Position numbers and translations under genes: made by a program
Part shown: piece by piece, positions 1 through 64,000 of the stretch
Position numbering within the stretch: the first letter of the stretch is position 1
Layout of the letters: the number at the start of each line of letters is the position of its first letter
Assembly: GCF_000368865.1 (NCBI RefSeq)
Contig: NZ_KB849726.1
Span: 665,166-729,165, forward strand
Length of the DNA: 64,000 nucleotides
Reading direction: 5' to 3'
Origin: Acinetobacter bouvetii DSM 14964 = CIP 107468
GTDB taxonomy: Bacteria > Pseudomonadota > Gammaproteobacteria > Pseudomonadales > Moraxellaceae
Notes under the pieces: generated by a model
Seen by the model: the letters and a program-made list of their open reading frames with translations, nothing else
What the model was told of the DNA's origin: nothing
Database searches by the model: none

Positions 1-390
1 AAACTTGTGAAAGCTTTTGATCAGGGCTCAATTTTGATGGTGGTGTATGGAGCGTTCAGCAGCGCGGTAGTTGCGGGGCTATGGCAGCAAGTCAGCGGCA
101 CAACACTGGCGCTTTTAATTCTGGCGTGTTCTGTGTTTTTAACTATTATTATGCTGCTGGCGCTGTATATTCCGCGCTGGCTGGGCTTTAACCGTGCAGA
201 TCAAAAAGCAGTTTTCTTTTGCGGCTCAAAGAAAACTTTGGCGAGCGGTGTGCCTATGGCGCAAATTTTATTCATTGGCCAGCCGCTGGGAATGATTGTG
301 CTGCCAATTATGATTTTCCATCAGATTCAGTTGATGGTTTGCGGAGTCATTGCCAATTATTGGGCGAAGCAATCTTCGGGCGAACTGTAA
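1..390 (+). CDS. Bile acid:sodium symporter-like membrane protein, C-terminal part
   Basis: The reading frame is open from the first base, so this is the 3' end of a longer gene; the GTG at base 7 is probably not the true start. The visible residues form three or four hydrophobic segments. They end in a short hydrophilic tail after the segment with IVLPIMIFHQIQLM. The FxGSKKTLASG loop followed by a G-x-x-VLPIMIFHQ helix resembles the SBF-like (YfeH type) 7-10 TM transporters, which are thought to move organic anions with sodium in the inner membrane. The substrate is unknown. The gene ends about 200 bases before rpmE and reads in the same direction. The family call rests on the C-terminal motif only. 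Confidence 0.7.
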   Translation, partial: KLVKAFDQGSILMVVYGAFSSAVVAGLWQQVSGTTLALLILACSVFLTIIMLLALYIPRWLGFNRADQKAVFFCGSKKTLASGVPMAQILFIGQPLGMIVLPIMIFHQIQLMVCGVIANYWAKQSSGEL

Positions 391-420
391 GAATAGTTCG
401 CTTTATCCAGATTTATTTCG

Positions 421-593
421 TATAATATTGTCCACTTGTTGTGCTTAGCTCTGACGGCATCCGTCTCGGTGGGCCAAAAGAATGGTCTGTTATGGTGTTG
501 ATCTGCTGTTTTAACGGCACTTCCTCCTTTCATAGGAGAGTGGTCAATTGCGATGACAGCAAAACCTTCTTAAACTTTATGGAGTAATCGACG
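421..593 (+). promoter_or_regulatory. rpmE promoter -10 box and long 5' leader
   Basis: A perfect TATAAT lies at 421-426 with only a weak -35 (TTCGCT near 397). Transcription from it would give an untranslated leader of about 160 bases. The leader holds two small hairpins, GACGG-CAT-CCGTC at 453-465 and CTCCT-loop-AGGAG at 524-538. The second contains a decoy Shine-Dalgarno-like sequence. The real ribosome site is GGAG at 581-584. Leaders that regulate L31 are known in several bacterial groups; a link here is inference. Confidence 0.45.
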
Positions 594-821
594 ATGCGCG
601 CCGATATTCACCCAAAATACGAAAAACTAGTTGCTACATGTTCATGCGGTAACGTAATCGAAACTCGTTCAGCGCTTGGTAAAGAAACTGTTTACCTTGA
701 CGTATGTTCAGCTTGCCACCCATTCTATACTGGTAAACAAAAGAATGTGGACACTGGCGGCCGTATCGACAAATTCAAACAGCGTTTTGCTGGTATGTCT
801 CGTTCTATCAAACGCGACTAA
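594..821 (+). CDS. rpmE: 50S ribosomal protein L31, zinc-binding type
   Basis: This 75-residue protein is a large-subunit ribosomal protein of the central protuberance that bridges to the small subunit. The N-terminus ([12 protein letters not shown]) and the spacing of Cys16, Cys18, Cys38 and Cys41 fit the zinc-carrying (C+) form of L31. This form is normally made under zinc sufficiency and can be replaced by a zinc-free paralogue. The length fits the family at about 70 residues. The ATG has GGAG nine bases upstream. The gene stands alone, with its own promoter and leader and a strong terminator directly after the stop. Identification is firm. Confidence 0.97.
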
Positions 822-832
822 TCCTCAAAATG

Positions 833-861
833 AAAAAAAACGGGCTTTTGCCCGTTTTTTT
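833..861 (+). terminator. rpmE intrinsic terminator
   Basis: CGGGC-TTTT-GCCCG stem-loop (841-854) with an A-run before it and a T-run after it, 12 bases past the rpmE stop codon. Confidence 0.9.
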
Positions 862-888
862 ATACCTGAATTTAAGGCAGTAAGTGAA

Positions 889-916
889 AAGGCTGAATGA
901 TGAATCATTCAGCCTT
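889..916. terminator. Second hairpin between convergent genes
   Basis: A perfect 12-bp stem (AAGGCTGAATGA with its complement) around a TGAA loop, with a short run TTTTGC on the plus side. It lies between rpmE and the convergent EAL-protein gene and probably ends transcription of the minus-strand operon. Confidence 0.65.
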
Positions 917-966
917 TTGCTTTAGTTGATTTATTTAATGTGAATAAAGTTTGACTAGATCTGCGA

Positions 967-3129
967 TTATTGATCCTGCACATCAATAAGATGATCGAGT
1001 TTTTTCTGGAAGTAATCCCCTTGAATAAAGCGGGCATCGACATTCCATGCGTTGGCAAACAATGTCATGTCATTCAATTCACGCAGCATAATCTGTGACG
1101 GCCGAATTTCCTGATAGGCCGCAATTTTTGTTTTCAGCTCTTCACATTGCTTATCTGAATTGAGCATTTGCGTCAGGCTTTGATGCAGCGTTAGGTGATG
1201 GATGTCTACTTGGCGCAGTAAAGCCTCGCTGAACATTGAATGGCCAAAGTCACGCAGTGAAATTTCAGCGCCATTTTTGCGCAATTCCTTAATGGCTTTT
1301 TGTGCATCTGCAATATTTTGATCTATATCCAATTCGGAAAATTGCAAAATCAGCGGGTACTGTAATTTGCTTCTGATAATTGTAATGAGTTTAGAGATAA
1401 ATTCAGGGAAGGTGCGGTCTTGCAGCAAAACTTCCTTATTCAAATTAATAATTAATTTGGCATCTGGATATTGGGTGATGAAATTATGCAGCTGCTTGCA
1501 AGACTCTACAAGGATCCAGCGGTCTAATTTAATTGATAGTTCTGTATCTTCAGCCAGCTCACGCAGCGTGGCGATATCTTTCCATTTATTTTCAAAGATA
1601 AAACCGCTGGTGACTTCATATGTGTAAAGATTTACGTCTTCTTTGTCATACAGCTGCTGATATTTGAGATGGATTTCCCCGCGTTCCAAACAAGTGCGCA
1701 AGGCTTTTATGACTGCGGGTTCATTCAGAATCACTGCAGGCGCTTCAACTTCCGGTTTCGTGAAATTAATATTGAGCGGTATGTCTGCTTCTGCTTTAGG
1801 CTCAATTTCAGGTTCCTGAATTGAAAATTGCAGATCAGGTAAAGACAGGTCTAATTCCGGCGCCGGCTGATTTTTTGGCAAGGCTGTAGAAAATGCTTTG
1901 GCAATATATTGGTCTAATTGCGCTTCATCCCGTATGTCGCCCTCTAAAACGGTATAGCCAATACGAAGATTCAGCGGATAACTGTCATTATTTACCGTAA
2001 TCAGCTGCGGTTTGGTTAATGAGTTTAAGCCAATGAGTTTTGAGTCAAGTTTAGCTTTGGATTCTGCTTGGAATAAACCTGCATGGATGCCGCTGTCTAG
2101 TTTGAATAACGGCGCATTAGTCTGCTCTTTGAGAAAGCTATTGATCCCTTTAAAATAGGCTGAGAACGTATTCCAGTCGGCCTGCAGAATGCTTTCATCA
2201 CATGAAGCCAGGGAGAAGGTGACTAATGCATTGATATCCGATGGCTGTTTGGTCATTGTACGGTTCAGCAACTGATAGGCATTGGCTTTGGCCGGCACTT
2301 TATCCCCAGAGGATTGAGCTGAGCTTTCATGGCCGATATCAATTGTAATTTGCAGGGCATCATCTTCAGCCGCTGGAATAAACTCAATTTTAAGCGGGTT
2401 TTTTACAGTGCTGCGGCTGTTGAGGGAGTGGAGTTCAAAACGGCCAAAATCAAATTGGCCTTGATTAATTTTTTTAAAGCGTGTTTTGAAATCATTAAGA
2501 TCCTTAGGCTGAAGGAGATCCAGCAGCGGCAGACCAATGATGTCGTCATTTGATTTGAAGCCAAAGAGTTTCAAATATTCATCATTCGCTTCAAGATGTA
2601 TGCCTTCTTGGATAACCGCAACAGCTTTATTGCTGTCTTCTACAAATGACTGAGCTTGGATTTGCGCTGTTTCCAATTCATCCATTAAATGCTGCTGGGT
2701 TTGCACTAGGCGGCTGAAGGAAAGCGCACGGATAAAGCCAATATAGAAGTGATCCGGATTTTCTAAACTCAGAATATCGTAGATTCCCTTATGCACATAA
2801 TTGGCGTACTGGGCTTCGCTGTAATCGTCAGGTTGAATGAGGATCAGCGGCAAAGCAGGCTGTTTGGACAAACGGATTAAACTCATCGCTTGATCGTATT
2901 TCAAATCATAAGCGCGTCCGAAAATAACCAAGTCCCATGGTAAATTCAGTTGTTTTTCAAAATTTTGAAGGTCATCCAGCAGGGTGGCTTGAATTTGATG
3001 CTCACTGGCAGTCAAAAGGTCACGGATTTGGTTATAACGTATCTGATTATCATCGATAATCAGTAAACGTGTTTCCGTGCGTTTTAACTTTTTAGACAGT
3101 AATGGATTTCTCACTTCAATGCTTCCCAT
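967..3129 (-). CDS. FimX-like degenerate REC-PAS-GGDEF-EAL protein
   Basis: A 720-residue, apparently cytoplasmic protein. Residues 21-140 form a receiver-like fold, but the phosphoacceptor position in DLVIFGRAYD is Phe/Gly, not Asp. Residues 155-265 look like a PAS domain. Residues 283-420 are a GGDEF-like region with no GGDEF motif. An acidic, proline-rich linker follows, then an EAL-like domain at 475-715. The EAL signature reads YEVT, and the catalytic DDFG motif reads RDFG. It is therefore unlikely to make or cleave c-di-GMP and more likely binds it. The same layout and degeneracy are known for Pseudomonas FimX, which controls type IV pilus assembly and twitching. The gene overlaps the end of the upstream PilZ-protein gene by 19 bases, so the two are probably translated together. 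Exact orthology to FimX is inferred. Confidence 0.75.
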   Translation of the reverse strand: MGSIEVRNPLLSKKLKRTETRLLIIDDNQIRYNQIRDLLTASEHQIQATLLDDLQNFEKQLNLPWDLVIFGRAYDLKYDQAMSLIRLSKQPALPLILIQPDDYSEAQYANYVHKGIYDILSLENPDHFYIGFIRALSFSRLVQTQQHLMDELETAQIQAQSFVEDSNKAVAVIQEGIHLEANDEYLKLFGFKSNDDIIGLPLLDLLQPKDLNDFKTRFKKINQGQFDFGRFELHSLNSRSTVKNPLKIEFIPAAEDDALQITIDIGHESSAQSSGDKVPAKANAYQLLNRTMTKQPSDINALVTFSLASCDESILQADWNTFSAYFKGINSFLKEQTNAPLFKLDSGIHAGLFQAESKAKLDSKLIGLNSLTKPQLITVNNDSYPLNLRIGYTVLEGDIRDEAQLDQYIAKAFSTALPKNQPAPELDLSLPDLQFSIQEPEIEPKAEADIPLNINFTKPEVEAPAVILNEPAVIKALRTCLERGEIHLKYQQLYDKEDVNLYTYEVTSGFIFENKWKDIATLRELAEDTELSIKLDRWILVESCKQLHNFITQYPDAKLIINLNKEVLLQDRTFPEFISKLITIIRSKLQYPLILQFSELDIDQNIADAQKAIKELRKNGAEISLRDFGHSMFSEALLRQVDIHHLTLHQSLTQMLNSDKQCEELKTKIAAYQEIRPSQIMLRELNDMTLFANAWNVDARFIQGDYFQKKLDHLIDVQDQ

Positions 3130-4856
3130 AAATCATGATTCTTGACTTCATTGACTTGTTTATTAATAAAGTCTTTCACAGTACTTTCCTGCTGATCATT
3201 TAATAATTCGTATTCAAAGCGGATAAAGCTTTGCGTGATCAGCTGCGCTTTCGTTAAATAAACTTTCAATTCTTCATTGCCTAGGCGCAAATGAATGGTT
3301 TGTTTTTCTCTAAATAGGTGAGAACCCGGTAAAATTAAGGTAGTGGCAACTTGATCCAGCTGAGACGTCTGCACCAGCAGTGCAGGCTGATAATTATGCG
3401 TATTCCGGTCTGTACGAATGTGCGCAGCGCAAGGGTACATATCTTGTGTTAAGACTTCTAAGCCAATCTCCAGACTTTTATCTGTAGATTGTTTGATCCA
3501 GCGGATCACACCGCCGCGCCATTGGCTTTGCGCATTTTCCTGCACCAGAATAAATTCACCGGTTTTAAGCTGCGCGGGGGTTTCGCCTGTCCATTTAATG
3601 CGGTAGCCATTGACACTGATATCCAAGACTTCAGCGGAGTGAATCTGCTTTGCTTCTCTGTCCAATGCTTTGGCATTGGACAGAGACGCCTGCATATTGC
3701 TGTCCATGGAATTTACAAAACTGGATTCATTGTGAATATTGTAGTTTGCTTCCAAATCCAAAGTTTCATGCAGGTTTTTGCCTTTGGATAAATAGAAGTG
3801 AGCTACAGATAGGCCAAAACAGATATTGATTTGCGCTGAGTATTCATAACGCTCATGGCGGCGTTCAGTATTATTGGTCAGTAAGTTGTGAATATGGAAA
3901 TGCAGCGCGGGTGTTAAGAACAGCTTTTCATTTTTAGATAAATACTGTCCAGTTTTTGTTTGGGTTTCTGTTAAATGATCCAGCAAATTCTGTGTTGAAA
4001 TATAAATATTTGGCTGATAATGGCCTGGCTGATGTGTATTAAACACAGGCGGATGATCTTTCGTTGTATCCACGGCATACCGTGAAAGCGTGGTTTCTTT
4101 CGGTAAAATTTGGATTAATTTGGCCCAGTCAGCGCTGCACAGGAACAAGCCTTGAATTTCAGCGGGGCGGATTTGATTGGTATTAAAAATATCCAGCAAA
4201 ATCAGCTGTGAATAGGCTTGTGCAATTGTTGAAATTTGGTGCTGTGTACCTAAAATTTGATTGAGATTGCTTTGGTAGAAATTGTGCTGAATCGCGCAGT
4301 CAATCAGTTGATGTGTTGCCAGCCATTGCCCTGGCATAGGGGTTGTATAAAGCATTTGCTGTTGATACAGCAGCATGGTGAGCTGTTGAATAGCGTAATA
4401 GATGGACGCCATTCGAGCAGTCTGAAGGCTTTTTTTATGGCCAAAAGAGAAAATTGAAAATTTTTGTTGGTTCAGCTGCTGTTCACATCGTTTTGCGATA
4501 TCAATATAAATTTTCGCAAAATGGCTGCGCAGCAGCATGGCCAGCTCAATAATCTGATCATTGCGGTCGGTGGTGATTAAGCCCTGATTGGCAAAATGCT
4601 TTTCTAAGCTGGTTAAAATATTTTCAAGCGTGGGATGCAGAATTTGAATGAGGTCAAAACGGAGCATTTCCTGGCATTTCAATTCAGAAATTTCCAGCAG
4701 CGCATTGAATAGAGATTTAGATGAAGTTCCCAGCTGTAAAATAGATACGCCAGTAAGCCATTCTTGCAAGCCTTTAGCATGGGTCGGACAAAAACTCAGT
4801 TTATCCAGCTTGAGTTCTGTCGGATTCTGAAAAATATCTGAAGTATGCTTAGTCAT
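3111..4856 (-). CDS. Large PilZ-domain protein, probable c-di-GMP receptor
   Basis: A 581-residue soluble protein. The first ~320 residues are helical, rich in Gln and Leu, and unassigned. The C-terminal part carries the two c-di-GMP-binding signatures of PilZ domains: RRHER at residues 332-336 (RxxxR) and DISVNG at 412-417 (DxSxxG). In canonical PilZ domains these are roughly 30 residues apart. Here about 75 residues separate them, with a polar insertion (around 360-405) between the first strand and the DxSxxG strand. The gene is upstream of, and overlaps by 19 bases, the FimX-like gene, and starts 14 bases after the epmB stop on the same strand. A three-gene transcript epmB-pilZ protein-fimX-like is possible. 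Its partner is inferred to be the FimX-like protein or the pilus machinery. Confidence 0.7.
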   Translation of the reverse strand: MTKHTSDIFQNPTELKLDKLSFCPTHAKGLQEWLTGVSILQLGTSSKSLFNALLEISELKCQEMLRFDLIQILHPTLENILTSLEKHFANQGLITTDRNDQIIELAMLLRSHFAKIYIDIAKRCEQQLNQQKFSIFSFGHKKSLQTARMASIYYAIQQLTMLLYQQQMLYTTPMPGQWLATHQLIDCAIQHNFYQSNLNQILGTQHQISTIAQAYSQLILLDIFNTNQIRPAEIQGLFLCSADWAKLIQILPKETTLSRYAVDTTKDHPPVFNTHQPGHYQPNIYISTQNLLDHLTETQTKTGQYLSKNEKLFLTPALHFHIHNLLTNNTERRHERYEYSAQINICFGLSVAHFYLSKGKNLHETLDLEANYNIHNESSFVNSMDSNMQASLSNAKALDREAKQIHSAEVLDISVNGYRIKWTGETPAQLKTGEFILVQENAQSQWRGGVIRWIKQSTDKSLEIGLEVLTQDMYPCAAHIRTDRNTHNYQPALLVQTSQLDQVATTLILPGSHLFREKQTIHLRLGNEELKVYLTKAQLITQSFIRFEYELLNDQQESTVKDFINKQVNEVKNHDLWEALK

Positions 4857-4870
4857 CTTTATTATTTAAC

Positions 4871-5887
4871 TCAAAAAGTTGAAACCCCAAAAAGCGGTGT
4901 TTTGTTTTTTTCGCCCGCAATTTCCCGCACTAGCTTAGGTACCAAATAACCCGGAAGTCTGGCTAAAACTTCTGCATAAATTTGGCTGATGTCCTCTGGC
5001 GTACGATCAAAATGATGAGCGCCTTTAACTTTATCAAGAACATGTAAATAATATGGCATAACGCCAGCATCAAATAAGCGGTAGCTTAAATTGACCAATA
5101 CATCAGCAGTATCGTTTACCCCTTTCAACAACACTGCCTGATTCAGTACAGTGATTTGTTCCTTGGCTAATTGGGATAATTTGCTGCAGGTAAAATCATC
5201 TAACTCAGATGCGTGATTTGAGTGTACCACTAGAATAATGCGCAGCCTACTGTTTTTTAATATGGAAATCAGCTCTTCGTCGACACGGTTGGGGATTACG
5301 ATAGGAACCCGTGAATGAATTCTCAAAAATTTTATTTGAGGCAGTGTCTCTAGGCGGTCAATCCAGAGTTTTAATTTCCGATTTGACAAAGTTAAGGGGT
5401 CACCGCCGCTTAAAATGACCTCATTAATGTCGGGCTGGCTTAAAATGTATTGCTGAATGTTTAGCCAATCTTCACTTTTTGGCAGATTTTCCTGATAGGG
5501 GAAATGGCGTCTGAAACAATAGCGGCAATGGACTGCACATGCGCCAGTTAGTGTCAGTAAGAAACGCGATTGATATTTATGCAGCACACCAGGCTGTTGG
5601 TTAGCCTGCTCTTCGCCCAGCGGGTCTGTCACATAGCCTGCATGATCTTCCAGTTCTAAATGATGTGGCAGAACTTGAAGCAGCAGCGGATCTTGCGGAT
5701 TGCCAGCCTGCATTTTTGCGGCGAAAGCGCGGGGAACACGCAGTTTGAACTGTTCAGATGCGAGAATAGCGCCTGACAATAATTGATCAGGTGACAGCTT
5801 TAGCGTCTCCAGCAGTTCTAAAGGGTCAGTAATTAAGTCGCTGAGTTGAGATTGCCAGTTTTGCTCTTGATACAAATAGTTTATCAT
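4871..5887 (-). CDS. epmB: EF-P lysine 2,3-aminomutase, radical SAM
   Basis: EpmB converts (S)-alpha-lysine to (R)-beta-lysine, which EpmA attaches to Lys34 of elongation factor P. The 338-residue product has the radical SAM iron-sulfur motif C-x3-C-x2-C at Cys117, Cys121 and Cys124 (CAVHCRYC), followed by FRRHFPY as in lysine 2,3-aminomutases. A glycine-rich SAM-binding stretch (ILSGGDPLTL) comes after it. The length matches E. coli YjeK rather than the longer clostridial aminomutases. The gene is divergent from efp, its substrate, as in many gammaproteobacteria. epmA is not in this window. The start at the outermost ATG fits the family N-terminus. Confidence 0.95.
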   Translation of the reverse strand: MINYLYQEQNWQSQLSDLITDPLELLETLKLSPDQLLSGAILASEQFKLRVPRAFAAKMQAGNPQDPLLLQVLPHHLELEDHAGYVTDPLGEEQANQQPGVLHKYQSRFLLTLTGACAVHCRYCFRRHFPYQENLPKSEDWLNIQQYILSQPDINEVILSGGDPLTLSNRKLKLWIDRLETLPQIKFLRIHSRVPIVIPNRVDEELISILKNSRLRIILVVHSNHASELDDFTCSKLSQLAKEQITVLNQAVLLKGVNDTADVLVNLSYRLFDAGVMPYYLHVLDKVKGAHHFDRTPEDISQIYAEVLARLPGYLVPKLVREIAGEKNKTPLFGVSTF

Positions 5888-6219
5888 GCCACGTGTTAAA
5901 TAATGCTAGGTTAGGGATTGCAGGCAATTCGTAACACCTAATAACGCGTTATTAGGCTAAATTGTCTCGATGGAGGCGTGAAATTAGTGAATGGCCTTGC
6001 CATTGTCAAGATTTCCGCTTTTACATAGATAGTTTACCTGCAAGCCGAAGGCGCAGGGGTATTTTTTACGTTGCTTCGCTGCGTGTTGCTCATTTAGAAT
6101 ACTAAACATCACAATACGCGCATTGCTTACAGTTAAAAGCCAACTGCTGCAAAGCTAACGAATTAGCAGAATTCCTTCGCATTCATAGATTAAACTAGTA
6201 AGTTTGGAGTGTGCCAGTC
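5888..6219. other. epmB/efp divergent intergenic region
   Basis: About 330 bases with no credible gene. It must hold the promoters for both directions. The most striking element is a perfect 20-bp palindrome at 5937-5956, listed separately. The efp ribosome site GGAG is at 6206-6209. I saw no recognisable riboswitch. Confidence 0.6.
5937..5956. promoter_or_regulatory. 20-bp perfect palindrome, candidate operator
   Basis: CCTAATAACGCGTTATTAGG is its own reverse complement. It sits 50 bases upstream of the epmB start and has no T-run after it, so an operator for a dimeric regulator is more likely than a terminator. The protein that binds it is unknown. Confidence 0.45.
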
Positions 6220-6789
6220 ATGGCCTATTATTCTACAAATGATTTCAAGTCAGGCCTTAAGGTTATGCTTGACGGAAACCCATGTTCAATCATGGAAAAT
6301 GAATACGTAAAACCTGGTAAGGGTCAAGCGTTCAACCGCGTAAAATTGCGCAACCTTCGTTCTGGCAAAGTGCTGGAAAAAACGTTTAAATCTGGCGAAT
6401 CTTTAGAAGCTGCAGACATCCAAGAAGTAGAAATGAACTACTTGTACAATGATGGTGAAATGTGGAACTTCATGGATCCAGAATCATTTGAACAGATTAC
6501 CGCTGATAAAACAGCAATGGGTGATGCTGCTAAATGGTTAAAAGACGATTCTAACGAACTTTGCACAATTATGTTATTCAATGGCGTTCCATTGAATGTA
6601 AGCGCGCCAAACTTCGTGGTATTAAAAATTGTTGAAACTGATCCAGGTGTTCGCGGCGATACTTCTGGCGGCGGCGGCAAACCGGCGAAATTGGAAACTG
6701 GCGCTGTAGTGCGTGTTCCATTATTCGTACAGCAAGAAGAAAGCGTTCGTGTAGATACCCGTACCGGTGATTATTTAGAACGTGCATAA
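6220..6789 (+). CDS. efp: Elongation factor P
   Basis: EF-P enters stalled ribosomes and promotes peptide-bond formation at polyproline stretches. I start at the ATG giving 189 residues ([12 protein letters not shown]). GGAG at 6206-6209 is ten bases upstream of this ATG but touches the alternative GTG at 6211. With this start the modified lysine falls at residue 34 in [10 protein letters not shown], the site of beta-lysylation by EpmA/EpmB. The three OB-like domains and the C-terminal TGDYLERA are typical, and the length is that of the family. It is a single gene with a strong terminator. Its modifier gene epmB is divergent next door. Confidence 0.96.
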
Positions 6790-6813
6790 TGGTTTAGAAA
6801 TAGACTATTATCG

Positions 6814-6843
6814 AAAGGGATGATGAAAATCATCCCTTTTTTT
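6814..6843 (+). terminator. efp intrinsic terminator
   Basis: An 11-bp perfect stem AAAGGGATGAT / ATCATCCCTTT around GAAA, with the T-run overlapping the 3' arm. Confidence 0.9.
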
Positions 6844-6963
6844 ATGCCAAAGTATTAGATGAAAAGTAAAATATGAGGAGTAGAGTCGCAAGGGAAGAAA
6901 CAGCAGTACCTCGAACAAGAAAAAATTAAAGCTGATTTATGCAAACAGATATGAGGGATTGAA

Positions 6964-9063
6964 ATGGAATCTATTCAACAGAAGTCCGGGCCAGTGTCAA
7001 AACTGCTTTGGATTCTTGTCGCAATTGTAGGTGCAGTTTCCTTTGGGATACTCGCAGTCAGCCGCGGAGAGCATGTGAATGCCGTGTGGCTCATCTTGGC
7101 CGCAATCTGTGTATACAGCATTGCATACCGCTTTTACAGCTTATTTATTGCCGAAAAAGTTTTTGAACTGAATCCGCGGCGTTTAACGCCTGCACACCGC
7201 TTAAATGACGGCTTAGATTATGTGCCGACCAACAAAAGTGTGCTGTTTGGGCATCACTTTGCTGCGATTGCCGGCGCAGGGCCATTGGTTGGCCCTATTC
7301 TCGCTGCGCAAATGGGCTACTTGCCGGGCACGCTCTGGCTATTAATTGGTGTGGTGCTGGCAGGCGCTGTCCAAGACTTTTTAGTACTGTTTATTTCAAC
7401 GCGCCGTGACGGACGCTCGCTGGGCGAAATGGCCAAGCAGGAGCTGGGTTCATTTGCCGGCATTATTGTCATGCTGGGCGCATTGGGCGTAATGATTATC
7501 ATCCTTGCCGTGCTGGCGTTGGTGGTTGTGAAGGCCTTAACCAACAGTCCTTGGGGTGTATTCAGTATTGCTGCAACGGTGCCGATTGCCATTTTCATGG
7601 GCATTTACATGCGTTATTTGCGCCCTGGTAAAATTGCAGAGGTTTCCATTATCGGTTTTGTACTGATGATGGCTGGCATTATCTATGGCGGTGACGTTTC
7701 ACAGCATCCATACTGGGGTCCATTCTTTACACTGAGCGGTACAGAGCTGACCTGGTGGCTGATTGGCTATGGCTTTATTGCTTCTGTATTGCCGGTTTGG
7801 CTGCTGCTTGCGCCGCGTGATTATTTATCTACGTTCTTGAAGATTGGTGTGATTGCCGGTTTGGCGGTCGGCATTATGGTTGCAATGCCAATGCTGAAAA
7901 TGCCGTCAGTGACGCATTTTGTGGATGGCACTGGCCCTGTATTTGCCGGTTCGATGTTCCCATTCCTGTTTATTACCATTGCCTGCGGCGCCATTTCTGG
8001 CTTCCATGCTTTGGTGTCTTCAGGAACAACGCCTAAACTGGTCAACAATGAGGCTGATATCCGCATGATTGGCTACGGCGGCATGCTGATGGAGTCATTT
8101 GTTGCGATTATGGCGATGGTCTGTGCAACTGTGCTTGAGCCGGGTGTATATTTTGCCATTAATGCACCGGCAGCAGTATTGGGCACAACTGTGGAATCCG
8201 CCTCAGAGGCGGTGCGAAATTTAGGATTTGTGGTTACTCCAGAAACGCTTAGCTTGCTGGCCAAAGAAGTGGGTGAACACTCAATTCTGTCGCGTACAGG
8301 CGGCGCGCCGACTTTTGCCATTGGGATGGCGCATATCATTACGGAAATTTTCAATGACCGTTCAATGATGGCGTTCTGGTATCACTTTGCCATTTTATTT
8401 GAAGCATTGTTCATTTTAACGGCAGTAGATGCCGGTACACGTGCTTGCCGTTTCATGGTGCAGGATACGGTCGGCATTGTGATTCCAGCAGTGAAAAACT
8501 CTCACAACTTCTTTGGCAATTTGCTGGGGACGGCAGTTGCAGTTGCTGGCTGGGGTTTCTTCGTTTATCAGGGCGTTGTTGATCCGCTGGGCGGCATTAA
8601 CAGTTTATGGCCGCTGTTTGGTATCGGCAACCAAATGCTGGCTGCCATGGCATTGATTTTAGGTACGGTCATTCTGTTTAAAATGAAGAAAGAAAAATAT
8701 GTCTGGATCACGATTATTCCGACTATTTTCTTATTCATTACCTGTATGACGGCGGGCTGGCAAAAAATCTTCCATTCAAACCCGAAAATTGGTTTCTTGG
8801 CGCAGGCAGACCGTTTCAATGCAGCGATTGCTAAAAATGAACTTTTGGCTCCGGCAAAAACCATGGCTGAAATGCATACGGTTGCATTCTCTAATCAAAT
8901 TAACGCCGTATTGTGCGGCTTCTTTATGATTGTTGCGGTCGTGATGGTGATTGCGGCGATTGGCGTGATCCGCAGAGCTTTGGCTAGCCCAGTGCCAACG
9001 GTGCATGAGTCAGAAGCGGTTTACCGCGATCCTGAAGATATTGTTGCATCAAATCAGCATTAA
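6964..9063 (+). CDS. cstA: CstA family transporter (peptide/pyruvate)
   Basis: A 699-residue inner-membrane protein with a dozen or more hydrophobic helices, the size of E. coli CstA (701). The CstA core is recognisable: GHHFAAIAGAGPLVGPILAAQ near residues 96-116, RDGRSLGEMAKQELG near 147, and the CGAISGFHALVSSGTTPK loop near 342. The C-terminal half contains GIGNQMLAA and ends with a hydrophilic tail. CstA and its relative BtsT are carbon-starvation-induced carriers for peptides or pyruvate; the substrate here cannot be read from sequence. The gene is followed after 13 bases by a YbdD/YjiX-type gene, the usual cstA/btsT partner. GAGGG lies about eight bases before the ATG. Confidence 0.93.
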   Translation: MESIQQKSGPVSKLLWILVAIVGAVSFGILAVSRGEHVNAVWLILAAICVYSIAYRFYSLFIAEKVFELNPRRLTPAHRLNDGLDYVPTNKSVLFGHHFAAIAGAGPLVGPILAAQMGYLPGTLWLLIGVVLAGAVQDFLVLFISTRRDGRSLGEMAKQELGSFAGIIVMLGALGVMIIILAVLALVVVKALTNSPWGVFSIAATVPIAIFMGIYMRYLRPGKIAEVSIIGFVLMMAGIIYGGDVSQHPYWGPFFTLSGTELTWWLIGYGFIASVLPVWLLLAPRDYLSTFLKIGVIAGLAVGIMVAMPMLKMPSVTHFVDGTGPVFAGSMFPFLFITIACGAISGFHALVSSGTTPKLVNNEADIRMIGYGGMLMESFVAIMAMVCATVLEPGVYFAINAPAAVLGTTVESASEAVRNLGFVVTPETLSLLAKEVGEHSILSRTGGAPTFAIGMAHIITEIFNDRSMMAFWYHFAILFEALFILTAVDAGTRACRFMVQDTVGIVIPAVKNSHNFFGNLLGTAVAVAGWGFFVYQGVVDPLGGINSLWPLFGIGNQMLAAMALILGTVILFKMKKEKYVWITIIPTIFLFITCMTAGWQKIFHSNPKIGFLAQADRFNAAIAKNELLAPAKTMAEMHTVAFSNQINAVLCGFFMIVAVVMVIAAIGVIRRALASPVPTVHESEAVYRDPEDIVASNQH

Positions 9064-9076
9064 GCAGGAGATGGTG

Positions 9077-9379
9077 ATGAATCTAAAATTTGCAAAAAGT
9101 GGAAAAACGGTGATTTACAACATCATCAAAATGACCATCATGTCGCAAAAGGATTTAATCCTGAATCCGAAAAACTGGTCACGTATTGCCACTTTGTGGC
9201 AGCGGCTGCAGCAGAGTTTCCGTCTGATGGTGGGTGTTCCAGATTATCAAAATTATTTGGAGCACATGAAAAAGCATCATCCGGATTTAGAAGCGATGGA
9301 TGCCAAAACTTTTTACCGCTACTGCGTGGATGCGCGTTACCCATCCGCAGGCGGCGGCATGAAAAAATGCCCTTGCTGA
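9077..9379 (+). CDS. YbdD/YjiX family small protein
   Basis: The C-terminal ~63 residues match the YbdD/YjiX family: GVPDYQNYLEHMKKHHP, then FYRYCVDARYP and a Cys-containing GGGMKKCPC end. These proteins are encoded directly after CstA/BtsT transporters and are needed for their function in enterobacteria. I start at the ATG with AGGAG six bases upstream, which gives 100 residues. That leaves about 37 extra N-terminal residues (MNLKFAKSGK onward) compared with the ~65-residue family. In-frame ATGs at 9131 and 9140 would shorten it but have no ribosome site. The pairing with cstA supports an accessory role in transport. Confidence 0.85.
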   Translation: MNLKFAKSGKTVIYNIIKMTIMSQKDLILNPKNWSRIATLWQRLQQSFRLMVGVPDYQNYLEHMKKHHPDLEAMDAKTFYRYCVDARYPSAGGGMKKCPC

Positions 9380-9397
9380 GCAATATTTAATGAAAAT

Positions 9398-9420
9398 GCG
9401 CCCTTCGGGGCGCTTTTTTT
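9398..9420 (+). terminator. Terminator after the cstA-ybdD operon
   Basis: GCGCCC-TTCG-GGGCGC stem-loop with a stable UUCG-type loop, followed by seven T residues. Confidence 0.92.
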
Positions 9421-9517
9421 GGCCGGAAACTTGATGAAAGAGACTGAGTGCAATAGGTGTTCATCAGGTGTTTAACGTTTTGCTGATAAAGCGCCGCGTT
9501 TAAAATTTTGAGTCTGA

Positions 9518-9546
9518 TTGAAAACCCTGTATGTTAATCATAGATT
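9518..9546 (+). promoter_or_regulatory. Promoter of the moxR operon
   Basis: TTGAAA (9518-9523), a 17-base spacer, then TAGATT (9541-9546). This matches sigma-70 spacing and sits 25 bases before the moxR TTG start. Confidence 0.6.
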
Positions 9547-9570
9547 TCAACTTTTTATTGGGGAATAAAA

Positions 9571-10527
9571 TTGTTTTGGGAAAAAGAAAGAGTAAAAGAA
9601 GCGCCGCTTGCAGATGAAATTGATCAGCAGAAACTGGCGTCGTTTTATCCCAAAATTAATGAATTTTTAGAGCAGATCAATCTGATTATTTTGGATAAAA
9701 ATCAGCAGACCAAACTGGCTTTATGCAGCCTTTTTGCAGGCGGGCATGTGCTGTTTGAAGACTTGCCTGGATTAGGCAAAACCACCTTAGCCAGCAGCTT
9801 AGCGCATTTGGCAGGCTTAAAATTTCAGCGGATTCAATTTACGAACGATATGCTGGCCAGTGATGTCATTGGCATCAATATGTTTAATCAGAAAGAGCAT
9901 GCCTTTGAATTTAAGCAAGGGCCTATTTTTACCCAAATTTTGCTGGCCGATGAAATTAACCGCAGCAGTCCCAAAACGCAAAGCGCTTTGCTGGAAGCTA
10001 TGGAAGAGGGCGTCACGACGGTAGACGGCGTAAGTTATGCTTTGCCGCAGCCGTTTTGGGTAATTGCAACGCAGAACCCGTTATTTCAAAGCGGCACGTA
10101 CGCCTTGCCGGAATCGCAGCTGGACCGGTTTTTAATGCGCCTGACACTGGGCTACCCATCGCGTCAGGCTGAAAAAACCTTGCTGCAGCAGGGTTCAAGG
10201 CATGAACTGATTGCACAATTGCAGCATGTATTTCATGAGCAGGATATTTTGGATTTGCAGCAGGTTGTTCTGCAGATTTATACATCAGATGCCGTGCTGG
10301 AATATATTTTAGACTTGGCTGAAGAAACCCGTAAAGGCAGGCAAGGGCTGTCCACCCGCGGGGTGCTTGCTTTAAAGAAAGCGGCACAGGCGTATGCCTT
10401 GATCGAACAGCGCAGTTTCGTTACGCCTGATGATGTGCAGGCCGTATTTCAAGCAGTTGCAGCTCACCGCATTGGTCTGAGTGAAGCGGAAACTGCCAAA
10501 ATCATGCAGCAAGTCAGTGTGGCTTAA
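9571..10527 (+). CDS. MoxR family AAA+ ATPase
   Basis: A 318-residue cytoplasmic AAA+ protein. The Walker A motif is GLGKT near residue 67, with the MoxR-typical FEDLPG just before it. Walker B is in LLADEINR with SSPKTQSALLEAMEE after it, and sensor 1 is in IATQNP. MoxR ATPases act as chaperone-like partners for proteins encoded alongside, often with VWA or DUF58 domains. The start is TTG with GGGG about eight bases upstream; no better ATG exists near the family N-terminus. It heads a three-gene operon with the DUF58 and transglutaminase genes, a pairing common in Pseudomonas and Acinetobacter. The substrate is unknown. Confidence 0.92.
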   Translation: MFWEKERVKEAPLADEIDQQKLASFYPKINEFLEQINLIILDKNQQTKLALCSLFAGGHVLFEDLPGLGKTTLASSLAHLAGLKFQRIQFTNDMLASDVIGINMFNQKEHAFEFKQGPIFTQILLADEINRSSPKTQSALLEAMEEGVTTVDGVSYALPQPFWVIATQNPLFQSGTYALPESQLDRFLMRLTLGYPSRQAEKTLLQQGSRHELIAQLQHVFHEQDILDLQQVVLQIYTSDAVLEYILDLAEETRKGRQGLSTRGVLALKKAAQAYALIEQRSFVTPDDVQAVFQAVAAHRIGLSEAETAKIMQQVSVA

Positions 10528-10553
10528 GCGGCCTGTATTTAGGGGGAATTGCA

Positions 10554-11459
10554 TTGGCATCGGCATGGCAAAATTGGCTGTCAAAGCGCTTTAAAATTGA
10601 TTATGAAAAGCAGCTGAAGCAAAGTGATGTACTGGTATTTATTTATCAGCAGGGTTATTTATTTTTAGTATTGATTTTGATTACTTTTATTGCCGGAGTA
10701 AATTACGCCAATAATTTAATTTTAGGATTTTGCTTTTTAATCAGTGCTGTATTGTGCGTGAGCTTTTATCTGACTTTTAAGCAGCTGCATGCTTTAAAGA
10801 TTGAAATACACTGCTATGAAGTTGGGCAAGTGGGTGAAGCACTGCATTTAGACCTGTTTTTCAGTCAGGAACAAAAGCAGGCCAGATATCTATGGATCAG
10901 TGTGGAAGGGCAGCTGCATCAACTGCAGATCAATGAATTGAAAAAACTTTTCAGGCTGAGGTTTTTGCCTGCAGAGCGCGGCCAGTTTCATTATCCGGTG
11001 ATTCGGATTTGGTCAGTCTACCCATTTGGATTGGTCCGCGCATGGACGTATTTATATTTGCAGCAAGTGAGCTGGATTGCGCCGAAAGCTGCAGTGAGCG
11101 CTGCAGAAAATAAAAACATGCACCCGCGTTTTGAACAAGATGTAGATGAGTTTCGAGAGCTTAAGGACTATAGGGATGGCGAGTCCTTGCAGGCGGTTGC
11201 ATGGAAGCATGCGGCGCGCGGGCAGGGCTTATATGTGAAGGTATTTGAACAGTATCAGGATCAGCGCCTGGTCGAAATTCATTATGATCACATGCCGAGC
11301 CCATCACATGAAGAAAAACTAAGTTTAATGATGGGGCTGGCAGAACAATGCGAACAGATGCATTGCGCATATTCTATTTTTTTGCCCAATGCACAATTGC
11401 CAAGCGGCACCGGTGAGAAACAGCTGATGCAGGCCAAACTTCTTTTAGCGCAGGCGTAG
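10554..11459 (+). CDS. DUF58 domain membrane protein
   Basis: This 301-residue protein begins with a cytoplasmic stretch. Two membrane helices follow at roughly residues 30-47 and 50-70, and then a soluble part. The DUF58 signature lies in DEFRELKDYRDGESLQAVAWKHAAR (residues ~192-217). DUF58 proteins sit between MoxR ATPases and transglutaminase-like membrane proteins and may link the two, but their biochemistry is not settled. The start is TTG with AGGGGG about seven bases upstream, the same unusual start codon as the preceding gene. The stop is three bases before the next start. Function is inferred only from context. Confidence 0.88.
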   Translation: MASAWQNWLSKRFKIDYEKQLKQSDVLVFIYQQGYLFLVLILITFIAGVNYANNLILGFCFLISAVLCVSFYLTFKQLHALKIEIHCYEVGQVGEALHLDLFFSQEQKQARYLWISVEGQLHQLQINELKKLFRLRFLPAERGQFHYPVIRIWSVYPFGLVRAWTYLYLQQVSWIAPKAAVSAAENKNMHPRFEQDVDEFRELKDYRDGESLQAVAWKHAARGQGLYVKVFEQYQDQRLVEIHYDHMPSPSHEEKLSLMMGLAEQCEQMHCAYSIFLPNAQLPSGTGEKQLMQAKLLLAQA

Positions 11460-11461
11460 CA

Positions 11462-13495
11462 ATGATTGCATATTCAGTTCGAATTTCGATACTTATCAGC
11501 CTGGCGCTGCTGTTATCAGCGCAAATGCTGTATATCCCTGCACCCTTAACGGCGGTGCTGGGAATCGTTTGGATTTATCTGTTTTACGCGGCAATCAATA
11601 AAAAGCCGCAAATCAAAAAAATATGGACCTTGCTGCTGACGTTGACTGCATTGGCCAGTATTTATTTCAGCTATCAGACCTTTGTTGGAATTGAGCCGGG
11701 TGTTTCAGTTTTAACTACTTTTTTATTTGCAAAAGCGCTTGAAACAAAGACGCGGCGTGATGCTGTTATTCTGTTTAATTTTGCTCTATTTGTCAGTGCC
11801 AGTTCTTTTTTATTCAGTCAGTCTTTTGCTATGGCTGCAGTGGTCTTGCTGAGCTTAATGAGCAATTTTACGGGTCTTTACCGTTTGCAAACTAGCGCGT
11901 TTGAACCTGATCAAAAAGCCTCTTTGCAGAATTTGAAACAAGACCTGAGCCATGTCGGCAAATTTATTGCTTATGCGCTGCCATTTTTTGTTTTGCTGTT
12001 TATGTTTTTTCCGCGTCTGCCGCCGCTGTGGCATATTGCAATTCCGCAGAATAGAGCGGTGACGGGGATCAGTGACAGCATGTCTCCTGGAGATATTGCG
12101 CAGCTTTCACAGTCCAGCGCATTGGCTTTTCGTGTGGTGGCTGATCTCACCCGGCTTCCTGCCCGCTCAGAATTGTATTGGCGCGCTTTGGTTCTGGATG
12201 AGTATGATGGGCTGCGCTGGACCAGCAGCTATAGCAATCAGCAGCTGATTGAGCCGTCAGATATCCAGCAAAAAAAAGCAGGGAGCAAAAAAAAACATCA
12301 GGATAAAGCGGGGCGATTTGAATACCGGTATTTAGCATCAGACCCGCGTGTAAACTGGATCATGGGGCTTGAAAAATCGCTGCCGTTAGAGAGTCAATAT
12401 CAGCTGGGACAAGATTGGCGCATCACGCCGCAGCGGCAAAATATTAAAAATGACCTCATTCAGCTGATGTGGATAGGCGCTGCAGATCTTCATATTGAAA
12501 ATGAAATACAGCGGCAATGGCTGAATAAGCGCAATACGCAAATTGCCGAAAATTATGATTTGAAAGCGCAGCAATTGGCAAAGCAGTTGTATGCACAAAG
12601 CGGCTATAACCCGGAACGCTATATTCAGCATGTGCTGGCTTGGTATAAGCGCAATGGCTTTGCTTATACCTTAAACCCTGGATTTTTGGGTAAAAACCGT
12701 GTAGATGATTTCTTATTTGGTACCCGTAAAGGTTTTTGCGAGCATTATGCATCCAGTTTCGTGATGCTGATGCGCTACGCAGGAATACCTGCCCGTGTAG
12801 TGACAGGCTATCAAGGCGGGCAGCCTGCGCCAGATGGCAAAAGCTGGGAGGTGAGGCAGCTGGACGCGCACGCATGGACAGAAGTGTGGATCAATGATCG
12901 CTGGCAGCGATTTGATCCGACCGCGATTATTGCGCCAAACCGCATAGATATCGGGATGCAAAGTTATATGGAAGAAGATCAGAGTATTTATAATGGCGCT
13001 CACTCAGAGTTGTCATATCGGCAATATGTCATGCTGACTAAACTTCGGATTTGGAGTGATTATGCAAGCTATCAATGGCAGAGTAAAGTTGTGGGCTATA
13101 ATGCGGAATCACAGCAGAATTGGTTTCAAAAAATAGGTTTAAATTCTATATATTCAGGGGTGATCAGCTTAATTGTTGCCACATTATGTTTGATTTTACT
13201 TTATTTTACTTATATTTATTGGCAGGTGAAAAGGAATAAACCTGAGTTGGAGCGTGCAATCGGCCAATTTAATTCTAAACTGCCGTTGGCTTTAAAAAAG
13301 CAAAATGCTGAAACTTTTTCGCTTTGGATGAGCAGGTTGTCGCGGCTGGCTTCAAGTGATGAGCAGGTTCATTTTCAACGCTTGCGACAAAAATTTGAGC
13401 AATATCGGTATATGCCGCATGGACAGCGAAATGTTGAGCTCAAAGAAATAAAGCGCTTGCTTAAATCTTGTGCAAATGCGCTTAAGAAGTTATAA
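11462..13495 (+). CDS. TgpA-like transglutaminase membrane protein
   Basis: A 677-residue inner-membrane protein. About six hydrophobic helices lie in residues 1-190 (DUF3488). A large periplasmic domain follows with the transglutaminase triad: Cys in KGFCEHYASSF, His in DAHAWTEVW and Asp in RFDPTA. A further membrane helix near residue 560 and a cytoplasmic tail complete it. The architecture is that of Pseudomonas TgpA, an essential periplasmic transglutaminase-like protein. All catalytic residues are present. It is the last gene of the moxR operon, with two bases between it and the DUF58 gene. The in vivo substrate is unknown. No clear terminator lies before the tRNA promoter. Confidence 0.9.
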   Translation: MIAYSVRISILISLALLLSAQMLYIPAPLTAVLGIVWIYLFYAAINKKPQIKKIWTLLLTLTALASIYFSYQTFVGIEPGVSVLTTFLFAKALETKTRRDAVILFNFALFVSASSFLFSQSFAMAAVVLLSLMSNFTGLYRLQTSAFEPDQKASLQNLKQDLSHVGKFIAYALPFFVLLFMFFPRLPPLWHIAIPQNRAVTGISDSMSPGDIAQLSQSSALAFRVVADLTRLPARSELYWRALVLDEYDGLRWTSSYSNQQLIEPSDIQQKKAGSKKKHQDKAGRFEYRYLASDPRVNWIMGLEKSLPLESQYQLGQDWRITPQRQNIKNDLIQLMWIGAADLHIENEIQRQWLNKRNTQIAENYDLKAQQLAKQLYAQSGYNPERYIQHVLAWYKRNGFAYTLNPGFLGKNRVDDFLFGTRKGFCEHYASSFVMLMRYAGIPARVVTGYQGGQPAPDGKSWEVRQLDAHAWTEVWINDRWQRFDPTAIIAPNRIDIGMQSYMEEDQSIYNGAHSELSYRQYVMLTKLRIWSDYASYQWQSKVVGYNAESQQNWFQKIGLNSIYSGVISLIVATLCLILLYFTYIYWQVKRNKPELERAIGQFNSKLPLALKKQNAETFSLWMSRLSRLASSDEQVHFQRLRQKFEQYRYMPHGQRNVELKEIKRLLKSCANALKKL

Positions 13496-13501
13496 AACTT
13501 C

Positions 13502-13530
13502 TTGTTTAAGCAAACATAATTGAATATGAT
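13502..13530 (+). promoter_or_regulatory. tRNA-Val promoter
   Basis: TTGTTT (13502-13507), 17-base spacer, TATGAT (13525-13530). The expected start of transcription is about six bases before the tRNA. Confidence 0.6.
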
Positions 13531-13542
13531 TCTACCCATCCT

Positions 13543-13619
13543 AGGTGTATAGCTCAGTTGGTTAGAGCGCTACGTTGACATCGTAGAGGTCTCCAGTTCG
13601 AGTCTGGATATACCTACCA
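13543..13619 (+). tRNA. tRNA-Val (GAC)
   Basis: A 77-base cloverleaf. The acceptor arm AGGTGTA pairs with TATACCT (one G-U), the discriminator is A, and CCA is encoded. The D-arm contains AGCTCAGTTGGTTAGAGC. The anticodon stem CTACG/CGTAG encloses loop TTGACAT, giving anticodon GAC at 13577-13579, which reads GUC and GUU valine codons. The T-arm holds GTTCGAGTC. It is a single-copy unit with its own promoter and terminator. tRNA genes are common phage and island integration sites, but I found no repeat of its 3' end downstream. Confidence 0.97.
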
Positions 13620-13991
13620 AGATATTTCAAAGACTTACAGTTAAAATCAATAACTTGTAAGTCTTTTTTTTTTGCCCGTAATTTGTTGCACTTTTTGGTG
13701 AAAATACGCCAAGACAGCTACGATGAAATTACCTAACGCCCAGAAAAAAAGTGATACTTATCGAATTGAAATTATGTTCGATGGAAAGTGATAGGAGAAT
13801 ATACTTTTACTTTTTTGAAATGCGCGAATGCGTAGAAGCAAAATTTTATAAAAAATTGTGATAGTGTAAAAATTAACATTAACTAACTAGGGTTTAGATT
13901 AAAGAGAGTTAAATAATTTGTATTTTTGTAGATAAAAATAAGTAGCTTAGATACTATTAATCAATATTTAATAATAAGAATGAGGGGATGG
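13620..13991. other. AT-rich spacer after the tRNA
   Basis: Beyond the tRNA terminator (listed separately) this stretch is AT-rich and has no open frame of note and no repeat of the tRNA end. It presumably holds the promoter of the BRCT gene. I see nothing else in it. Confidence 0.5.
13629..13673 (+). terminator. tRNA-Val terminator
   Basis: A 10-11 bp stem AAAGACTTACA with its complement, an AT-rich loop, and a run of ten T residues. Confidence 0.85.
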
Positions 13992-14861
13992 ATGAGCTTA
14001 GATGTGTTTAATGCAAAAGCGAATCAAAATAAATTAGGCAATCTATTTCTAGGCTTTTTCGAAGGGCTTTTTATAGATGGTCGTGTACATATCAAGGAAA
14101 TTGAAGCACTAATCAAATGGGTAGAACACTATCCTCAATCTGTAGATTTGCCTCATTTTGAAACGCTATACAACTTACTGCTAAAAGCAATTGAAGACCC
14201 TGAATTTTTACTTCAAAAGCAGAAAGAAATTTCTGAAATAATGGACAAGTTCAAGTGTTCAGATTACTTCATCAAGAACACGTGTGACATTCAACGATTA
14301 CATGGTCTTATTGCAGGTATTGTTTGTGATCAGACTTTAAATCAAGATGAAATCTTCGCGCTAAATCAATGGTTAAAAGACAACGACCATTTAGAAGAAG
14401 ACCCAATTTATACTGAAATTTACTCAAAACTGAAACCTGTTAGAGTAAACAACGCCGTCGATGACAAAACGATTAACTTGGTACTTTCAACAATTAACCG
14501 TTATGTGAATTATGATAATTTTGGAATCCCAAAGTTGGCCGTATCCAGCTGTGTAGAAGATCAGAATCCTGACTTTTATCATGGCCGATTTGTTTTAGAC
14601 GGCTTTACTTTCTGTTTGACTGGAGCATCTACGCGTAATACGAAAGCTGAGTGGAAGGAAGCCATTGAAGCCAATAATGGCTATTTTACTGATAGCTTAA
14701 CAAAGAAAGTGAATTATCTTGTTATTTGCAATAAAGGAAATCCACATTGGGCGCATATGAGCTATGGTCGGAAGTTTGAACAAGCATTGAAATGGCAGAA
14801 AGAAGGCGAACGAATTAGAATTTTAACTGAAGATGATTTTGTAAAAGTTTTAGAAGGGTAA
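13992..14861 (+). CDS. BRCT-domain protein with TerB-like helical repeats, unknown role
   Basis: A 289-residue protein if begun at ATG 13992 (MSLDVFN); AGGGG lies four bases upstream. The ATG at 13980 gives four more residues. Residues ~199-287 form a BRCT domain: FTFCLTGAS, then GYFTDSLTKKVNYLV, then a KFEQALKW helix and ILTEDDFVKVL, closest in style to the NAD-dependent ligase BRCT. The N-terminal half contains the same helix pattern twice (GLFIDGRVHIKEIEALIKW and GIVCDQTLNQDEIFALNQW). This suggests a duplicated TerB-like or EF-hand-like unit. Such proteins are scattered and usually annotated only as BRCT proteins. The gene is AT-rich, alone, next to a tRNA and flanked by long spacers, which hints at acquisition. 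A role in DNA repair or defence is conjecture. Confidence 0.75.
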   Translation: MSLDVFNAKANQNKLGNLFLGFFEGLFIDGRVHIKEIEALIKWVEHYPQSVDLPHFETLYNLLLKAIEDPEFLLQKQKEISEIMDKFKCSDYFIKNTCDIQRLHGLIAGIVCDQTLNQDEIFALNQWLKDNDHLEEDPIYTEIYSKLKPVRVNNAVDDKTINLVLSTINRYVNYDNFGIPKLAVSSCVEDQNPDFYHGRFVLDGFTFCLTGASTRNTKAEWKEAIEANNGYFTDSLTKKVNYLVICNKGNPHWAHMSYGRKFEQALKWQKEGERIRILTEDDFVKVLEG

Positions 14862-14871
14862 GCGACTGTGA

Positions 14872-14899
14872 GTTGAAAGCTCGTTTTAGAGCTTTCAAC
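14872..14899. terminator. Hairpin between convergent ORFs
   Basis: A perfect 11-bp stem GTTGAAAGCTC / GAGCTTTCAAC around GTTTTA. It lies ten bases after the BRCT stop and immediately before the stop of the small minus-strand ORF. It has no strong T-run on either side, so it may be a weak shared terminator or an RNA-stabilising hairpin. Confidence 0.55.
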
Positions 14900-15070
14900 C
14901 TATACAATATAAAAAATACTGATAGAAACACAGCCATTAAGAATACCCATGAGAAAAGGGTAAATCTGCATTGCTAAGTACCATCGAATCTCTGTGATAA
15001 TTTCGGGAGGCCACCGAATTAGAATACAAAGCATTATAAACGCAATTGTTTCCAAGAAGTTCACTGCCAT
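14900..15070 (-). CDS. Possible small membrane protein of 56 residues
   Basis: The minus strand encodes an uninterrupted 56-residue frame beginning MAVNFLETIAF and ending SISIFYIV. It has two hydrophobic segments, about residues 6-18 and 37-56, separated by a short stretch with charged and proline residues (IRWPPEIITEIRWY). That is a plausible two-helix inner-membrane miniprotein. Its stop codon abuts the hairpin that also follows the convergent BRCT gene, which is the arrangement expected for two real convergent genes. No good ribosome site precedes the ATG, and AT-rich DNA can give chance hydrophobic frames. I could not name a family. Confidence 0.35.
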   Translation of the reverse strand: MAVNFLETIAFIMLCILIRWPPEIITEIRWYLAMQIYPFLMGILNGCVSISIFYIV

Positions 15071-15235
15071 GTAGGCAGCTTAGAAATTTTTAGCTAGGAT
15101 TCTCAACGGTTTAGTTAGGATGGGCATCTATCAGTAAATATTAGCCTTAGATCTCTCATGCTTTCACCATTTAGATAAAATGGATAAGGATGAATATCTT
15201 GAGATTTTCTAAGTTTAAAATGAGTTTCATTCACT

Positions 15236-15279
15236 ATTGCGTATTTTACAGGTTTTAATTGCGTATTTTACAGGTTTTA
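15236..15279. repeat. Tandem 22-base duplication
   Basis: Two exact head-to-tail copies of a 22-base unit starting ATTGCGTATTTTACAGG occupy this stretch with no spacer. It is probably a replication-slippage duplication in non-coding DNA. Confidence 0.8.
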
Positions 15280-15566
15280 TAAAATAACTGCTGTTCTTGC
15301 CTCAATAGCAAAATAAAATGCCTTGGCGATGAATTTTTAAGCCAAATATAGAATTTGATTGAGGCGCTTAACTGTCAAATTTCTAGAGGAATTATTTAGT
15401 CATTGTTCAGTTTTATTTTTATAAGCTGTTGTATTTAATTAATATTAATGAAAATTAGAACAGCATTCTCAATAATTTTCTTTAGGGTTATCAGAATTAA
15501 TGTATCAAAGATCTGCTAGCCAGCTTTCCTAATGAACATCCCGCGTTGATGCGATGAAATCCAATT

Positions 15567-15583
15567 GATGAATTTAATTCATC
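15567..15583. promoter_or_regulatory. MetR-type operator upstream of mesX-mesD
   Basis: GATGAATTTAATTCATC is a perfect palindrome and contains TGAA-N5-TTCA, the consensus for the homocysteine-responsive LysR regulator MetR. Its centre is about 64 bases before the predicted mesX transcription start, a normal activator position. The metR gene itself is not in this window. Confidence 0.6.
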
Positions 15584-15603
15584 TTCACGTTAGATTAAAT
15601 CAT

Positions 15604-15632
15604 TTTTATTCATCTAGTTGTTCGGCTATAAA
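15604..15632 (+). promoter_or_regulatory. Predicted mesX promoter
   Basis: TTTATT (15604-15609), a 17-base spacer and TATAAA (15627-15632). The -35 is weak, as expected for an activator-dependent promoter below the MetR-like site. Confidence 0.5.
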
Positions 15633-15684
15633 TATATGCATTCAGAAATTTTAACTTCTCTCAAAAAATTTAGGGTGCATCACA

Positions 15685-16683
15685 ATGAGTCAGGAATTTA
15701 TTTGTTCGATTAAAAGCGTACGTTTCGATGAAAACTATCAACCTGCTGACAACACACGCCTTACAACAAACTTTGCCAATTTGGCACGTGGTGAACATCG
15801 CCAAGAAAATTTACGCAGAACTTTGGCGATGATTAACAACCGCTTTAACACGTTGGCGAGTTGTGACAATCCAAATGCTGACCGCTATTCACTTGAAATT
15901 GACATCATTTCAGCAGAGCTTGATGTTGAAGGAAATGGCAAGACCTTTCCTTTTATTGAAACCTTGAAAAGTACCATCATTGATCACAAAACTAATGAAC
16001 GCATAGAAGGCATGATCGGCAACAGTTTTTCATCTTATGTGCGTGATTATGATTTCAGTGTGGTATTGCCAGAGCTTGGTTTTAAAACCAATGAAAAGCC
16101 TGAAAACTTTGGTGATTTACATGGCAAGCTCTATCAGCATTTAGTCAACTCAGACGTTTTTAAAGCAGAATTTAAAAAACAACCTGTGATTTGCCTGAGC
16201 GTTTCGACTTCAAAAACCTATTACCGCACAGCGAATATTCACCCGGTGCTTGGTGTGGAATATAAAAATGATGAATATTCACGTACCGATGACTATTTCA
16301 AAAAAATGGGTCTAAGCGTCCGCTATTTCAAACCTGAAAATGCAACAGCGCCATTGGCATTCTATTCAGCAAACAACTTACTGACGGACTATACCGACTT
16401 TGAGTTGATCAGTGCGATCAGCACCATGGAAAGTTTCCAAAAAATTTACCGTCCTGAAATTTACAATACCAATTCAGTTGCAGGTTTGGTTTATCAGCCA
16501 AGCTTGAACTTTCAGGATTTTTCATTGACCCGCATTGTTTATGACCGTGTAGAACGCAGTCAATTGGCGGTAAAACAAGGCAAATGGACGGAAGAAAACT
16601 TTATCAAGCCGTACAAAGACATCCTTGAACAATGGGCTGCAAATTTTGCTGCTGAAAATACAAAGCAAGAACACGCTGCTTGA
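15685..16683 (+). CDS. mesX: MesX (DUF1852), partner of methionine synthase MesD
   Basis: A 332-residue soluble protein matching the DUF1852 family by its start (MSQEFICSIKSVRFDENYQP), its length and its position directly before a core-only methionine synthase. DUF1852 was named MesX after genetic work in Acinetobacter and other aerobes showed that MesD needs it, and oxygen, to make methionine from homocysteine without folate. What MesX does chemically is not known. I see no cofactor motif I can assign. AGGG nine bases upstream supports the ATG. A MetR-type palindrome lies upstream. The mesD start follows 72 bases after the stop, so the two genes are very likely one transcript. Confidence 0.88.
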   Translation: MSQEFICSIKSVRFDENYQPADNTRLTTNFANLARGEHRQENLRRTLAMINNRFNTLASCDNPNADRYSLEIDIISAELDVEGNGKTFPFIETLKSTIIDHKTNERIEGMIGNSFSSYVRDYDFSVVLPELGFKTNEKPENFGDLHGKLYQHLVNSDVFKAEFKKQPVICLSVSTSKTYYRTANIHPVLGVEYKNDEYSRTDDYFKKMGLSVRYFKPENATAPLAFYSANNLLTDYTDFELISAISTMESFQKIYRPEIYNTNSVAGLVYQPSLNFQDFSLTRIVYDRVERSQLAVKQGKWTEENFIKPYKDILEQWAANFAAENTKQEHAA

Positions 16684-16755
16684 TTCACCGAATAGATTAA
16701 AGAACACCGTTTTAAAGCATATCGTTTTACAAAAGATTGAGATAGAAGATTAGAC

Positions 16756-17784
16756 ATGGCCATTTTACTCCCAACATCAACAGCAGGCAGCTTACCGAAA
16801 CCATCTTGGTTGGCAGAACCGGAAAAACTTTGGTCACCTTGGAAACTGGAAGGTGAGCAATTGCTTGAAGCGAAGCAAGATGCTTTGCGTTTATCTTTGC
16901 AAGAACAGCAGCATGCGGGCATCGATATCGTCAGTGACGGTGAACAAACCCGCCAGCATTTCGTAACAACATTCATTGAGCATTTGGATGGTGTTGATTT
17001 CGAAAAGCGTGAAACGGTGCGTATCCGTAACCGTTATGATGCGAGTGTGCCGAGTGTGGTGGGTGCAGTCAGCCGTCAAAAGCCTGTCTTTGTTGAAGAT
17101 GCCAAGTTTTTACGCAGCCAGACTACACAGCCGATTAAATGGGCTTTGCCTGGCCCAATGACCATGATTGATACTTTGTATGACGGTCATTACAAAAGCC
17201 GTGAAAAACTGGCGTGGGAATTTGCCAAAATTCTTAATCAGGAAGCCTTGGAATTAGAAGCCGCCGGTGTAGACATTATCCAGTTTGATGAGCCTGCCTT
17301 TAATGTGTTTTTTGATGAAGTGAATGACTGGGGCGTTGCAACTTTGGAGCGGGCGCTTGAAGGTCTGAAATGTGAAACTGCGGTGCATATCTGCTATGGC
17401 TACGGCATCAAAGCCAATACAGACTGGAAAAAGACCTTAGGTTCAGAATGGCGCCAATACGAAGAAGCCTTCCCTAAACTGCAGCAATCCAAGATTGATA
17501 TCATTTCACTTGAATGTCAAAATTCACGTGTGCCTATGGATTTGATTGAACTGATTCGCGGTAAAAAAGTTATGGTCGGTGCAATTGACGTTGCAACTAA
17601 TCAGATTGAAACTGCGGAAGAAGTGGCCAATACATTGCGCAAAGCGCTTCAGTTTGTCGATGCCGATAAGCTTTATCCTTCGACCAACTGCGGTATGGCG
17701 CCATTGTCACGCGAAGTGGCGAGAGGCAAACTGAATGCCTTGAGTGCGGGCGCAGAAATTATTCGTCAAGAACTGACCGCCTAA
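16756..17784 (+). CDS. mesD: Folate-independent methionine synthase MesD (MetE core)
   Basis: A 342-residue protein equivalent to only the catalytic C-terminal barrel of MetE; the folate-binding N-terminal half of the ~750-residue enzyme is absent. Zinc-site motifs are visible: His and Cys in HICYGYG, Glu and Cys around SLECQNSR, and Cys in NCGMAPL. IIQFDEPAFNVF forms part of the homocysteine site. MesD transfers a methyl group to homocysteine from an unidentified non-folate donor and depends on MesX and oxygen. The gene lies just downstream of mesX, with the flavin reductase and TauE-like genes after it in the same direction. A family assignment as a short MetE-like protein is certain; the MesD subtype follows from the MesX neighbour. 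Confidence 0.9.
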   Translation: MAILLPTSTAGSLPKPSWLAEPEKLWSPWKLEGEQLLEAKQDALRLSLQEQQHAGIDIVSDGEQTRQHFVTTFIEHLDGVDFEKRETVRIRNRYDASVPSVVGAVSRQKPVFVEDAKFLRSQTTQPIKWALPGPMTMIDTLYDGHYKSREKLAWEFAKILNQEALELEAAGVDIIQFDEPAFNVFFDEVNDWGVATLERALEGLKCETAVHICYGYGIKANTDWKKTLGSEWRQYEEAFPKLQQSKIDIISLECQNSRVPMDLIELIRGKKVMVGAIDVATNQIETAEEVANTLRKALQFVDADKLYPSTNCGMAPLSREVARGKLNALSAGAEIIRQELTA

Positions 17785-17860
17785 CTTTATGCTGAGTACG
17801 CATCATCCTTAAAATGCGCAGGGTTATATTGGATTTGATTAAATTTCACAGTAACCCTGA

Positions 17861-17874
17861 CTTCAAACTTGAAG
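17861..17874. promoter_or_regulatory. Inverted repeat upstream of flavin reductase
   Basis: CTTCAA-AC-TTGAAG is a perfect 6-2-6 inverted repeat about 110 bases before the flavin reductase start. An 11-base direct repeat TCAGGTGATAT (17902 and 17936) lies between it and the gene. Either could bind a regulator; neither is assigned. Confidence 0.3.
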
Positions 17875-17981
17875 TTGCCTCATTTTCTACTCGGAACACA
17901 TTCAGGTGATATGCCTGTGTGATGAACTTGCATAATCAGGTGATATCACAAAAAACGACGCTTTAATTTTGGAACAGCATC

Positions 17982-18473
17982 ATGATTCAATCAACAGACT
18001 TTAAAAACGCAATGTCTTTGCTCACCAGCGCAGTCAATGTTGTGACGACAGCAGGAATGTCTGGCCGCTATGGATTCACTGCCTCTGCTGTGTGCAGTGT
18101 TACCGATACGCCGCCGACCTTGCTGGTCTGTATGAATCAAGCATCGAGTTCCCATGCACATTTTATTGAAAATAAAATTCTCACCGTGAATGTTTTGGGT
18201 GCACAGCATGAAGACCTGTCCAAAGCATTTTCATCGAAAATGACGGCTGAAGAGCGCTTTAACCATGCCGCTTGGACTGAATTAGAAACAGGTGCGCCTA
18301 TTTTAAAGGATGCTTTGGTGAGTTTTGACTGTCAGATTGAGCAAATTCAAGCAGTCGGCACACATAGTGTTTTTATGTGCCGTGTGGTCGCAATTCAGCA
18401 AAGTCAACAGGATGAAAGTTTGGTGTATTTCAATCGCGCTTACCATTCGGTAGGTCAAGTGGAAATCGCCTAA
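17982..18473 (+). CDS. Flavin reductase (RutF/HpaC-like, FMN-binding)
   Basis: A 163-residue protein of the flavin reductase-like split-barrel family. It starts FKNAMSLLTSAVNVVTT, has the GFTASAVCSVTDTPPTLLVCMN motif that binds flavin phosphate and ring, and ends with YHSVGQV in place of the usual YH-x-Y/L end. These enzymes reduce FMN or FAD with NAD(P)H and hand the free reduced flavin to a monooxygenase. No two-component monooxygenase gene is adjacent. The nearest oxygen-dependent system is MesX/MesD, so it may supply reductant there. GGA eight bases upstream supports the ATG. About 200 bases separate it from mesD, so it may have its own promoter. Confidence 0.85.
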   Translation: MIQSTDFKNAMSLLTSAVNVVTTAGMSGRYGFTASAVCSVTDTPPTLLVCMNQASSSHAHFIENKILTVNVLGAQHEDLSKAFSSKMTAEERFNHAAWTELETGAPILKDALVSFDCQIEQIQAVGTHSVFMCRVVAIQQSQQDESLVYFNRAYHSVGQVEIA

Positions 18474-18517
18474 ACGCATTTTGTTCAATATCAAATTCTT
18501 TAATAAGTAAGTATGCC

Positions 18518-19330
18518 GTGGAATTAATTATTTTTTTAGCAATAGGGGCATTGGCGGGATTTGCTGCTGGGCTCTTTGGTGTGGGCGGCGGACTGATCAT
18601 CGTGCCGCTTTTGTATGTGGTGTTTACACAGATGGGCTATGGTCCCGAAATTGTGATGCATTTAGCTTTAGGCACTTCGCTCGCAACGATTATCGTGACC
18701 TCGATCAGTTCATTGATGGCACATAATAAAAACGGCGCCGTACTTTGGCCGGTATTCAAAAATTTAACGCCGGGTTTGGCGGTGGGTTCATTTTTAGGAG
18801 CGGGTATTGCAGGATTGCTGTCGAGTGCGAAGCTGCAGCTAATTATCGGCATATTCGCCCTTTGGGTGGCATATGGCATGTTCATGGGTGCCAAAAAAAT
18901 GGTCGAGCAGATTCGAGTCCTGCCTTCAGCAGCGAAGCAAGTCTGTGCCGGTACAGGAATTGGCATTGCATCTGCCATTTTTGGCATCGGCGGCGGCAGT
19001 TTAACGGTGCCTTATCTCAATCATTATGGCGTGCGCATGCAAAAAGCTGTTGGCACATCAGCCGCATGCGGCTTATCCATAGCAATTGCCGGAGCAGCGG
19101 GCTTTATGTTTTTTGGCGCGCAAGAGAAAGTTGAGATCGCAAACAGTATTGGCTATGTTCATATTTATGCGTTCTTAGGGATTAGCAGCATGAGTTTCTT
19201 TACGGCAAAGTTAGGCGCTAAAGCGGCACATGCGCTATCACCGCAAATGCTGAAAAAATGTTTTGCGGGTTTATTAACTGCAGTCGGCTGCTACTTTATC
19301 TTTCAAGGCGTGCTGACGGTGAGCGTATAG
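18518..19330 (+). CDS. TauE/SafE family sulfite/organosulfur permease
   Basis: A 270-residue inner-membrane protein with about eight hydrophobic helices and the duplicated TauE/SafE glycine motif: GLFGVGGGLIIVPLL near residue 18 and AIFGIGGGSLTVPYL near residue 154. The family exports or imports sulfite, sulfoacetate or related anions. The start is GTG; the nearby ATG at 18513 is out of frame. It follows the flavin reductase by 44 bases and is probably co-transcribed. With mesX-mesD it suggests sulfur metabolism, though the family also occurs outside it. The substrate cannot be read from sequence. Confidence 0.85.
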   Translation: MELIIFLAIGALAGFAAGLFGVGGGLIIVPLLYVVFTQMGYGPEIVMHLALGTSLATIIVTSISSLMAHNKNGAVLWPVFKNLTPGLAVGSFLGAGIAGLLSSAKLQLIIGIFALWVAYGMFMGAKKMVEQIRVLPSAAKQVCAGTGIGIASAIFGIGGGSLTVPYLNHYGVRMQKAVGTSAACGLSIAIAGAAGFMFFGAQEKVEIANSIGYVHIYAFLGISSMSFFTAKLGAKAAHALSPQMLKKCFAGLLTAVGCYFIFQGVLTVSV

Positions 19331-19663
19331 AAGCAATAACCCTAAGGGAGAACAGCCTTAGCGCCAAGTTTAGCCGCCTGTAAAAGCAGATTGGCGCTTT
19401 GCGCACAGTAAAGTGGTTCATTTATCATTATTGCCATAAGCTTGAGGCATTGTGCAGGCGTCATTGCGAGAAATCCTGCTTCAGCATACAGCGTGCGAAA
19501 AAATATTCTGATAGAGCGCGCTGTATTTCTAATGCTTCTAAGGCAGGCTTTAGCAACGTTATTAAGCCGTTCTTAGCCATCATGGCCAATTCAATTAAAT
19601 TTTCAGGAACTGCTCATTTTGTGGTCGAAAAATAAGTTGTGATCGGTGTGCTTTACGGCTTTA
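19331..19663. other. Spacer between tauE-like and UPF0756 genes
   Basis: No confident gene. The minus strand holds two short ATGA-coupled ORFs (listed separately) that could be small genes or the decayed remains of one. The plus-strand 78-codon frame over the same DNA has no ribosome site and no family likeness. Confidence 0.5.
19342..19583 (-). other. Two ATGA-coupled 40-codon ORFs, or a frameshifted remnant
   Basis: On the minus strand a 40-residue frame (MMAKNGLITLLKPALEAL start) ends in TGA at 19461. A second 40-residue frame (MTPAQCLKLMAIM start, ending KLGAKAVLP) begins in the overlapping ATGA and stops at 19342. Both have ordinary amphipathic composition. ATGA overlap is typical of coupled genes, but a single base slip in one ~80-residue protein would look the same. 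There is no recognisable family and no clear ribosome site. Confidence 0.25.
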
Positions 19664-20125
19664 TTATTGCCCTGAACCAATCAGTAGAGATAATATTCCG
19701 GCAGCAATCAAAGGGCCGACAGGTACGCCGCGCAATACGGCTACGCCAGCCACTGTGCCAATCAGCAAGCCCGCCACAATATCAGGCTGATTTGACATCA
19801 GCTTCACGCCGCGTCCGCCCAGCCAAGCCACCAATAAGCCAATAGCAATAGCCAGCAGCGACTTCCAGCTGAGAAAGGATTTCAATATGGCGTCACCTGG
19901 GATTTTGCCGCTGGCAATGGGGGTGAGCACGCCAATGGTTAAAATAATGATGCCAATATTTAAGCCATGCTGCTGCAGATAAGGGAAAAATTCATTTAAA
20001 GGGGTGATGCGGAACACGATCAGCACCCCCGCGGCAATGGATACGGCAGAATTATGGCTGAATATCCCGCAGGCCAATAAAATCAATAGAACAATCAGGT
20101 TTAAATCCAGGCTGGACAGGTTCAT
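19664..20125 (-). CDS. UPF0756 (DUF441) membrane protein, YeaL-like
   Basis: A small integral inner-membrane protein with about four or five helices, very like E. coli YeaL. Shared stretches are [39 protein letters not shown] and [12 protein letters not shown]. The function of the family is unknown. I start at [14 protein letters not shown] (153 residues), which matches the family N-terminus. A longer frame reaches upstream, but a TATAAT on the minus strand (20157-20162) falls inside it, so transcription probably begins after that. The ATG at 20146 is a possible alternative seven residues longer. The gene stands alone between plus-strand genes. Confidence 0.85.
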
Positions 20126-20337
20126 CACGCGTACTAAATTTTGCATTATTGATGGGATTATAGCGGATTTCACCGCTTTAAGCCGATGCATTGGCGAGCC
20201 GGGCCAGAAGTTCAGGTGTACGGTGATCAGGCTATGCATGAATCCAAATTATGCTTAATATATTTTCTATTACGCAGATTAAGGGTTCGCCAGCCGTTTC
20301 CAAGCTTATTCACAGCATAGATAAATACGGCCCAAGA

Positions 20338-20366
20338 TTGGGTTTCTGATCACGATACATTAGAAT
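20338..20366 (+). promoter_or_regulatory. Promoter of the rsuA-like gene
   Basis: TTGGGT (20338-20343), a 17-base spacer, TAGAAT (20361-20366). Its position rules out the ATG at 20365 as the translation start. Confidence 0.5.
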
Positions 20367-20394
20367 GAGCTGTGATTTTTTGAGATGTGCTTTT

Positions 20395-21111
20395 ATGTTG
20401 TTGGAAAAAATGCTGCAATCGCAAGGTTTGGGTTCACGGAAATATTGCCAGCAGCTGATTAAGAGCGGCGCAGTTCAAATCCATGGCGAGGTGGTCGATA
20501 ATCTGAAATATAAAGCTGATCTGAAGCAGCTGGAATTTTCGGTATATGGCGAAAGCTTTGAATACCGTGAAAAAATTTATATCGCCTTAAATAAACCGCA
20601 AGGCTATGAATGCTCACATCAGGCCACACACCATTTCAGCGTATTTGAATTGTTTGATGAAGTGCTGATGAACCGTGGCTTGCAGTGTGTAGGCCGATTA
20701 GATCAGGATACAACAGGCCTGCTGCTGCTGACGGATGACGGGCAGTTTTTACAGGCGCTGACGCATCCCAAAAAGCATGTGGCAAAGGTTTATCAGATGC
20801 ATACTGCAGATCCAGTCACAGCAGCGCAAATCGCGCAGCTGGAACAGGGCGTAGAACTGCGTAATGAAGCGGGTGTATTTGCTGCGACAGATGTGCAGAG
20901 CCTGGCTGAGAGGCAGCTGCAAATGACCGTTCATCAAGGTGTTTATCATCAAGTTAAGCGCATGCTGGCGGCGGTAGGCAATAAAGTTGAACAGCTGCAC
21001 CGTGCGCAAGTTGGTCAGCTGAGTTTGAGTCATTTGGACAATTTGCCGCAAGGCGAATGGGTGTATCTGTCCTCAGAACAAATTGTGTTGGCTAAAATCC
21101 GAGAAAACTGA
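20395..21111 (+). CDS. rsuA: RsuA-type 16S rRNA pseudouridine synthase
   Basis: Family enzymes isomerise a uridine in small-subunit rRNA (U516 for RsuA) to pseudouridine. I start at MLLEKMLQSQGLGSRK (238 residues; E. coli RsuA has 231), because a GAGA-type ribosome site lies about nine bases upstream and the predicted promoter overlaps the earlier ATG. Residues 1-60 are an S4 RNA-binding domain (GLGSRKYCQQLIKSG). The catalytic Asp lies in GRLDQDTTGLLLLTDDG. KVYQMH and HQGVYHQVKRMLAAVG are the later RsuA-family motifs. RsuA is preferred over RluE or RluB because of the short length and absence of basic tails. It is monocistronic. Confidence 0.85.
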   Translation: MLLEKMLQSQGLGSRKYCQQLIKSGAVQIHGEVVDNLKYKADLKQLEFSVYGESFEYREKIYIALNKPQGYECSHQATHHFSVFELFDEVLMNRGLQCVGRLDQDTTGLLLLTDDGQFLQALTHPKKHVAKVYQMHTADPVTAAQIAQLEQGVELRNEAGVFAATDVQSLAERQLQMTVHQGVYHQVKRMLAAVGNKVEQLHRAQVGQLSLSHLDNLPQGEWVYLSSEQIVLAKIREN

Positions 21112-21176
21112 TTCAAACATGAAAAGCGCAGCTGCATTTTCAGCTGAGCTGTTCATAGCAGGCGGAAGGAGCCGGT

Positions 21177-21632
21177 TTACTTTAAAAAGCAGTGGTAAGT
21201 TTGAAATTCATCATCTTTCACAAAGCCCATGGATTCATATAACTGATGCGATTGATAATTGCTTTTTTGGGTTTCTAAGGTAATGCGCAGCGCATTTTCA
21301 TGGCGCGCAAATAAAATCGCGGTATCAATCAGCTGTTTGGCGGAGCCTTGGCGGCGGTAAACCGGCCGCACATAAACATCATCTAAAATATAGTAAGTTG
21401 AACAGGCGACAGAAGAAAAGCCAAGGTAAAGAAGGATAAAGCCGGTAAATACATCATCTTTGATATGGATGAAAAACACACTTTGCTGATTGTCGAAGCG
21501 CTGTTTTAAAAATTTATAGGATAAATCCAGATTGGAAGATGCGCCGTAAAATTGACGGTATTCATCAAATAATACGGCTAGCTGGGTCAAATCCTGTTCT
21601 GATGCGCGTCTTACAATCATTGTTGTCTCCAT
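21177..21632 (-). CDS. GNAT family N-acetyltransferase
   Basis: A 151-residue single-domain GNAT protein. It starts IVRRASEQDLTQLAVLFDEY, has strand 4 in YYILDDVYVRP, and has the acetyl-CoA pyrophosphate loop in RRQGSAKQLID (R/Q-x-x-G-x-A). It ends with YESMGFVKD, the usual beta-6 turn. The acceptor substrate is unknown. It lies about 80 bases downstream of the RelB-like gene on the same strand; GNAT proteins can act as toxins beside RHH antitoxins (TacT type). However, this one looks like the ordinary YhbS/diamine-style fold with no TacT feature I can point to, so the pairing may be chance. Confidence 0.85.
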   Translation of the reverse strand: METTMIVRRASEQDLTQLAVLFDEYRQFYGASSNLDLSYKFLKQRFDNQQSVFFIHIKDDVFTGFILLYLGFSSVACSTYYILDDVYVRPVYRRQGSAKQLIDTAILFARHENALRITLETQKSNYQSHQLYESMGFVKDDEFQTYHCFLK

Positions 21633-21713
21633 GCATTTTATTATCTCTTTGCATGAAGCATAACCAAAATTCAGAAGTCGATGATTTTTAAATTGTTTGT
21701 AAATGCGACAGTG

Positions 21714-22061
21714 TTAACTTTTGTCACTTTCACCCAAAATGGCATTCAGCTCTTCAAACAAATCGATATGTTCATCATCCAGCAGCAGGTCAGTTTCTGA
21801 TGCATCTGCCTGTTCAGTATCAATCAGATCGGGCTGTACAGATTTGGCATCCTGCTGCTTCAGTTTTCGCAGCCGAATCAGCTGTTCTAAATTAATGTTC
21901 TGATTTTCGATCGAGAAGGGAATAGACTTTGTCAGTACAACTTGTTTAAAAAAAAGGCGAACCGCTTGGGCAGGAGTAATCCCTAATTGCTTAAATACAG
22001 CAAAAGCTTGTTTTTTCTCTTGGGAGTCCAGACGGATTTGATAAACTTCGGTTTTTCTCAT
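21714..22061 (-). CDS. RelB/DinJ-like antitoxin without adjacent RelE/YafQ toxin
   Basis: A 115-residue protein. Residues 1-50 form a ribbon-helix-helix: a strand in EVYQIRLDSQ, then KQAFAVFKQLGITPAQAVRLFFKQV, as in RelB/DinJ antitoxins, followed by SIPFSIE. The C-terminal half is acidic and probably disordered until it meets a partner, with a final helix DLFEELNAILGE. The length is slightly above the usual 80-100. No RelE, YafQ or HigB-like gene follows; the next downstream gene on the strand is the GNAT protein. It may be a solitary transcriptional regulator, an orphan from a lost module, or the partner of a toxin elsewhere. Confidence 0.8.
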   Translation of the reverse strand: MRKTEVYQIRLDSQEKKQAFAVFKQLGITPAQAVRLFFKQVVLTKSIPFSIENQNINLEQLIRLRKLKQQDAKSVQPDLIDTEQADASETDLLLDDEHIDLFEELNAILGESDKS

Positions 22062-22154
22062 AATTTTAGAAAGCTTTAAATTACTTAACTTTTCGCATTT
22101 ATTCTAATCAAAAATCATCGAATTTCAATAGCTAAACGCAGAAAATCTAAAAAA

Positions 22155-22183
22155 ATGTAATGACATCCATATTACAGTGTAAT
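22155..22183. promoter_or_regulatory. Palindromes upstream of the RelB-like gene
   Basis: ATGT-AATG-ACAT at 22155-22166 and the perfect ATTACA-G-TGTAAT at 22171-22183 lie side by side, 95-130 bases before the antitoxin-like start and right after the stop of the upstream gene. Paired palindromes are typical of RHH autoregulation sites. The distance is larger than usual, so this is tentative. Confidence 0.3.
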
Positions 22184-23149
22184 TTAGAGGGCCAATTCCA
22201 TTTTTGAGCTGAATTGCATTCCTTCGAAAGTGACAGGATCTTTAAATTCAAGATGTTTGGCCAATAACTGCAATGGTGATGTGAAATCATCACCCGCTTT
22301 ATGTGCGATTTTTGGATAAAACGGATCATTTTTGATTGGCAAGCCCAAATGGCTGAGATGGACCCTCAGCTGATGCTGCTTGCCTGTATGCGGTTTTAGC
22401 AGGTATTTGGCCCACAGCTGATTGTGCTCCAGCAGCTGTATTTCTGTTTCACTGTTGGGGGTGCCTTCACATACCTGCATGGTGTAAAACGGCTGCCCCT
22501 TGTCCATATTCAGCCGAACTGTTTGCGGAAATTGAAGACCCGAATCGTAGGGCGCAACCGCATGGTAGGTTTTTTGCACTTGCCGGTCTGCGAACATTTG
22601 CTGGTAAATGCCGCGCGTTTCAGGCCGCTTGGAAAATAAGACCACTCCAGCAGTTTCACGGTCTAGGCGGTGAATTGGGCTAAGCTGCTCATTGCCCATT
22701 TGGTTTTTCAGCCTGACCAGAAGGGTTTCTTGCACATATTGCCCGGTCGGACTGATGGTCAAAAAATGCGGTTTATCAATCACCAGCAAATCATCATTTT
22801 CAAATAAAATGGCATGTTCGAAGGGCACATGAATTTCGCGCTTCAGAAAACGGTAATAAAATACGTGGCTGCCAGCCTGAAATGCGCTGTCTATCCGCAG
22901 CTGTTGCCCTTTGGCATCATAGATCAAGCCATCCATAAAACGCTGCTGCCATTCGGCCGCTTCAATATGCGGGAACTGCAGGCACATGTAAGCGAAAACT
23001 GTCTGAATGGATGACGGGGAAGGCTTTAAGAAAACTTTACTGGCGCTGACGCCATGCAGCATGGGCGGTGTAAAGTCGGCAGGGTGCATAGCAGGCATTG
23101 GATCACTTTGACTGGATGAATTGAAGCCGCCAGATTGTAAAAAATACAC
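22184..23149 (-). CDS. RluA family pseudouridine synthase
   Basis: A 321-residue protein with the RluA-family catalytic motif HRLDRETAGVVLFSK (Asp in RLD), preceded by LLVIDKPHFLTISP and followed by KTYHAV and the C-terminal GKQHQLRVHLSHLGLPI. It isomerises uridine in rRNA or tRNA; the exact site (RluA, TruC or RluC/D type) cannot be set from motifs. There is no clear N-terminal S4 domain, which argues against RluC/RluD. The N-terminal ~30 residues are low in conserved features, so an internal ATG (for example at 23098) could be the real start. It is divergent from tsaE. Confidence 0.85.
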   Translation of the reverse strand: MYFLQSGGFNSSSQSDPMPAMHPADFTPPMLHGVSASKVFLKPSPSSIQTVFAYMCLQFPHIEAAEWQQRFMDGLIYDAKGQQLRIDSAFQAGSHVFYYRFLKREIHVPFEHAILFENDDLLVIDKPHFLTISPTGQYVQETLLVRLKNQMGNEQLSPIHRLDRETAGVVLFSKRPETRGIYQQMFADRQVQKTYHAVAPYDSGLQFPQTVRLNMDKGQPFYTMQVCEGTPNSETEIQLLEHNQLWAKYLLKPHTGKQHQLRVHLSHLGLPIKNDPFYPKIAHKAGDDFTSPLQLLAKHLEFKDPVTFEGMQFSSKMELAL

Positions 23150-23218
23150 AATCTAACGCCAAGAAATAGGCTTTTCAAGCTGTGCGATGCTATCATATTT
23201 GCTCTTTAAGTACATGTC

Positions 23219-23698
23219 GTGAGCAGTATGCAGCACTCATTTAATCTGACTTTAAATAATGAAGAAGATACCAAAAACCTGGCTGAAATTTTGTCAAAGA
23301 ATTTCACAGCGGGTGTCATTTATTTAATTGGCGATTTAGGTGCAGGAAAAACCACGCTCACGCGTTATTGGCTGCAGGCTATGGGCCACAAGGGCGCGGT
23401 AAAAAGCCCAACCTATACCTTGGTAGAGCCGTATAATATTCAAGGCAAAGATATTTTTCATTTCGATTTATACCGCCTCAATGATCCTTATGAGTTGGAA
23501 TTGATGGGCATCCGTGATTATCTGGAAACTGCCGATGCGCTGTTTTTATTTGAATGGCCATCCAAAGGCGGTGAAGAAATACCGCAGGCCGATTTAGTGA
23601 TTAATATTGAAAAATCTGAAGACGATTTAATCCGTATTGCAACATTAAATTCATCTTCTGAGTCTTTACAGCAGGCTTTAGAGAAGCATTTTGTATGA
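23219..23698 (+). CDS. tsaE: tRNA t6A synthesis ATPase TsaE
   Basis: TsaE is the P-loop ATPase of the TsaBDE complex that installs threonylcarbamoyl on A37 of ANN-reading tRNAs. The 159-residue product has Walker A GDLGAGKTTLTR near residue 39, the SPTYTLVEPY strand and the HFDLYRLNDPYELELMGIRDYL region typical of the family. The start may be GTG at 23219 or ATG at 23228; neither has a strong ribosome site. Its stop overlaps the mutL start, so translation is coupled. The tsaE-mutL-miaA-hfq order is well known in gammaproteobacteria. Confidence 0.95.
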   Translation: MSSMQHSFNLTLNNEEDTKNLAEILSKNFTAGVIYLIGDLGAGKTTLTRYWLQAMGHKGAVKSPTYTLVEPYNIQGKDIFHFDLYRLNDPYELELMGIRDYLETADALFLFEWPSKGGEEIPQADLVINIEKSEDDLIRIATLNSSSESLQQALEKHFV

Positions 23699-25683
23699 TG
23701 AATGATGTCAGCGCCCGCCGCATCCGAACGCTCGATCCTGCCTTAGCCAACCAGATTGCTGCCGGTGAAGTGATTGAGCGCCCAGCTTCTGTGGTAAAAG
23801 AGCTGCTGGAAAATGCCATTGATGCAGGTGCAACCGAGCTGATTATTCGGGTTGAGCAAGGCGGCAGCACGCTGATTGAAATCATTGATAATGGCCGGGG
23901 GATACATTCAGAAGATTTGCCCTTGGCAGTGATGCGCCATGCCACCAGCAAAATACAAACAGCTGATGATCTGCAGGCCATTGTCAGCTTAGGTTTCCGC
24001 GGTGAAGCTTTGGCATCCATCGCCGCTGTATCGCGCCTGACTTTAATCAGTAGTCAGGATGAAGACGGCGTGGGTTATCAGGTCGAAGTTAACGGTACTG
24101 CATTTGATCATCAGGAAATTCAAGCCGTTGCTTCTGCCAAAGGCACGCAGATTCGGGTTCAGGATTTATTTTTTAATGTCCCGGCGCGCCGTAAATTTTT
24201 AAAGAAGCCCGGCACCGAATTTGGCCATATTGAAGAAATCGTCCGCCGTCTGGCGCTGACGCATTTTGATATCCGCTTTGTTTTAGAGCATAACAGCAGC
24301 ATCAAGCTGAATTTGCCTGTTGCTGACAGCGGTGAGCTGCGGTTTCAGCGTGTTCAGCAGATGCTGGGCCGCCAATTCACTCAAAATGCCTATTGGATCG
24401 ATGCAGACAGCATCAATATGCGCTTAAGCGGCTGGCTGGGACATCCTTCAGATGCGCGCGCGCAGGCCGATTTGCAGTATGTTTATGTGAATGGCCGGAT
24501 TGTTAAAGATAAAACGATTTCGCATGCGCTCAGGATGGCTTATGAGGGGATTTTGCACGGCCATCAGCATGCTGGCTATTTGCTGTTTTTGGAAGTTGAC
24601 CCAGAAAATATTGATGTCAATGTGCATCCGACCAAACATGAAATCCGCTTTTTGAATCAGCGGGAAGTACATGAATTTGTACGCCATTATGCGAAAGCGA
24701 CTTTATCACAGTTCCAGACTGCCTCGGCTGAATTGGCATCTGCAATGAAGCAGGATGATCAAGCGCCTGTACAAGACGCTTTTCAGCCGCAGCCGCGTTA
24801 TCAGGAGCAGTTCCCGCTGCATAAAGCCGCAGAATCTGCCGCAGCGCCAGCTCAAGAAACAGTTCTACCGGATGGCCTAAGTGATTTTAATTCGGTGCAG
24901 CCGCAATCTGTGTCTTATCTGCAGCCTTCCGCTTCAATTCATGCGGCTGGCTATGCATCCGGCTATTCTTCACAGTATGCCGGTTCGCAAAAACTGAATA
25001 ATGCGCTGCAAAGCTACTTGGCGCCGCTGCGCGATGCCTCGGCCGATAGCCTTCAAACTGAGTCATTAGAAAGCCACATTGCAGCGAAAGTGGATGAGCA
25101 TCCCTTAGGCATCGCGATCGCTCAGCTGCATGGCATTTATATATTGGCGCAAAACACTGAAGGCTTGATTATTGTCGATATGCATGCAGCGCATGAGCGG
25201 ATTGTTCTGCAGCAGATGAAAGCGGCATGGGATAAGCCGGAATTCTGGACTTCGCAGCAATTGCTGATTCCGAAAGTGGTGCCGATCAGCCGCATGCAGG
25301 CTGCGCGCATTGACGATTTAAAAGAGCAGCTGGCGCGCTTAGGGCTGGACATAGATCAGTATGGCGATGAGCAGGCGATCGTGCGAGGAGTGCCCGCCAT
25401 TCTGCATAAGGCGGATTTTGATGCCTTGATTCCTGAATTGCTGCATGATTTAGATCCGAATGATCAGGCGCAGGGCTTGCTGCAAAAACGCGACCAGATT
25501 TTGGCAGGCATGGCCTGCCATGGCGCTGTACGCGCGCACCGCATTTTAAGCCTTTCAGAAATGAATGCTTTGCTCCGCCAAATGGAGCAAACCGAATTTG
25601 CCAGCCAATGCAATCATGGGCGCCCAACATGGCGCGCCTTTCCATTGGCACAGCTTGATAAATTATTTGCTCGGGGAGAGTAG
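23695..25683 (+). CDS. mutL: DNA mismatch repair protein MutL
   Basis: MutL couples MutS mismatch recognition to strand removal. The 662-residue protein has the GHKL ATPase in residues 1-330: ELLENAIDAGA, DNGRGI and GFRGEALASI. A Gln/Ala/Pro-rich linker follows at ~360-465, and then the dimerisation domain. The C-terminal domain contains DMHAAHERIVLQ and later CNHGRP. Those resemble the metal-dependent nicking-endonuclease motifs of MutL from bacteria lacking MutH (DQHAxxExxxxE and C-x-HGRP), but the last Glu of the first motif is Gln here. It overlaps tsaE by four bases, and miaA follows six bases after the stop. Confidence 0.96.
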   Translation: MMNDVSARRIRTLDPALANQIAAGEVIERPASVVKELLENAIDAGATELIIRVEQGGSTLIEIIDNGRGIHSEDLPLAVMRHATSKIQTADDLQAIVSLGFRGEALASIAAVSRLTLISSQDEDGVGYQVEVNGTAFDHQEIQAVASAKGTQIRVQDLFFNVPARRKFLKKPGTEFGHIEEIVRRLALTHFDIRFVLEHNSSIKLNLPVADSGELRFQRVQQMLGRQFTQNAYWIDADSINMRLSGWLGHPSDARAQADLQYVYVNGRIVKDKTISHALRMAYEGILHGHQHAGYLLFLEVDPENIDVNVHPTKHEIRFLNQREVHEFVRHYAKATLSQFQTASAELASAMKQDDQAPVQDAFQPQPRYQEQFPLHKAAESAAAPAQETVLPDGLSDFNSVQPQSVSYLQPSASIHAAGYASGYSSQYAGSQKLNNALQSYLAPLRDASADSLQTESLESHIAAKVDEHPLGIAIAQLHGIYILAQNTEGLIIVDMHAAHERIVLQQMKAAWDKPEFWTSQQLLIPKVVPISRMQAARIDDLKEQLARLGLDIDQYGDEQAIVRGVPAILHKADFDALIPELLHDLDPNDQAQGLLQKRDQILAGMACHGAVRAHRILSLSEMNALLRQMEQTEFASQCNHGRPTWRAFPLAQLDKLFARGE

Positions 25684-25689
25684 CGTTAC

Positions 25690-26634
25690 ATGTCAAATCA
25701 ACTGCCGGTCATCAATTTAATGGGGCCTACTGCAAGCGGGAAAACCGCTTTGGCATGTCAACTTTATGAACAGGGCAATTTTGAACTGATTTCCGTCGAT
25801 TCTGCGCTGGTATTCAAAGATATGGATATTGGCACAGCAAAGCCCACGCAAGAGGAACAGGCGCGTTACCCGCATCATCTGATTGATCTTATCAGTCCAT
25901 TGGAGGTGTATTCAGCTTCACAGTTTGTCGATGACGCCAGTGCGCTGATTGAGGATATGCATTCGCGCGGCAAAACCCCTATTTTAGTCGGCGGAACAAT
26001 GCTGTATTTCAAGGCATTGCTGGAAGGATTGTCTTCCAATTTGCCTGGCACAGATTACGCGGTACGGGCCGAAATTGAGGAAAAAGCGGCGCGGGAAGGC
26101 TGGGAGGCTGTGTATGCTGAACTTTGTCAAGTCGATCCTTTGGCTGGCCAAAGGTTTAAGATGAGTGATAAGCAGCGGATCACTCGTGCTTTAGAGGTAT
26201 TTAAGCTCACAGGCGAACCAATTACAAAACTGCAGGCAGAGCAGCCTAAAAATTTACCATATAAGTACAATTTTCATAATTATGCTTTGATGCCTGATCG
26301 ATTAGAATTGCACAAGCGCATAGAAAAACGATTAGAAATTATGTGGGAAATCGGATTTTTAAATGAAGTGAAAGGCTTGATGAAAAAATACGATTTAGAT
26401 GAAAATCTTCCTTCCATGCGCTCCGTTGGCTATCGGCAAGCACTCGATTTTTTGAAAAAAAGTGATCAAACTGGTGAAAAACAGCGGGAAATGGAGGATA
26501 GAGCGCTCTTTGCAACACGACAACTTGCTAAACGTCAATATACTTGGTTAAGATCTTTGCAAGAAAAGCATAAATTTACTACATATTTTACTATCGAGCA
26601 GGCTCAAGAAGACTTGCGAAACTGCCACGGATAA
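25690..26634 (+). CDS. miaA: tRNA dimethylallyltransferase
   Basis: MiaA adds the dimethylallyl group to N6 of A37 in tRNAs reading UNN codons. The 314-residue protein has the P-loop [11 protein letters not shown], the substrate motif [16 protein letters not shown] (DSA, then GTAKP), [33 protein letters not shown], and the SVGYRQ and [12 protein letters not shown] ends. All are diagnostic. It sits between mutL and hfq in the classic order. The ATG is the annotated start, six bases after the mutL stop, so it is co-transcribed. An AT-rich gap with a partial hairpin and a TATAAT (26660-26665) follows and may give hfq its own promoter. Confidence 0.96.
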
Positions 26635-26728
26635 AGCAAAATTTAGCTACTGCCTTTTTTATAATTTTTAATTGAAAAATAAAGGTAGTTTTGCGCTGAT
26701 TTTTTAATTTTTTTTTTGGAGTTATAAC

Positions 26729-27274
26729 ATGTCTAAAGGTCAAACTTTACAAGATCCGTTCTTAAATTCTCTCCGTAAAGAACGTATTCCAGTTTCTATT
26801 TTCCTTGTGAACGGTATTAAATTACAAGGTCACATTGAATCTTTTGACCAATATGTGGTTTTACTGAAAAACACTGTAAGTCAAATGGTTTATAAACACG
26901 CCATTTCTACTGTTGTTCCAGCGCGTAATCCGCGTCCTGCTGGCGCTCCTGCTGGTGCACAAGGTGCAGGCGGCTTCGGCGGTGCTCAAGGTCAAGGCAG
27001 CGGCTTCGGCGGCGGTCAAGGCGGCGGCTTCGGCGGTCAAGGCGGCGGCTTCGGCGGTCAAGGCGGCTTCGGCGGTCAAGGCGGCTTCGGCGGTCAAGGC
27101 GGCTTTGGCGGTCAAGGCGGCGGCTTTGGCGGTCAAGGCGGCTTCGGCGGTCAAGGCGGCGGCTTCGGCGGTCAAGGCGGCTTCGGCGGTCAAGGCGGCT
27201 TCGGCGGCCAAACTTCTGGTTTTGACGGCGAAACTAAATTTGAAGATTCTCAAGATGACGAAAATAATCGTTAA
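26729..27274 (+). CDS. hfq: RNA chaperone Hfq with glycine-rich C-terminal repeats
   Basis: Hfq forms a hexameric ring that pairs small RNAs with mRNAs. Residues 1-68 are the Sm core, with [20 protein letters not shown], the Sm1 strands and the [10 protein letters not shown] Sm2 motif. The rest of the 181 residues is a tail of repeated GGFGGQGG-type units followed by an acidic end ([16 protein letters not shown]). E. coli Hfq has 102 residues; Moraxellaceae are known for long Gly-rich tails. The DNA of the tail (about 26965-27215) is built from near-identical 18-21 base units, so its length could vary by slippage in steps of three. TTTGGAG sits about nine bases before the ATG. A strong terminator follows. 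Confidence 0.97.
26965..27215 (+). repeat. In-frame tandem repeats in the hfq tail
   Basis: About a dozen copies of GGCGGCTTCGGCGGTCAA-like units, some with an extra GGC codon. All preserve the reading frame and encode GGFGGQ units. High internal identity makes copy-number change, and assembly error, likely here. Confidence 0.9.
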
Positions 27275-27285
27275 TTAAGAATTTT

Positions 27286-27318
27286 AAAAAAGCCTCTTTA
27301 TAAAGAGGCTTTTTTTTT
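27286..27318 (+). terminator. hfq terminator
   Basis: AAAAAAGCCTCTTTA followed directly by its perfect complement, then T residues. The A-run and T-run make it usable on both strands. Confidence 0.92.
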
Positions 27319-27332
27319 GCTTTTCAGAAGAT

Positions 27333-27366
27333 GATAAAAAACCAGCTGATCAGCTGGTTTTTTATC
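27333..27366. terminator. surA-side terminator
   Basis: A 34-base perfect palindrome centred on CTGATCAG with A6 and T6 tracts in the arms, eight bases past the surA stop. It probably ends the lptD-surA transcript on the minus strand. Confidence 0.85.
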
Positions 27367-27373
27367 AATCACC

Positions 27374-28687
27374 TTAAGGCTTATTCTTTTTGCGGTCTAG
27401 GCTGGCATCTTTAATGTCTACAAATGCATTGTTGCGGATTTCCCGCAGCCAGCTGTCCAATTCCGCATCAAATTGACGTTCACCCAGCAGTTGCCGCGCC
27501 ATGCGCTCTTGATATTCTTTGGTCATATCCTGCTGGCGGGTATCGGTCACTTGAAGAATGTGCCAGCCAAACTGTGATTGGAACGGTTCACTGATTTGAC
27601 CTTTCGGTGTATTTTTCATTTTATCATCAAACTCTGGAACCATCATGCCCGGTGTAACCCAGCCCAAGCTGCCGCCATCACGGGCAGAGCCGGGATCATT
27701 TGAATATGTCGATGCCAATACAGCAAAATCTTCACCTTTTTGCAGGCGGCTGTACAGGCTGTCAATCATTTGCTTCGCATTTTCAGGGCTAACAACTTCA
27801 GAGGGCTGAATCAGGATATGGCGCGTTTGATATTGCGGAACGATGGCTTTCTGGTCACCGCCTTTACGCTCTACCAGTTTTAAGATATGAATGCCGTCAC
27901 GCACAGGAATCAGCTCAGTCGTTTGACCATCCTGCAGCGGGCTTACACGGGCAGCCAGCTCGGCAGGAATGTCAGATAAGCTGCGGAATCCCATGTCTGC
28001 ACCTTCAACTTTGATAGTGCCAGTAGAAAATTTTTTGCCGATTGCCGCGACATCATTGCTGTTCGCAAGCTCAGCTTTTACCTCTTTTGCCACTTTCTGA
28101 GCGGCGGCTTCATTACCTGAAATGCGGACGTGCAGAACATGCGCTTGATTGCCAATCGCTGCTTGGCCTTGCGGTGAATTTAAGAAGTTTTTGACATCTG
28201 CATCACTGATTTGAATGCGTGATGTTACGATTTGCTGGCGCAGGCGTTTGATGGCTAAATCTTCGGCAATCTGGCTGCGTAATGATGCATAAGTATTGGG
28301 CGCAATTTTATCCAGTTTTTGCTGGAAAGCTTCCAGGCTTGGTGAGCCCGAGTCTTTTGCAACTTTTAATACCGCCTCATTTAAGCTTTTTTCATCGGGC
28401 TTAATGTTGTAGCGCTTGACTTGTTCGAGCTGCGCCTGGCGGATAATGAGCTGTTCTAGCGCTTGCTGCTGCAAATACTGTTCTGGCGGTACAGTTTTCT
28501 TTTGCGCTTCAAGCTGGTGTTTAAGTTCGGCAATGCTCTGTTCTAAATCACTGCGCAGAATTACGCTATTGTCCACAACAGCAATAACTTCATCTTTAGG
28601 TTGAGCAGTAAAGGCTGGCAATGATGCAGAAAGGCAAAGAGCAAGTGCTGTCGCTTTAAAAACGCGTTTTAACTGTAGTGTGTTCAT
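27374..28687 (-). CDS. surA: Periplasmic chaperone/peptidyl-prolyl isomerase SurA
   Basis: SurA escorts outer-membrane proteins, LptD among them, across the periplasm. I use the ATG giving MNTLQLKRVFKATALALC, because it forms a TAATG overlap with the lptD stop and begins a normal signal peptide (cleavage probably after AFTA). The longer frame adds five residues. The mature protein has the SurA N-terminal chaperone region and two parvulin domains, around residues 185-275 (HVLHVRISG) and 295-395 (RHILIQPSE, GSLGWVTPGMMVPEF, FGWHILQV). Length (437) is near E. coli SurA (428). Coupling with lptD fits its job. Confidence 0.94.
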   Translation of the reverse strand: MNTLQLKRVFKATALALCLSASLPAFTAQPKDEVIAVVDNSVILRSDLEQSIAELKHQLEAQKKTVPPEQYLQQQALEQLIIRQAQLEQVKRYNIKPDEKSLNEAVLKVAKDSGSPSLEAFQQKLDKIAPNTYASLRSQIAEDLAIKRLRQQIVTSRIQISDADVKNFLNSPQGQAAIGNQAHVLHVRISGNEAAAQKVAKEVKAELANSNDVAAIGKKFSTGTIKVEGADMGFRSLSDIPAELAARVSPLQDGQTTELIPVRDGIHILKLVERKGGDQKAIVPQYQTRHILIQPSEVVSPENAKQMIDSLYSRLQKGEDFAVLASTYSNDPGSARDGGSLGWVTPGMMVPEFDDKMKNTPKGQISEPFQSQFGWHILQVTDTRQQDMTKEYQERMARQLLGERQFDAELDSWLREIRNNAFVDIKDASLDRKKNKP

Positions 28688-31140
28688 TAACGTTCTGTCC
28701 AATTTTGATTGATATTATTAAAGCCTAATACTCGGGTTTCCAATAAAGATGCAAGTTTATTGTTGAAACCGCCTAAGCCCTTCAGAGTAAATTCTGCCAT
28801 GATCGCGCGTTTTGGCTTTACGCTGTCATCGTTGACATTGTCCAAATCATTATAATAAGAGCGTCCATAGACTGATACGCCCCAGCAGCACGATTCATAG
28901 TTGACGCCAAGCAGGTATTCACGGGCGACATTGTTGTCCAGGTCGTACTGTGCATGACCCACCAGCCGCCAATTGTTGTGTACGGGCTGAATGAAGGATG
29001 CAACCGCTTGATCGTAGCTGTCTTGGCGGTTTGGCAAGTACCGGCGGTTAAAATAGCCGATATTGTAGAGGTTGCCCTTATCGCCTGTGTAGTACAGCTG
29101 TACATCACGCTGCGCATTATCGCCGTTGGACATCCATGCGCCATTTGCACTGACTCTGAAGCGTTCTGACAGCTGGCTGGATACGTTAACCACAGGGCCT
29201 GTGCGGCGCTCGCGGTCAAATTCATCGGACGTATTATTGAGTGTTACGCGGCGGTCTTCAAAGTAGAAGCTTTGCCCCACGCTGGCTTTCAGGCGTTCCA
29301 GTCCAATGCTGTCAAATAGGCTGTAGCTGAGGCCTAGAGATGCAAAGTTGTTGTCTTCTAAGCGGTCATGGCCGTAGAAACGGTTCGGGCTGAACAGCTG
29401 GTCATAGTTGATGGACGCTGTGGTTGTGTCAAAGTTTGGGCTGCTGTCCTGATTTTTATAAGGCGCATAGGCGTAGAACAGCCGGGGGGTTAAGGTCTGC
29501 AGGAATTTTCCATCTTTTTCAAATGTCAGGCCGGTATCCAGCGTGAACTGCGGCACAATCGTGGATTTGCGCTCATTTGAAGAGTTGATGTTCTGCGCAT
29601 TAATGGTGTCCTGATCATAGAAGGTGTTGATACTGCGGACAGAGACTTCAGGAATGACAAAAGACCATGGCGTCAGGTAATTGTAGCGCACTGCGAAATC
29701 ATTGTAGATGCGCGTGCCGCTAGGTTCAGCGCTTGTGCTGTTGAAGTCGGAAATGTCTTTCTTAAAATAAGCAGTATCGTGATTAAACTCGTACTGCAGG
29801 CCTAAAGGGCTGCCGTGCTTATAGTTCAGCAGGAATTGCGGCAAACGGGCATAAGGGCGGTCTTCGTCTTTGACCGTATTATCCAGCGTTTGAAAATTTT
29901 CAACTTTCAGCTGCGCTTTAAGGCCGGGGATGCCATTTTTATAATTGAGTTCCCACGCACGGCGCAGGTTCAAGTCGGTTTTTGAATTCGGGTTATTGTT
30001 TAAGTCGGTAAAATAATCTTTATCCGATGCGTAGTTGAAATCTACGTTGGTGCTGAACTGCTGGTTAAGATCCCATTTATGCAAAATGTGCAAATCTTTA
30101 CGGTCTTGGTCGTCATATTTTTTATCTGAAGGCAGGTAGCCGCCCCAGATCATGCCTTCACCGTAGTTTTCCGTTAAGTAGCGGAATTCGCCTTCCAGCA
30201 TTGGGCCGCGGGCACTGATATAGCGCGGTGTAAGGGTGGCATCATAATTCGGCGCAAGATTCAGATACACCGGTACGCCAAGTTCGATACCGCCGTCATT
30301 GGTGAAGCCGAAGCTTGGCGTTAAAATGCCTGTAGTCCGGCGGTCATCAATAGGGAAGTTGAAATACGGCACAGCCATCACAGGAACATCTTTTACATAC
30401 AGTTTTGTTCCCGTGGTTTCACCGCGGCCGGTTTCCTGATTAAGCTTAATGGTGTTGGCTTGAATTTTCCAAGTCGGCTTTTCATCCGGGGGGCAGGTGC
30501 TGTAAGTGGCATTTTTCAGCTCGACCGTCTGTGCGGATGTGCGTGAAATTTTTTCTGCGCTGCCATGTGCATGGGTTTGTTCAGCAATGTACAGGCTGTT
30601 GCTTAAATCGCCTTGCTGTGTTTTTAGATTGTAATTAATCGAGTCGCTTTGTGAGAGCAGGCCGGCTTGCGCCATTTGAACATGGCCTGATGCATTGGCA
30701 TAAGTTTGGGTCTTATCAATTTTAATTTGGTCAGCGCGGATTTGACGGCCTTCTTGATCAATAATGACATTGCCTTCAAGAATAGAGTCGCCGTTGGGGT
30801 CGAAGTGGCCATAATCGGCAGTGACGGTGGACGTCGCCTGATCTGAAGGCACGGCTTTAACATCCGGTGCAATGGGCGTGACCCATGCGCCTTGGCAATA
30901 CGCTGAACTGAGCTGATGTCCTGCACGCTGCTGCGCTTCGGGTGAGGATTTGTCTACATAATATTGTTCAAAAAAGCTTTGACCTGGATAAGCTTCCGAA
31001 ATCGTTTGTTTTAATTGCTCTGCGTCATTTTCCGCAGACGCTGGCGATGCCGCATAGCTTGATACTGAGCTGCCGCAAAGAAGGGTTAAGATCGCAGTCG
31101 CTAAAGGATTAAATTTAAACTGATGCTTCATTTGTCTCAT
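28687..31140 (-). CDS. lptD: LPS-assembly outer-membrane protein LptD
   Basis: LptD with LptE inserts LPS into the outer leaflet. The 817-residue precursor has a signal peptide ending near SSYA-ASP, a periplasmic OstA-like jellyroll (residues ~105-270, with GNVIIDQEGRQIRADQI), and then a C-terminal beta-barrel of alternating aromatic strands. The four cysteines that form the interdomain disulfides are in place: Cys82, Cys216 and the adjacent pair Cys751-Cys752 (ESCCWG). This means the canonical Dsb-dependent maturation is probably conserved. The start could be Met1 or Met4 (MKHQFKF). It is followed by overlapping surA and divergent from amgK. Confidence 0.95.
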   Translation of the reverse strand: MRQMKHQFKFNPLATAILTLLCGSSVSSYAASPASAENDAEQLKQTISEAYPGQSFFEQYYVDKSSPEAQQRAGHQLSSAYCQGAWVTPIAPDVKAVPSDQATSTVTADYGHFDPNGDSILEGNVIIDQEGRQIRADQIKIDKTQTYANASGHVQMAQAGLLSQSDSINYNLKTQQGDLSNSLYIAEQTHAHGSAEKISRTSAQTVELKNATYSTCPPDEKPTWKIQANTIKLNQETGRGETTGTKLYVKDVPVMAVPYFNFPIDDRRTTGILTPSFGFTNDGGIELGVPVYLNLAPNYDATLTPRYISARGPMLEGEFRYLTENYGEGMIWGGYLPSDKKYDDQDRKDLHILHKWDLNQQFSTNVDFNYASDKDYFTDLNNNPNSKTDLNLRRAWELNYKNGIPGLKAQLKVENFQTLDNTVKDEDRPYARLPQFLLNYKHGSPLGLQYEFNHDTAYFKKDISDFNSTSAEPSGTRIYNDFAVRYNYLTPWSFVIPEVSVRSINTFYDQDTINAQNINSSNERKSTIVPQFTLDTGLTFEKDGKFLQTLTPRLFYAYAPYKNQDSSPNFDTTTASINYDQLFSPNRFYGHDRLEDNNFASLGLSYSLFDSIGLERLKASVGQSFYFEDRRVTLNNTSDEFDRERRTGPVVNVSSQLSERFRVSANGAWMSNGDNAQRDVQLYYTGDKGNLYNIGYFNRRYLPNRQDSYDQAVASFIQPVHNNWRLVGHAQYDLDNNVAREYLLGVNYESCCWGVSVYGRSYYNDLDNVNDDSVKPKRAIMAEFTLKGLGGFNNKLASLLETRVLGFNNINQNWTER

Positions 31141-31251
31141 TAACCAAGAATGCTTTATCGCAATTAATTATTGTCGCATCATAGAGAAAAAGTTGATAAG
31201 TAGCTACACTTAGCACTTTAAAAACTCAGCCTGTATTAGAATTTATTGCAA

Positions 31252-32265
31252 ATGAATACACAACGTGAACAATCGATACAATCATGGATTGCGTCTGTAC
31301 TTGGTTCAGATCAATTTGAAACTCATTTTTTAGCAGGCGATGCAAGCTTCCGTCGTTATGCACGAATCAAATTGAATAATAAAACATTTATGCTCATGGA
31401 TGCACCACCAGAAAAAGAAGATTGTGTGCCTTTTGTGACGATTGACGAATTTTTTGATGCCCATGGCGTGCGCGTGCCGCATATCGTGGCCAAAGATTTA
31501 GAGCAAGGCTTTCTTTTGCTGGAAGATTTTGGCGATGTTTTGCTCTCTGCGCTGTTAACTGATGAAACTGTAGACGGCTATTATGCGCAAAGTTTTGCGC
31601 AGTTGATTCAATTGCAGTCAATTGATGGGCTAAATCATTTTCCTGAATATTCCTATGAAAAGCTGATGTCTGAAATGGCGCTGCTGACCGACTGGATGCT
31701 GCCATCGTTACAGATCAAGCCATCGGATGAGGAAAGCGCTTTAATTAAGCGTACTTTTGCCATTCTTGCGAATGCTGCATTGGCGCAGCCGCAAGTGATT
31801 GTGCACCGTGACTTCCACAGCCGCAATTTAATGGCGCTGGCAGATGAAAAAGAGCAGGGTGTCATCGATTTTCAGGATGCCGTGATTGGCGCAGATACTT
31901 ATGACCTGATTTCCATTACCCGAGATGCTTATGTGCAGTGGAATCCTGAACGCGTCTACAGCTGGTTCCAGACCTTCTATAATTTGTTGCCTGCATCTGC
32001 CAAAGAAGGCCGTGATTTTAAGCAATTCAAAAAAGATGCAGACTTTATGGCGATTCAGCGCCATATTAAAATTTTAGGCATTTTTGTGCGTCTGTTTGAG
32101 CGTGACGGCAAGTCGGGCTATTTGAAAGATTTGCCGCGCGTGATGTGGTATCTGCTGGAAGAAAGCAAGCCGTATGCAGAATTACAACCGTTTATGCAGT
32201 TTATCCAAGCTAAAGTATTGCCAAAATTTGAAGCCAAATATGGCGCTTATGAGGTTGCAGCATAA
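31252..32265 (+). CDS. amgK: N-acetylmuramate/N-acetylglucosamine kinase AmgK
   Basis: AmgK phosphorylates the anomeric carbon of MurNAc and GlcNAc in the peptidoglycan-recycling shortcut that bypasses de novo UDP-MurNAc synthesis and gives intrinsic fosfomycin tolerance. The 337-residue protein has the aminoglycoside-phosphotransferase fold with catalytic VHRDFHSRNL (HxDxxxxN) and DFQDAVIG. The ATG is chosen over an in-frame TTG six bases earlier; neither has a good ribosome site. Its stop overlaps the murU ATG (TAATG). The placement beside lptD and with murU is as in Pseudomonas. Confidence 0.92.
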   Translation: MNTQREQSIQSWIASVLGSDQFETHFLAGDASFRRYARIKLNNKTFMLMDAPPEKEDCVPFVTIDEFFDAHGVRVPHIVAKDLEQGFLLLEDFGDVLLSALLTDETVDGYYAQSFAQLIQLQSIDGLNHFPEYSYEKLMSEMALLTDWMLPSLQIKPSDEESALIKRTFAILANAALAQPQVIVHRDFHSRNLMALADEKEQGVIDFQDAVIGADTYDLISITRDAYVQWNPERVYSWFQTFYNLLPASAKEGRDFKQFKKDADFMAIQRHIKILGIFVRLFERDGKSGYLKDLPRVMWYLLEESKPYAELQPFMQFIQAKVLPKFEAKYGAYEVAA

Positions 32266-32954
32266 TGAAAGCGATGATTTTAGCGGCGGGATTGGGCAAT
32301 CGCATGCGTCCGCTAACATTGTATAAACCGAAGCCTTTATTGGAAGTGGGCGGAAAGCCGCTGATTGTCTGGCATATCGAAAAGCTGAAAGACATTGGCG
32401 TGACTGAAATTGTGATTAATTCGGCTTGGCTGGCGGATGTGCTAATTGGCGCATTAGGCGATGGCTCTCAGTTTGGCGTGAATATCCGCTGGACGCGTGA
32501 AGCGGAAGGCTTGGAAACGGCTGGCGGCATTATTAATGCATTGCCGCTGCTGGGAACTGAGCCTTTTATTTTGGTCAATGGCGATGTATGGACAACGTTT
32601 GATTTCGCCTCGCTGCTGGATGTGCGGCTGGAGCAGGATCTAGCGCACTTGGTTTTTGTTAAGAATCCGCCGCAGCATGAAAAAGGCGATTTCATTTTAG
32701 CTTCGGGGCGCGCTTATACCTTTGATCAAGCGCATGCAGGCGAGCCTTTAACTTACAGCGGCGTTGCAGTGATACATCCAAAAATGTTTGACGGGCTGGA
32801 ACAGGGCAAGCGTCCATTGGCGCCGCTTTTAAAGCAAGGCATGCTGGATGGGAAAATTTCAGCGGAAAAAATGCAGGCTGCCTGGGTGGATGTTGGCACT
32901 CCTGAGCGATTAAGTGCGCTGGATCTCCAGATTCGTGAAGGGATGTACGCTTAA
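32265..32954 (+). CDS. murU: MurNAc-1-phosphate uridylyltransferase MurU
   Basis: MurU converts MurNAc-alpha-1-phosphate and UTP into UDP-MurNAc, the step after AmgK. The 229-residue nucleotidyltransferase starts MKAMILAAGLGNRMRPLT, with the G-x-G-x-R nucleotide loop and KPKPLLEVGGKPLI. The metal-binding Asp is in LVNGDVWTTFDF, and YSGVAVIHP and WVDVGTPERL are late motifs. The length suits MurU/short RfbA-like enzymes. It is translationally coupled to amgK, and a perfect-stem hairpin (32974-32995) follows the stop. Confidence 0.94.
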   Translation: MKAMILAAGLGNRMRPLTLYKPKPLLEVGGKPLIVWHIEKLKDIGVTEIVINSAWLADVLIGALGDGSQFGVNIRWTREAEGLETAGGIINALPLLGTEPFILVNGDVWTTFDFASLLDVRLEQDLAHLVFVKNPPQHEKGDFILASGRAYTFDQAHAGEPLTYSGVAVIHPKMFDGLEQGKRPLAPLLKQGMLDGKISAEKMQAAWVDVGTPERLSALDLQIREGMYA

Positions 32955-32973
32955 GTGCATATTCGCTAAACAC

Positions 32974-32995
32974 ATCCTGCTGTGACAGGCAGGAT
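32974..32995 (+). terminator. Hairpin after murU
   Basis: ATCCTGC and GCAGGAT flank a TGTGACAG loop. There is no T-run, so it may be a weak terminator or a processing hairpin. Confidence 0.4.
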
Positions 32996-33037
32996 AAATC
33001 GGTATACTTCCATCTAACTTTTTCGAGACGTTATTGT

Positions 33038-33670
33038 ATGCACACGTTTTTTAAAGAACTTAAGCAAGGCAGTCAAGCGTTAGGTTTAGAACTCAGTGAT
33101 GATGTTTTAAATTTATTGCTCAAGTATCAAGATGCTTTGGTGCTGTGGAATAAAGCCTATAATTTGACAGCAATCCGTGATCCGAAAGAAATGCTGGTGA
33201 AGCACCTTTTGGACAGCTTGAGTATTTTAAAAGACTTGCCGCCAGGCCGTCTTTTAGATATTGGCACAGGCGGCGGCATGCCAGGCATGATCATTGCGCT
33301 ATGCCAGCCGGAACGCCAATGTGTTTTGCTGGATTCGAACGGCAAAAAGATCCGGTTTTTGAAGCAGTTTATTGCTGACTTAAAATTAGAAAATGTTGTT
33401 GCTGTGCAAACGCGTGTCGAAAATGAAGACAGCATTAATGAGCTGGGCAAGTTTGATGTCATTACCAGCCGCGCTTTCGCCTCTTTGACGGACTTTATCA
33501 ACGCATCCATTCCATTCATGCATGATCAGAGCATTATTGCATCAATGAAAGGGCTGATTCCAAGTGAAGAAGTCGATGCATTTAAAGATCAATTCAGCTG
33601 CGATATTATCGAGCTGAGCGTTCCGCGCTTAGATGAACAGCGTCATTTGCTTTTGTTGAAACGTATTTAA
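33038..33670 (+). CDS. rsmG: 16S rRNA m7G527 methyltransferase RsmG
   Basis: RsmG (GidB) methylates G527 of 16S rRNA; loss gives low-level streptomycin resistance. The 210-residue protein has the family N-terminus (LLLKYQDALVLWNKAYNLTAIRDP), KHLLDSLSIL, the SAM-binding loop LLDIGTGGGMPGMIIAL, and DVITSRAFASL. The length is right. It is followed by parA and parB in the same direction, the usual rsmG-parA-parB arrangement near many replication origins. No mnmG is adjacent in this window, and I saw no DnaA-box cluster, so the origin is probably not here. Confidence 0.95.
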   Translation: MHTFFKELKQGSQALGLELSDDVLNLLLKYQDALVLWNKAYNLTAIRDPKEMLVKHLLDSLSILKDLPPGRLLDIGTGGGMPGMIIALCQPERQCVLLDSNGKKIRFLKQFIADLKLENVVAVQTRVENEDSINELGKFDVITSRAFASLTDFINASIPFMHDQSIIASMKGLIPSEEVDAFKDQFSCDIIELSVPRLDEQRHLLLLKRI

Positions 33671-33695
33671 TTATTTCTAAGGATTGGGGTTTACC

Positions 33696-34478
33696 ATGGC
33701 ACAAATTATTGCGATTGCGAACCAGAAAGGTGGTGTCGGTAAAACTACAACCGCAGTAAATTTGGCTGCATCTTTAGCTGTGCTGAAAAAACGCGTGTTG
33801 CTTGTGGATATGGATTCACAAGGCAATGCCACGATGGGTTCAGGCATTCAGAAGAATGAGCTGCTGTACTCCGTCACAGATGTACTATTGGGCGAGATGC
33901 CGATTGAAACAGCCATTACCCGTGCGGAAGTTGGCTATAAAGTTTTAGGCGCCAACCGCGAACTGGCGGGCGTTGAATTGGCGATTGCAGAGCAGGAAGG
34001 CCGCGAGTTCATTCTGCGTGAAGCGCTGCAGCAGATTGAAGATAAGTTTGATTATATTATTGTGGACTGCGCGCCGAGCTTAAGCTTGATTACAGTCAAT
34101 GCCTTGGCTGCTGTAGACAGTGTGCTGATTCCAATGCAATGTGAGTATTATGCGCTGGAAGGCTTGGCGGATTTAACCCAAACCATTGACCGCATTCAGC
34201 AAGCGCTGAATCCAGATTTGCAGATTATGGGCGTGCTGAGAACGATGTTTGATGCGCGCAATGCGTTAACGCGCGATGTGTCTTCAGAGCTTGAACAATA
34301 CTTTGGCAAAAAATTGTACGACGCCGTCATTCCGCGCAATGTGCGGCTGGCGGAGGCGCCTGCGCATGGCTTGCCAGTGATTTATTTTGAAAAAAGTTCA
34401 AAGGGTGCAGTTGCCTATCTAAATTTAGCGGCTGAGATGTTAAAAAAAAGCAAAGGAAAGAAAGGAAGTAACGCATGA
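33696..34478 (+). CDS. parA: Chromosome partitioning ATPase ParA (Soj)
   Basis: ParA is the Walker-type ATPase that moves ParB-parS complexes over the nucleoid. I start at MAQIIAIANQKGGVGKTTTA (260 residues). The TTG twelve bases earlier would place a non-family MGFT before it. The deviant Walker A KGGVGKTT is at residues 11-18, with VDMDSQGNATMGSG and DYIIVDCAPSLSLIT after it. The length and lack of an N-terminal HTH indicate the chromosomal small ParA type. Its stop overlaps the parB ATG by four bases. Confidence 0.95.
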   Translation: MAQIIAIANQKGGVGKTTTAVNLAASLAVLKKRVLLVDMDSQGNATMGSGIQKNELLYSVTDVLLGEMPIETAITRAEVGYKVLGANRELAGVELAIAEQEGREFILREALQQIEDKFDYIIVDCAPSLSLITVNALAAVDSVLIPMQCEYYALEGLADLTQTIDRIQQALNPDLQIMGVLRTMFDARNALTRDVSSELEQYFGKKLYDAVIPRNVRLAEAPAHGLPVIYFEKSSKGAVAYLNLAAEMLKKSKGKKGSNA

Positions 34479-35362
34479 CCACAAAAAAACGCGGATTAGC
34501 AAAAGGCCGTGGTTTGGATGCCTTACTTGGTTCCATCCAAAAAGAAAAATTACAATTGGAAGCGCAAGCTTTAGATCATGGTCAGCTGAAGCAAATTGAT
34601 GTGCATTTACTGCAGCGCGGTGAATATCAGCCGCGCCGCTTTATTCATGAGCAAGATTTACAGGAATTGGCGGCATCGATTGAAAAGCATGGCGTGATGC
34701 AGCCCATTGTCATCCGCCCAATCGATGATGAAAAGCATCCCTATGAAATCATTGCCGGTGAACGCCGCTGGCGCGCTGCGCAATTGGCGGGCTTAACCGA
34801 AGTTCCAGCCATAGTCCGCGATTTGAGCGATCAGGTCGCCATTGCATTGGCGTTGATTGAAAATATTCAGCGTCAAGATCTGAATCCAATAGATCAGGCG
34901 ATGGCGCTGCAGCGTTTTCATGAAGAATTTGGCTTGAGCCATCAGGAAATTGCCGATACCGTTGGAAAAGCGCGCACCACCATCAGCAACTTATTGCGCT
35001 TATTATCCTTGGCTGAGCCAGTTAAAGATTTTATGCAGCAGAGTTTGCTGGATATGGGGCATGCCCGGGCAATTTTGACGCTCAAGGCGAAAGATCAGCT
35101 GAAAGTTGCTGAGCATGTCATCGAAAAAAGCCTGTCAGTGCGTCAAACAGAACAGCTGGTGCGTGATTTGAATGCGCCCAAGCAAACTAAAGAAAAACAA
35201 GCAGCATCTGCAGATATTCAGCAATTGTCACAGCGCCTGTCTGACCGTTTCGGTGCAGATGTCAAAATAGACCATAACAAGCAAGGCAAAGGCAAATTGG
35301 TGATTAATTACCATTCTTTGGAAGAGCTGGATGGTATTTTAAATATTTGCTTAGCTGATTAA
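34475..35362 (+). CDS. parB: Chromosome partitioning protein ParB
   Basis: ParB binds parS near the origin, spreads as a CTP-dependent clamp and links to ParA and SMC. The 295-residue protein begins with basic KKRGLAKGRGLDALLG, typical for chromosomal ParB. It has the CTP/spreading motif GERRWRAAQLAG, an HTH in LSHQEIADTVGKARTTISNLLRLL, and a C-terminal dimerisation region. It is coupled to parA by an ATGA overlap. No canonical parS (TGTTNCACGTGAAACA) was spotted in the window. Confidence 0.95.
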   Translation: MTTKKRGLAKGRGLDALLGSIQKEKLQLEAQALDHGQLKQIDVHLLQRGEYQPRRFIHEQDLQELAASIEKHGVMQPIVIRPIDDEKHPYEIIAGERRWRAAQLAGLTEVPAIVRDLSDQVAIALALIENIQRQDLNPIDQAMALQRFHEEFGLSHQEIADTVGKARTTISNLLRLLSLAEPVKDFMQQSLLDMGHARAILTLKAKDQLKVAEHVIEKSLSVRQTEQLVRDLNAPKQTKEKQAASADIQQLSQRLSDRFGADVKIDHNKQGKGKLVINYHSLEELDGILNICLAD

Positions 35363-35393
35363 TTTTAAATTTCGATTTATTGGGGAAAATCAA

Positions 35394-36035
35394 ATGTGGG
35401 AATTAGTCAAGGCTGGCGGATGGCTTATGCTGCCGCTGGTTTTATGTTCAATCTTTACCATCGCGATTTCAATTGAGCGTTTTATCCGCTTGAAAAAATC
35501 GATGGTGCTGCCAGCCGCTTTGCTGATGAATCAAAATCAAACAGCAGAGCAGGTTGTAGAAAAGCTGAAGCAAGATCAAACCTTGCAGCGCAGTACTTTG
35601 GGGCGTGTTTTCGCCGCCGGTTACCGCAGTAAAAATCAGCCTGAGCAGTTTGCCCGTGCGCAAATGGAAGTCACAGCATCGCAAGAGATTGGCTATTTGG
35701 AAAAGAATATCAATTTCTTAGGTACGCTAAGTGCAGCCGCGCCGCTGCTGGGCTTGCTGGGTACGGTTATGGGCATTATCGAATCATTTTTAATGATTGA
35801 TGTCGGGACGAACAGCGATCCGGTATTGATGATGCCGGGTATTTCTAAAGCGCTGATTACAACAGCTGCAGGGATGTTTATTGCGATTCCAGCCCTGTTT
35901 GCTCACCGCTATTTTCAGCGTTTGGTGCAAGAGTATGTTGCAGAATTGGAACAGCAGGCGACACTGTTTCATGCTGCGCTGTATTACCAAAACAAGACTG
36001 ATGAAGCATTACAAGATTTGCAAAAAGCAAGCTGA
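35394..36035 (+). CDS. exbB: MotA/TolQ/ExbB proton channel family protein
   Basis: A 213-residue inner-membrane protein with three membrane helices: near residues 10-30, 105-125 (LGTLSAAAPLLGLLGTVMG) and 145-165 (SKALITTAAGMFIAIPALFA). The Gly/Ala-rich second and third helices are the ExbB/TolQ channel signature. With ExbD it probably forms a proton-driven motor for a TonB-type or lipid transport partner. No tonB gene is adjacent. The gene heads exbB-exbD-msbA-lpxK-kdsB, the same order as in Pseudomonas, so a link to LPS or lipid export is possible but unproven. GGGG about nine bases upstream supports the ATG. Confidence 0.88.
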   Translation: MWELVKAGGWLMLPLVLCSIFTIAISIERFIRLKKSMVLPAALLMNQNQTAEQVVEKLKQDQTLQRSTLGRVFAAGYRSKNQPEQFARAQMEVTASQEIGYLEKNINFLGTLSAAAPLLGLLGTVMGIIESFLMIDVGTNSDPVLMMPGISKALITTAAGMFIAIPALFAHRYFQRLVQEYVAELEQQATLFHAALYYQNKTDEALQDLQKAS

Positions 36036-36044
36036 GGCGGTCGA

Positions 36045-36467
36045 ATGAAATTTAAGCGCAGGCAGGTTGAAGATATACATATTAACTTAACGCCAATGAT
36101 CGACTGCTTATTGTTTATCTTGGTGTTTTTGCTTCTTTCGACCACTTTTAGCCAAATGAGCCGAATGAACCTGACACTGCCGGATGCACAAGGTGTGCCG
36201 CCAAAGCAGTTTGATCAGAAAATAGAGGTTGTTGTCGATTCTTCTGGGCATTATTCTGTAAATGGCCAGTCGCTTTCCAGTAAAGAGGCATCCGATTTAA
36301 ATACGGCAATTAAACAGATTTCCAATGATCGCCGTGATTTAATGTTTATTATTGCGGCTGATGCGAAAGCAACCCATCAGGATGTGATCCGCGTTATGGA
36401 TGTAGCAGGCCAGCTGGGCTTTGTGAATGTAAATATCAGTACGAAAGTACCGACTCGAGGTTATTAG
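36045..36467 (+). CDS. exbD: ExbD/TolR family protein
   Basis: A 140-residue protein with a short cytoplasmic N-terminus, one membrane helix around residues 18-38 and a periplasmic domain. The proton-carrying Asp at the start of the helix is in NLTPMIDCLLFILVF, as in ExbD/TolR. It partners the ExbB-like protein encoded nine bases upstream. Its stop and the start of msbA share one base region, so translation is coupled. Length and topology match the family. Its energised client is unknown. Confidence 0.9.
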   Translation: MKFKRRQVEDIHINLTPMIDCLLFILVFLLLSTTFSQMSRMNLTLPDAQGVPPKQFDQKIEVVVDSSGHYSVNGQSLSSKEASDLNTAIKQISNDRRDLMFIIAADAKATHQDVIRVMDVAGQLGFVNVNISTKVPTRGY

Positions 36468-38194
36468 TGAAGCACGATGTAAAAGTTTATCTGCGCCTGC
36501 TGGGTTATTTAAAACCTTTTTGGGGCTTGGCGATATTTGTTGTAATTGGTTTTGCAATCAATGCGGCAACAGAAGTATCCGTCGCTAAGCTGCTTGAAAA
36601 GATTATTAACGCGATTCAGCACCGTGATCAGGGTTTTACATCGTTATTTCCTATATTGGTTATTCTCTTAATGTTCTTCCGCGGGCTGGGAACATTCATT
36701 GGCGGTTATTATACAGCGGTGATTTCACGGAATTTGATTTTTAATATCCGTCAAGAAGTCTTTGCTAAGCTGATGCGCCTGCCTTCTCAATATTATCTTG
36801 ATAATTCCAGCGGCCACATTACCGCGAAGATAATGTACAACGTCGAGCAGCTGACGGCAGCTTCAACCGAATCGCTGCGGACCATTGTTCAGCAGGGTTT
36901 AATTACCTGCGGTTTGGTGGGTTATCTGATTTACAGCAATTGGCGCTTAACTTTAATTATTCTAATTTTTGCGCCTTTGATTGGTTTGCTGATTCGCAAA
37001 GCGTCTAAGCGCATGCGCAAGCTGTCGAGCCAAGTGCAGGACACCATGGGGGATGTCAACCATGTGGTGCAGGAAACTGTCAATGGCAATGTCGTCGTTA
37101 AGGGTTTTTCGGGACAGGATTATGAGCAAAAGCGCTTCTATGACAGTTCAATGGAAAATTTACGCCGCGGCATGAAAATGGTGGTGGTGCAGCAGCTGAA
37201 TAGCCCGATTGTGCAGCTGATTATGTCCATTCCATTGGCAATTGTCATGTACATCGCGCTGCGTCCTGAAATTATGCAGGATACTTCGGCAGGGCAGTTT
37301 GTGGCATATATTACGGCTGCAGGCATGCTGAGCAAGCCGATTAAGGCCTTGACCGATGTGAATGAAAAGATTCAGCGCGGCATGGCCGCAGCGCATTCCG
37401 TGTTTGAGCTGCTGGATATGCCTGAAGAGAAAAATTCAGGGACATTGACGCCTGTGCTGAAAGGCAATATTGAATTTAAGGCTGTCAATCTGGTTTATGC
37501 AGATGGCTATCACGCATTGCATGATTTTAATTTGATCGTGAATGCGGGCGAAACCGTGGCCTTGGTTGGACGCTCCGGCGCAGGCAAAACTTCTTTGGTG
37601 AATTTGCTGCTGCGCTATCAGGACATCAGCAGCGGCCAGCTGACACTGGACAATATTGATATTTATGATATTGAAATCAATAATCTGCGTCAGCAAATTT
37701 CGATGGTGAACCAGCAGGTTGTGCTGTTCAACCGGACAGTCCGCGAAAATATCGCTTACGGTCAGCTGGAAAATGCCACTGATGAACAGATTGTTGCGGC
37801 GGCAAAATCTGCTTATGCGCATGAATTTATTATGAATCTTCCTCAGGGGTATGATACGCCGCTGGGTGCGCAAGGGTTGAATTTGTCGGGCGGCCAGCGC
37901 CAGCGTATCGCTATTGCGCGGGCAATTTTAAAAGATGCGCCAATTTTAATTTTGGATGAAGCCACCAGTGCGCTGGATAATGAATCTGAATACTATATTC
38001 AGCAGGCTTTTGATGCGGCAATGCGAAATCGCACTACGGTTGTGATTGCGCACCGCTTGTCAACGATTGAAAATGCAGACCGCATTGTGGTGATGGATAA
38101 AGGCAGAATCGTAGAGCAAGGCTCGCATGCAGAGCTGATGGAAAATCGCGGCGCCTATTATCAGCTGCATCAGCGCAATTTTGAGGAACAGTAA
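36467..38194 (+). CDS. msbA: Lipid A flippase MsbA
   Basis: MsbA flips core-lipid A across the inner membrane using ATP. The 575-residue half transporter has six membrane helices in residues 1-310, then the nucleotide-binding domain: Walker A VGRSGAGKTSL near residue 367, Q-loop MVNQQVVLF, signature LSGGQRQRIAIARA and Walker B ILILDEATSALD, with the H-loop in IAHRLST. Position between exbD and lpxK in a lipid A gene group supports MsbA over other lipid ABC exporters. The start codon at 36467 is GTG, overlapping the exbD stop. Confidence 0.92.
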   Translation: MKHDVKVYLRLLGYLKPFWGLAIFVVIGFAINAATEVSVAKLLEKIINAIQHRDQGFTSLFPILVILLMFFRGLGTFIGGYYTAVISRNLIFNIRQEVFAKLMRLPSQYYLDNSSGHITAKIMYNVEQLTAASTESLRTIVQQGLITCGLVGYLIYSNWRLTLIILIFAPLIGLLIRKASKRMRKLSSQVQDTMGDVNHVVQETVNGNVVVKGFSGQDYEQKRFYDSSMENLRRGMKMVVVQQLNSPIVQLIMSIPLAIVMYIALRPEIMQDTSAGQFVAYITAAGMLSKPIKALTDVNEKIQRGMAAAHSVFELLDMPEEKNSGTLTPVLKGNIEFKAVNLVYADGYHALHDFNLIVNAGETVALVGRSGAGKTSLVNLLLRYQDISSGQLTLDNIDIYDIEINNLRQQISMVNQQVVLFNRTVRENIAYGQLENATDEQIVAAAKSAYAHEFIMNLPQGYDTPLGAQGLNLSGGQRQRIAIARAILKDAPILILDEATSALDNESEYYIQQAFDAAMRNRTTVVIAHRLSTIENADRIVVMDKGRIVEQGSHAELMENRGAYYQLHQRNFEEQ

Positions 38195-39211
38195 ATGTCT
38201 GCGGCGCAATTAATTCAAAATGCTTGGAATAATCAGGCTAAGTGGTTAATTGTGCTTCGTCCGTTATCATGGCTGTACCGCGGCGGGTTTATCTTGAATA
38301 AAAGCCTTTATAAGGCCGGTTTAAAGCAAAGCTATACCGCCCCTGTGCCGGTCATGGTAATAGGCAATATCACCGTGGGCGGCAGCGGTAAAACGCCGCT
38401 GCTGATTCATCTGGTCAGATATCTGCAAAACCGCAATGTGCGTGTGGGAGTGATCAGCCGGGGCTACGGCGGCAAAGGCCCGTTTCCAGCTTACGTTGGC
38501 TTGGATTCGGATGCAGACACGGCAGGCGATGAGCCTGTGCTGATTGTTCAATCTACAGGCGTGCCTATGGCTGTTGGGCCAAATCGGCAAAAAAGCATAG
38601 AGCTCCTGCTGTCTAAGCATGCTTTGGATTTAATCATCTGCGATGACGGCTTGCAGCATTGGGCGCTTGAGCGTCAGCTGGAGTGGATCGTGCTGGACAA
38701 TAACCGGGGCTTGGGCAATGAAAAAATACTGCCTGAAGGTTATTTGCGTGAACCGAAAACCCGCCTGCAAGGCAGTACGGTGATTGAGCATGCCGCGCAG
38801 CCGAAGATGCCATTAAATATGCATTTGACTGCGTCGGCGCCGTATTTGCTGAATGAAGGCATGGTCAAAGACTTTGATGTAAACTCAGATTTTTATGCCG
38901 TTGCGGGCATCGGCTTTCCGCAGCGGTTTTACAATACATTAGAAAAAATGGGGATTCAGCATTTTCAATGTCATGAATTTCCAGATCATTTTGAATACGA
39001 AATTGAAGACTTGCTGTTTGAAGACAGCAATCCGATTATTACCACAGAAAAAGATGCGGTAAAAATTTTACCGCTGCTCAAGCAGAATCCAGACTTTCAG
39101 CGTGAAATTTGGGTTGTTCCTGTTGATGCAGTGCTGTCATCAGCATGTTATGAAACATTGCATCAGCAGCTGAAACAGTTGGGCATCCAATTTGATGAAG
39201 GCTTAAATTGA
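38195..39211 (+). CDS. lpxK: Tetraacyldisaccharide 4'-kinase LpxK
   Basis: LpxK adds the 4'-phosphate to the lipid A disaccharide at the inner membrane. The 338-residue protein has the membrane-associated N-terminal helix ([18 protein letters not shown]), then [20 protein letters not shown] with a P-loop, [10 protein letters not shown], and [15 protein letters not shown], all LpxK hallmarks. It starts one base after the msbA stop codon ends, and its stop overlaps the kdsB start by four bases (ATGA type). It belongs to the msbA-lpxK-kdsB operon. Confidence 0.95.
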
Positions 39212-39972
39212 TGAAACATATTGTTATTCCAGCGCGTTTTTCCAGTTCCCGCTTGCCAGGTAAGCCTTTGCTGGAAATTCATGGACGCCCGATGATTTTG
39301 CGTGTCGTCGATCAGGCGAAGAAAGTGCAGGGTTTTGATGATCTTTGTGTAGCGACAGATGATGAGCGTATTGCTGAGGTTTGCCGTGCAGAAGGCATCG
39401 ATGTTGTCTTGACATCGGCTGACCATCCATCAGGCACAGACCGCTTAAGCGAAGTTGCCCGAATTAAAGGCTGGGATGCTGACGACATTATTGTCAATGT
39501 ACAGGGTGATGAGCCTTTGCTGCCTTCATTATTGGTGAAGCAGGTTGCCCAATTGCTTGAAGATCAGCCGGCTTCATCGATGTCGACTTTATCTGAGCCC
39601 ATACATAGCTTAGATGAGTTTTTGCGTGACAGCATCGTCAAAGTGGTGATGTCCAAGCACAATCAAGCGTTGTATTTTAGCCGCGCAACCATTCCTTATG
39701 ACCGCGATGGCGCAAAGTTAACGGAGCGTAAGCTGCATAATCACGCGTACCGCCATCTCGGTTTATATGCCTACCGCGTGAAGCTTCTGCAGGAATATGT
39801 CACTTGGGATATGGGGCTGCTGGAAAAATTGGAGAGTCTGGAACAGCTGCGTGTTTTAGAAAATGGCCATCAAATTGCCATTGCTGTGGCTGAAGCGAAT
39901 TTGCCGCCGGGCGTAGATACGCAGGCTGATTTAGACCGGTTGAATCAAATGGATGTTTCTAACTTCGAATAA
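39208..39972 (+). CDS. kdsB: CMP-KDO synthetase KdsB
   Basis: KdsB activates KDO with CTP to CMP-KDO, the donor for the inner LPS core. The 254-residue protein starts [20 protein letters not shown] (nucleotide loop and G-x-P-L), has SGTDRLSEV, and [10 protein letters not shown] with the metal-binding Asp. [11 protein letters not shown] and HLGLYAYR complete the family set. It overlaps lpxK by four bases, and holB starts 16 bases after the stop, so the cluster may run on. Confidence 0.96.
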
Positions 39973-39988
39973 AGGGCGGCTTCCATCC

Positions 39989-40972
39989 ATGGCAAATGAA
40001 ATTAAAGCGCAAGTCTACCCTTGGCAGCAAACGGTCTGGGATACACTGACCGGCCGTTTCCCTAAATTGGGTCATGGCTTGCTGTTTTATGGCAAAAAAG
40101 GCTGCGGCAAGCATGCGTTTGCGCATTATTTTTTGGCCTGGGTGCTGTGTTTAAACCGTCATGAAAAAAATCAGCCTTGCGGCGTCTGCGGCAGCTGTCT
40201 GTGGCTGAAATCAGATACGCATCCGAATTATGTGCATATTACGACAGATGAAGACAACAAAAAGCAGAATGCTAAAATAAAAATTGAGAAAATCCGCGAT
40301 TTGCTGCCTTTTGTGCAGCAGACGGTAGATGGCTGGCGTGTGGTGGTGATTGAGCCTGCAGAAGCATTAAATACCGCTTCCGCCAATGCGCTGCTGAAGA
40401 CGCTGGAAGAGCCGGGTGACCGCACTGTCATTATTCTGCTGGCGGATCATTATTTGAAATTGCCTGCAACCATCCGCAGCCGCCTGCAGCACTTTGCTTT
40501 AGACCGGATCAGCGCCGGCCATGCAGAAGCTTATTTGCATGAAAATTTGCCGGACAGTGATTTGCAAATGCATCAGCTGCTGATGAACCTGTCGAATCAA
40601 ATGCCGCTGCAGGCGGTAGAATTGGCGCAAAGTGAATGGCTCAATTTGCGGCAGGATTTTGTGAATGACTGGCTTAAGCTGGTGCGGCAGAAAAATATGC
40701 CGGTGGCGATTGCGACCAAGTGGAATAAAGCGCTGAACTTTAGTGATTTCAGTCAAATGTTTGAATACTTGTTGTCTGATTTGATTTGTGTCAAGCTAAA
40801 TCAGGCAATAAAAAATATTGATTTGAATTTTAATGATCTGCCAGATCAGTATGATTTAGAATCATTATTTGGCATTTATGCCGAGCTGCAGCAATCCAAA
40901 AAGTTTATCGAACAAAACGTACAAACTAACTTAGTTCTGGATCAGCTGTGCATTAAATTGATGAATCTTTAA
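39989..40972 (+). CDS. holB: DNA polymerase III subunit delta'
   Basis: HolB is the stator subunit of the clamp-loading complex. I start at MANEIKAQVYPWQQ (327 residues) rather than at a TTG in the kdsB tail. The AAA+ core has FYGKKGCGKHAFA (Walker A-like), a zinc site in CGVCGSCLW, VVIEPAEALN (Walker B region, without the acidic pair of an active ATPase) and SANALLKTLEEPG, the SRC-like region being in TIRSRLQHF. This fits the usual non-hydrolysing delta'. holB-pilZ-tatD is a conserved order in Pseudomonas and relatives. Confidence 0.94.
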   Translation: MANEIKAQVYPWQQTVWDTLTGRFPKLGHGLLFYGKKGCGKHAFAHYFLAWVLCLNRHEKNQPCGVCGSCLWLKSDTHPNYVHITTDEDNKKQNAKIKIEKIRDLLPFVQQTVDGWRVVVIEPAEALNTASANALLKTLEEPGDRTVIILLADHYLKLPATIRSRLQHFALDRISAGHAEAYLHENLPDSDLQMHQLLMNLSNQMPLQAVELAQSEWLNLRQDFVNDWLKLVRQKNMPVAIATKWNKALNFSDFSQMFEYLLSDLICVKLNQAIKNIDLNFNDLPDQYDLESLFGIYAELQQSKKFIEQNVQTNLVLDQLCIKLMNL

Positions 40973-40989
40973 AAATAAGGGGAACGACA

Positions 40990-41331
40990 ATGCAGCCACG
41001 CATGGGCGGAATCATTCAAGCGAACATTCCAGATGTGGAAACATTATTTGCCAGCTATATGCCTTATGTGGCCGGCGGCGGCCTTTTTGTTCCTTCTAAG
41101 CAGGCGGTAAAAATGGGGGATGAAGTCTTTGTACTGACGACTCTGCCTGAACAATCTCAAAAAGTTCCTTTGACAGGCAAAGTCATTTGGATCTCTCAAA
41201 AGCAAAATGGCATTAAGCCTCAAGGCTTTGGCATTCAGCTTGCCGGCGAAAAAGGCATTTATTTCAAATCTGAAGCAGAACGCATGCTGGCAGGGCTTAA
41301 AACTGAAGGCCGCAGAAGTTACACTATGTAG
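40990..41331 (+). CDS. pilZ: Type IV pilus protein PilZ
   Basis: A 113-residue single-domain protein similar to the founding PilZ. It starts GGIIQANIPDVETLFASYMPYV, has GGGLFVPS, and ends QGFGIQL. It lacks the RxxxR c-di-GMP motif, as does the Pseudomonas PilZ, which works instead by binding PilB and FimX to allow pilus extension. The presence of a FimX-like gene earlier in the window fits this. It follows holB by 17 bases with GGGGAA as ribosome site, and tatD follows. Confidence 0.93.
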   Translation: MQPRMGGIIQANIPDVETLFASYMPYVAGGGLFVPSKQAVKMGDEVFVLTTLPEQSQKVPLTGKVIWISQKQNGIKPQGFGIQLAGEKGIYFKSEAERMLAGLKTEGRRSYTM

Positions 41332-41362
41332 AGTTACACCTTACTCAGCATAGGTACTTATT

Positions 41363-42136
41363 GTGTTTACAGATACTCATTGTCATTTAACATTGCTTGA
41401 TCTAACGCCTTATGGCGGCGATTTGGATCTGGCGCTGGAGCAGGCTCGCGAAGCGGGTGTCTCCCGGTTTATGAGTATCTCAGTGGATTTGGATGATCAT
41501 ATCCAGCTGGCGGCGATCGCTGCCCGCCATGCAGATGTGGGATATTCTGTCGGGGTGCACCCTTGTGAAGATCCTGCCACTATGGCGCGGGCAACGACTG
41601 ATTATTTGGTGGAGCTGGCGCAGCCTGAAAAAGTTTGGGCTTTGGGTGAAACGGGGCTGGATTATTTTCACAGCACGGATTTTATTCAAGAGCAGAAAGA
41701 ATGTTTTGCCCGCCATATTCATGCCTCGCAGACTGTCAAAAAGCCTGTCGTTGTGCATACCCGCGCAGCGAAGCAGGATACGGTAGATATTATCCGCGCG
41801 GAAAAATCGACCCACGGCATTTTGCACTGCTTTACGGAAGATTGGGAAACCGCAAAAGCCGTGCTGGATTGCGGCTATTACATTTCTTTTTCAGGCATTG
41901 TGTCCTTTAAAAATGCGCAAGACTTGCGTGATGTTGCCAAGCAGGTGCCGCTGGACCGTGTGCTGATTGAAACGGACAGCCCTTATTTGGCGCCCATGCC
42001 TTATAGAGGAAAGTCTAATGAACCAAAATATGTTCCCTATGTAGCCAAAGCCTTAAGTGATGTATATGATAAGTCACTAGAAGAGATGGCTTTAATCACA
42101 AAGCAAAACTTTGAAAACCTTCTCAATTTAAAGTGA
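41363..42136 (+). CDS. TatD family metal-dependent hydrolase
   Basis: A 257-residue TIM-barrel hydrolase of the TatD/YcfH type. Metal ligands are in DTHCHL at the N-terminus, GETGLDY, HTRAAKQD, HCF and ETDSPYLAP. Family members act as 3'-5' exonucleases on damaged DNA or as D-aminoacyl-tRNA-like or peptidase enzymes; the specific role is uncertain. The start is GTG. It ends the holB-pilZ-tatD group. The following TetR gene is 38 bases away. Confidence 0.93.
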   Translation: MFTDTHCHLTLLDLTPYGGDLDLALEQAREAGVSRFMSISVDLDDHIQLAAIAARHADVGYSVGVHPCEDPATMARATTDYLVELAQPEKVWALGETGLDYFHSTDFIQEQKECFARHIHASQTVKKPVVVHTRAAKQDTVDIIRAEKSTHGILHCFTEDWETAKAVLDCGYYISFSGIVSFKNAQDLRDVAKQVPLDRVLIETDSPYLAPMPYRGKSNEPKYVPYVAKALSDVYDKSLEEMALITKQNFENLLNLK

Positions 42137-42174
42137 ATCATTTGAATTGATATAAGCGCAGAAGAGAGTATAGG

Positions 42175-42795
42175 GTGAAGATGGATCGTCAGGCTCAGTT
42201 TCGAGCACGAGAAGCGTTGATTTTTCAAGTTGCAGAGCAGCTTCTTTTAGAAAATGGTGAATCTGGAATGACGCTGGATGCACTGGCTGCAGAGCTGGAT
42301 CTGGCTAAAGGAACTCTCTATAAGCATTTTCAAAGCAAAGATGAGCTGTATATGCTGCTGATCATCCGCAATGAACGCATGCTGCTGGAAATGATTAAAG
42401 ATACCGACAAGCAGTTTCCTGAGCACTTGGCTTTCTTCATGCTGCATCATTTGCATCATCCGGAGCGTACAGTGCTGTTTCACCAAATTGAAGAACGCCT
42501 TGCGACAACGGGTGTGGGCATACAGATGCTGTTCAGCGAGCTGTATCAAGTGCGAAAGCATCGGCTGCGTTTGATTATCCGCATGACAGAAAGCTATTTG
42601 GAATCTATTCACAGTTCAATGTCGGTGCGTGACTATTTGGCTTCGATCTGGTCGCTGACGCATGGCGCTGCGGCTATTTTAAACTCCAGTTTTTATCAGC
42701 GCTATCTGGGGTCACGGGATACCCTAAGAGTGGCTTATATCGATCAAGCCTTGGCATTGCCAAAGCAGATCAGCGCCGCAGCTCAATTTGCTTAA
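42175..42795 (+). CDS. TetR/AcrR family transcriptional regulator
   Basis: A 206-residue regulator. The N-terminal HTH reads GMTLDALAAELDLAKGTLYKHFQSKDEL, the classic TetR helix-turn-helix with the TLYKHF recognition helix. The rest is a helical ligand domain with many His and Arg residues. The effector and targets are unknown. GTG at 42175 and ATG at 42181 are both possible starts. It lies between tatD and the T2SS genes, in the same direction, and its stop is nine bases before gspH, so it could be in one transcript with them. Confidence 0.92.
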   Translation: MKMDRQAQFRAREALIFQVAEQLLLENGESGMTLDALAAELDLAKGTLYKHFQSKDELYMLLIIRNERMLLEMIKDTDKQFPEHLAFFMLHHLHHPERTVLFHQIEERLATTGVGIQMLFSELYQVRKHRLRLIIRMTESYLESIHSSMSVRDYLASIWSLTHGAAAILNSSFYQRYLGSRDTLRVAYIDQALALPKQISAAAQFA

Positions 42796-42804
42796 AGGCA
42801 TGCT

Positions 42805-43353
42805 ATGAATACTCAGCTATCATCAATGCAGGGCTTCACTTTAGTCGAATTGATGGTGGTTATTGTAATTATGGGCATCATGGTGTCATTGGTCATGATG
42901 AATATTGGCGGTACAGATCAGCGCAAGGCCATGCAGGCGCGTGAAGTGTTTCTTATGGACGTGCAGAAAATTCTGCGTGAATCCAATGATCAGTCCCGAA
43001 TTTTGGCGCTGAATGCGCAAGCGGCAACAGATGTAGCCGATTTTCAATATGATGTAATGGAATATCTGCCCAAACAGAACACAGAAAGCTTATTGAATCA
43101 GAATAATAATTGGCAAAATTACAAAGATTTTTCTATGCGGGTATTGCCTGAGCATGTCACTTTCAGTATTCAGCCTTTAGAACGCCGTTATGAAAATGCC
43201 AGTAACAGTGAACTCTTGAATCAGAATGCACCCAAGCTGATTTGGCTGGGCAATGGAGAGGTTAAACCTGTACGCATTCAGTTTTATTTTGAAGAGCGTC
43301 CTGTGGGCAATGAAATTGAGATTGACCATCTGGGAAAAATAAATGAAAGCTGA
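42805..43353 (+). CDS. gspH: Type II secretion minor pseudopilin GspH
   Basis: A 182-residue prepilin-like protein. A seven to nine residue leader precedes the PilD processing site G-FTLVELMVVIVIMGIM, with Glu5 in place. A periplasmic domain follows. The position first in an H-I-J-K run and the length indicate GspH (XcpU). It is part of the tip of the pseudopilus that pushes enzymes such as lipases through the secretin. The 3' end overlaps gspI by 11 bases. The rest of the T2SS genes are not in this window; in Acinetobacter they are dispersed. Confidence 0.9.
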   Translation: MNTQLSSMQGFTLVELMVVIVIMGIMVSLVMMNIGGTDQRKAMQAREVFLMDVQKILRESNDQSRILALNAQAATDVADFQYDVMEYLPKQNTESLLNQNNNWQNYKDFSMRVLPEHVTFSIQPLERRYENASNSELLNQNAPKLIWLGNGEVKPVRIQFYFEERPVGNEIEIDHLGKINES

Positions 43354-43783
43354 ATGTGCAAAGCAAGATTCTTTGACCTGTGCCGCGGTACAGCAGCGCA
43401 GTGCGAGAAGCTGTACAGGCTTTACACTGCTGGAAGTGATGGTCGCGCTGGCAATTTTTGCAACTGCGGCTATGGCTTTAACCAATGTCGCAATGCAATA
43501 CACGCAAGCCACTGCAAATGCTGTTTTAAGAACAAAGGCGCAGTTTGTTGTACTCAATGAAATTGCAAATATGGAAATAAACCGCGACTGGATGACTGGA
43601 ACATCTTCCAAGCAAGTCACACAGCAGGGAGAAAAGTGGCAAATTGATAAATCTGCACAGGCGACCGTTAGCCCTAATGTGCAGCGCATTGATGTGCAAA
43701 TCAGTTTAATGAATGCAGAAACGAACAAAGTTGAGTCAGGTATTACCACTTTGGTGTTCTTTAATCAGAAGGCCAAAGCTTGA
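43343..43783 (+). CDS. gspI: Type II secretion minor pseudopilin GspI
   Basis: A 146-residue prepilin-like protein with an unusually long leader. The cleavage site TG-FTLLEVMVALAIFATAAMAL comes after about 25 residues with three cysteines (AECAKQDSLTC). A later start, if one exists, would shorten it, but no internal Met lies before the site. Gln/Asn-rich periplasmic residues follow. Order, size and the ALTNVA stretch match GspI. It overlaps gspH and gspJ at both ends. Confidence 0.88.
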   Translation: MKAECAKQDSLTCAAVQQRSARSCTGFTLLEVMVALAIFATAAMALTNVAMQYTQATANAVLRTKAQFVVLNEIANMEINRDWMTGTSSKQVTQQGEKWQIDKSAQATVSPNVQRIDVQISLMNAETNKVESGITTLVFFNQKAKA

Positions 43784-44505
43784 TGCAGCCGAAAAATAAA
43801 ATAAATCAAACCCTATCTTCAGGTTTTACATTGGTTGAGCTGCTGGTGGCGGTTGCGATTTTTGCGGTGCTGTCTGCATTGGGCTGGAAAGTTTTTGACT
43901 ATATTGCCAAAGTCAAAGAGCGCAATACAATGCATGAGGTGCAGCTGTCGCAGCTGCAGGAAGCTTATCAGCAGATTTTGCGGGATACCGTACAGGCTGT
44001 GCCGCTAACGGCCAATATTAATGGCAATATTCAGCCAGCGCTGGTACTGCAAAATGGCCGTTTGAGTTTTAGTAAAACTGGGGTGACTGATCCTTTGAAT
44101 CAAGGTATTGCACCTGATGAACGCATTGAATATGCATACCGCGCAGAAGAAAAAAAACTCTATCGGCTCAAGTACAGCAATTTAAATCAGACAGGGCATG
44201 ATCAGCCAGATTCCAGTGTGCTTTTGGCAGATGCAGAGCAGTTTGAAATAACCGTGCTGAACCCGAATGAACTTAATAATTGGCCTGATCCATTGGCAAA
44301 TTTGTCGCAAGCCAGCGCACAGCAGCATTTTCCGCGGGGCTTAAAAATTAAGCTCAAGGTGAATAATGTGGAATATGAGTGGCTATTTAGCCTGCTGAAT
44401 ACGGATTTCCTTCAGAAAAGCAGTGTGGGGCAGGAGAGTGGCAATAGTGGCAGCGCTGGCGATTCAAGTCATGCAGGCGATACTCAAGGAGTGTCTGCGC
44501 AATGA
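43780..44505 (+). CDS. gspJ: Type II secretion minor pseudopilin GspJ
   Basis: A 241-residue prepilin-like protein with the cleavage site SSG-FTLVELLVAVAIFAVLSALGW and a long periplasmic domain; YRAEEKKLYRLKY and FPRGLKIKLKV are GspJ-like. The C-terminal ~25 residues are a low-complexity Gly/Ser/Asp-rich tail (SVGQESGNSGSAGDSSHAGD), longer than usual. It starts four bases before the gspI stop and ends four bases into gspK, so all four genes are coupled. Confidence 0.9.
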   Translation: MMQPKNKINQTLSSGFTLVELLVAVAIFAVLSALGWKVFDYIAKVKERNTMHEVQLSQLQEAYQQILRDTVQAVPLTANINGNIQPALVLQNGRLSFSKTGVTDPLNQGIAPDERIEYAYRAEEKKLYRLKYSNLNQTGHDQPDSSVLLADAEQFEITVLNPNELNNWPDPLANLSQASAQQHFPRGLKIKLKVNNVEYEWLFSLLNTDFLQKSSVGQESGNSGSAGDSSHAGDTQGVSAQ

Positions 44506-45479
44506 AGCTCGGCTGCAGAAAGGCATCCAGTCCGCATCAGCAAAGCGGCATTGCCTTGTTAACTATTTTAGTCATGGTGGCCTTGGCGACAATTTTGGCG
44601 GCCGGCATTGCAAAGCATCAAAGCAATACAGCAGAAGCGACGGCTTATTTAATGCGGCAAAATCAATCGCTGCTGTATGCGAAAAGTGCAGAAGTTTTTT
44701 TTGCAGAAATGCTGAAAGATGATGCTGAAAATGCTGGCGATGTCGATTCTCTGCAGGAGAATTGGGCCAAGCCGATGCCTGCTTTTCCTGTGGATGATGG
44801 CTATGTTTCCGGCGTGCTGGAAGATCAATCCGGTAAATTCAATCTGAACAGTTTGCTCAAAGCGGATGGCAGTGTGAATGAAAATGCCAAAAAATGGTTT
44901 GAAAAAATATTGGTAAAAGCGGGATTGCCTGCGCAGCTCAGTGAAGCGGTGATTGATTGGCAAGATGCAGACGATGAGCAGACGGGCTCAATGGGGGCGG
45001 AGTCAGGCTATTATCGAGGGTTACAAAATGCACCAATGCCGCCAAATGCGAAATTCCATCGTATAGAAGAACTCAAGCAAATCCGCGGCTTTGAGGATGG
45101 CAAATATAAATTAATAGCCGCCTACATTAGCGCCTTGCCAAGCAATGAAACCAAGGTGAACATCAATACTGCGCCTGCATTTTTATTGGCGAGCATGGAT
45201 GAGAAGCTGGATGCGCATGCTGTTCAGCAGCTCTTGGATAAGAAAAATGCAGCCTTGGAAAAATTTAATAACACAGCTGAGCTGTGGCAAGCCGAGCCTT
45301 TTTCATCAGTATCGGCAGAAAATAAGGCGATTGTCGGTGACTTGCTGGGTGTGCAGTCTAATTACTTCACAGCTAAAATCGAAATTGAACTCAGCGGCCG
45401 GAAACGTCAATTCAGTTCAGAATTGGTGAGAAAAGATAAGGAAGTTTATGTGGCTTACCGGAGCATGGCGCCATTCTAA
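44502..45479 (+). CDS. gspK: Type II secretion minor pseudopilin GspK
   Basis: A 325-residue prepilin-like protein, the largest minor pseudopilin, which caps the pseudopilus. The processing site is QQSG-IALLTILVMVALATILAAG; Glu5 is replaced by Thr, as usual for GspK. The periplasmic part contains the alpha-helical insert and the KVNINTAPAFLLASM stretch near residue 220 that is diagnostic for GspK. It ends the gspHIJK block. Confidence 0.92.
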   Translation: MKLGCRKASSPHQQSGIALLTILVMVALATILAAGIAKHQSNTAEATAYLMRQNQSLLYAKSAEVFFAEMLKDDAENAGDVDSLQENWAKPMPAFPVDDGYVSGVLEDQSGKFNLNSLLKADGSVNENAKKWFEKILVKAGLPAQLSEAVIDWQDADDEQTGSMGAESGYYRGLQNAPMPPNAKFHRIEELKQIRGFEDGKYKLIAAYISALPSNETKVNINTAPAFLLASMDEKLDAHAVQQLLDKKNAALEKFNNTAELWQAEPFSSVSAENKAIVGDLLGVQSNYFTAKIEIELSGRKRQFSSELVRKDKEVYVAYRSMAPF

Positions 45480-45600
45480 AATAGGCCTCAAAAGCCTCAT
45501 GCATTTTACCAATTGCATTGAACTGTAAAATTAATGCTCAAGGTTTTAGTTTTGCTTTATAATCCCGATAAATTCACAAGTTTTAATTGAATTACGGCAT

Positions 45601-46197
45601 ATGTTAATTCGTAAGTTATTTAAGTTTGAAAATGCTCATATTGTGCGTAACTGCACTTCAGACCGCTGCAAGCGTTCAATTCACGGGCACAGCTATAAAG
45701 TTGAGCTATTGCTTAAAGCTTCGAAATTAGATCATGGTCAAATGGTTTACGATTTTGGACTGCTGAAAGGCGTCATTAAAGACCTTTACGACAGTTTTGA
45801 TCATGCAATCTGTTTTTGGCAGCAAGACAATGCAGGCTATATTGAGGCGTGCAAAAACTTCAGTGCGCGCTGGGTGTCTTTGCCTGTGTCTCCATCGGCA
45901 GAACAGTTTTCAAGAATTTTCTTTTATTTGGCGCAGCAAGTGCTGGCATCGACCGAAACCCAAAATGGCGAAGGTGATGTTGAAGTCTATTCTGTGATTG
46001 TGCATGAAACTGATACGGGCTATGCGCAAAGTTTTGCAGAAGATATTACTAATAAGCAAATGGGCCTTTTAAATTTAGACCAGATTGAATTTTCAGAGCA
46101 GGTGAAAGCGGAGTGGGCAGATCCTGAAATGTTTGATAAATTAATCCGCGGCATTAAATTTCAAAATCCAAGCGTGGATTTGCAAGTTAAACTTTAA
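45601..46197 (+). CDS. queD: 6-carboxytetrahydropterin synthase QueD-like
   Basis: QueD converts dihydroneopterin triphosphate to 6-carboxytetrahydropterin in queuosine (preQ1) synthesis. The 198-residue protein has the zinc histidines His13 (FENAHIV), His28 and His30 (IHGHSY). The active-site Cys is probably Cys23, and DHAICF provides the catalytic His/Asp. E. coli QueD has about 120 residues; the extra ~70 include an insert (around 80-110) and a C-terminal extension EFSEQVKAEWADPEMFDKL. It is monocistronic. The Acinetobacter-type long form may have another partner or activity. Confidence 0.85.
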   Translation: MLIRKLFKFENAHIVRNCTSDRCKRSIHGHSYKVELLLKASKLDHGQMVYDFGLLKGVIKDLYDSFDHAICFWQQDNAGYIEACKNFSARWVSLPVSPSAEQFSRIFFYLAQQVLASTETQNGEGDVEVYSVIVHETDTGYAQSFAEDITNKQMGLLNLDQIEFSEQVKAEWADPEMFDKLIRGIKFQNPSVDLQVKL

Positions 46198-46242
46198 TGC
46201 AGCATTGCATGATTAAGCTAGAAAAGGAATTAGGTAGCAAGT

Positions 46243-46956
46243 ATGTCTTTATCTGAACAGCAGCAGGCTCAACTGGAAAAGGTGCAGCTTGAGGCGAGTT
46301 GGAAATACGGTTTAAGTGAATTTTTGCTTAGCCCGAAAATGGATGAATTAAAAGACTTTCTTGTTCAGGAAAAAAATGCGGATAAAGTAATTTATCCGCC
46401 AAGCTCATTGATATTCAATGCGCTGAATACTACGCCTATGCCGCATGTGAAGGTGGTGATTTTAGGCCAAGACCCTTATCATGGCCCAAATCAAGCGCAT
46501 GGCTTAAGCTTTTCGGTGCAGAAGGGGGTTGCATTGCCTCCATCTTTACGTAATATTTTTCATGAACTGCATAATGATTTAGGCATTGAAATTCCTAAGC
46601 ACGGCAACTTAACGCATTGGGCAGAACAAGGCGTTTTGCTGCTAAATGCTGTTTTGACCGTTGAAGCCGGTCAGCCGACGTCACATCAAAAACGCGGTTG
46701 GGAAGATTTTACGGACTATGTTATTGATGTGCTGAATGAGCAGCGAGAACATATTGTTTTTATCCTTTGGGGCGCGTATGCGCAGCGCAAAGGGCAGCGG
46801 ATTGACTCTAGTAAGCACTTGGTGCTGAAAGCGGCGCATCCATCACCTTTGGCTGCCAACCGAGGCGGTTTTTTTGGCTGCAAGGTGTTTTCAAAATCAA
46901 ATAATTATCTTAAACAACATGGCATTGAGCCTATAGATTGGCAGCTGGACGCATGA
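46243..46956 (+). CDS. ung: Uracil-DNA glycosylase
   Basis: Ung removes uracil from DNA. The 237-residue protein has the family-1 motifs [18 protein letters not shown] (catalytic Asp after GQ) and [15 protein letters not shown], plus [17 protein letters not shown]. Length is that of the family. The start ATG has TAGG about seven bases upstream. Its stop overlaps the ATG of the next gene (ATGA), so the two are translationally coupled although functionally unrelated. Confidence 0.97.
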
Positions 46957-48077
46957 CATATTCTCCCATTTCTAAACACTATCATCCGGATTTGATTGTA
47001 GAAGAAGCACAAAACGGCTGGCGCATTGTTCGCCTGAACCGTCCTAAATCTTTACATGCTCTGGATGAGTCTATTGCTTCTGCACTTTTGGAAGTATTTC
47101 AAGATCTACACGCAGATGATGCTGTCAAGGCAATTTGGCTGGATTCAACTACACCTAAAGCATTCTGCGCAGGCGGCGATGTGCGAAAACTTCGTCAGCT
47201 GGTGATTAATGATGAAGTTGAAACAGCCAATAAATTCTTTGAACAGGAATATGCTTTAGATCTTTTGTTGCATAACTACGCAAAACCAGTCTTAGTCTGG
47301 GGTGAAGGCTATGTGATGGGCGGTGGATTGGGCCTGTTTATGGCGGCGCCATTCCGTTTGGTGACGCCATACTCACGCCTTGCCATGCCGGAAATTAACA
47401 TTGGCCTGTATCCAGATGTGGGAGCAACCCGTTTCTTGGCAGACCGCGGCGCAATTGGATTATTCACAGGGCTAACCGGTTCAATCATGACGGCTGCTGG
47501 CGCTTACGGCATTGGCTGGGCAACGCATATTTGTGATGCGCAGCGCGACACTGTTTTAGAAAAAGTGATCAATATTGACTGGGAGCATTATCCAGCAGGT
47601 GATTTTCGTGCTATTGATGACACTTTAAACAGCATGCACCGTCCAGTAGGCCCTGGCCCACTGCAAAACTCATTAGATGTTATTCAGAGTGTTTGCCGCG
47701 GTGTGCATTTCGAGCATGACTATGAATCGATCATCGGCTTGAGCGATGCGCGCAGCGACTGGCTGCGTCAAGCCAGCGAAAATTTGCAAAAAGGTTCTCC
47801 AGCAACTGCGGCTCTGACTTGGCTGCTTTGGCAGTGGGGTAAGAAGGTTCATTCATGGAACGAAGTGTTTGAACTTGAAACCCAAATTTCAGATTGGAAA
47901 ATCCGTCATCCTGATTTTGTGGAAGGGGTGCGCGCGCGTTTGGTGGATAAAGACCTTTCTCCTGAATGGAAAATGGGCGCAGATTTATCACTGAAAGGTA
48001 TTTTGGCGGACAATCCCCCAGTCACCAACATTGAAAGCTGGAATGTGCTGTTAAAGCAATACGGTATTATTGACTGA
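46953..48077 (+). CDS. 3-hydroxyisobutyryl-CoA hydrolase-like crotonase
   Basis: A 374-residue crotonase-fold protein. The oxyanion-hole stretch [16 protein letters not shown] and the [18 protein letters not shown] motif place it with 3-hydroxyisobutyryl-CoA hydrolases of valine breakdown. The Glu in MPEI and the Asp in YPDVG match the catalytic pair. C-terminal regions ([14 protein letters not shown]) agree. The ATG in the ATGA overlap with ung is chosen over an in-frame TTG 15 bases earlier. No other valine-pathway genes are adjacent. Enoyl-CoA hydratase is the alternative label. Confidence 0.85.
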
Positions 48078-48084
48078 TACATAC

Positions 48085-48609
48085 ATGAGTGCAGAAACAC
48101 AATTTAGTGATGAATACTGGATGCAGCAGGCTTGCGAGCAGGCTGCATCTGCTGCGTTAATCGGGGAAATTCCTGTAGGCGCAATTATTGTCAGCAATCA
48201 TCAAATCATTGGCGCAGGTTTTAATGCGCCCATCAGTTTAAATGACCCGACGGCGCATGCTGAAATTCAAGCCATTCGTCAGGCTTGCCAATCCCTTCAA
48301 AACTACCGCCTGCCGGATGATGCAACACTGTATGTCACATTAGAACCGTGCACAATGTGTGTCGGCGCTTTGGTGCATGCGCGGATTAAGCGTGTGGTGT
48401 TTGGCGCGGTAGAGCCAAAAGCAGGTTCGCTGGTCAGTGTGCGCCAGCTGCTGCAAAGCGGCTACTATAATCACGTGTTTGAATTTGAACAGGGCTGTCT
48501 GCAGGAGCAGTGTTCTGCGCAGCTCAGCGCTTTTTTTAAAATGAGGCGTGAGCAAAAAAAACAGATGAAATTACTGGAAAGAATGAAAAATACAGATCAG
48601 TCTGAATAA
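48085..48609 (+). CDS. tadA: tRNA adenosine(34) deaminase TadA
   Basis: TadA deaminates A34 of tRNA-Arg(ACG) to inosine. I use MSAETQFSDEYWMQQA (174 residues); an upstream in-frame TTG overlaps the preceding gene and seems less likely. The zinc/catalytic site is HAE (TAHAEIQAIRQA) with PCTMC (LEPCTMCVGALVHARI). RVVFGAVEPKAGS is the family strand. The C-terminal ~15 residues are Lys/Met-rich. Confidence 0.95.
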   Translation: MSAETQFSDEYWMQQACEQAASAALIGEIPVGAIIVSNHQIIGAGFNAPISLNDPTAHAEIQAIRQACQSLQNYRLPDDATLYVTLEPCTMCVGALVHARIKRVVFGAVEPKAGSLVSVRQLLQSGYYNHVFEFEQGCLQEQCSAQLSAFFKMRREQKKQMKLLERMKNTDQSE

Positions 48610-48664
48610 ATTCAGGTAAAATAAAATGACAATATGAATTGTCAAAGAACAAAGGGTTATTTTT

Positions 48665-49096
48665 ATGAACGCGATGCAAGTCAAAAAAGAATTCAATGCA
48701 CCAGTAGAAAAGGTTTTCGAATTACTGTCTAAACACGCAACTTATAATGTTGCTTTTGCACCCGTTCAAGTGGTGCGGGTAAAAGATTCCGCAGATCTTC
48801 AGCGTCCAGACGGAGTAGGCTCAGTGCGCCGCTTAGGCTTGGGGCCGGTAAAACCGATTCAGGAAGAAATTACTGTGTTGGTTCCGAATCAGCGCATTGA
48901 ATATAAGATTATTAAAAATCCGCTGGTGAAACATCATTTGGGAATTATTGAATTTCAGCCAGTGGATGAAAATAAGACATTAGTGACTTATACCATCGAA
49001 TTTCAGGCGCGCGCGCCTTTTGTCAGCAAATTAGTGCTTGCGCAGCTGAAATCTGCGATTAAACTGGGTTTTTCAAAACTCGCAAAAACTGTGTAA
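48665..49096 (+). CDS. SRPBCC (START-like) family protein
   Basis: A 143-residue single-domain protein with the SRPBCC pattern. An N-terminal strand and helix (VKKEFNAPVEKVFELLSKH) lead into a seven-stranded sheet (GSVRRLGLGPVKPIQEEIT, NKTLVTYTIEFQARAP), ending in a long C-terminal helix. The fold binds hydrophobic ligands; no enzyme activity can be assigned. It starts 56 bases after tadA, and cmk follows almost directly. Confidence 0.8.
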   Translation: MNAMQVKKEFNAPVEKVFELLSKHATYNVAFAPVQVVRVKDSADLQRPDGVGSVRRLGLGPVKPIQEEITVLVPNQRIEYKIIKNPLVKHHLGIIEFQPVDENKTLVTYTIEFQARAPFVSKLVLAQLKSAIKLGFSKLAKTV

Positions 49097-49114
49097 GTAA
49101 TGGCGGAAAAGGCA

Positions 49115-49798
49115 ATGACAGTAAATATTATTACAATTGATGGGCCGAGCGGTTCCGGCAAAGGCACATTAGCAGCCAAATTGGCAGCGCATTATCAATA
49201 CCATCTATTGGATTCGGGCGCGCTGTACCGTTTGCTGGGTTTATCATTGCTTAATCAGGGTTTACAGGAAAAGCTAGACTCAGAATTGACAAAATGCGCC
49301 GAAATTGCAGCAAATTTAGACATAAAATTTATTACAACTGAATCGGGCGTTCAAGTTTTTCTGGATGGCCAAGATGTTACACAGACCATCCGTACAGAGC
49401 GTGTTGGCGAGTTTGCGTCAAAAGTGGCTGCAATTCCTGCACTTAGAACGGCATTGCTGGCGCGTCAGCATGCTTTTGCTCAAGCTCCCGGCTTAGTTGC
49501 AGACGGCCGAGACATGGCTACATTCATCTTTCCGAATGCTCAAGCCAAGATTTATCTGACCGCTTCTGCGCAGTCACGGGCAGCGCGCCGTGTAAAGCAG
49601 TTGCAGGGTATGGGGCTAGATGCTAAAATAAACGACATTTTAGCTAATATTGAAGCTCGGGATAAACGAGATATGGAGCGTACCATTGCTCCGCTCAAGC
49701 CGGCAGAAGACGCTTATATCATTGACAGCTCAGCATTGAGCATTGATGAGGTATTCAGTCTGATGACAGCATATATCGACAAACAATTAGCGAATTAA
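49115..49798 (+). CDS. cmk: Cytidylate kinase
   Basis: Cmk phosphorylates CMP and dCMP. I start at [17 protein letters not shown] (227 residues), matching family N-termini; GGAAAAGG precedes it. The ATG fifteen bases earlier is an alternative. Walker A is [31 protein letters not shown] and [14 protein letters not shown] are diagnostic NMP-binding and lid motifs. It is upstream of rpsA, the universal cmk-rpsA order. Confidence 0.96.
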
Positions 49799-49906
49799 AG
49801 AATTTTACAGCAGAAGCATAGCTTGATCAGTTCTATATGGACTATGTAGACGCTTTATTAAACCGGCCTTGTCTGATCCAAGACCGCTGACTTTATCAGG
49901 TATATC

Positions 49907-51583
49907 ATGACCGAATCTTTTGCAGCCCTCTTTGAAGAAAGCGAATTAAACCTCAACGTTGAAAAGGGTGCTGTCATCCAAGGCGTTGTAGTAAGCATCG
50001 ACTCTGACTGGGTAACAGTTGACACTGGCCTTAAATCAGAAGGTATTGTTGACCGCGCTGAATTCTTAAATGAACAACGTGAACTTGAAGTTCAAGTTGG
50101 CGACACTGTAGACGTTGTTGTTGAAGCTCTTGACAACGGTATGGGTCAAACAGTTCTGTCTCGTGAAAAAGCGAAACGCGCTGAAACTTGGACTAAACTT
50201 GAAAAAATCTTTGAAGACGGCGAAATCGTTACTGGTGTTATCTCTGGTAAAGTTAAAGGCGGCTTCACTGTTGACATCGGTCCAGTACGTGCGTTCCTTC
50301 CAGGTTCTTTAGTTGATACTCGCCCTATTCGTGATACTACTCACTTAGAAGGCAAAGAGTTAGAATTTAAAGTAATCAAGCTTGATGCTAAACGTAATAA
50401 CGTTGTTGTATCTCGCCGCGCTGTTATGGAAGCTGAATCTTCAGCTGACCGTGAAGCTCTTCTTGCTCAGCTTGAAGAAGGTCAAACAGTTACTGGTACT
50501 ATCAAAAATCTTACTGACTACGGCGCATTCGTTGACCTTGGCGGTATTGACGGTCTTCTTCACATCACTGACATGGCTTGGAAACGCATCAAGCACCCTT
50601 CAGAAGTTGTTGAAGTGGGTCAAGAAGTTACTGTTAAAGTACTTAAATTTGACAAAGAGCGTAACCGTGTTTCACTAGGCCTTAAACAGCTTGGCGAAGA
50701 TCCATGGTTAGCGATCATGAACCGTTACCCTAAAGGTTCTATCGTTAAAGCGCGCGTAACAAACTTAACTGACTACGGCTGTTTCGCAGAAATCGCTGAA
50801 GGCGTTGAAGGTTTAGTACACGTGTCTGAAATGGACCACACTAACAAAAACATCCACCCGTCTAAAGTAGTTCAGATTGGTGACGAAGTTGATGTTATGG
50901 TTCTTGAAGTTGATGAAGAACGCCGCCGTATTTCTCTTGGTATCAAACAAACTCGTGCTAACCCATGGGAAGAGTTTGCTAAAGACCACGACAAAGGCGA
51001 AAAAGTTTCTGGTACGATCAAGTCTATCACTGACTTCGGTATCTTCATTGGTTTGCCAGGCGGTATTGATGGCCTAGTTCACTTGTCTGATATTTCTTGG
51101 AACGAACAAGGCGAAGAAGCTATCCGCCGTTACAAGAAAGGTGACACTGTTGAAGCGGTTATCCTGTCTGTAGACGCTGAAGGCAACCGTATCAGCCTTG
51201 GCATCAAACAATTGAACAACGATCCGTTCAATGACTTCTTGGCTGCTAACGAACGCGGTGCGCTTGTTAAAGGTACTGTAACTGCAGTTGACGCTAAAGG
51301 CGCTACTGTTAAGTTGGCTGACGAAGTTGAAGCTTCTTTGAAAGCATCTGAAATCAACCGCGACCGCGTTGAAGATGCAACTAAATTCTTAGAAGTTGGT
51401 CAAGAAGTTGAAGCGAAAATCATCAACGTAGACCGCAAATCACGCTCTATCAACTTGTCTATCAAAGCGAAAGACGAAGCTGAAGAGAAAGAAGCTGTAG
51501 CTAACTTGCGTCAAGCGTCTGCTTCTCAAGACAATGGTCCTAAGACTATTGGTGATTTGATCAAAGCTCAAATGAACCACTAA
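49907..51583 (+). CDS. rpsA: 30S ribosomal protein S1
   Basis: A 558-residue protein made of six S1 (OB-fold) repeats that recruits mRNA to the small subunit. Recurring [25 protein letters not shown] and RRISLGIKQ units are clear. The codon use is strongly biased (GTT, GCT, CGT, ACT) compared with neighbours, typical of a highly expressed gene. GG(T)A-type ribosome signal is weak, as usual for rpsA, which relies on its leader. It is preceded by cmk and followed by ihfB. Confidence 0.98.
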
Positions 51584-51643
51584 GTAAGTGCTTGAATCGT
51601 ATTGTTAATGTAAGTTAATTAATACTTTTTACACAATTACTGT

Positions 51644-51681
51644 AAACGGTAGCGTAGTAAGTCATTATTACGCTACCGTTT
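51644..51681 (+). terminator. rpsA terminator
   Basis: A 13-bp perfect stem AAACGGTAGCGTA with its complement, a short AT-rich loop and a modest T-run. Confidence 0.85.
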
Positions 51682-51746
51682 TGTATTTAAACAGGTTATT
51701 ATCAGGAAATAGATTCCGAGTCGCTTGATAATTAAAGAGGTCGCAG

Positions 51747-52049
51747 ATGACTACTGAAGCACTTAATAAGTCAGATTTAATAGAGCGTATTTCTCTTAAA
51801 AACCCGCACTTAGCTGAACCGCTGGTTGAAGAAGCTGTTAAGATTATGATTGATCAAATGATCGAAGCTTTATCGACAGATAACCGTATTGAAATTCGCG
51901 GCTTTGGCAGTTTTGCCTTGCATCACCGTGAACCGCGTGTAGGGCGTAACCCGAAAACTGGCAAATCAGTTGAAGTTGCAGCGAAAGCAGTACCGCACTT
52001 CAAGCCAGGTAAAGCACTCCGTGATGCGGTAAATGAGTCTGCTGTATAA
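51747..52049 (+). CDS. ihfB: Integration host factor subunit beta
   Basis: IHF-beta pairs with IhfA to bend DNA at specific sites. The 100-residue protein has the HU/IHF signature [31 protein letters not shown] and [11 protein letters not shown]. Arg in RGFGSF and the Pro of the bending arm are present. The start has GAGG eight bases upstream. The rpsA-ihfB-lapA(yciS)-pyrF order is conserved in many gammaproteobacteria. Confidence 0.96.
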
Positions 52050-52073
52050 TTTTAGATTCTTTCAGGAGTGTTT

Positions 52074-52439
52074 ATGCGTTACGTCTTAGTTATCTTACTG
52101 ATTGTTCTATTTGGGTATTCGCTATTTTTAGTGCTCCAGAACGGGACTGAATTGTCTGTAGATTTGCTGTTCACTCAGGTTCCGGCAATGCGTCTAGGGC
52201 TTTTGCTTCTGCTGACTTTGGCCTTGGGTATTGTGCTGGGTTTGCTGATAGGTGTTCAGATCTTTCGAGTATTCCAGAACAATTGGGAAATTAAGCGTTT
52301 GCGTAAAGATATTGACCGCTTGCGTAAAGAGCAAATTCAAGCTGCGCAAGCGGCTGCTGCGGAAGCTGCGGCATATGCAAGACATGAGAAGACAGTCTTG
52401 GATATTCAGCCGGATGAGCAAAAATCAACTCCTTTATAA
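52074..52439 (+). CDS. LapA/YciS-like membrane protein
   Basis: A 121-residue protein with two membrane helices (residues 1-19 and 40-63) around a short periplasmic loop (QNGTELSVDLLFTQVPAM), then a coiled-coil, Ala-rich cytoplasmic part. This is the LapA domain topology; E. coli LapA with LapB tunes LpxC levels and LPS synthesis. No lapB gene is adjacent. I use the ATG five bases after AGGAG rather than the GTG inside that site. Confidence 0.88.
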   Translation: MRYVLVILLIVLFGYSLFLVLQNGTELSVDLLFTQVPAMRLGLLLLLTLALGIVLGLLIGVQIFRVFQNNWEIKRLRKDIDRLRKEQIQAAQAAAAEAAAYARHEKTVLDIQPDEQKSTPL

Positions 52440-52504
52440 ATTTGATTTTTCTTGAAGCTGAAACAGCTTAAAGAAAATGGTTGCAGTATTTTTGAAATTT
52501 TAAG

Positions 52505-52535
52505 CACCCTGGATGAAAATTCAGGGTGTTTTTTT
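52505..52535 (+). terminator. Terminator after the lapA-like gene
   Basis: CACCCTG / CAGGGTG stem with an AT-rich loop and a T-run. Confidence 0.85.
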
Positions 52536-52599
52536 ATGGCATAAAATCTGTGGCTTAAATAAAAGTTTTCACATTTGCATGATCTTGGCAATTGGGACT

Positions 52600-52627
52600 T
52601 TGAGTGAACATGGTTAGCCTCTATAAT
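52600..52627 (+). promoter_or_regulatory. pyrF promoter
   Basis: TTGAGT, a 16-base spacer and TATAAT (52622-52627), 37 bases before the start codon. Confidence 0.6.
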
Positions 52628-52663
52628 GTGCTTTCTTTTTTGTCTGTTTAAAAGGGTAGTCTC

Positions 52664-53344
52664 TTGAGTATCATTGTTGCATTAGATGCTAAAAGCCAAT
52701 TTGACGCGTTAAAAATGGCAGAGCAGTTAGACCCTGCATTATGCCGAGTAAAAGTTGGTAAAGAGCTGTTTACCCATGAAGGCTCTTCTATTGTTAAAGC
52801 TTTACATGGTGAAGGCTTTGAAGTTTTTTTAGATCTAAAATTCCATGATATTCCCAATACGACTGCGCAAGCGGTATGTGCTGCTGCGGATATGGGGGTG
52901 TGGATGGTGAATGTCCATGCTTCAGGCGGCCGTAAAATGATGGAAACCTGTGTTGAGCGTTTAAAGGCGGGCAACTATAACACTCAGCTGATTGCAGTAA
53001 CGGTGTTAACTTCGATGGGCCGTGAAGATTTAGCCGACATTGGTCTGGATATTGAGCCATTTGAACAAGTTAAGCGCTTGGCAAAACTGACTAAAGACAG
53101 CGGTTTGGATGGGGTGGTGTGTTCTGCGCAAGAAGCAAAAATGCTGCGCGAGGCTTTAGGTTCAGAGTTTGCATTGGTGACGCCGGGTATTCGCCCTGAG
53201 GGTTCAAGTGCAGATGATCAAAAGCGTATCGTAACGCCAAAACAGGCAATGTTAGATGGCGCAACACACTTGGTGATTGGCCGCCCAATTACCAAATCTG
53301 AAAATCCTCGTCAAACTTTAAAAGATATTTTAGCGACACTATAA
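52664..53344 (+). CDS. pyrF: Orotidine-5'-phosphate decarboxylase
   Basis: PyrF makes UMP from OMP, the last pyrimidine step. The 226-residue barrel starts [11 protein letters not shown], has [10 protein letters not shown], the catalytic [11 protein letters not shown], and the phosphate loops TPGIRP and VIGRPIT. The start is TTG with AAGGG eight bases upstream; no ATG is available. It has its own promoter and terminator. Confidence 0.96.
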
Positions 53345-53400
53345 TTTTGCATTCGATAAATACTTCACTCGGTAATTATTTTATTTGATCCAGAATACTA

Positions 53401-53430
53401 AAAAACCTTTCATAAGAAAGGTTTTTTTTT
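53401..53430 (+). terminator. pyrF terminator
   Basis: AAAAACCTTTC-ATAA-GAAAGGTTTTT stem-loop with T-run. Confidence 0.9.
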
Positions 53431-53458
53431 ATACATTGGTCTTTTCATTCTTAAAATA

Positions 53459-53656
53459 GTGAATTGGCGATATGAAAATAAGCCCGCATTAGACGAGTTG
53501 CAAAATACTGAAGTACAGTACATTGAGCAATTAGAGCAAGAACAGAAGCAACCTAATTCTTCTAATTGGGCTTCAGGTATTGATGTTGTTGAAATCGTAA
53601 AGGAAGCGATTGATGTTGTTGCTGATTTGATTAGCGGTATTGATTTGAGTATCTAG
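53459..53656 (+). CDS. Small acidic hypothetical protein
   Basis: A 65-residue frame starting at GTG. It is acidic, with a Gln/Glu-rich middle (YIEQLEQEQKQPN) and a hydrophobic-acidic end (DVVEIVKEAIDVVADLISG). The amino-acid content looks protein-like, but there is no ribosome site, and the frame runs open upstream through the pyrF terminator. It could be the remnant of a longer gene. No family recognised. Confidence 0.35.
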   Translation: MNWRYENKPALDELQNTEVQYIEQLEQEQKQPNSSNWASGIDVVEIVKEAIDVVADLISGIDLSI

Positions 53657-53741
53657 TTGATTTGTTCATTAGTGAGTTAAATGTTTGGATAAGCCCCTTA
53701 TTGGCAAGATGAGGGACTTATCATTTGAATTGCTAGATCAA

Positions 53742-54650
53742 TTAAAGCGCAGCCAATATGCTGACAGCAATGGGCGCTAAAACAGATAATATGAAACCGC
53801 TGACCATGGCATGCGGAATAAAGTCATTGCCGCAAGACTGTTTGACCATTGGCAGGGTTACATCCATCGCGGTTGCGCCAGCTGCTGAAATAGCAGAGCG
53901 GGGGTAGCGCCAGCCAATCAAATACATAAACAGGATAGAAAAAATTTCTCTGAATAAATCGTTAATGAGCGCAATGCTGCCTAAATGCGCATCTTTCAAT
54001 TGAGTAATGACAATCCCGGTCATGGAGTAAAAACCGTAGCCTTGCGACAGCATAATTAAATCTTTTAAGCTGATCTCGCTAATGGCAAATGAAACAGCCA
54101 GCGCGCCTAAAATTGAGCCAATAATGCAGGCCAGCGGCACCAGCAGGATTTTCCAATTCAGCCATGATCGGTCTAATGGTGAGTAGGCTAAATCCAAGCC
54201 GATTAAGAACATAAAGCCCAGCAGCAGATTCCATGTGCTGATATGCAGGCCTATATTAAGATGGCTGAAGAGCTCTGCTGCGCCATAACCGAATGCGAGG
54301 GCAAAAAAAGCGTAGCTGATATTCAATAAGGAACTGAGCAGCAGGTCGGCAGAAACTTTGCCTTGCATCGGCTGATAGCCAATGGCTTTGAATAATAAAT
54401 AGCAGCAGATAAATGCTCCGACCGATGTGGCCAGTGCAATGCTGACAGCTGTGGTTAAAATATGCGCAGGACTGCTGATGCTTTGTAAAGTCTGTGAAAA
54501 CTCAATAGCAATGGCAATAAGCAGGAGGTAGGAAAAATAAGGCAGTATTTTGAAGCCAAATTGTTCTAATTTAGTCGGTAAACGGCGGGCAAGCATAAAG
54601 CCCAGGAACAGGCAAAATAGCAGCTGAAAAATCAACCAAAAGGATTGCAT
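53742..54650 (-). CDS. lysO: LysO-like lysine exporter (DUF340)
   Basis: A 302-residue inner-membrane protein with about eight hydrophobic helices. The DUF340/LysO layout is an N-terminal domain (LGFMLARRLPTKLEQFGFKILPYFSYLLLI) and a C-terminal core (GFYSMTGIVITQL, FREIFSILFMYLIG, DVTLPMVKQSCG). E. coli LysO (YbjE) exports lysine and thialysine; the acidic membrane residues are compatible. The neighbouring monooxygenase is on the same strand upstream, with no evident metabolic link. Confidence 0.8.
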   Translation of the reverse strand: MQSFWLIFQLLFCLFLGFMLARRLPTKLEQFGFKILPYFSYLLLIAIAIEFSQTLQSISSPAHILTTAVSIALATSVGAFICCYLLFKAIGYQPMQGKVSADLLLSSLLNISYAFFALAFGYGAAELFSHLNIGLHISTWNLLLGFMFLIGLDLAYSPLDRSWLNWKILLVPLACIIGSILGALAVSFAISEISLKDLIMLSQGYGFYSMTGIVITQLKDAHLGSIALINDLFREIFSILFMYLIGWRYPRSAISAAGATAMDVTLPMVKQSCGNDFIPHAMVSGFILSVLAPIAVSILAAL

Positions 54651-54699
54651 AAAAAATCAAGCAGGTGAAGAACACCTGCCTATTATGACCATTAAATAT

Positions 54700-56205
54700 T
54701 TATGCTGCACGTGTTCCCTTAGATTTTGTGAGCAGAAGATAATCTGCGGGATTCAGTTTTTTGGTATTGAGCCAATATTTCCAAGTATAGGTTGGCCACA
54801 GGGCAAAGTTTTTCCCGCCATCCTGCTGATACCAGCTGACACAGCCGGATTGCCATACGGTACCGCCCATCATGGTTTGCACCTGCTGATTAAACTGATC
54901 CTGCACGTGACCTTTCACTGCAATTGCTTGGCTGTGTGTCCTGGCCACAAGATCCATCATTTGCAGAATATATTCAACTTGCGATTCAATCATAAAAACC
55001 ACAGAGTTGTGGGCTAAAACGGTATTTGGCCCCAGCAGCTGGAAAAGGTTTGGAAAGCCTTTAGTGCTGATGCCATAAAAACTTTCTGCGCCATCTTTCC
55101 ATGCATCTTTTAATTCAAGGCCATTTAAACCCGTACAGTTGAATGACTTGAGGTAAATGCGGGGGTCGGTAATAAAGCCTGTCCCATATATGAGGCAGTC
55201 AATTTTACGAATTTTTCCATCCTGCGTGATGATGCTGTCGGCAGTCAACTCTTGGATGCCGTCTGTGACCAGCTCAACATTTTTTCGGTTGAATGCAGGA
55301 AAATATTTATTAGAAACTAAGATCCGCTTGCAGCCCATAATGTAGTCAGGGGTAAGTTTTTTAGCAATGGTTTTGTCTTTAACTTGGTAGCGGATAAAAA
55401 CTTCAGCCAGCTTCTGCGCATATTTCATGGTCAGAGGTTTTACAATCGGCACAACCCTTGATTCGTTTGACCAGTATAAGCGTGCACGGTGCAATTTTCT
55501 GAACCAGTCGAATTTTGCAAAAAGCTTTTTTTCTAAATCTTTATACAGGCGCTCATCACGGGGAATGACCCATGCGGCTGTACGCTGAAAAACATAAAGC
55601 CGTTCCGTTTGCGGCGCAATTTCAGGAATATATTGAATTGCGCTGCCGCCAGTGCCGATTGAGGCTACCGTTTTTCCGTGCAAATCATAGTCATGATCCC
55701 ACTGTGATGAATGGAAAACTTTGCCTTTAAAATTTTCAATTCCAGAAATATGCGGAATTTGCGGGACATGCAGCGGGCCGGAGGCAAAAATGACATATTG
55801 TGCGATCAGTGTGCTTTGATCATTTAGAGTCAGTTGCCATTGGCACTCATCTTCAAGATATACGGCTGAAAGGACTTCACATTGCAAGCGCGCATACTGT
55901 GCAAGTTTAAATTCGGAAATTAATCCTTGAATATAATCAAAAATTTCAGGCGCTTCGGCATAGCGTTTCGTCCAGTCTGTTTTGGGTGCAAAGGAGAGTG
56001 AATACATATGCGACTGTACATCACAGGCTGCGCCCGGGTAGCGGTTTTCACGCCAAGTGCCGCCAAAATCATTGGCTTTTTCCAGGATAGTGAAGTCTTG
56101 AATGCTGTTTTGCAGCAGGCGTATAGCCATTGCAATGCCGCCAAAGCCGCCGCCAATAATCGCGATTTGCGTTTTGCCAATCTTTTGATTTTCCGTATTT
56201 TCCAT
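54700..56205 (-). CDS. Flavin-containing (Baeyer-Villiger-type) monooxygenase
   Basis: A 501-residue NADPH- and FAD-dependent monooxygenase. The FAD motif is IIGGGFGGIAMAIRL (residues ~15-30), the second nucleotide motif is IGTGGSAIQYIPEI, and between them lies FKGKVFHSSQWDHD, which fits the Baeyer-Villiger fingerprint FxGxxxHxxxW[P/D]. These enzymes turn ketones into esters or lactones. Substrate unknown. The divergent AraC-type gene is a probable regulator. The C-terminus is short and basic. Confidence 0.85.
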   Translation of the reverse strand: MENTENQKIGKTQIAIIGGGFGGIAMAIRLLQNSIQDFTILEKANDFGGTWRENRYPGAACDVQSHMYSLSFAPKTDWTKRYAEAPEIFDYIQGLISEFKLAQYARLQCEVLSAVYLEDECQWQLTLNDQSTLIAQYVIFASGPLHVPQIPHISGIENFKGKVFHSSQWDHDYDLHGKTVASIGTGGSAIQYIPEIAPQTERLYVFQRTAAWVIPRDERLYKDLEKKLFAKFDWFRKLHRARLYWSNESRVVPIVKPLTMKYAQKLAEVFIRYQVKDKTIAKKLTPDYIMGCKRILVSNKYFPAFNRKNVELVTDGIQELTADSIITQDGKIRKIDCLIYGTGFITDPRIYLKSFNCTGLNGLELKDAWKDGAESFYGISTKGFPNLFQLLGPNTVLAHNSVVFMIESQVEYILQMMDLVARTHSQAIAVKGHVQDQFNQQVQTMMGGTVWQSGCVSWYQQDGGKNFALWPTYTWKYWLNTKKLNPADYLLLTKSKGTRAA

Positions 56206-56361
56206 ACAAATAGCTCTTTTTATTCCTTATGATGCACAGCATAAATGAAATATATATGCTGACACTATGATTGGGCTGACAGTTAAATTGATCAAAACGG
56301 CAATTTTCAAAGCTGAATATTTATAGTACAAAAGAAAGAACTTTTATGGATTTATACTGTA

Positions 56362-57369
56362 ATGAAGCGATCTATTCTCAGCTTGATGTATTTGGTGCAG
56401 GGCATGCGCAAAGCTGGGATAGATGTGGATGCAAAACTGCAAACGATTGGCCTGCGCATTGATGCGCTGGATGCAACATCGGTCATTCATCCAAGTCTGG
56501 AATGGGATGTGCTGAAAGTCATAGGGCAGGATGTTGCGCCGGAACAGGGCTTATTTATTGGACAGCATTATACGCTGGCGGGTTATGGGCCGTTATTGAT
56601 GCTTTTGGTCACAAGCCCAACGTTACGCACCGTGCTGGATCAAGGCATTCGGTTTCAGCAGCTCACGCATTTGACCGGGCGTTTGGCGCTGGACATTGCT
56701 GATCATAAAATAGCGCTATGCTACCGCCCGCAAAATATCCATACGGAATTGGGCCTGCTGCTGGCGCAATGTGAAATATCGGGCACTTATAAATTTATCC
56801 GTGATTTATATAAAATGATGGGTCTGGCGTCTCCGCAGGTGCTGATTGATTTGCCATTTAAGCAGCCGCAAGATCCGCAGCAGTTGGCGATTTATCATGA
56901 TTACTATGGTCCGCAGGTCAGGTTTGGTGCGCCATATGCCAGTTTTTGGTTTGATGAATCGGTATTTGATGTGAAAATTCCGTCAGCCGATCCGATTACC
57001 TTCCGATTGTATGAAGCAAAATGCATCGCAGAATTGGAGCGCTTAATGGCTGATGAGCAGGCGCCGTCATTGATTCAGCGTGTACAGGATTATTTAGAGC
57101 TGCAGACCGGAGCTATGCCCAGCATGGCGGAAACCGCGCAAGCGCTGAATTTGCCTGAGCGGACATTGAGGCATCAATTGCAGCAGCTGAATACCAGCTA
57201 TAAGCAAATCCGCGAAGACATTATTAAGGACAAGGCTTTGCGGCTGATGGAATACAAGGAGTATTCAATTGAGATGATTGCAGAATTATTAGGCTATTCA
57301 GAACCTGCAGCATTTAATCATGCGTTTAAGCGCTGGTTCGGGCAAAGCCCGCGTCAATATACAAAATAG
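56362..57369 (+). CDS. AraC family transcriptional regulator
   Basis: A 335-residue regulator with an N-terminal arabinose-binding-like domain (residues ~15-200, PF12625 type) and a C-terminal double HTH: MAETAQALNLPERTLRHQL and YSIEMIAELLGYSEPAAFNHAFKRWFGQSPRQY. This architecture matches regulators beside flavin monooxygenase or lipase genes. It is divergent from the monooxygenase, with 156 bases between, so a shared control region is likely. Confidence 0.92.
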   Translation: MKRSILSLMYLVQGMRKAGIDVDAKLQTIGLRIDALDATSVIHPSLEWDVLKVIGQDVAPEQGLFIGQHYTLAGYGPLLMLLVTSPTLRTVLDQGIRFQQLTHLTGRLALDIADHKIALCYRPQNIHTELGLLLAQCEISGTYKFIRDLYKMMGLASPQVLIDLPFKQPQDPQQLAIYHDYYGPQVRFGAPYASFWFDESVFDVKIPSADPITFRLYEAKCIAELERLMADEQAPSLIQRVQDYLELQTGAMPSMAETAQALNLPERTLRHQLQQLNTSYKQIREDIIKDKALRLMEYKEYSIEMIAELLGYSEPAAFNHAFKRWFGQSPRQYTK

Positions 57370-57454
57370 CCTAAGTTTATTAATGCCAAAGTGTTATATA
57401 TTACGGTTCAATCTTCGCTATAATTTTATATAGCCCCAAATAGTATTTAATGAT

Positions 57455-58600
57455 ATGTCTGAATTACAAACTCACCACAGTACGGCTTTTACTCCAATTT
57501 CTCCCGCAGAGCGTTATGCACAAGCGCTGGCATCTGGCCAATTTTTGCCAGATGAGGCTCAGGCTGTTGCGGTGCATGAACTGGACCGCGTATGGCAAGA
57601 GCTGATTCAGCGTTTTAAAGCTTCAAAAAAGGCCTTCCGCCGTTTCCGCCGCCAAACATCACCGCATGGCGTTTATATGTGGGGTGGTGTCGGCCGCGGT
57701 AAAACATGGCTGATGGATCAGTTTTATGAATCTGTGCCGTTCCGCCGTAAGACCCGCATGCATTTTCATCATTTTATGCAGCATGTGCACCGTGAGCTGA
57801 ATAAGCTTTCGGGGCAGCGCAATCCTTTAGAGTTGGTTGCAGATCAAATTTATAAAGAAGCGGTTGTCATTTGCTTTGATGAATTCTTTGTTTCAAATGT
57901 CACCGATGCCATGATTCTGAGTGACTTGTTTCAAAAATTGTTTGCCCGCGGTGTGACTTTGGTCGCCACCTCAAACATTGCGCCAGACGGCTTATATAAG
58001 AATGGCATTCATCGGGACCGTTTTATTCCCACTATTGAAATGGTGAAAAAGAACTGTGTCGTCCTGAATGTGGATGCAGGCGTAGACTACCGCTTGCGCG
58101 TATTGAAACAGGCACAGCTGTTTAAAAGCCCTTTAACGCATGAAAATAAATTGTGGATGGCGCAGCGTTTCGGCGCTTTGACGCAAACTCAAACCGTGTC
58201 TCAGGAGCCGATTATCATTAATAAACGGATAGTCGAAACCATTGGCCATACAGAAGATGTGCTGTGGTGTGAATATTCTGAACTGTGCTTAAAGCCGCGC
58301 AGCCCTGCGGATTTTATCGAAATCGCCAATATTTATAATACGGTATTGGTCAGCAATGTGCCGCACATGACGGATTACCTCTCTGAGGGCACACGCCGTT
58401 TTATTTATTTGGTGGATGAATTTTATGACCGCGGCGTAAAGCTGCTGTTAACTTCGGAAGATTCAATTATTGACCTTTATCAAGGTGAAAAATTGGCCTT
58501 TGAAATTGAACGCACGCGTTCACGCTTATTGGAAATGCAATCCGATGACTATTTGAATTCGGCGCACCGTCAAATTAATGCACCGGAAAATGCAGAATAA
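57455..58600 (+). CDS. zapE: Cell division ATPase ZapE (AFG1-like)
   Basis: A 381-residue AFG1-family ATPase. Walker A is GGVGRGKTWLMDQF near residue 75, and Walker B is VICFDEFFVSN. Later motifs are LVATSNIAPDGLYKNG and RFIYLVDEFYDRGVKLLLTSED. In E. coli ZapE associates with the Z-ring under stress. A TATAAT lies at 57419-57424. It is monocistronic with a strong terminator. Confidence 0.92.
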   Translation: MSELQTHHSTAFTPISPAERYAQALASGQFLPDEAQAVAVHELDRVWQELIQRFKASKKAFRRFRRQTSPHGVYMWGGVGRGKTWLMDQFYESVPFRRKTRMHFHHFMQHVHRELNKLSGQRNPLELVADQIYKEAVVICFDEFFVSNVTDAMILSDLFQKLFARGVTLVATSNIAPDGLYKNGIHRDRFIPTIEMVKKNCVVLNVDAGVDYRLRVLKQAQLFKSPLTHENKLWMAQRFGALTQTQTVSQEPIIINKRIVETIGHTEDVLWCEYSELCLKPRSPADFIEIANIYNTVLVSNVPHMTDYLSEGTRRFIYLVDEFYDRGVKLLLTSEDSIIDLYQGEKLAFEIERTRSRLLEMQSDDYLNSAHRQINAPENAE

Positions 58601-58622
58601 TCGCTGATGAAGCACAGCAAGG

Positions 58623-58648
58623 AGCGCCAAGAACTGGCGCTTTTTTTT
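58623..58648 (+). terminator. zapE terminator
   Basis: AGCGCCA / TGGCGCT stem with loop AGAAC and eight T residues. Confidence 0.9.
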
Positions 58649-58836
58649 ATGCAAATATGACTGGCGATTTTATCGACATTTGGTATTTTTCATGGCTTAA
58701 TCAAGCCTTCGAGTGACTGAAAAAGCCAATTTTGTTCAGTTTTAAAACAAAATTCTGCACTTAAGTCTAATTTCGGCATTTCAAAAACTTTATACACTGT
58801 AAAAGAGCATTCAAGCTGATGATGATGTTGCATTTC

Positions 58837-58894
58837 TGATCGTTATTTTATCAAGTCATGAGGGTATTTGCTTGGTAAAAAATGATCGTTATTT
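58837..58894. promoter_or_regulatory. Repeated TGATCGTTATTT upstream of glcB
   Basis: Two exact 12-base direct repeats 46 bases apart (start to start), 90-140 bases before the glcB start. Probable binding sites for a regulator of glyoxylate metabolism; the factor is not known. Confidence 0.4.
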
Positions 58895-58979
58895 AGTAAT
58901 GTGATAGTGCTATTCAGCTAAGTATAAATAGGTATACTGGAATCTCTTGTTATAAAAAGTAGCAATATCAGGAAAGACA

Positions 58980-61142
58980 ATGACTGCACGTATTCAAAAA
59001 GGCAAGTTAGCGATTGCTAAAGAACTTTACGATTTCATCGAAAATGAAGCACTTCCAGGTTCAGGTTTGGACAGTGAAACTTACTGGAAAAACTTTGAAC
59101 AAGTCGTTGTCGATCTTAGCCCAAAGAACAAAGCACTATTGGCTAAGCGTGACGACATTCAAGCGAAAATTGATGAATGGCACCGCAACAACAAATTTGA
59201 ACTCGAAGCTTACAAAGCTTTCCTTACTGAAATTGGCTACTTATTACCAGAAGTAGAAGATTTTCAAATCAGCACAGAAAATGTAGACGAAGAGATCGCA
59301 TTGCTGGCTGGTTCACAATTGGTGGTACCTGTGCGTAATGCGCGTTACTGCTTAAATGCTGCAAACGCGCGCTGGGGTTCTTTATACGATGCGCTTTACG
59401 GTTTTGACGTGATCCCTGAAGAAGGCGGCGCAGAAAAAGGCAAGGGCTACAACCCTGTCCGCGGCGAAAAAGTAATTGCATTTGCTAAGAATTTCTTAAA
59501 TGAAACCTTCCCATTAGCAAGCGGTTCACATGCTGATGCGACAAAATATGCGGTAGAAGGCAAGAAACTGGCGGTAACGCTGAAAGACGGTTCAACAACC
59601 ACTTTAGCGAAAGAAGCGCAGTTCGTTGGTTTCAATGGTGAAGAATCTGCACCTGTTGAAATTGTACTTCTTAACAATGGTCTGCACGTGATCATTGAAG
59701 TAGATGCAACTAGCCCTATTGGTAAAACTGATGCGGCGGGTGTAAAAGACCTTGTTCTTGAAGCAGCGCTTACCACGATTCAGGATTTAGAAGATTCGAT
59801 TGCAGCCGTTGATGCTGAAGAAAAAGTGGAAGGCTACCGCAACTGGTTAGGCTTAATGAAAGGCACTCTTTCAGAATCTATCGAGAAAAACGGTAAAACT
59901 GTAACGCGTACTCTGAATAAAGACCGTACGCACAAAAACTTGATTGGCGGTGAAACGAAACTTCATGGCCGTTCATTGATGCTGCTTCGCAACGTGGGTC
60001 ATTTAATGACGAACCCTGCGATCCTTGTAGATGGTGCTGAAATCTACGAAGGTATTATGGATGCTTTAATTACACCATTATTGACTTTCGCAGACATCAA
60101 AGGTCAAAACGAAAACAAAAACTCTCGTAAAGGGTCAATGTATATCGTTAAACCAAAAATGCATGGTCCAGAAGAAGTTGCATTTGCTGTTGAATTGTTT
60201 GAACGTTCAGAACAAGCGCTAGGCTTACCTGCGAAAACGTTAAAAATCGGGATTATGGATGAAGAACGCCGTACATCTGTAAACTTGAAAAACTGTATTG
60301 CTCAAGCGAAAGACCGTACTATTTTCATCAACACGGGCTTCATGGACCGTACTGGTGATGAAATCCATACCTTTATGGAAGCGGGCCCATTCGTTCGCAA
60401 AGGCGAAGTGAAAGCGCAGATCTGGTTCCCAGCTTATGAAAACCGCAACGTGATGATTGGTCTTCAAACAGGCCTTCGCGGTAAAGCGCAAATTGGTAAA
60501 GGCATGTGGCCTAAGCCGGATATGCTTGCGGATATGTATAAAACCAAGATTGAGCATCCAGAAGCGGGCGCAAGCTGTGCATGGGTTCCATCTCCATCTG
60601 GCGCAGTCATTCACGCGATTCACTACCATCAGTGCAATGTATCGGCTCGTCAGCAAGAGTTGTTGAAAACGGAAGCATTGCCGCTAGATGACTTGTTAAC
60701 TCCGCCTTTAGCAGCCGATACAAACTGGACTGAAGAAGAGAAAACCAAAGAGCTTGAAAATAACCTTCAAGGGATCTTGGGGTATGTCGTACGCTGGGTT
60801 GACTTGGGTGTGGGCTGTTCTAAAGTGCCAGACATCAACAACGTTGGCTTAATGGAAGACCGTGCAACATTGCGTATTTCATCTCAGCACGTTGCAAACT
60901 GGCTGCGTCATGGCATCGTATCTGCAGCGCAAGTTGAAGAAGTGATGCAGCGTATGGCGAAAATTGTGGATGAGCAAAATGCAAACGATCCGCTTTACAC
61001 GCCTATGGCGCCAGCATTCAACGGTTATGCATACCAAGCGGCGTATGATCTAGTGTTCAAAGGCGGCGAACAGCCATCGGGCTACACTGAGCCATTGCTT
61101 CATGCAGCGCGTTTAAAGTTAAAAGGTTATACTGGTGATTAA
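58980..61142 (+). CDS. glcB: Malate synthase G
   Basis: GlcB condenses glyoxylate and acetyl-CoA to malate in the glyoxylate pathway, used on acetate or C2 compounds. The 720-residue length is that of isoform G (E. coli 723) rather than the ~530 of isoform A. Recognisable stretches are [13 protein letters not shown] near 120, [18 protein letters not shown] near 326, [16 protein letters not shown] and [14 protein letters not shown]. The catalytic Arg (MDEERR) is present. It is monocistronic; no aceA is in the window. Confidence 0.96.
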
Positions 61143-61160
61143 TCTTCACCTTGTCTAATC

Positions 61161-61187
61161 AAAAAAGCCTCTTCGGAGGCTTTTTTT
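61161..61187 (+). terminator. glcB terminator
   Basis: GCCTC-TTCG-GAGGC hairpin with A-run before and T-run after. Confidence 0.92.
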
Positions 61188-61220
61188 ATATATGATGGAA
61201 ATATACAAATGGAGTAAAGC

Positions 61221-61712
61221 ATGTATTTTTGGCGCACAGATAAGCTGATTGAAGATTTAAAACAAAATAGAGTGAGTCAAAACGAGTTTAAAAATTATTA
61301 TTTGGCCAGCAGTATTATTGTGCTATTGGGCATTTTTGCTTCCAGTCAAATTGAACCGGAAGAGCTGAAAATCAGTTTTGCACTTTTTTTGATTAATTTG
61401 GGCCTATTGATCAGCTGGACCAATGCCATATTTAAAGCCAATGGCGGTGCGCAGGGGCATGCTTTTTTAAACCGCATTATTGCCCTTTATTTACCGATCA
61501 TGCTGAAAACTACAGCATTTGTTATTGTTCTTTATTCACTCATTTTATCTATTTTTAACCAGTTTGAAGCTGATTTTGATGAAGCGCAATTTGCACATAT
61601 CAAAACACTCATCAGTATGGCGGTTGATATTTTTTCTTCTTTTTTGGTGTATTGGCGTATTTGTGCAGCCGTTAAGAAAATAAACAGCCCGCAGGCGGCG
61701 GTAAAAAGTTAA
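61221..61712 (+). CDS. Unrecognised four-helix membrane protein
   Basis: A 163-residue protein with four hydrophobic segments (about 28-44, 49-67, 87-110 and 125-147) and charged ends (WRTDKLIEDLKQNRVSQNEFKNYY at the start, KKINSPQAAVKS at the end). I do not recognise a family. Similar small membrane proteins beside metabolic genes are common in Acinetobacter. The ATG is preceded by GGAG about eight bases before it. It lies between the glcB and SRAP genes, in the same direction, and the SRAP gene starts after a separate hairpin. Confidence 0.6.
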   Translation: MYFWRTDKLIEDLKQNRVSQNEFKNYYLASSIIVLLGIFASSQIEPEELKISFALFLINLGLLISWTNAIFKANGGAQGHAFLNRIIALYLPIMLKTTAFVIVLYSLILSIFNQFEADFDEAQFAHIKTLISMAVDIFSSFLVYWRICAAVKKINSPQAAVKS

Positions 61713-61846
61713 GTTTGTTTTATGGGATTTCATGAAGCATGGTTTTGGGGCCATTTGGCTTACTTTAAAAGCGATAGACTGTATGCAATGAAGCGATTGC
61801 ACTCAAAAGAATGACATTGCCGTGGCGGTGTATGCTATGCAATTCT

Positions 61847-61875
61847 AAGCCCGGCCGTTTACAAGGCGGGCTTTT
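61847..61875 (+). terminator. Terminator after the membrane protein
   Basis: AAGCCCG and CGGGCTT arms around GCCGTTTACAAGG, ending in TTTT. Confidence 0.7.
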
Positions 61876-61946
61876 GCAGTTTGAAATTGAGCGGGATATT
61901 GTCGTTGGCTTGAAGCCCATCAGATACAGAATCATAATATCCGTCT

Positions 61947-61952
61947 TATAAT
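61947..61952 (+). promoter_or_regulatory. SRAP gene -10 box
   Basis: TATAAT; it overlaps the ATG at 61951, so that ATG cannot be a usable start. No clear -35. Confidence 0.5.
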
Positions 61953-61980
61953 GAAAATCTCCAAATCAATTATTTTCATC

Positions 61981-62640
61981 ATGTGTGCAAATTTCAAACC
62001 GCTGACATTGGCGCAGCTTGAAGCGTTAGGGTTAACTGAAATTCCGTTTGAATATTCAGATGAAGTCTACCCGAATTATGAAATGCCTCTGCTGTTTAGA
62101 TCCCAGCAAGGGCTCGAGTGGCGCAAAGTGCGCTTTGGCATGATTCCTAAATGGGCTGATGATCTGTCGATTGCACTGAAGACTTATAATGCGCGCAATG
62201 AAACACTGATGCAAAAGCCGACATTTCAAAATTCGATTCATAAGTGTAAATTCGGTGTCATTCCCGTTTCCGAATTTTATGAATCAAAATACATTGATAA
62301 TAAGCCTCAGCGCTGGAGTGTCAGACGCAAAGACGGTCAAGCCTTCTATATTGCGGCGCTATATGAAATTTGCCAAAAAAGCGAAGATATTATTCGATCG
62401 GCAACGATGATTACTATGAATGCGATAGGCCATGCCATGATGAAAGAATTTCATGAGCCAGGTGATATAAAGCGTTCAGTCATCGTGATTCCGCATGACC
62501 GGCTGGAACAGTGGCTCAGCTGGAAATCATCCAATATTCAGAGTTTTGTAGACGGGTTTCCCGTAGAAGAATTTGAATGTGCTTATGCGCCTAAAATAAA
62601 AATCGAAAAAATCAACCCCCAACTGAATTTTTTCGATTGA
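61981..62640 (+). CDS. SRAP domain protein (HMCES/YedK type)
   Basis: SRAP proteins form a covalent, thiazolidine crosslink with abasic sites in single-stranded DNA through Cys2. I start at MCANFKPLTLAQL (219 residues): the catalytic Cys must follow Met1, and the earlier ATG coincides with a predicted -10 box. The active site also needs Asn in YNARNETL, Glu in VSEFYES and His in HEPGD, all visible. No ribosome site is clear, perhaps because translation is weak. It is convergent with the MarR gene, 16 bases apart. Confidence 0.9.
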   Translation: MCANFKPLTLAQLEALGLTEIPFEYSDEVYPNYEMPLLFRSQQGLEWRKVRFGMIPKWADDLSIALKTYNARNETLMQKPTFQNSIHKCKFGVIPVSEFYESKYIDNKPQRWSVRRKDGQAFYIAALYEICQKSEDIIRSATMITMNAIGHAMMKEFHEPGDIKRSVIVIPHDRLEQWLSWKSSNIQSFVDGFPVEEFECAYAPKIKIEKINPQLNFFD

Positions 62641-62655
62641 TATATCGACTGTATA

Positions 62656-63120
62656 TTAACGTGAAAGATTTTTAAAAATGTGTTTTAAACTTTCAATCAT
62701 TTTTTCAATTTGAAGCGGTGTCAGGCCTTCAAAAGACTGTTCCAGCACAACATTCATTAAGTCGTTAATTTTTTGCGTCATTAAGTGGCCTTTTTCAGTC
62801 AGCACCACACGAGTAATGCGCGCATCGTCTTCACAAGAGTAGGTGTTGACGAAGCCTTCATCTTTGAGGCGGTAGACAATTTTTGTCGTGGTCGACATTT
62901 TGGATACCACCATTTCAGAAAGATCTGAAACACTTGCATTTGGTTTGGATTTCAGCGCAAGCAATATGCGCCGTCTTGAATTGTCTACACCGTATTTCTT
63001 TAAAGCGTGATCGACATTTAATACGTATTGGGCATGCACTTGCGTGACCCAATAATATGGAAAGTCTTCTAAATTAAAGTCGTCACCGGATGGTAAGAAT
63101 TTTGCATATTTTTTCGTCAT
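62656..63120 (-). CDS. MarR family transcriptional regulator
   Basis: A 154-residue winged-helix regulator: helical N-terminus (LNVDHALKKYG), SRRRILLALKSKPNASVSDLSEMVVSKMSTTTKIVYRLKDEGFV (HTH) and the wing EDDARITRVVLTEKG, ending in a dimerisation helix. Effector and targets unknown. It is convergent with the SRAP gene and divergent from terC, across a 474-base gap. Confidence 0.92.
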   Translation of the reverse strand: MTKKYAKFLPSGDDFNLEDFPYYWVTQVHAQYVLNVDHALKKYGVDNSRRRILLALKSKPNASVSDLSEMVVSKMSTTTKIVYRLKDEGFVNTYSCEDDARITRVVLTEKGHLMTQKINDLMNVVLEQSFEGLTPLQIEKMIESLKHIFKNLSR

Positions 63121-63594
63121 TTAAAGTCCCCAATTTTCTTGTAATTTTATTTTAACGAGTCGACATTTTATGAAAAATAATGGTGCAATATCAATAGATT
63201 TTTATCAAATATAATCAAAGAAGGAAAATCTATCATTGGGATTTCCTTTTGTAATATTTTAAATAAATCAAAACTGCTGTGAACCTTTGATCAAGGCGGT
63301 CTCTATTGATCTGTTTTATCTGAGAATCTTCCTCTAATTTGATGATGAAACCAAAGAGAAACCTTTTTAGCCGAAAATCCTGAGATGATTGGAATAAGCC
63401 CTCTAGGCGCAGATCTAAAAATAAAGGAAGACGTAGAGGAAAAAACACAAAAAAACGATACAAAAATCAAAGTTTGTGCATAATGAAGTGTCTTTAGTTG
63501 AAAAGGTTTTTTTTATGGATCCCTCGCCGAGCGTAGGTCTATCTGTTTTTCTTCAAAAAAGTTATTCAATGCACTGTTTTGGAGATGTTTTTTA
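63121..63594. other. marR/terC divergent spacer
   Basis: The gap must hold the promoters of both genes. A minus-strand 76-codon frame here has low protein-like quality and is not reported as a gene. A CATAAT at 63479-63484 could be the terC -10. The last 80 bases hold the short upstream ORF listed separately. I looked for the yybP-ykoY manganese riboswitch often found before terC and did not recognise it. Confidence 0.5.
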
Positions 63595-63595
63595 A
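63515..63595 (+). CDS. 26-residue upstream ORF coupled to terC
   Basis: ATG with AAGG eight bases upstream encodes [20 protein letters not shown] followed by six more residues; the last codon is TAA. The stop overlaps the terC ATG as TAATG. A ribosome ending here could restart on terC, so the peptide may be a translation-coupled leader. A chance overlap is possible, but both ribosome site and overlap are present. Confidence 0.5.
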
Positions 63596-64000
63596 TGGAA
63601 TTTTTAATGGACCCGGGTTTATGGGTCGGCTTAATCACTTTAATTATCCTTGAAATTGTTTTAGGTATTGATAACCTGGTATTTATTGCAATTTTGGCTG
63701 AAAAACTCCCGCCAGAACAGCGCGATAAGGCGCGTGTTGTTGGCCTTTCCCTCGCACTCTTTATGCGATTGGGCTTATTGTTTGCCATCTCTTGGTTAGT
63801 CACATTGACCAAACCGCTTATTACAGTCTTTGATTGGACATTCTCAGGCCGAGACCTCATTTTACTATTCGGCGGCTTATTCTTAGTCTATAAAGCTGTC
63901 ACTGAATTGCATGAAAAAATAGAAGGAAAGCCTGAGCTCAAAGTTGCGACAAACGTTGTATATGCTGGCTTTACAGCAGTTGTTGCGCAAATTGTGGTTT
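63595..64000 (+). CDS. TerC family membrane protein, N-terminal part
   Basis: The frame runs off the window end, so only 135 residues are visible. They start [17 protein letters not shown], with [22 protein letters not shown], the acidic DN motif of TerC/Alx manganese-exporter-type proteins. Further hydrophobic helices follow ([39 protein letters not shown]). Related proteins often carry C-terminal CBS and CorC domains; that part is not in view. GGAG is ten bases upstream, and the start overlaps the stop of a short upstream ORF. Metal export, for manganese by analogy with Alx, is inferred. Confidence 0.88.

Follow-up and report, generated by a model that had tools for sequence, protein, structure and literature searches.

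Gene content of the mesXD locus

The window, a 64,000-nucleotide stretch of the genome of Acinetobacter bouvetii DSM 14964 = CIP 107468, contains four genes that follow one another on the + strand: mesX (15685..16683), mesD (16756..17784), a flavin reductase gene (17982..18473), and a gene for a TauE/TSUP-family permease (18518..19330; GTG start as called). A sequence-only reading had placed the reductase and the permease directly downstream of MesX/MesD, and the coordinates, strand, and Pfam matches of all four were confirmed. The intergenic gaps are 72 bp (mesX-mesD), 197 bp (mesD-reductase), and 44 bp (reductase-permease), and the same gene order is found again in Acinetobacter and Psychrobacter. 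(The 197-bp gap could hold a separate promoter.) A palindrome, ATGAA-TTTAA-TTCAT (15568..15582, no strand assigned), precedes the mesX ATG by about 116 bp and fits the MetR consensus taken from the available text of Leyn et al. 2014. In the host genome (Acinetobacter-type), profile searches find MetH and no MetE above cut-off; thus, without B12, MesD/MesX would be the sole methionine synthase that these searches found in this host.

MesD and MesX

MesD (342 aa) matches the NCBIfam 'methionine synthase' profile NF006589 at 707.5 bits (cut-off 392) and Pfam PF01717, Meth_synt_2, at 135.9 bits, which is above cut-off; PF08267 reaches just 20.4 bits, under its cut-off of 27. With a catalytic Meth_synt_2 domain, no full N-terminal folate domain, and MesX encoded 72 bp upstream, the protein has the make-up of a core methionine synthase. 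Its partner is covered end to end (residues 1-323 of 323) by PF08908, formerly DUF1852, at 544.7 bits against a cut-off of 25. Identity between the window MesX and the MesX proteins compared is 57-90%; it is 72-91% for the 80 closest Acinetobacter/Psychrobacter loci and about 66% for A. baumannii records. His146, His186, and several acidic residues are invariant in the compared proteins.

Genetic work in relatives has indicated that MesD requires MesX and oxygen and is independent of B12 and MetF, and that mesX and mesD alone rescue an E. coli delta-metE strain in minimal medium (M9 glucose); in A. baylyi ADP1, which carries mesXD and the reductase, MetH is reported to be inactive when B12 is absent [Price et al. 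2021, PMC7857596, as far as its text was available]. MesD carries the catalytic domain, and MesX, a putative oxygenase, would by published inference be the source or carrier of the methyl group, in a step that needs O2. No study of MesX biochemistry was found in the literature searched, a set with subscription papers and preprints outside it.

Structural comparison gives MesX no confident known fold. Distant-homology searches of its sequence against solved structures returned nothing useful (best E 1.1 and 0.48), and Foldseek found no confident match for a first predicted model in the PDB (best E 0.17), nor a better E than 0.05 for a second model among viral models. When both models were aligned with solved structures, flavoenzymes included, by VIA-align, no match reached a Z of 5; the best ones, 8iym_B for the first model (Z 4.0, rmsd 4.9, 124 aligned) and 1xeb_A for the second (Z 4.0, rmsd 5.1, 113 aligned), lie under the trust level. 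The top eight rows for the first model, all of them weak matches, are acetyltransferases; those for the second are mixed, with the acetyltransferases 1xeb, 2wpw, and 1m1d next to SMC heads, an antizyme, and a pre-ribosome chain. These models offer only a hint that MesX might contain a GNAT core.

In other phyla, MesX was seen in two Rhodococcus plasmid records only, and a second phylum sample yielded 24 MesX-matching genomes, none of them new. Phage and viral collections gave two phage-labelled records; the viral_contigs set gave no match with a first query and two IMG/VR contigs with a second. An MTHFR-like/DUF5981 protein was considered as a further partner of mesX and rejected. It lies near mesX in a few loci, but PF12225 matches turned up in just 3 of the 44 MesX genomes (of 398), a count that is a lower bound because in many genomes only part of the candidates were scored.

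The flavin reductase

The product of the third gene matches PF01613 (Flavin_Reduct) at 132.6 bits, and its best solved relative is 2r0x, annotated as 'Possible flavin reductase' (E 2.8e-56). Among NCBIfam profiles it scores 217.4 bits against RutF (cut-off 254.75) and 169.2 bits against HpaC (cut-off 205.95). By these profile scores it is a relative of the two-component reductases RutF and HpaC that is assignable to neither.

Within the Moraxellaceae the reductase follows mesXD in all 78 loci with room for it, the other 2 of the 80 being cut off before its position. Elsewhere it adjoins mesXD in just 1 of 43 MesX genomes, and in two of these 43 (G228 and G342) PF01613 has no match at all. (The counts refer to the PF01613 family; flavin reductases of other families are not included.) Published expression data from A. 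baumannii AB5075 connect the genes further, since addition of B12 lowers mesX (log2 -8.33) and, together with it, the reductase gene ABUW_3196 (log2 -2.52), while sulfonate genes rise [PMC12892962, available text]. The idea that reduced flavin feeds an O2-dependent MesX step is therefore plausible for the Moraxellaceae, given the synteny and the co-repression by B12. However, it is not a new one, as Price et al. 2021 noted a flavin reductase near mesXD in A. baylyi and Sphingomonas koreensis and proposed a flavin-dependent MesX (PMC7857596, available text), and outside this family the reductase is not conserved with mesXD.

The E. coli result bears on this question in two ways. Rescue by MesX and MesD alone means that a dedicated reductase or permease is not required. 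Yet E. coli itself encodes a PF01613 protein, which served as the control in the PF01613 search, and the rescue consequently does not show that flavin is dispensable. We infer that in Moraxellaceae the reduced flavin for the MesX step most likely comes from this reductase and that other cellular reductases can substitute for it.

The TauE/TSUP permease

The fourth product belongs to the TauE/TSUP family (PF01925, 170.6 bits against a cut-off of 32.6, over nearly the full length). Of 80 Moraxellaceae loci, 48 have a TauE match following the reductase, and 28 lack one although their downstream sequence extends beyond 3 kb; in the A. baumannii record examined, no permease adjoins mesXD. Outside the family, TauE directly flanks mesXD in 8 of 43 genomes, where a simple chance model predicts 0.098, and 35 lack it at this position. 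The permease is, then, a recurrent yet optional neighbor of mesXD. The linked permeases form three separate TauE branches in three lineages rather than one orthologous group, and that of the window clusters with the other Moraxellaceae mesXD-linked ones. No report of a TauE-mesXD link was found in the literature searched, by queries that never joined TauE and MesX.

The sequence-only reading had the permease move a sulfur by-product or substrate. The sulfur label is unsafe because TSUP substrates vary: the available texts report that family members take up sulfate (PMC11535334) and alpha-ketobutyrate (PMC12671195). The protein most likely moves a small anion of this metabolic branch, which could be either a by-product or a compound that provides the sulfur of homocysteine.

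A MetR-type box and a MetR-like regulator

Upstream regions of mesX carry a conserved box of the MetR type. A match to 7 or more of the 8 half-site positions is present in 77 of 84 Moraxellaceae regions, mostly at -113 to -118, against 16.5 expected from shuffles, and in 38 of 55 regions from other taxa, against 6.3; the remaining 17 are without it. Calculated on 49 of 81 regions after removal of near-copies, half-site information is 1.74 bits, compared with 0.76 in shuffles (maximum 0.92). In a Vibrio-like lineage, all six loci also have a box, with a single mismatch in its half-sites, at 67-136 bp from the called start of the TauE ORF.

A candidate regulator is present as well. The host genome encodes a MetR-like protein that scores 250 bits against NF011950 (the next LysR protein scores 68), under the curated MetR cut-off of 382. 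A MetR-like gene is found in 32 of 41 Moraxellaceae genomes, and its own promoter carries the box in 9 of the 11 examined. According to the available text of Leyn et al. 2014, the MetR regulon includes PF08908-metE2 with the box ATGAA-N5-TTCAT, and MetR is missing in Moraxellaceae; the conserved box upstream of Moraxellaceae mesX and the MetR-like regulator, as predicted from profile and motif matches, are thus new. (LysR genes occur in 18 of 55 mesX neighborhoods, but at scattered positions, and were not counted as linkage; of five scored against MetR, three are MetR-like at 196-212 bits, unlike the ones in A. baumannii and Rhodococcus.) An Rfam search over 13400-19700, at gathering scores or E up to 1, returned just one tRNA and one CRISPR repeat, and no riboswitch at mesX.

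A homocysteine-sensing regulator of the MetR type probably activates mesX transcription. When B12 is available, MetH would consume homocysteine and the locus would be switched off. Such control would explain the strong B12 repression that has been published, and it makes that response open to test.

Interpretation of the locus

Taken together, these observations argue, with moderate confidence for the explanation as a whole, that the locus encodes a MesD/MesX methionine synthase serving a cobalamin- and folate-independent, O2-dependent route from homocysteine to methionine, in which the reductase, the permease, and MetR would have the parts suggested above.

The best-surviving alternative, still an unlikely one, is that MesX uses no flavin and is a new O2- or peroxide-dependent enzyme, such as a metal enzyme, with the reductase incidental or reducing something else. 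The lack of a confident fold beyond GNAT-type matches at Z of about 4 fits this, and the invariant histidines and acids would permit a putative metal site. The two MesX genomes with no PF01613 match point the same way, but flavin reductases of further families were outside that count; the reductase synteny in Moraxellaceae, and that reported for S. koreensis, also speaks against it. Next in order, and likewise unlikely, is that a methionine/sulfur regulon is all that the reductase and permease share with mesXD. To feed homocysteine synthesis, the permease would then import sulfate, sulfite, or some small organic acid, apart from the MesX reaction, and the reductase would serve other monooxygenases. 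The known TSUP substrates, the separate ancestry of the linked TauE clades, and the Vibrio-like boxes near TauE, as expected of a shared regulon, all agree with such a role; against it stand the tie of the reductase to mesXD in every readable Moraxellaceae locus and its drop, along with mesX, when B12 is added and sulfonate genes go up. That all four genes make up one complete system, as the sequence-only reading claimed, with both accessories integral and a sulfur compound as permease cargo, is very improbable: the tight gene order, the frequent permease in Moraxellaceae, and its return in two further lineages favor it, but the reductase is rarely adjacent elsewhere, many loci with enough sequence have no permease, and E. 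coli, with its own flavin reductases, needs only MesX and MesD.

Across the loci surveyed, the constant core is MesX and MesD, and the reductase and permease are optional; MesX itself is therefore where to look for the chemistry. The missing step of this route, which frees aerobes from needing vitamin B12 to make methionine, is the methyl donor of MesD, and the recurrent TSUP neighbors hint at the class of substrate or by-product. As a long shot, MesX could represent a structurally new type of O2-dependent enzyme, perhaps built around a GNAT-like core. With reduced flavin it would cleave a C-C bond in some common metabolite (e.g. an acyl-CoA or 2-oxo acid), passing the methyl group on to MesD and setting free a small anion, for which TSUP permeases would have been recruited independently in at least three lineages.

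Comparison with known systems

The closest known system is MesD/MesX of A. baylyi (ACIAD3523/ACIAD3524) and S. koreensis, which, in the available text of Price, Deutschbauer and Arkin 2021, comprises the same two families with a flavin reductase nearby; in the window, a TSUP permease gene follows the reductase in addition. The reductase shares family and size with the RutF/HpaC enzymes, but falls under both curated cut-offs and has no known monooxygenase adjoining it. The permease shares PF01925 with TauE, SafE, KbuT, and the sulfate-importing TauE homologue TK06_RS10770 and is set apart in its Moraxellaceae mesXD-linked clade. Finally, the box upstream of mesX is that of the PF08908-metE2 regulon of Leyn et al. 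2014, and where that account, in its available text, has no MetR in Moraxellaceae, a MetR-like gene and its boxes are found here.

Organization of the mesXD locus

The genes for MesX (15685-16683), MesD (16756-17784), a flavin reductase (17982-18473) and a TauE permease (18518-19330) lie in this order on the + strand, separated by 72, 197 and 44 bp. The sequence-only reading had described these four neighboring genes, and Pfam and NCBIfam confirm all four families. The genome is of Acinetobacter type: among the best 80 of 284 relatives, the mesX loci nearest to this one are those of Acinetobacter. The host genome contains a full-length MetH; in the profile search no MetE scored over the cut-off.

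Price et al. 2021 (PMC7857596) report that MesD requires MesX and oxygen, and neither MetF nor cobalamin, and that MesD and MesX jointly restore E. coli ΔmetE or ΔmetF under aerobic conditions. They describe a putative flavin reductase as frequently near mesD/mesX, a proximity from which they predicted that MesX carries out a redox reaction with a flavin cofactor. Consequently, the idea that reduced flavin feeds an oxygen-dependent MesX step is not new. (The current Pfam name of PF08908 is 'Putative oxygenase MesX'.) The same authors list ACIAD1783 as a remote MetF relative with no function assigned; our guess is that it is of the same kind as an MTHFR-like protein with a DUF5981 domain that is encoded near mesX on an A. 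lwoffii plasmid (L165, 3549-4940). DUF5981 matches also lie near mesX in two same-genus genomes (G046 C1:1306978 and G354 C2:802011), and away from mesX in the window's genome (G000 C3:156204).

A perfect tandem duplication of 22 bp (15236-15279) lies in the ORF-poor interval of 820 bp that precedes mesX. A lone CRISPR direct repeat (15059-15086; Rfam CRISPR-DR4, 41.6 bits), presumably type I-F-like, is located 600 bp upstream of mesX; a search of the window allowing up to 3 mismatches gave no second copy, and among 313 loci there were none except copies of the same place.

The reductase and permease as neighbors

Within Moraxellaceae, 80 Acinetobacter/Psychrobacter loci were compared; being the best-matching 80 among 284 relatives, they are the closest ones, and they include several from one species. 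The reductase lies behind mesXD in 78, and the remaining 2 contigs end before its place. A TauE match is seen downstream in 48, in some of them disrupted, or truncated where the contig ends; 28 loci have none even though their sequence extends >3 kb downstream, and the remaining 4 are too short.

PF08908 is present in 44 of the 398 genomes of a phylum sample, including the window's own, and in 3 of 289 genomes from the class to which G277 belongs (probably Alphaproteobacteria), two of which were already within the phylum sample. Together these give 45 MesX genomes, 43 of them outside Moraxellaceae, and in all 43 a mesD match is found near mesX. A PF01613 reductase adjoins the pair in just one (G316; 0.047 expected) and TauE is an immediate neighbor in 8 (0.098 expected from per-genome TauE counts, using a simple model that assumes 0.93 genes per kb). 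Against the proposed complete four-gene system, the reductase is not a conserved neighbor of mesXD outside Moraxellaceae, nor is the permease in most genomes. Two genomes (G228 and G342) have no PF01613 match, and in a third (G348) the sole match, a fragment interrupted by a stop codon, falls short of the cut-off; G228 has both MetE and MetH, while G342 and G348 have MetH only. In G371, profile searches found no MetE over cut-off and no MetH match at all, so MesD is the only synthase found there; its reductase and TauE each reside on contigs other than that of mesXD.

Among 15 plasmid-collection records, picked from the matches for variety, the reductase adjoins mesD in A. lwoffii and A. baumannii (the latter record being 1.0 Mb); in the other 13, incomplete gene tables and an ORF search revealed none beside mesD. 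An Agrobacterium record has a more distant reductase, accompanied by a luciferase-like monooxygenase. As to TauE, Vibrio pelagius has a 189-aa ORF transcribed divergently from mesX, and A. lwoffii has a short match. On the A. lwoffii plasmid pALWED3.6 (L165), mesX-mesD-reductase and the short TauE match are followed by an IS3 transposase, and an AbiTii-domain protein is encoded upstream of mesX; two mesX places occur on many A. lwoffii plasmids. Genome G082 has, besides an intact mesX, fragments of another, broken copy that contains a stop codon (L155, G082 C1:2175963-2176446), and on the Pantoea piersonii plasmid NZ_CP115896.1 (238487-240241) the mesX match is split in two and an IS1A transposase underlies it. 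Two records of >130 kb labeled 'Acinetobacter phage' (CAKLQH020000007.1 and CAKLQF020000011.1) contain a mesX that shares 66% identity with the query, the same as in A. baumannii; these are possibly host DNA.

Recurrence of the permease

The 8 TauE-flanked genomes represent two lineages. The first, 5 of the 7 MesX genomes of one genus that is called Vibrio-like because V. pelagius groups with it in the TauE tree, has a divergent TauE upstream of mesX; the second, three genomes of two families (2/8 in one and 1/1 in the other), has a convergent TauE behind mesD. Counted by family, the probability of two or more being TauE-flanked is ~6e-4 under the same simple model. In a tree of 69 TauE proteins (60 among the matches listed and nine from other loci), which has several long branches and unsure deep forks, the mesXD-linked permeases of these lineages and of Moraxellaceae fall into three distinct clades (support 97/94, 100/100 and 100/100); unlinked TauEs fall between them, and one clade also contains unlinked relatives. 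Given the separate clades and the recurrence in two lineages, the mesXD-linked permease seems to have been recruited independently more than once. TSUP members have been linked to uptake of sulfate (PMC11535334) and of alpha-ketobutyrate (PMC12671195).

A MetR-type box upstream of mesX

A perfect 15-bp MetR palindrome (ATGAA-N5-TTCAT) lies upstream of mesX at 15568-15582. Among 84 Moraxellaceae upstream regions, which are related and so not independent (L146 and L055 represent one contig), the best site is 8/8 in 43 and 7/8 in 34 (shuffles give 0.8 and 15.7), usually at -113 to -118. In 55 other regions (one from A. venetianus; two loci lacking the anchor motif were excluded), the counts are 11 and 27 (shuffles, 0.3 and 6.0), at varied positions, and 17 score below 7/8. 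When redundancy is removed from 81 Acinetobacter/Psychrobacter regions, 49 remain, in which half-site information is 1.74 bits, compared to 0.76 (maximum 0.92) for same-treated shuffles and 0.67 for flanks. A box with one half-site mismatch is also present in the divergent mesX-TauE gap of the five Vibrio-like genomes and V. pelagius (6/6), 67-136 bp from the called TauE ORF start.

The host genome has 19 perfect boxes versus 4 for a reversed-pattern control. Of the 15 inspected by eye, only one apart from that of mesX is evidently connected with methionine, being located ~350 bp ahead of a metK-like ORF; the rest, again as recognized by eye, are within or near ORFs with no evident methionine role.

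Leyn et al. 2014 (PMC4239095) assigned PF08908-metE2 to MetR regulons, with homocysteine as the activation partner of MetR. Although their survey reported MetR as not found in Moraxellaceae, a MetR-like regulator (locus L280) is seen in genomes of this family. The host protein scores 250 bits (next LysR, 68; curated MetR cut-off, 382), and such a gene is present in 32 of 41 Moraxellaceae genomes (E up to 1e-40). In 9 of 11 promoters of this gene (11 of 30 were read) there is a 7/8 or 8/8 box, with 1.7 expected. In A. baumannii RNA-seq, B12 causes log2 decreases of 8.33 for mesX and 2.52 for the reductase ABUW_3196 (PMC12892962). Since MetR activates with homocysteine, B12-fed MetH would lower this signal and with it the activation of mesX; MetR-homocysteine control, if it acts so in this family, agrees with the published repression.

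The MesX protein

Two AlphaFold models of MesX (pLDDT 78 and 79; pTM 0.81 and 0.82), built from overlapping alignments and so not independent, agree in predicted secondary structure. Neither gave a confident match among solved structures, and the top VIA-align rows of both are below the trustworthy level: for the first model the top eight are GNAT-type acetyltransferases (best Z, 4.0), and for the second they are mixed, with 1xeb (4.0), 2wpw (3.5) and 1m1d (3.3) among unrelated folds. The strand/helix order may be GNAT-like. MesX is highly conserved: an alignment of 36 sequences contains 93 invariant columns, including His146, His186 and Cys170. The window's MesX is 57-67% identical to those outside the nearest Acinetobacter/Psychrobacter group, a range that includes A. 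baumannii and A. venetianus.

The locus is a member of the known system, with optional helpers; its aspects that merit pursuit are the recurrent association with the permease and the MetR box.
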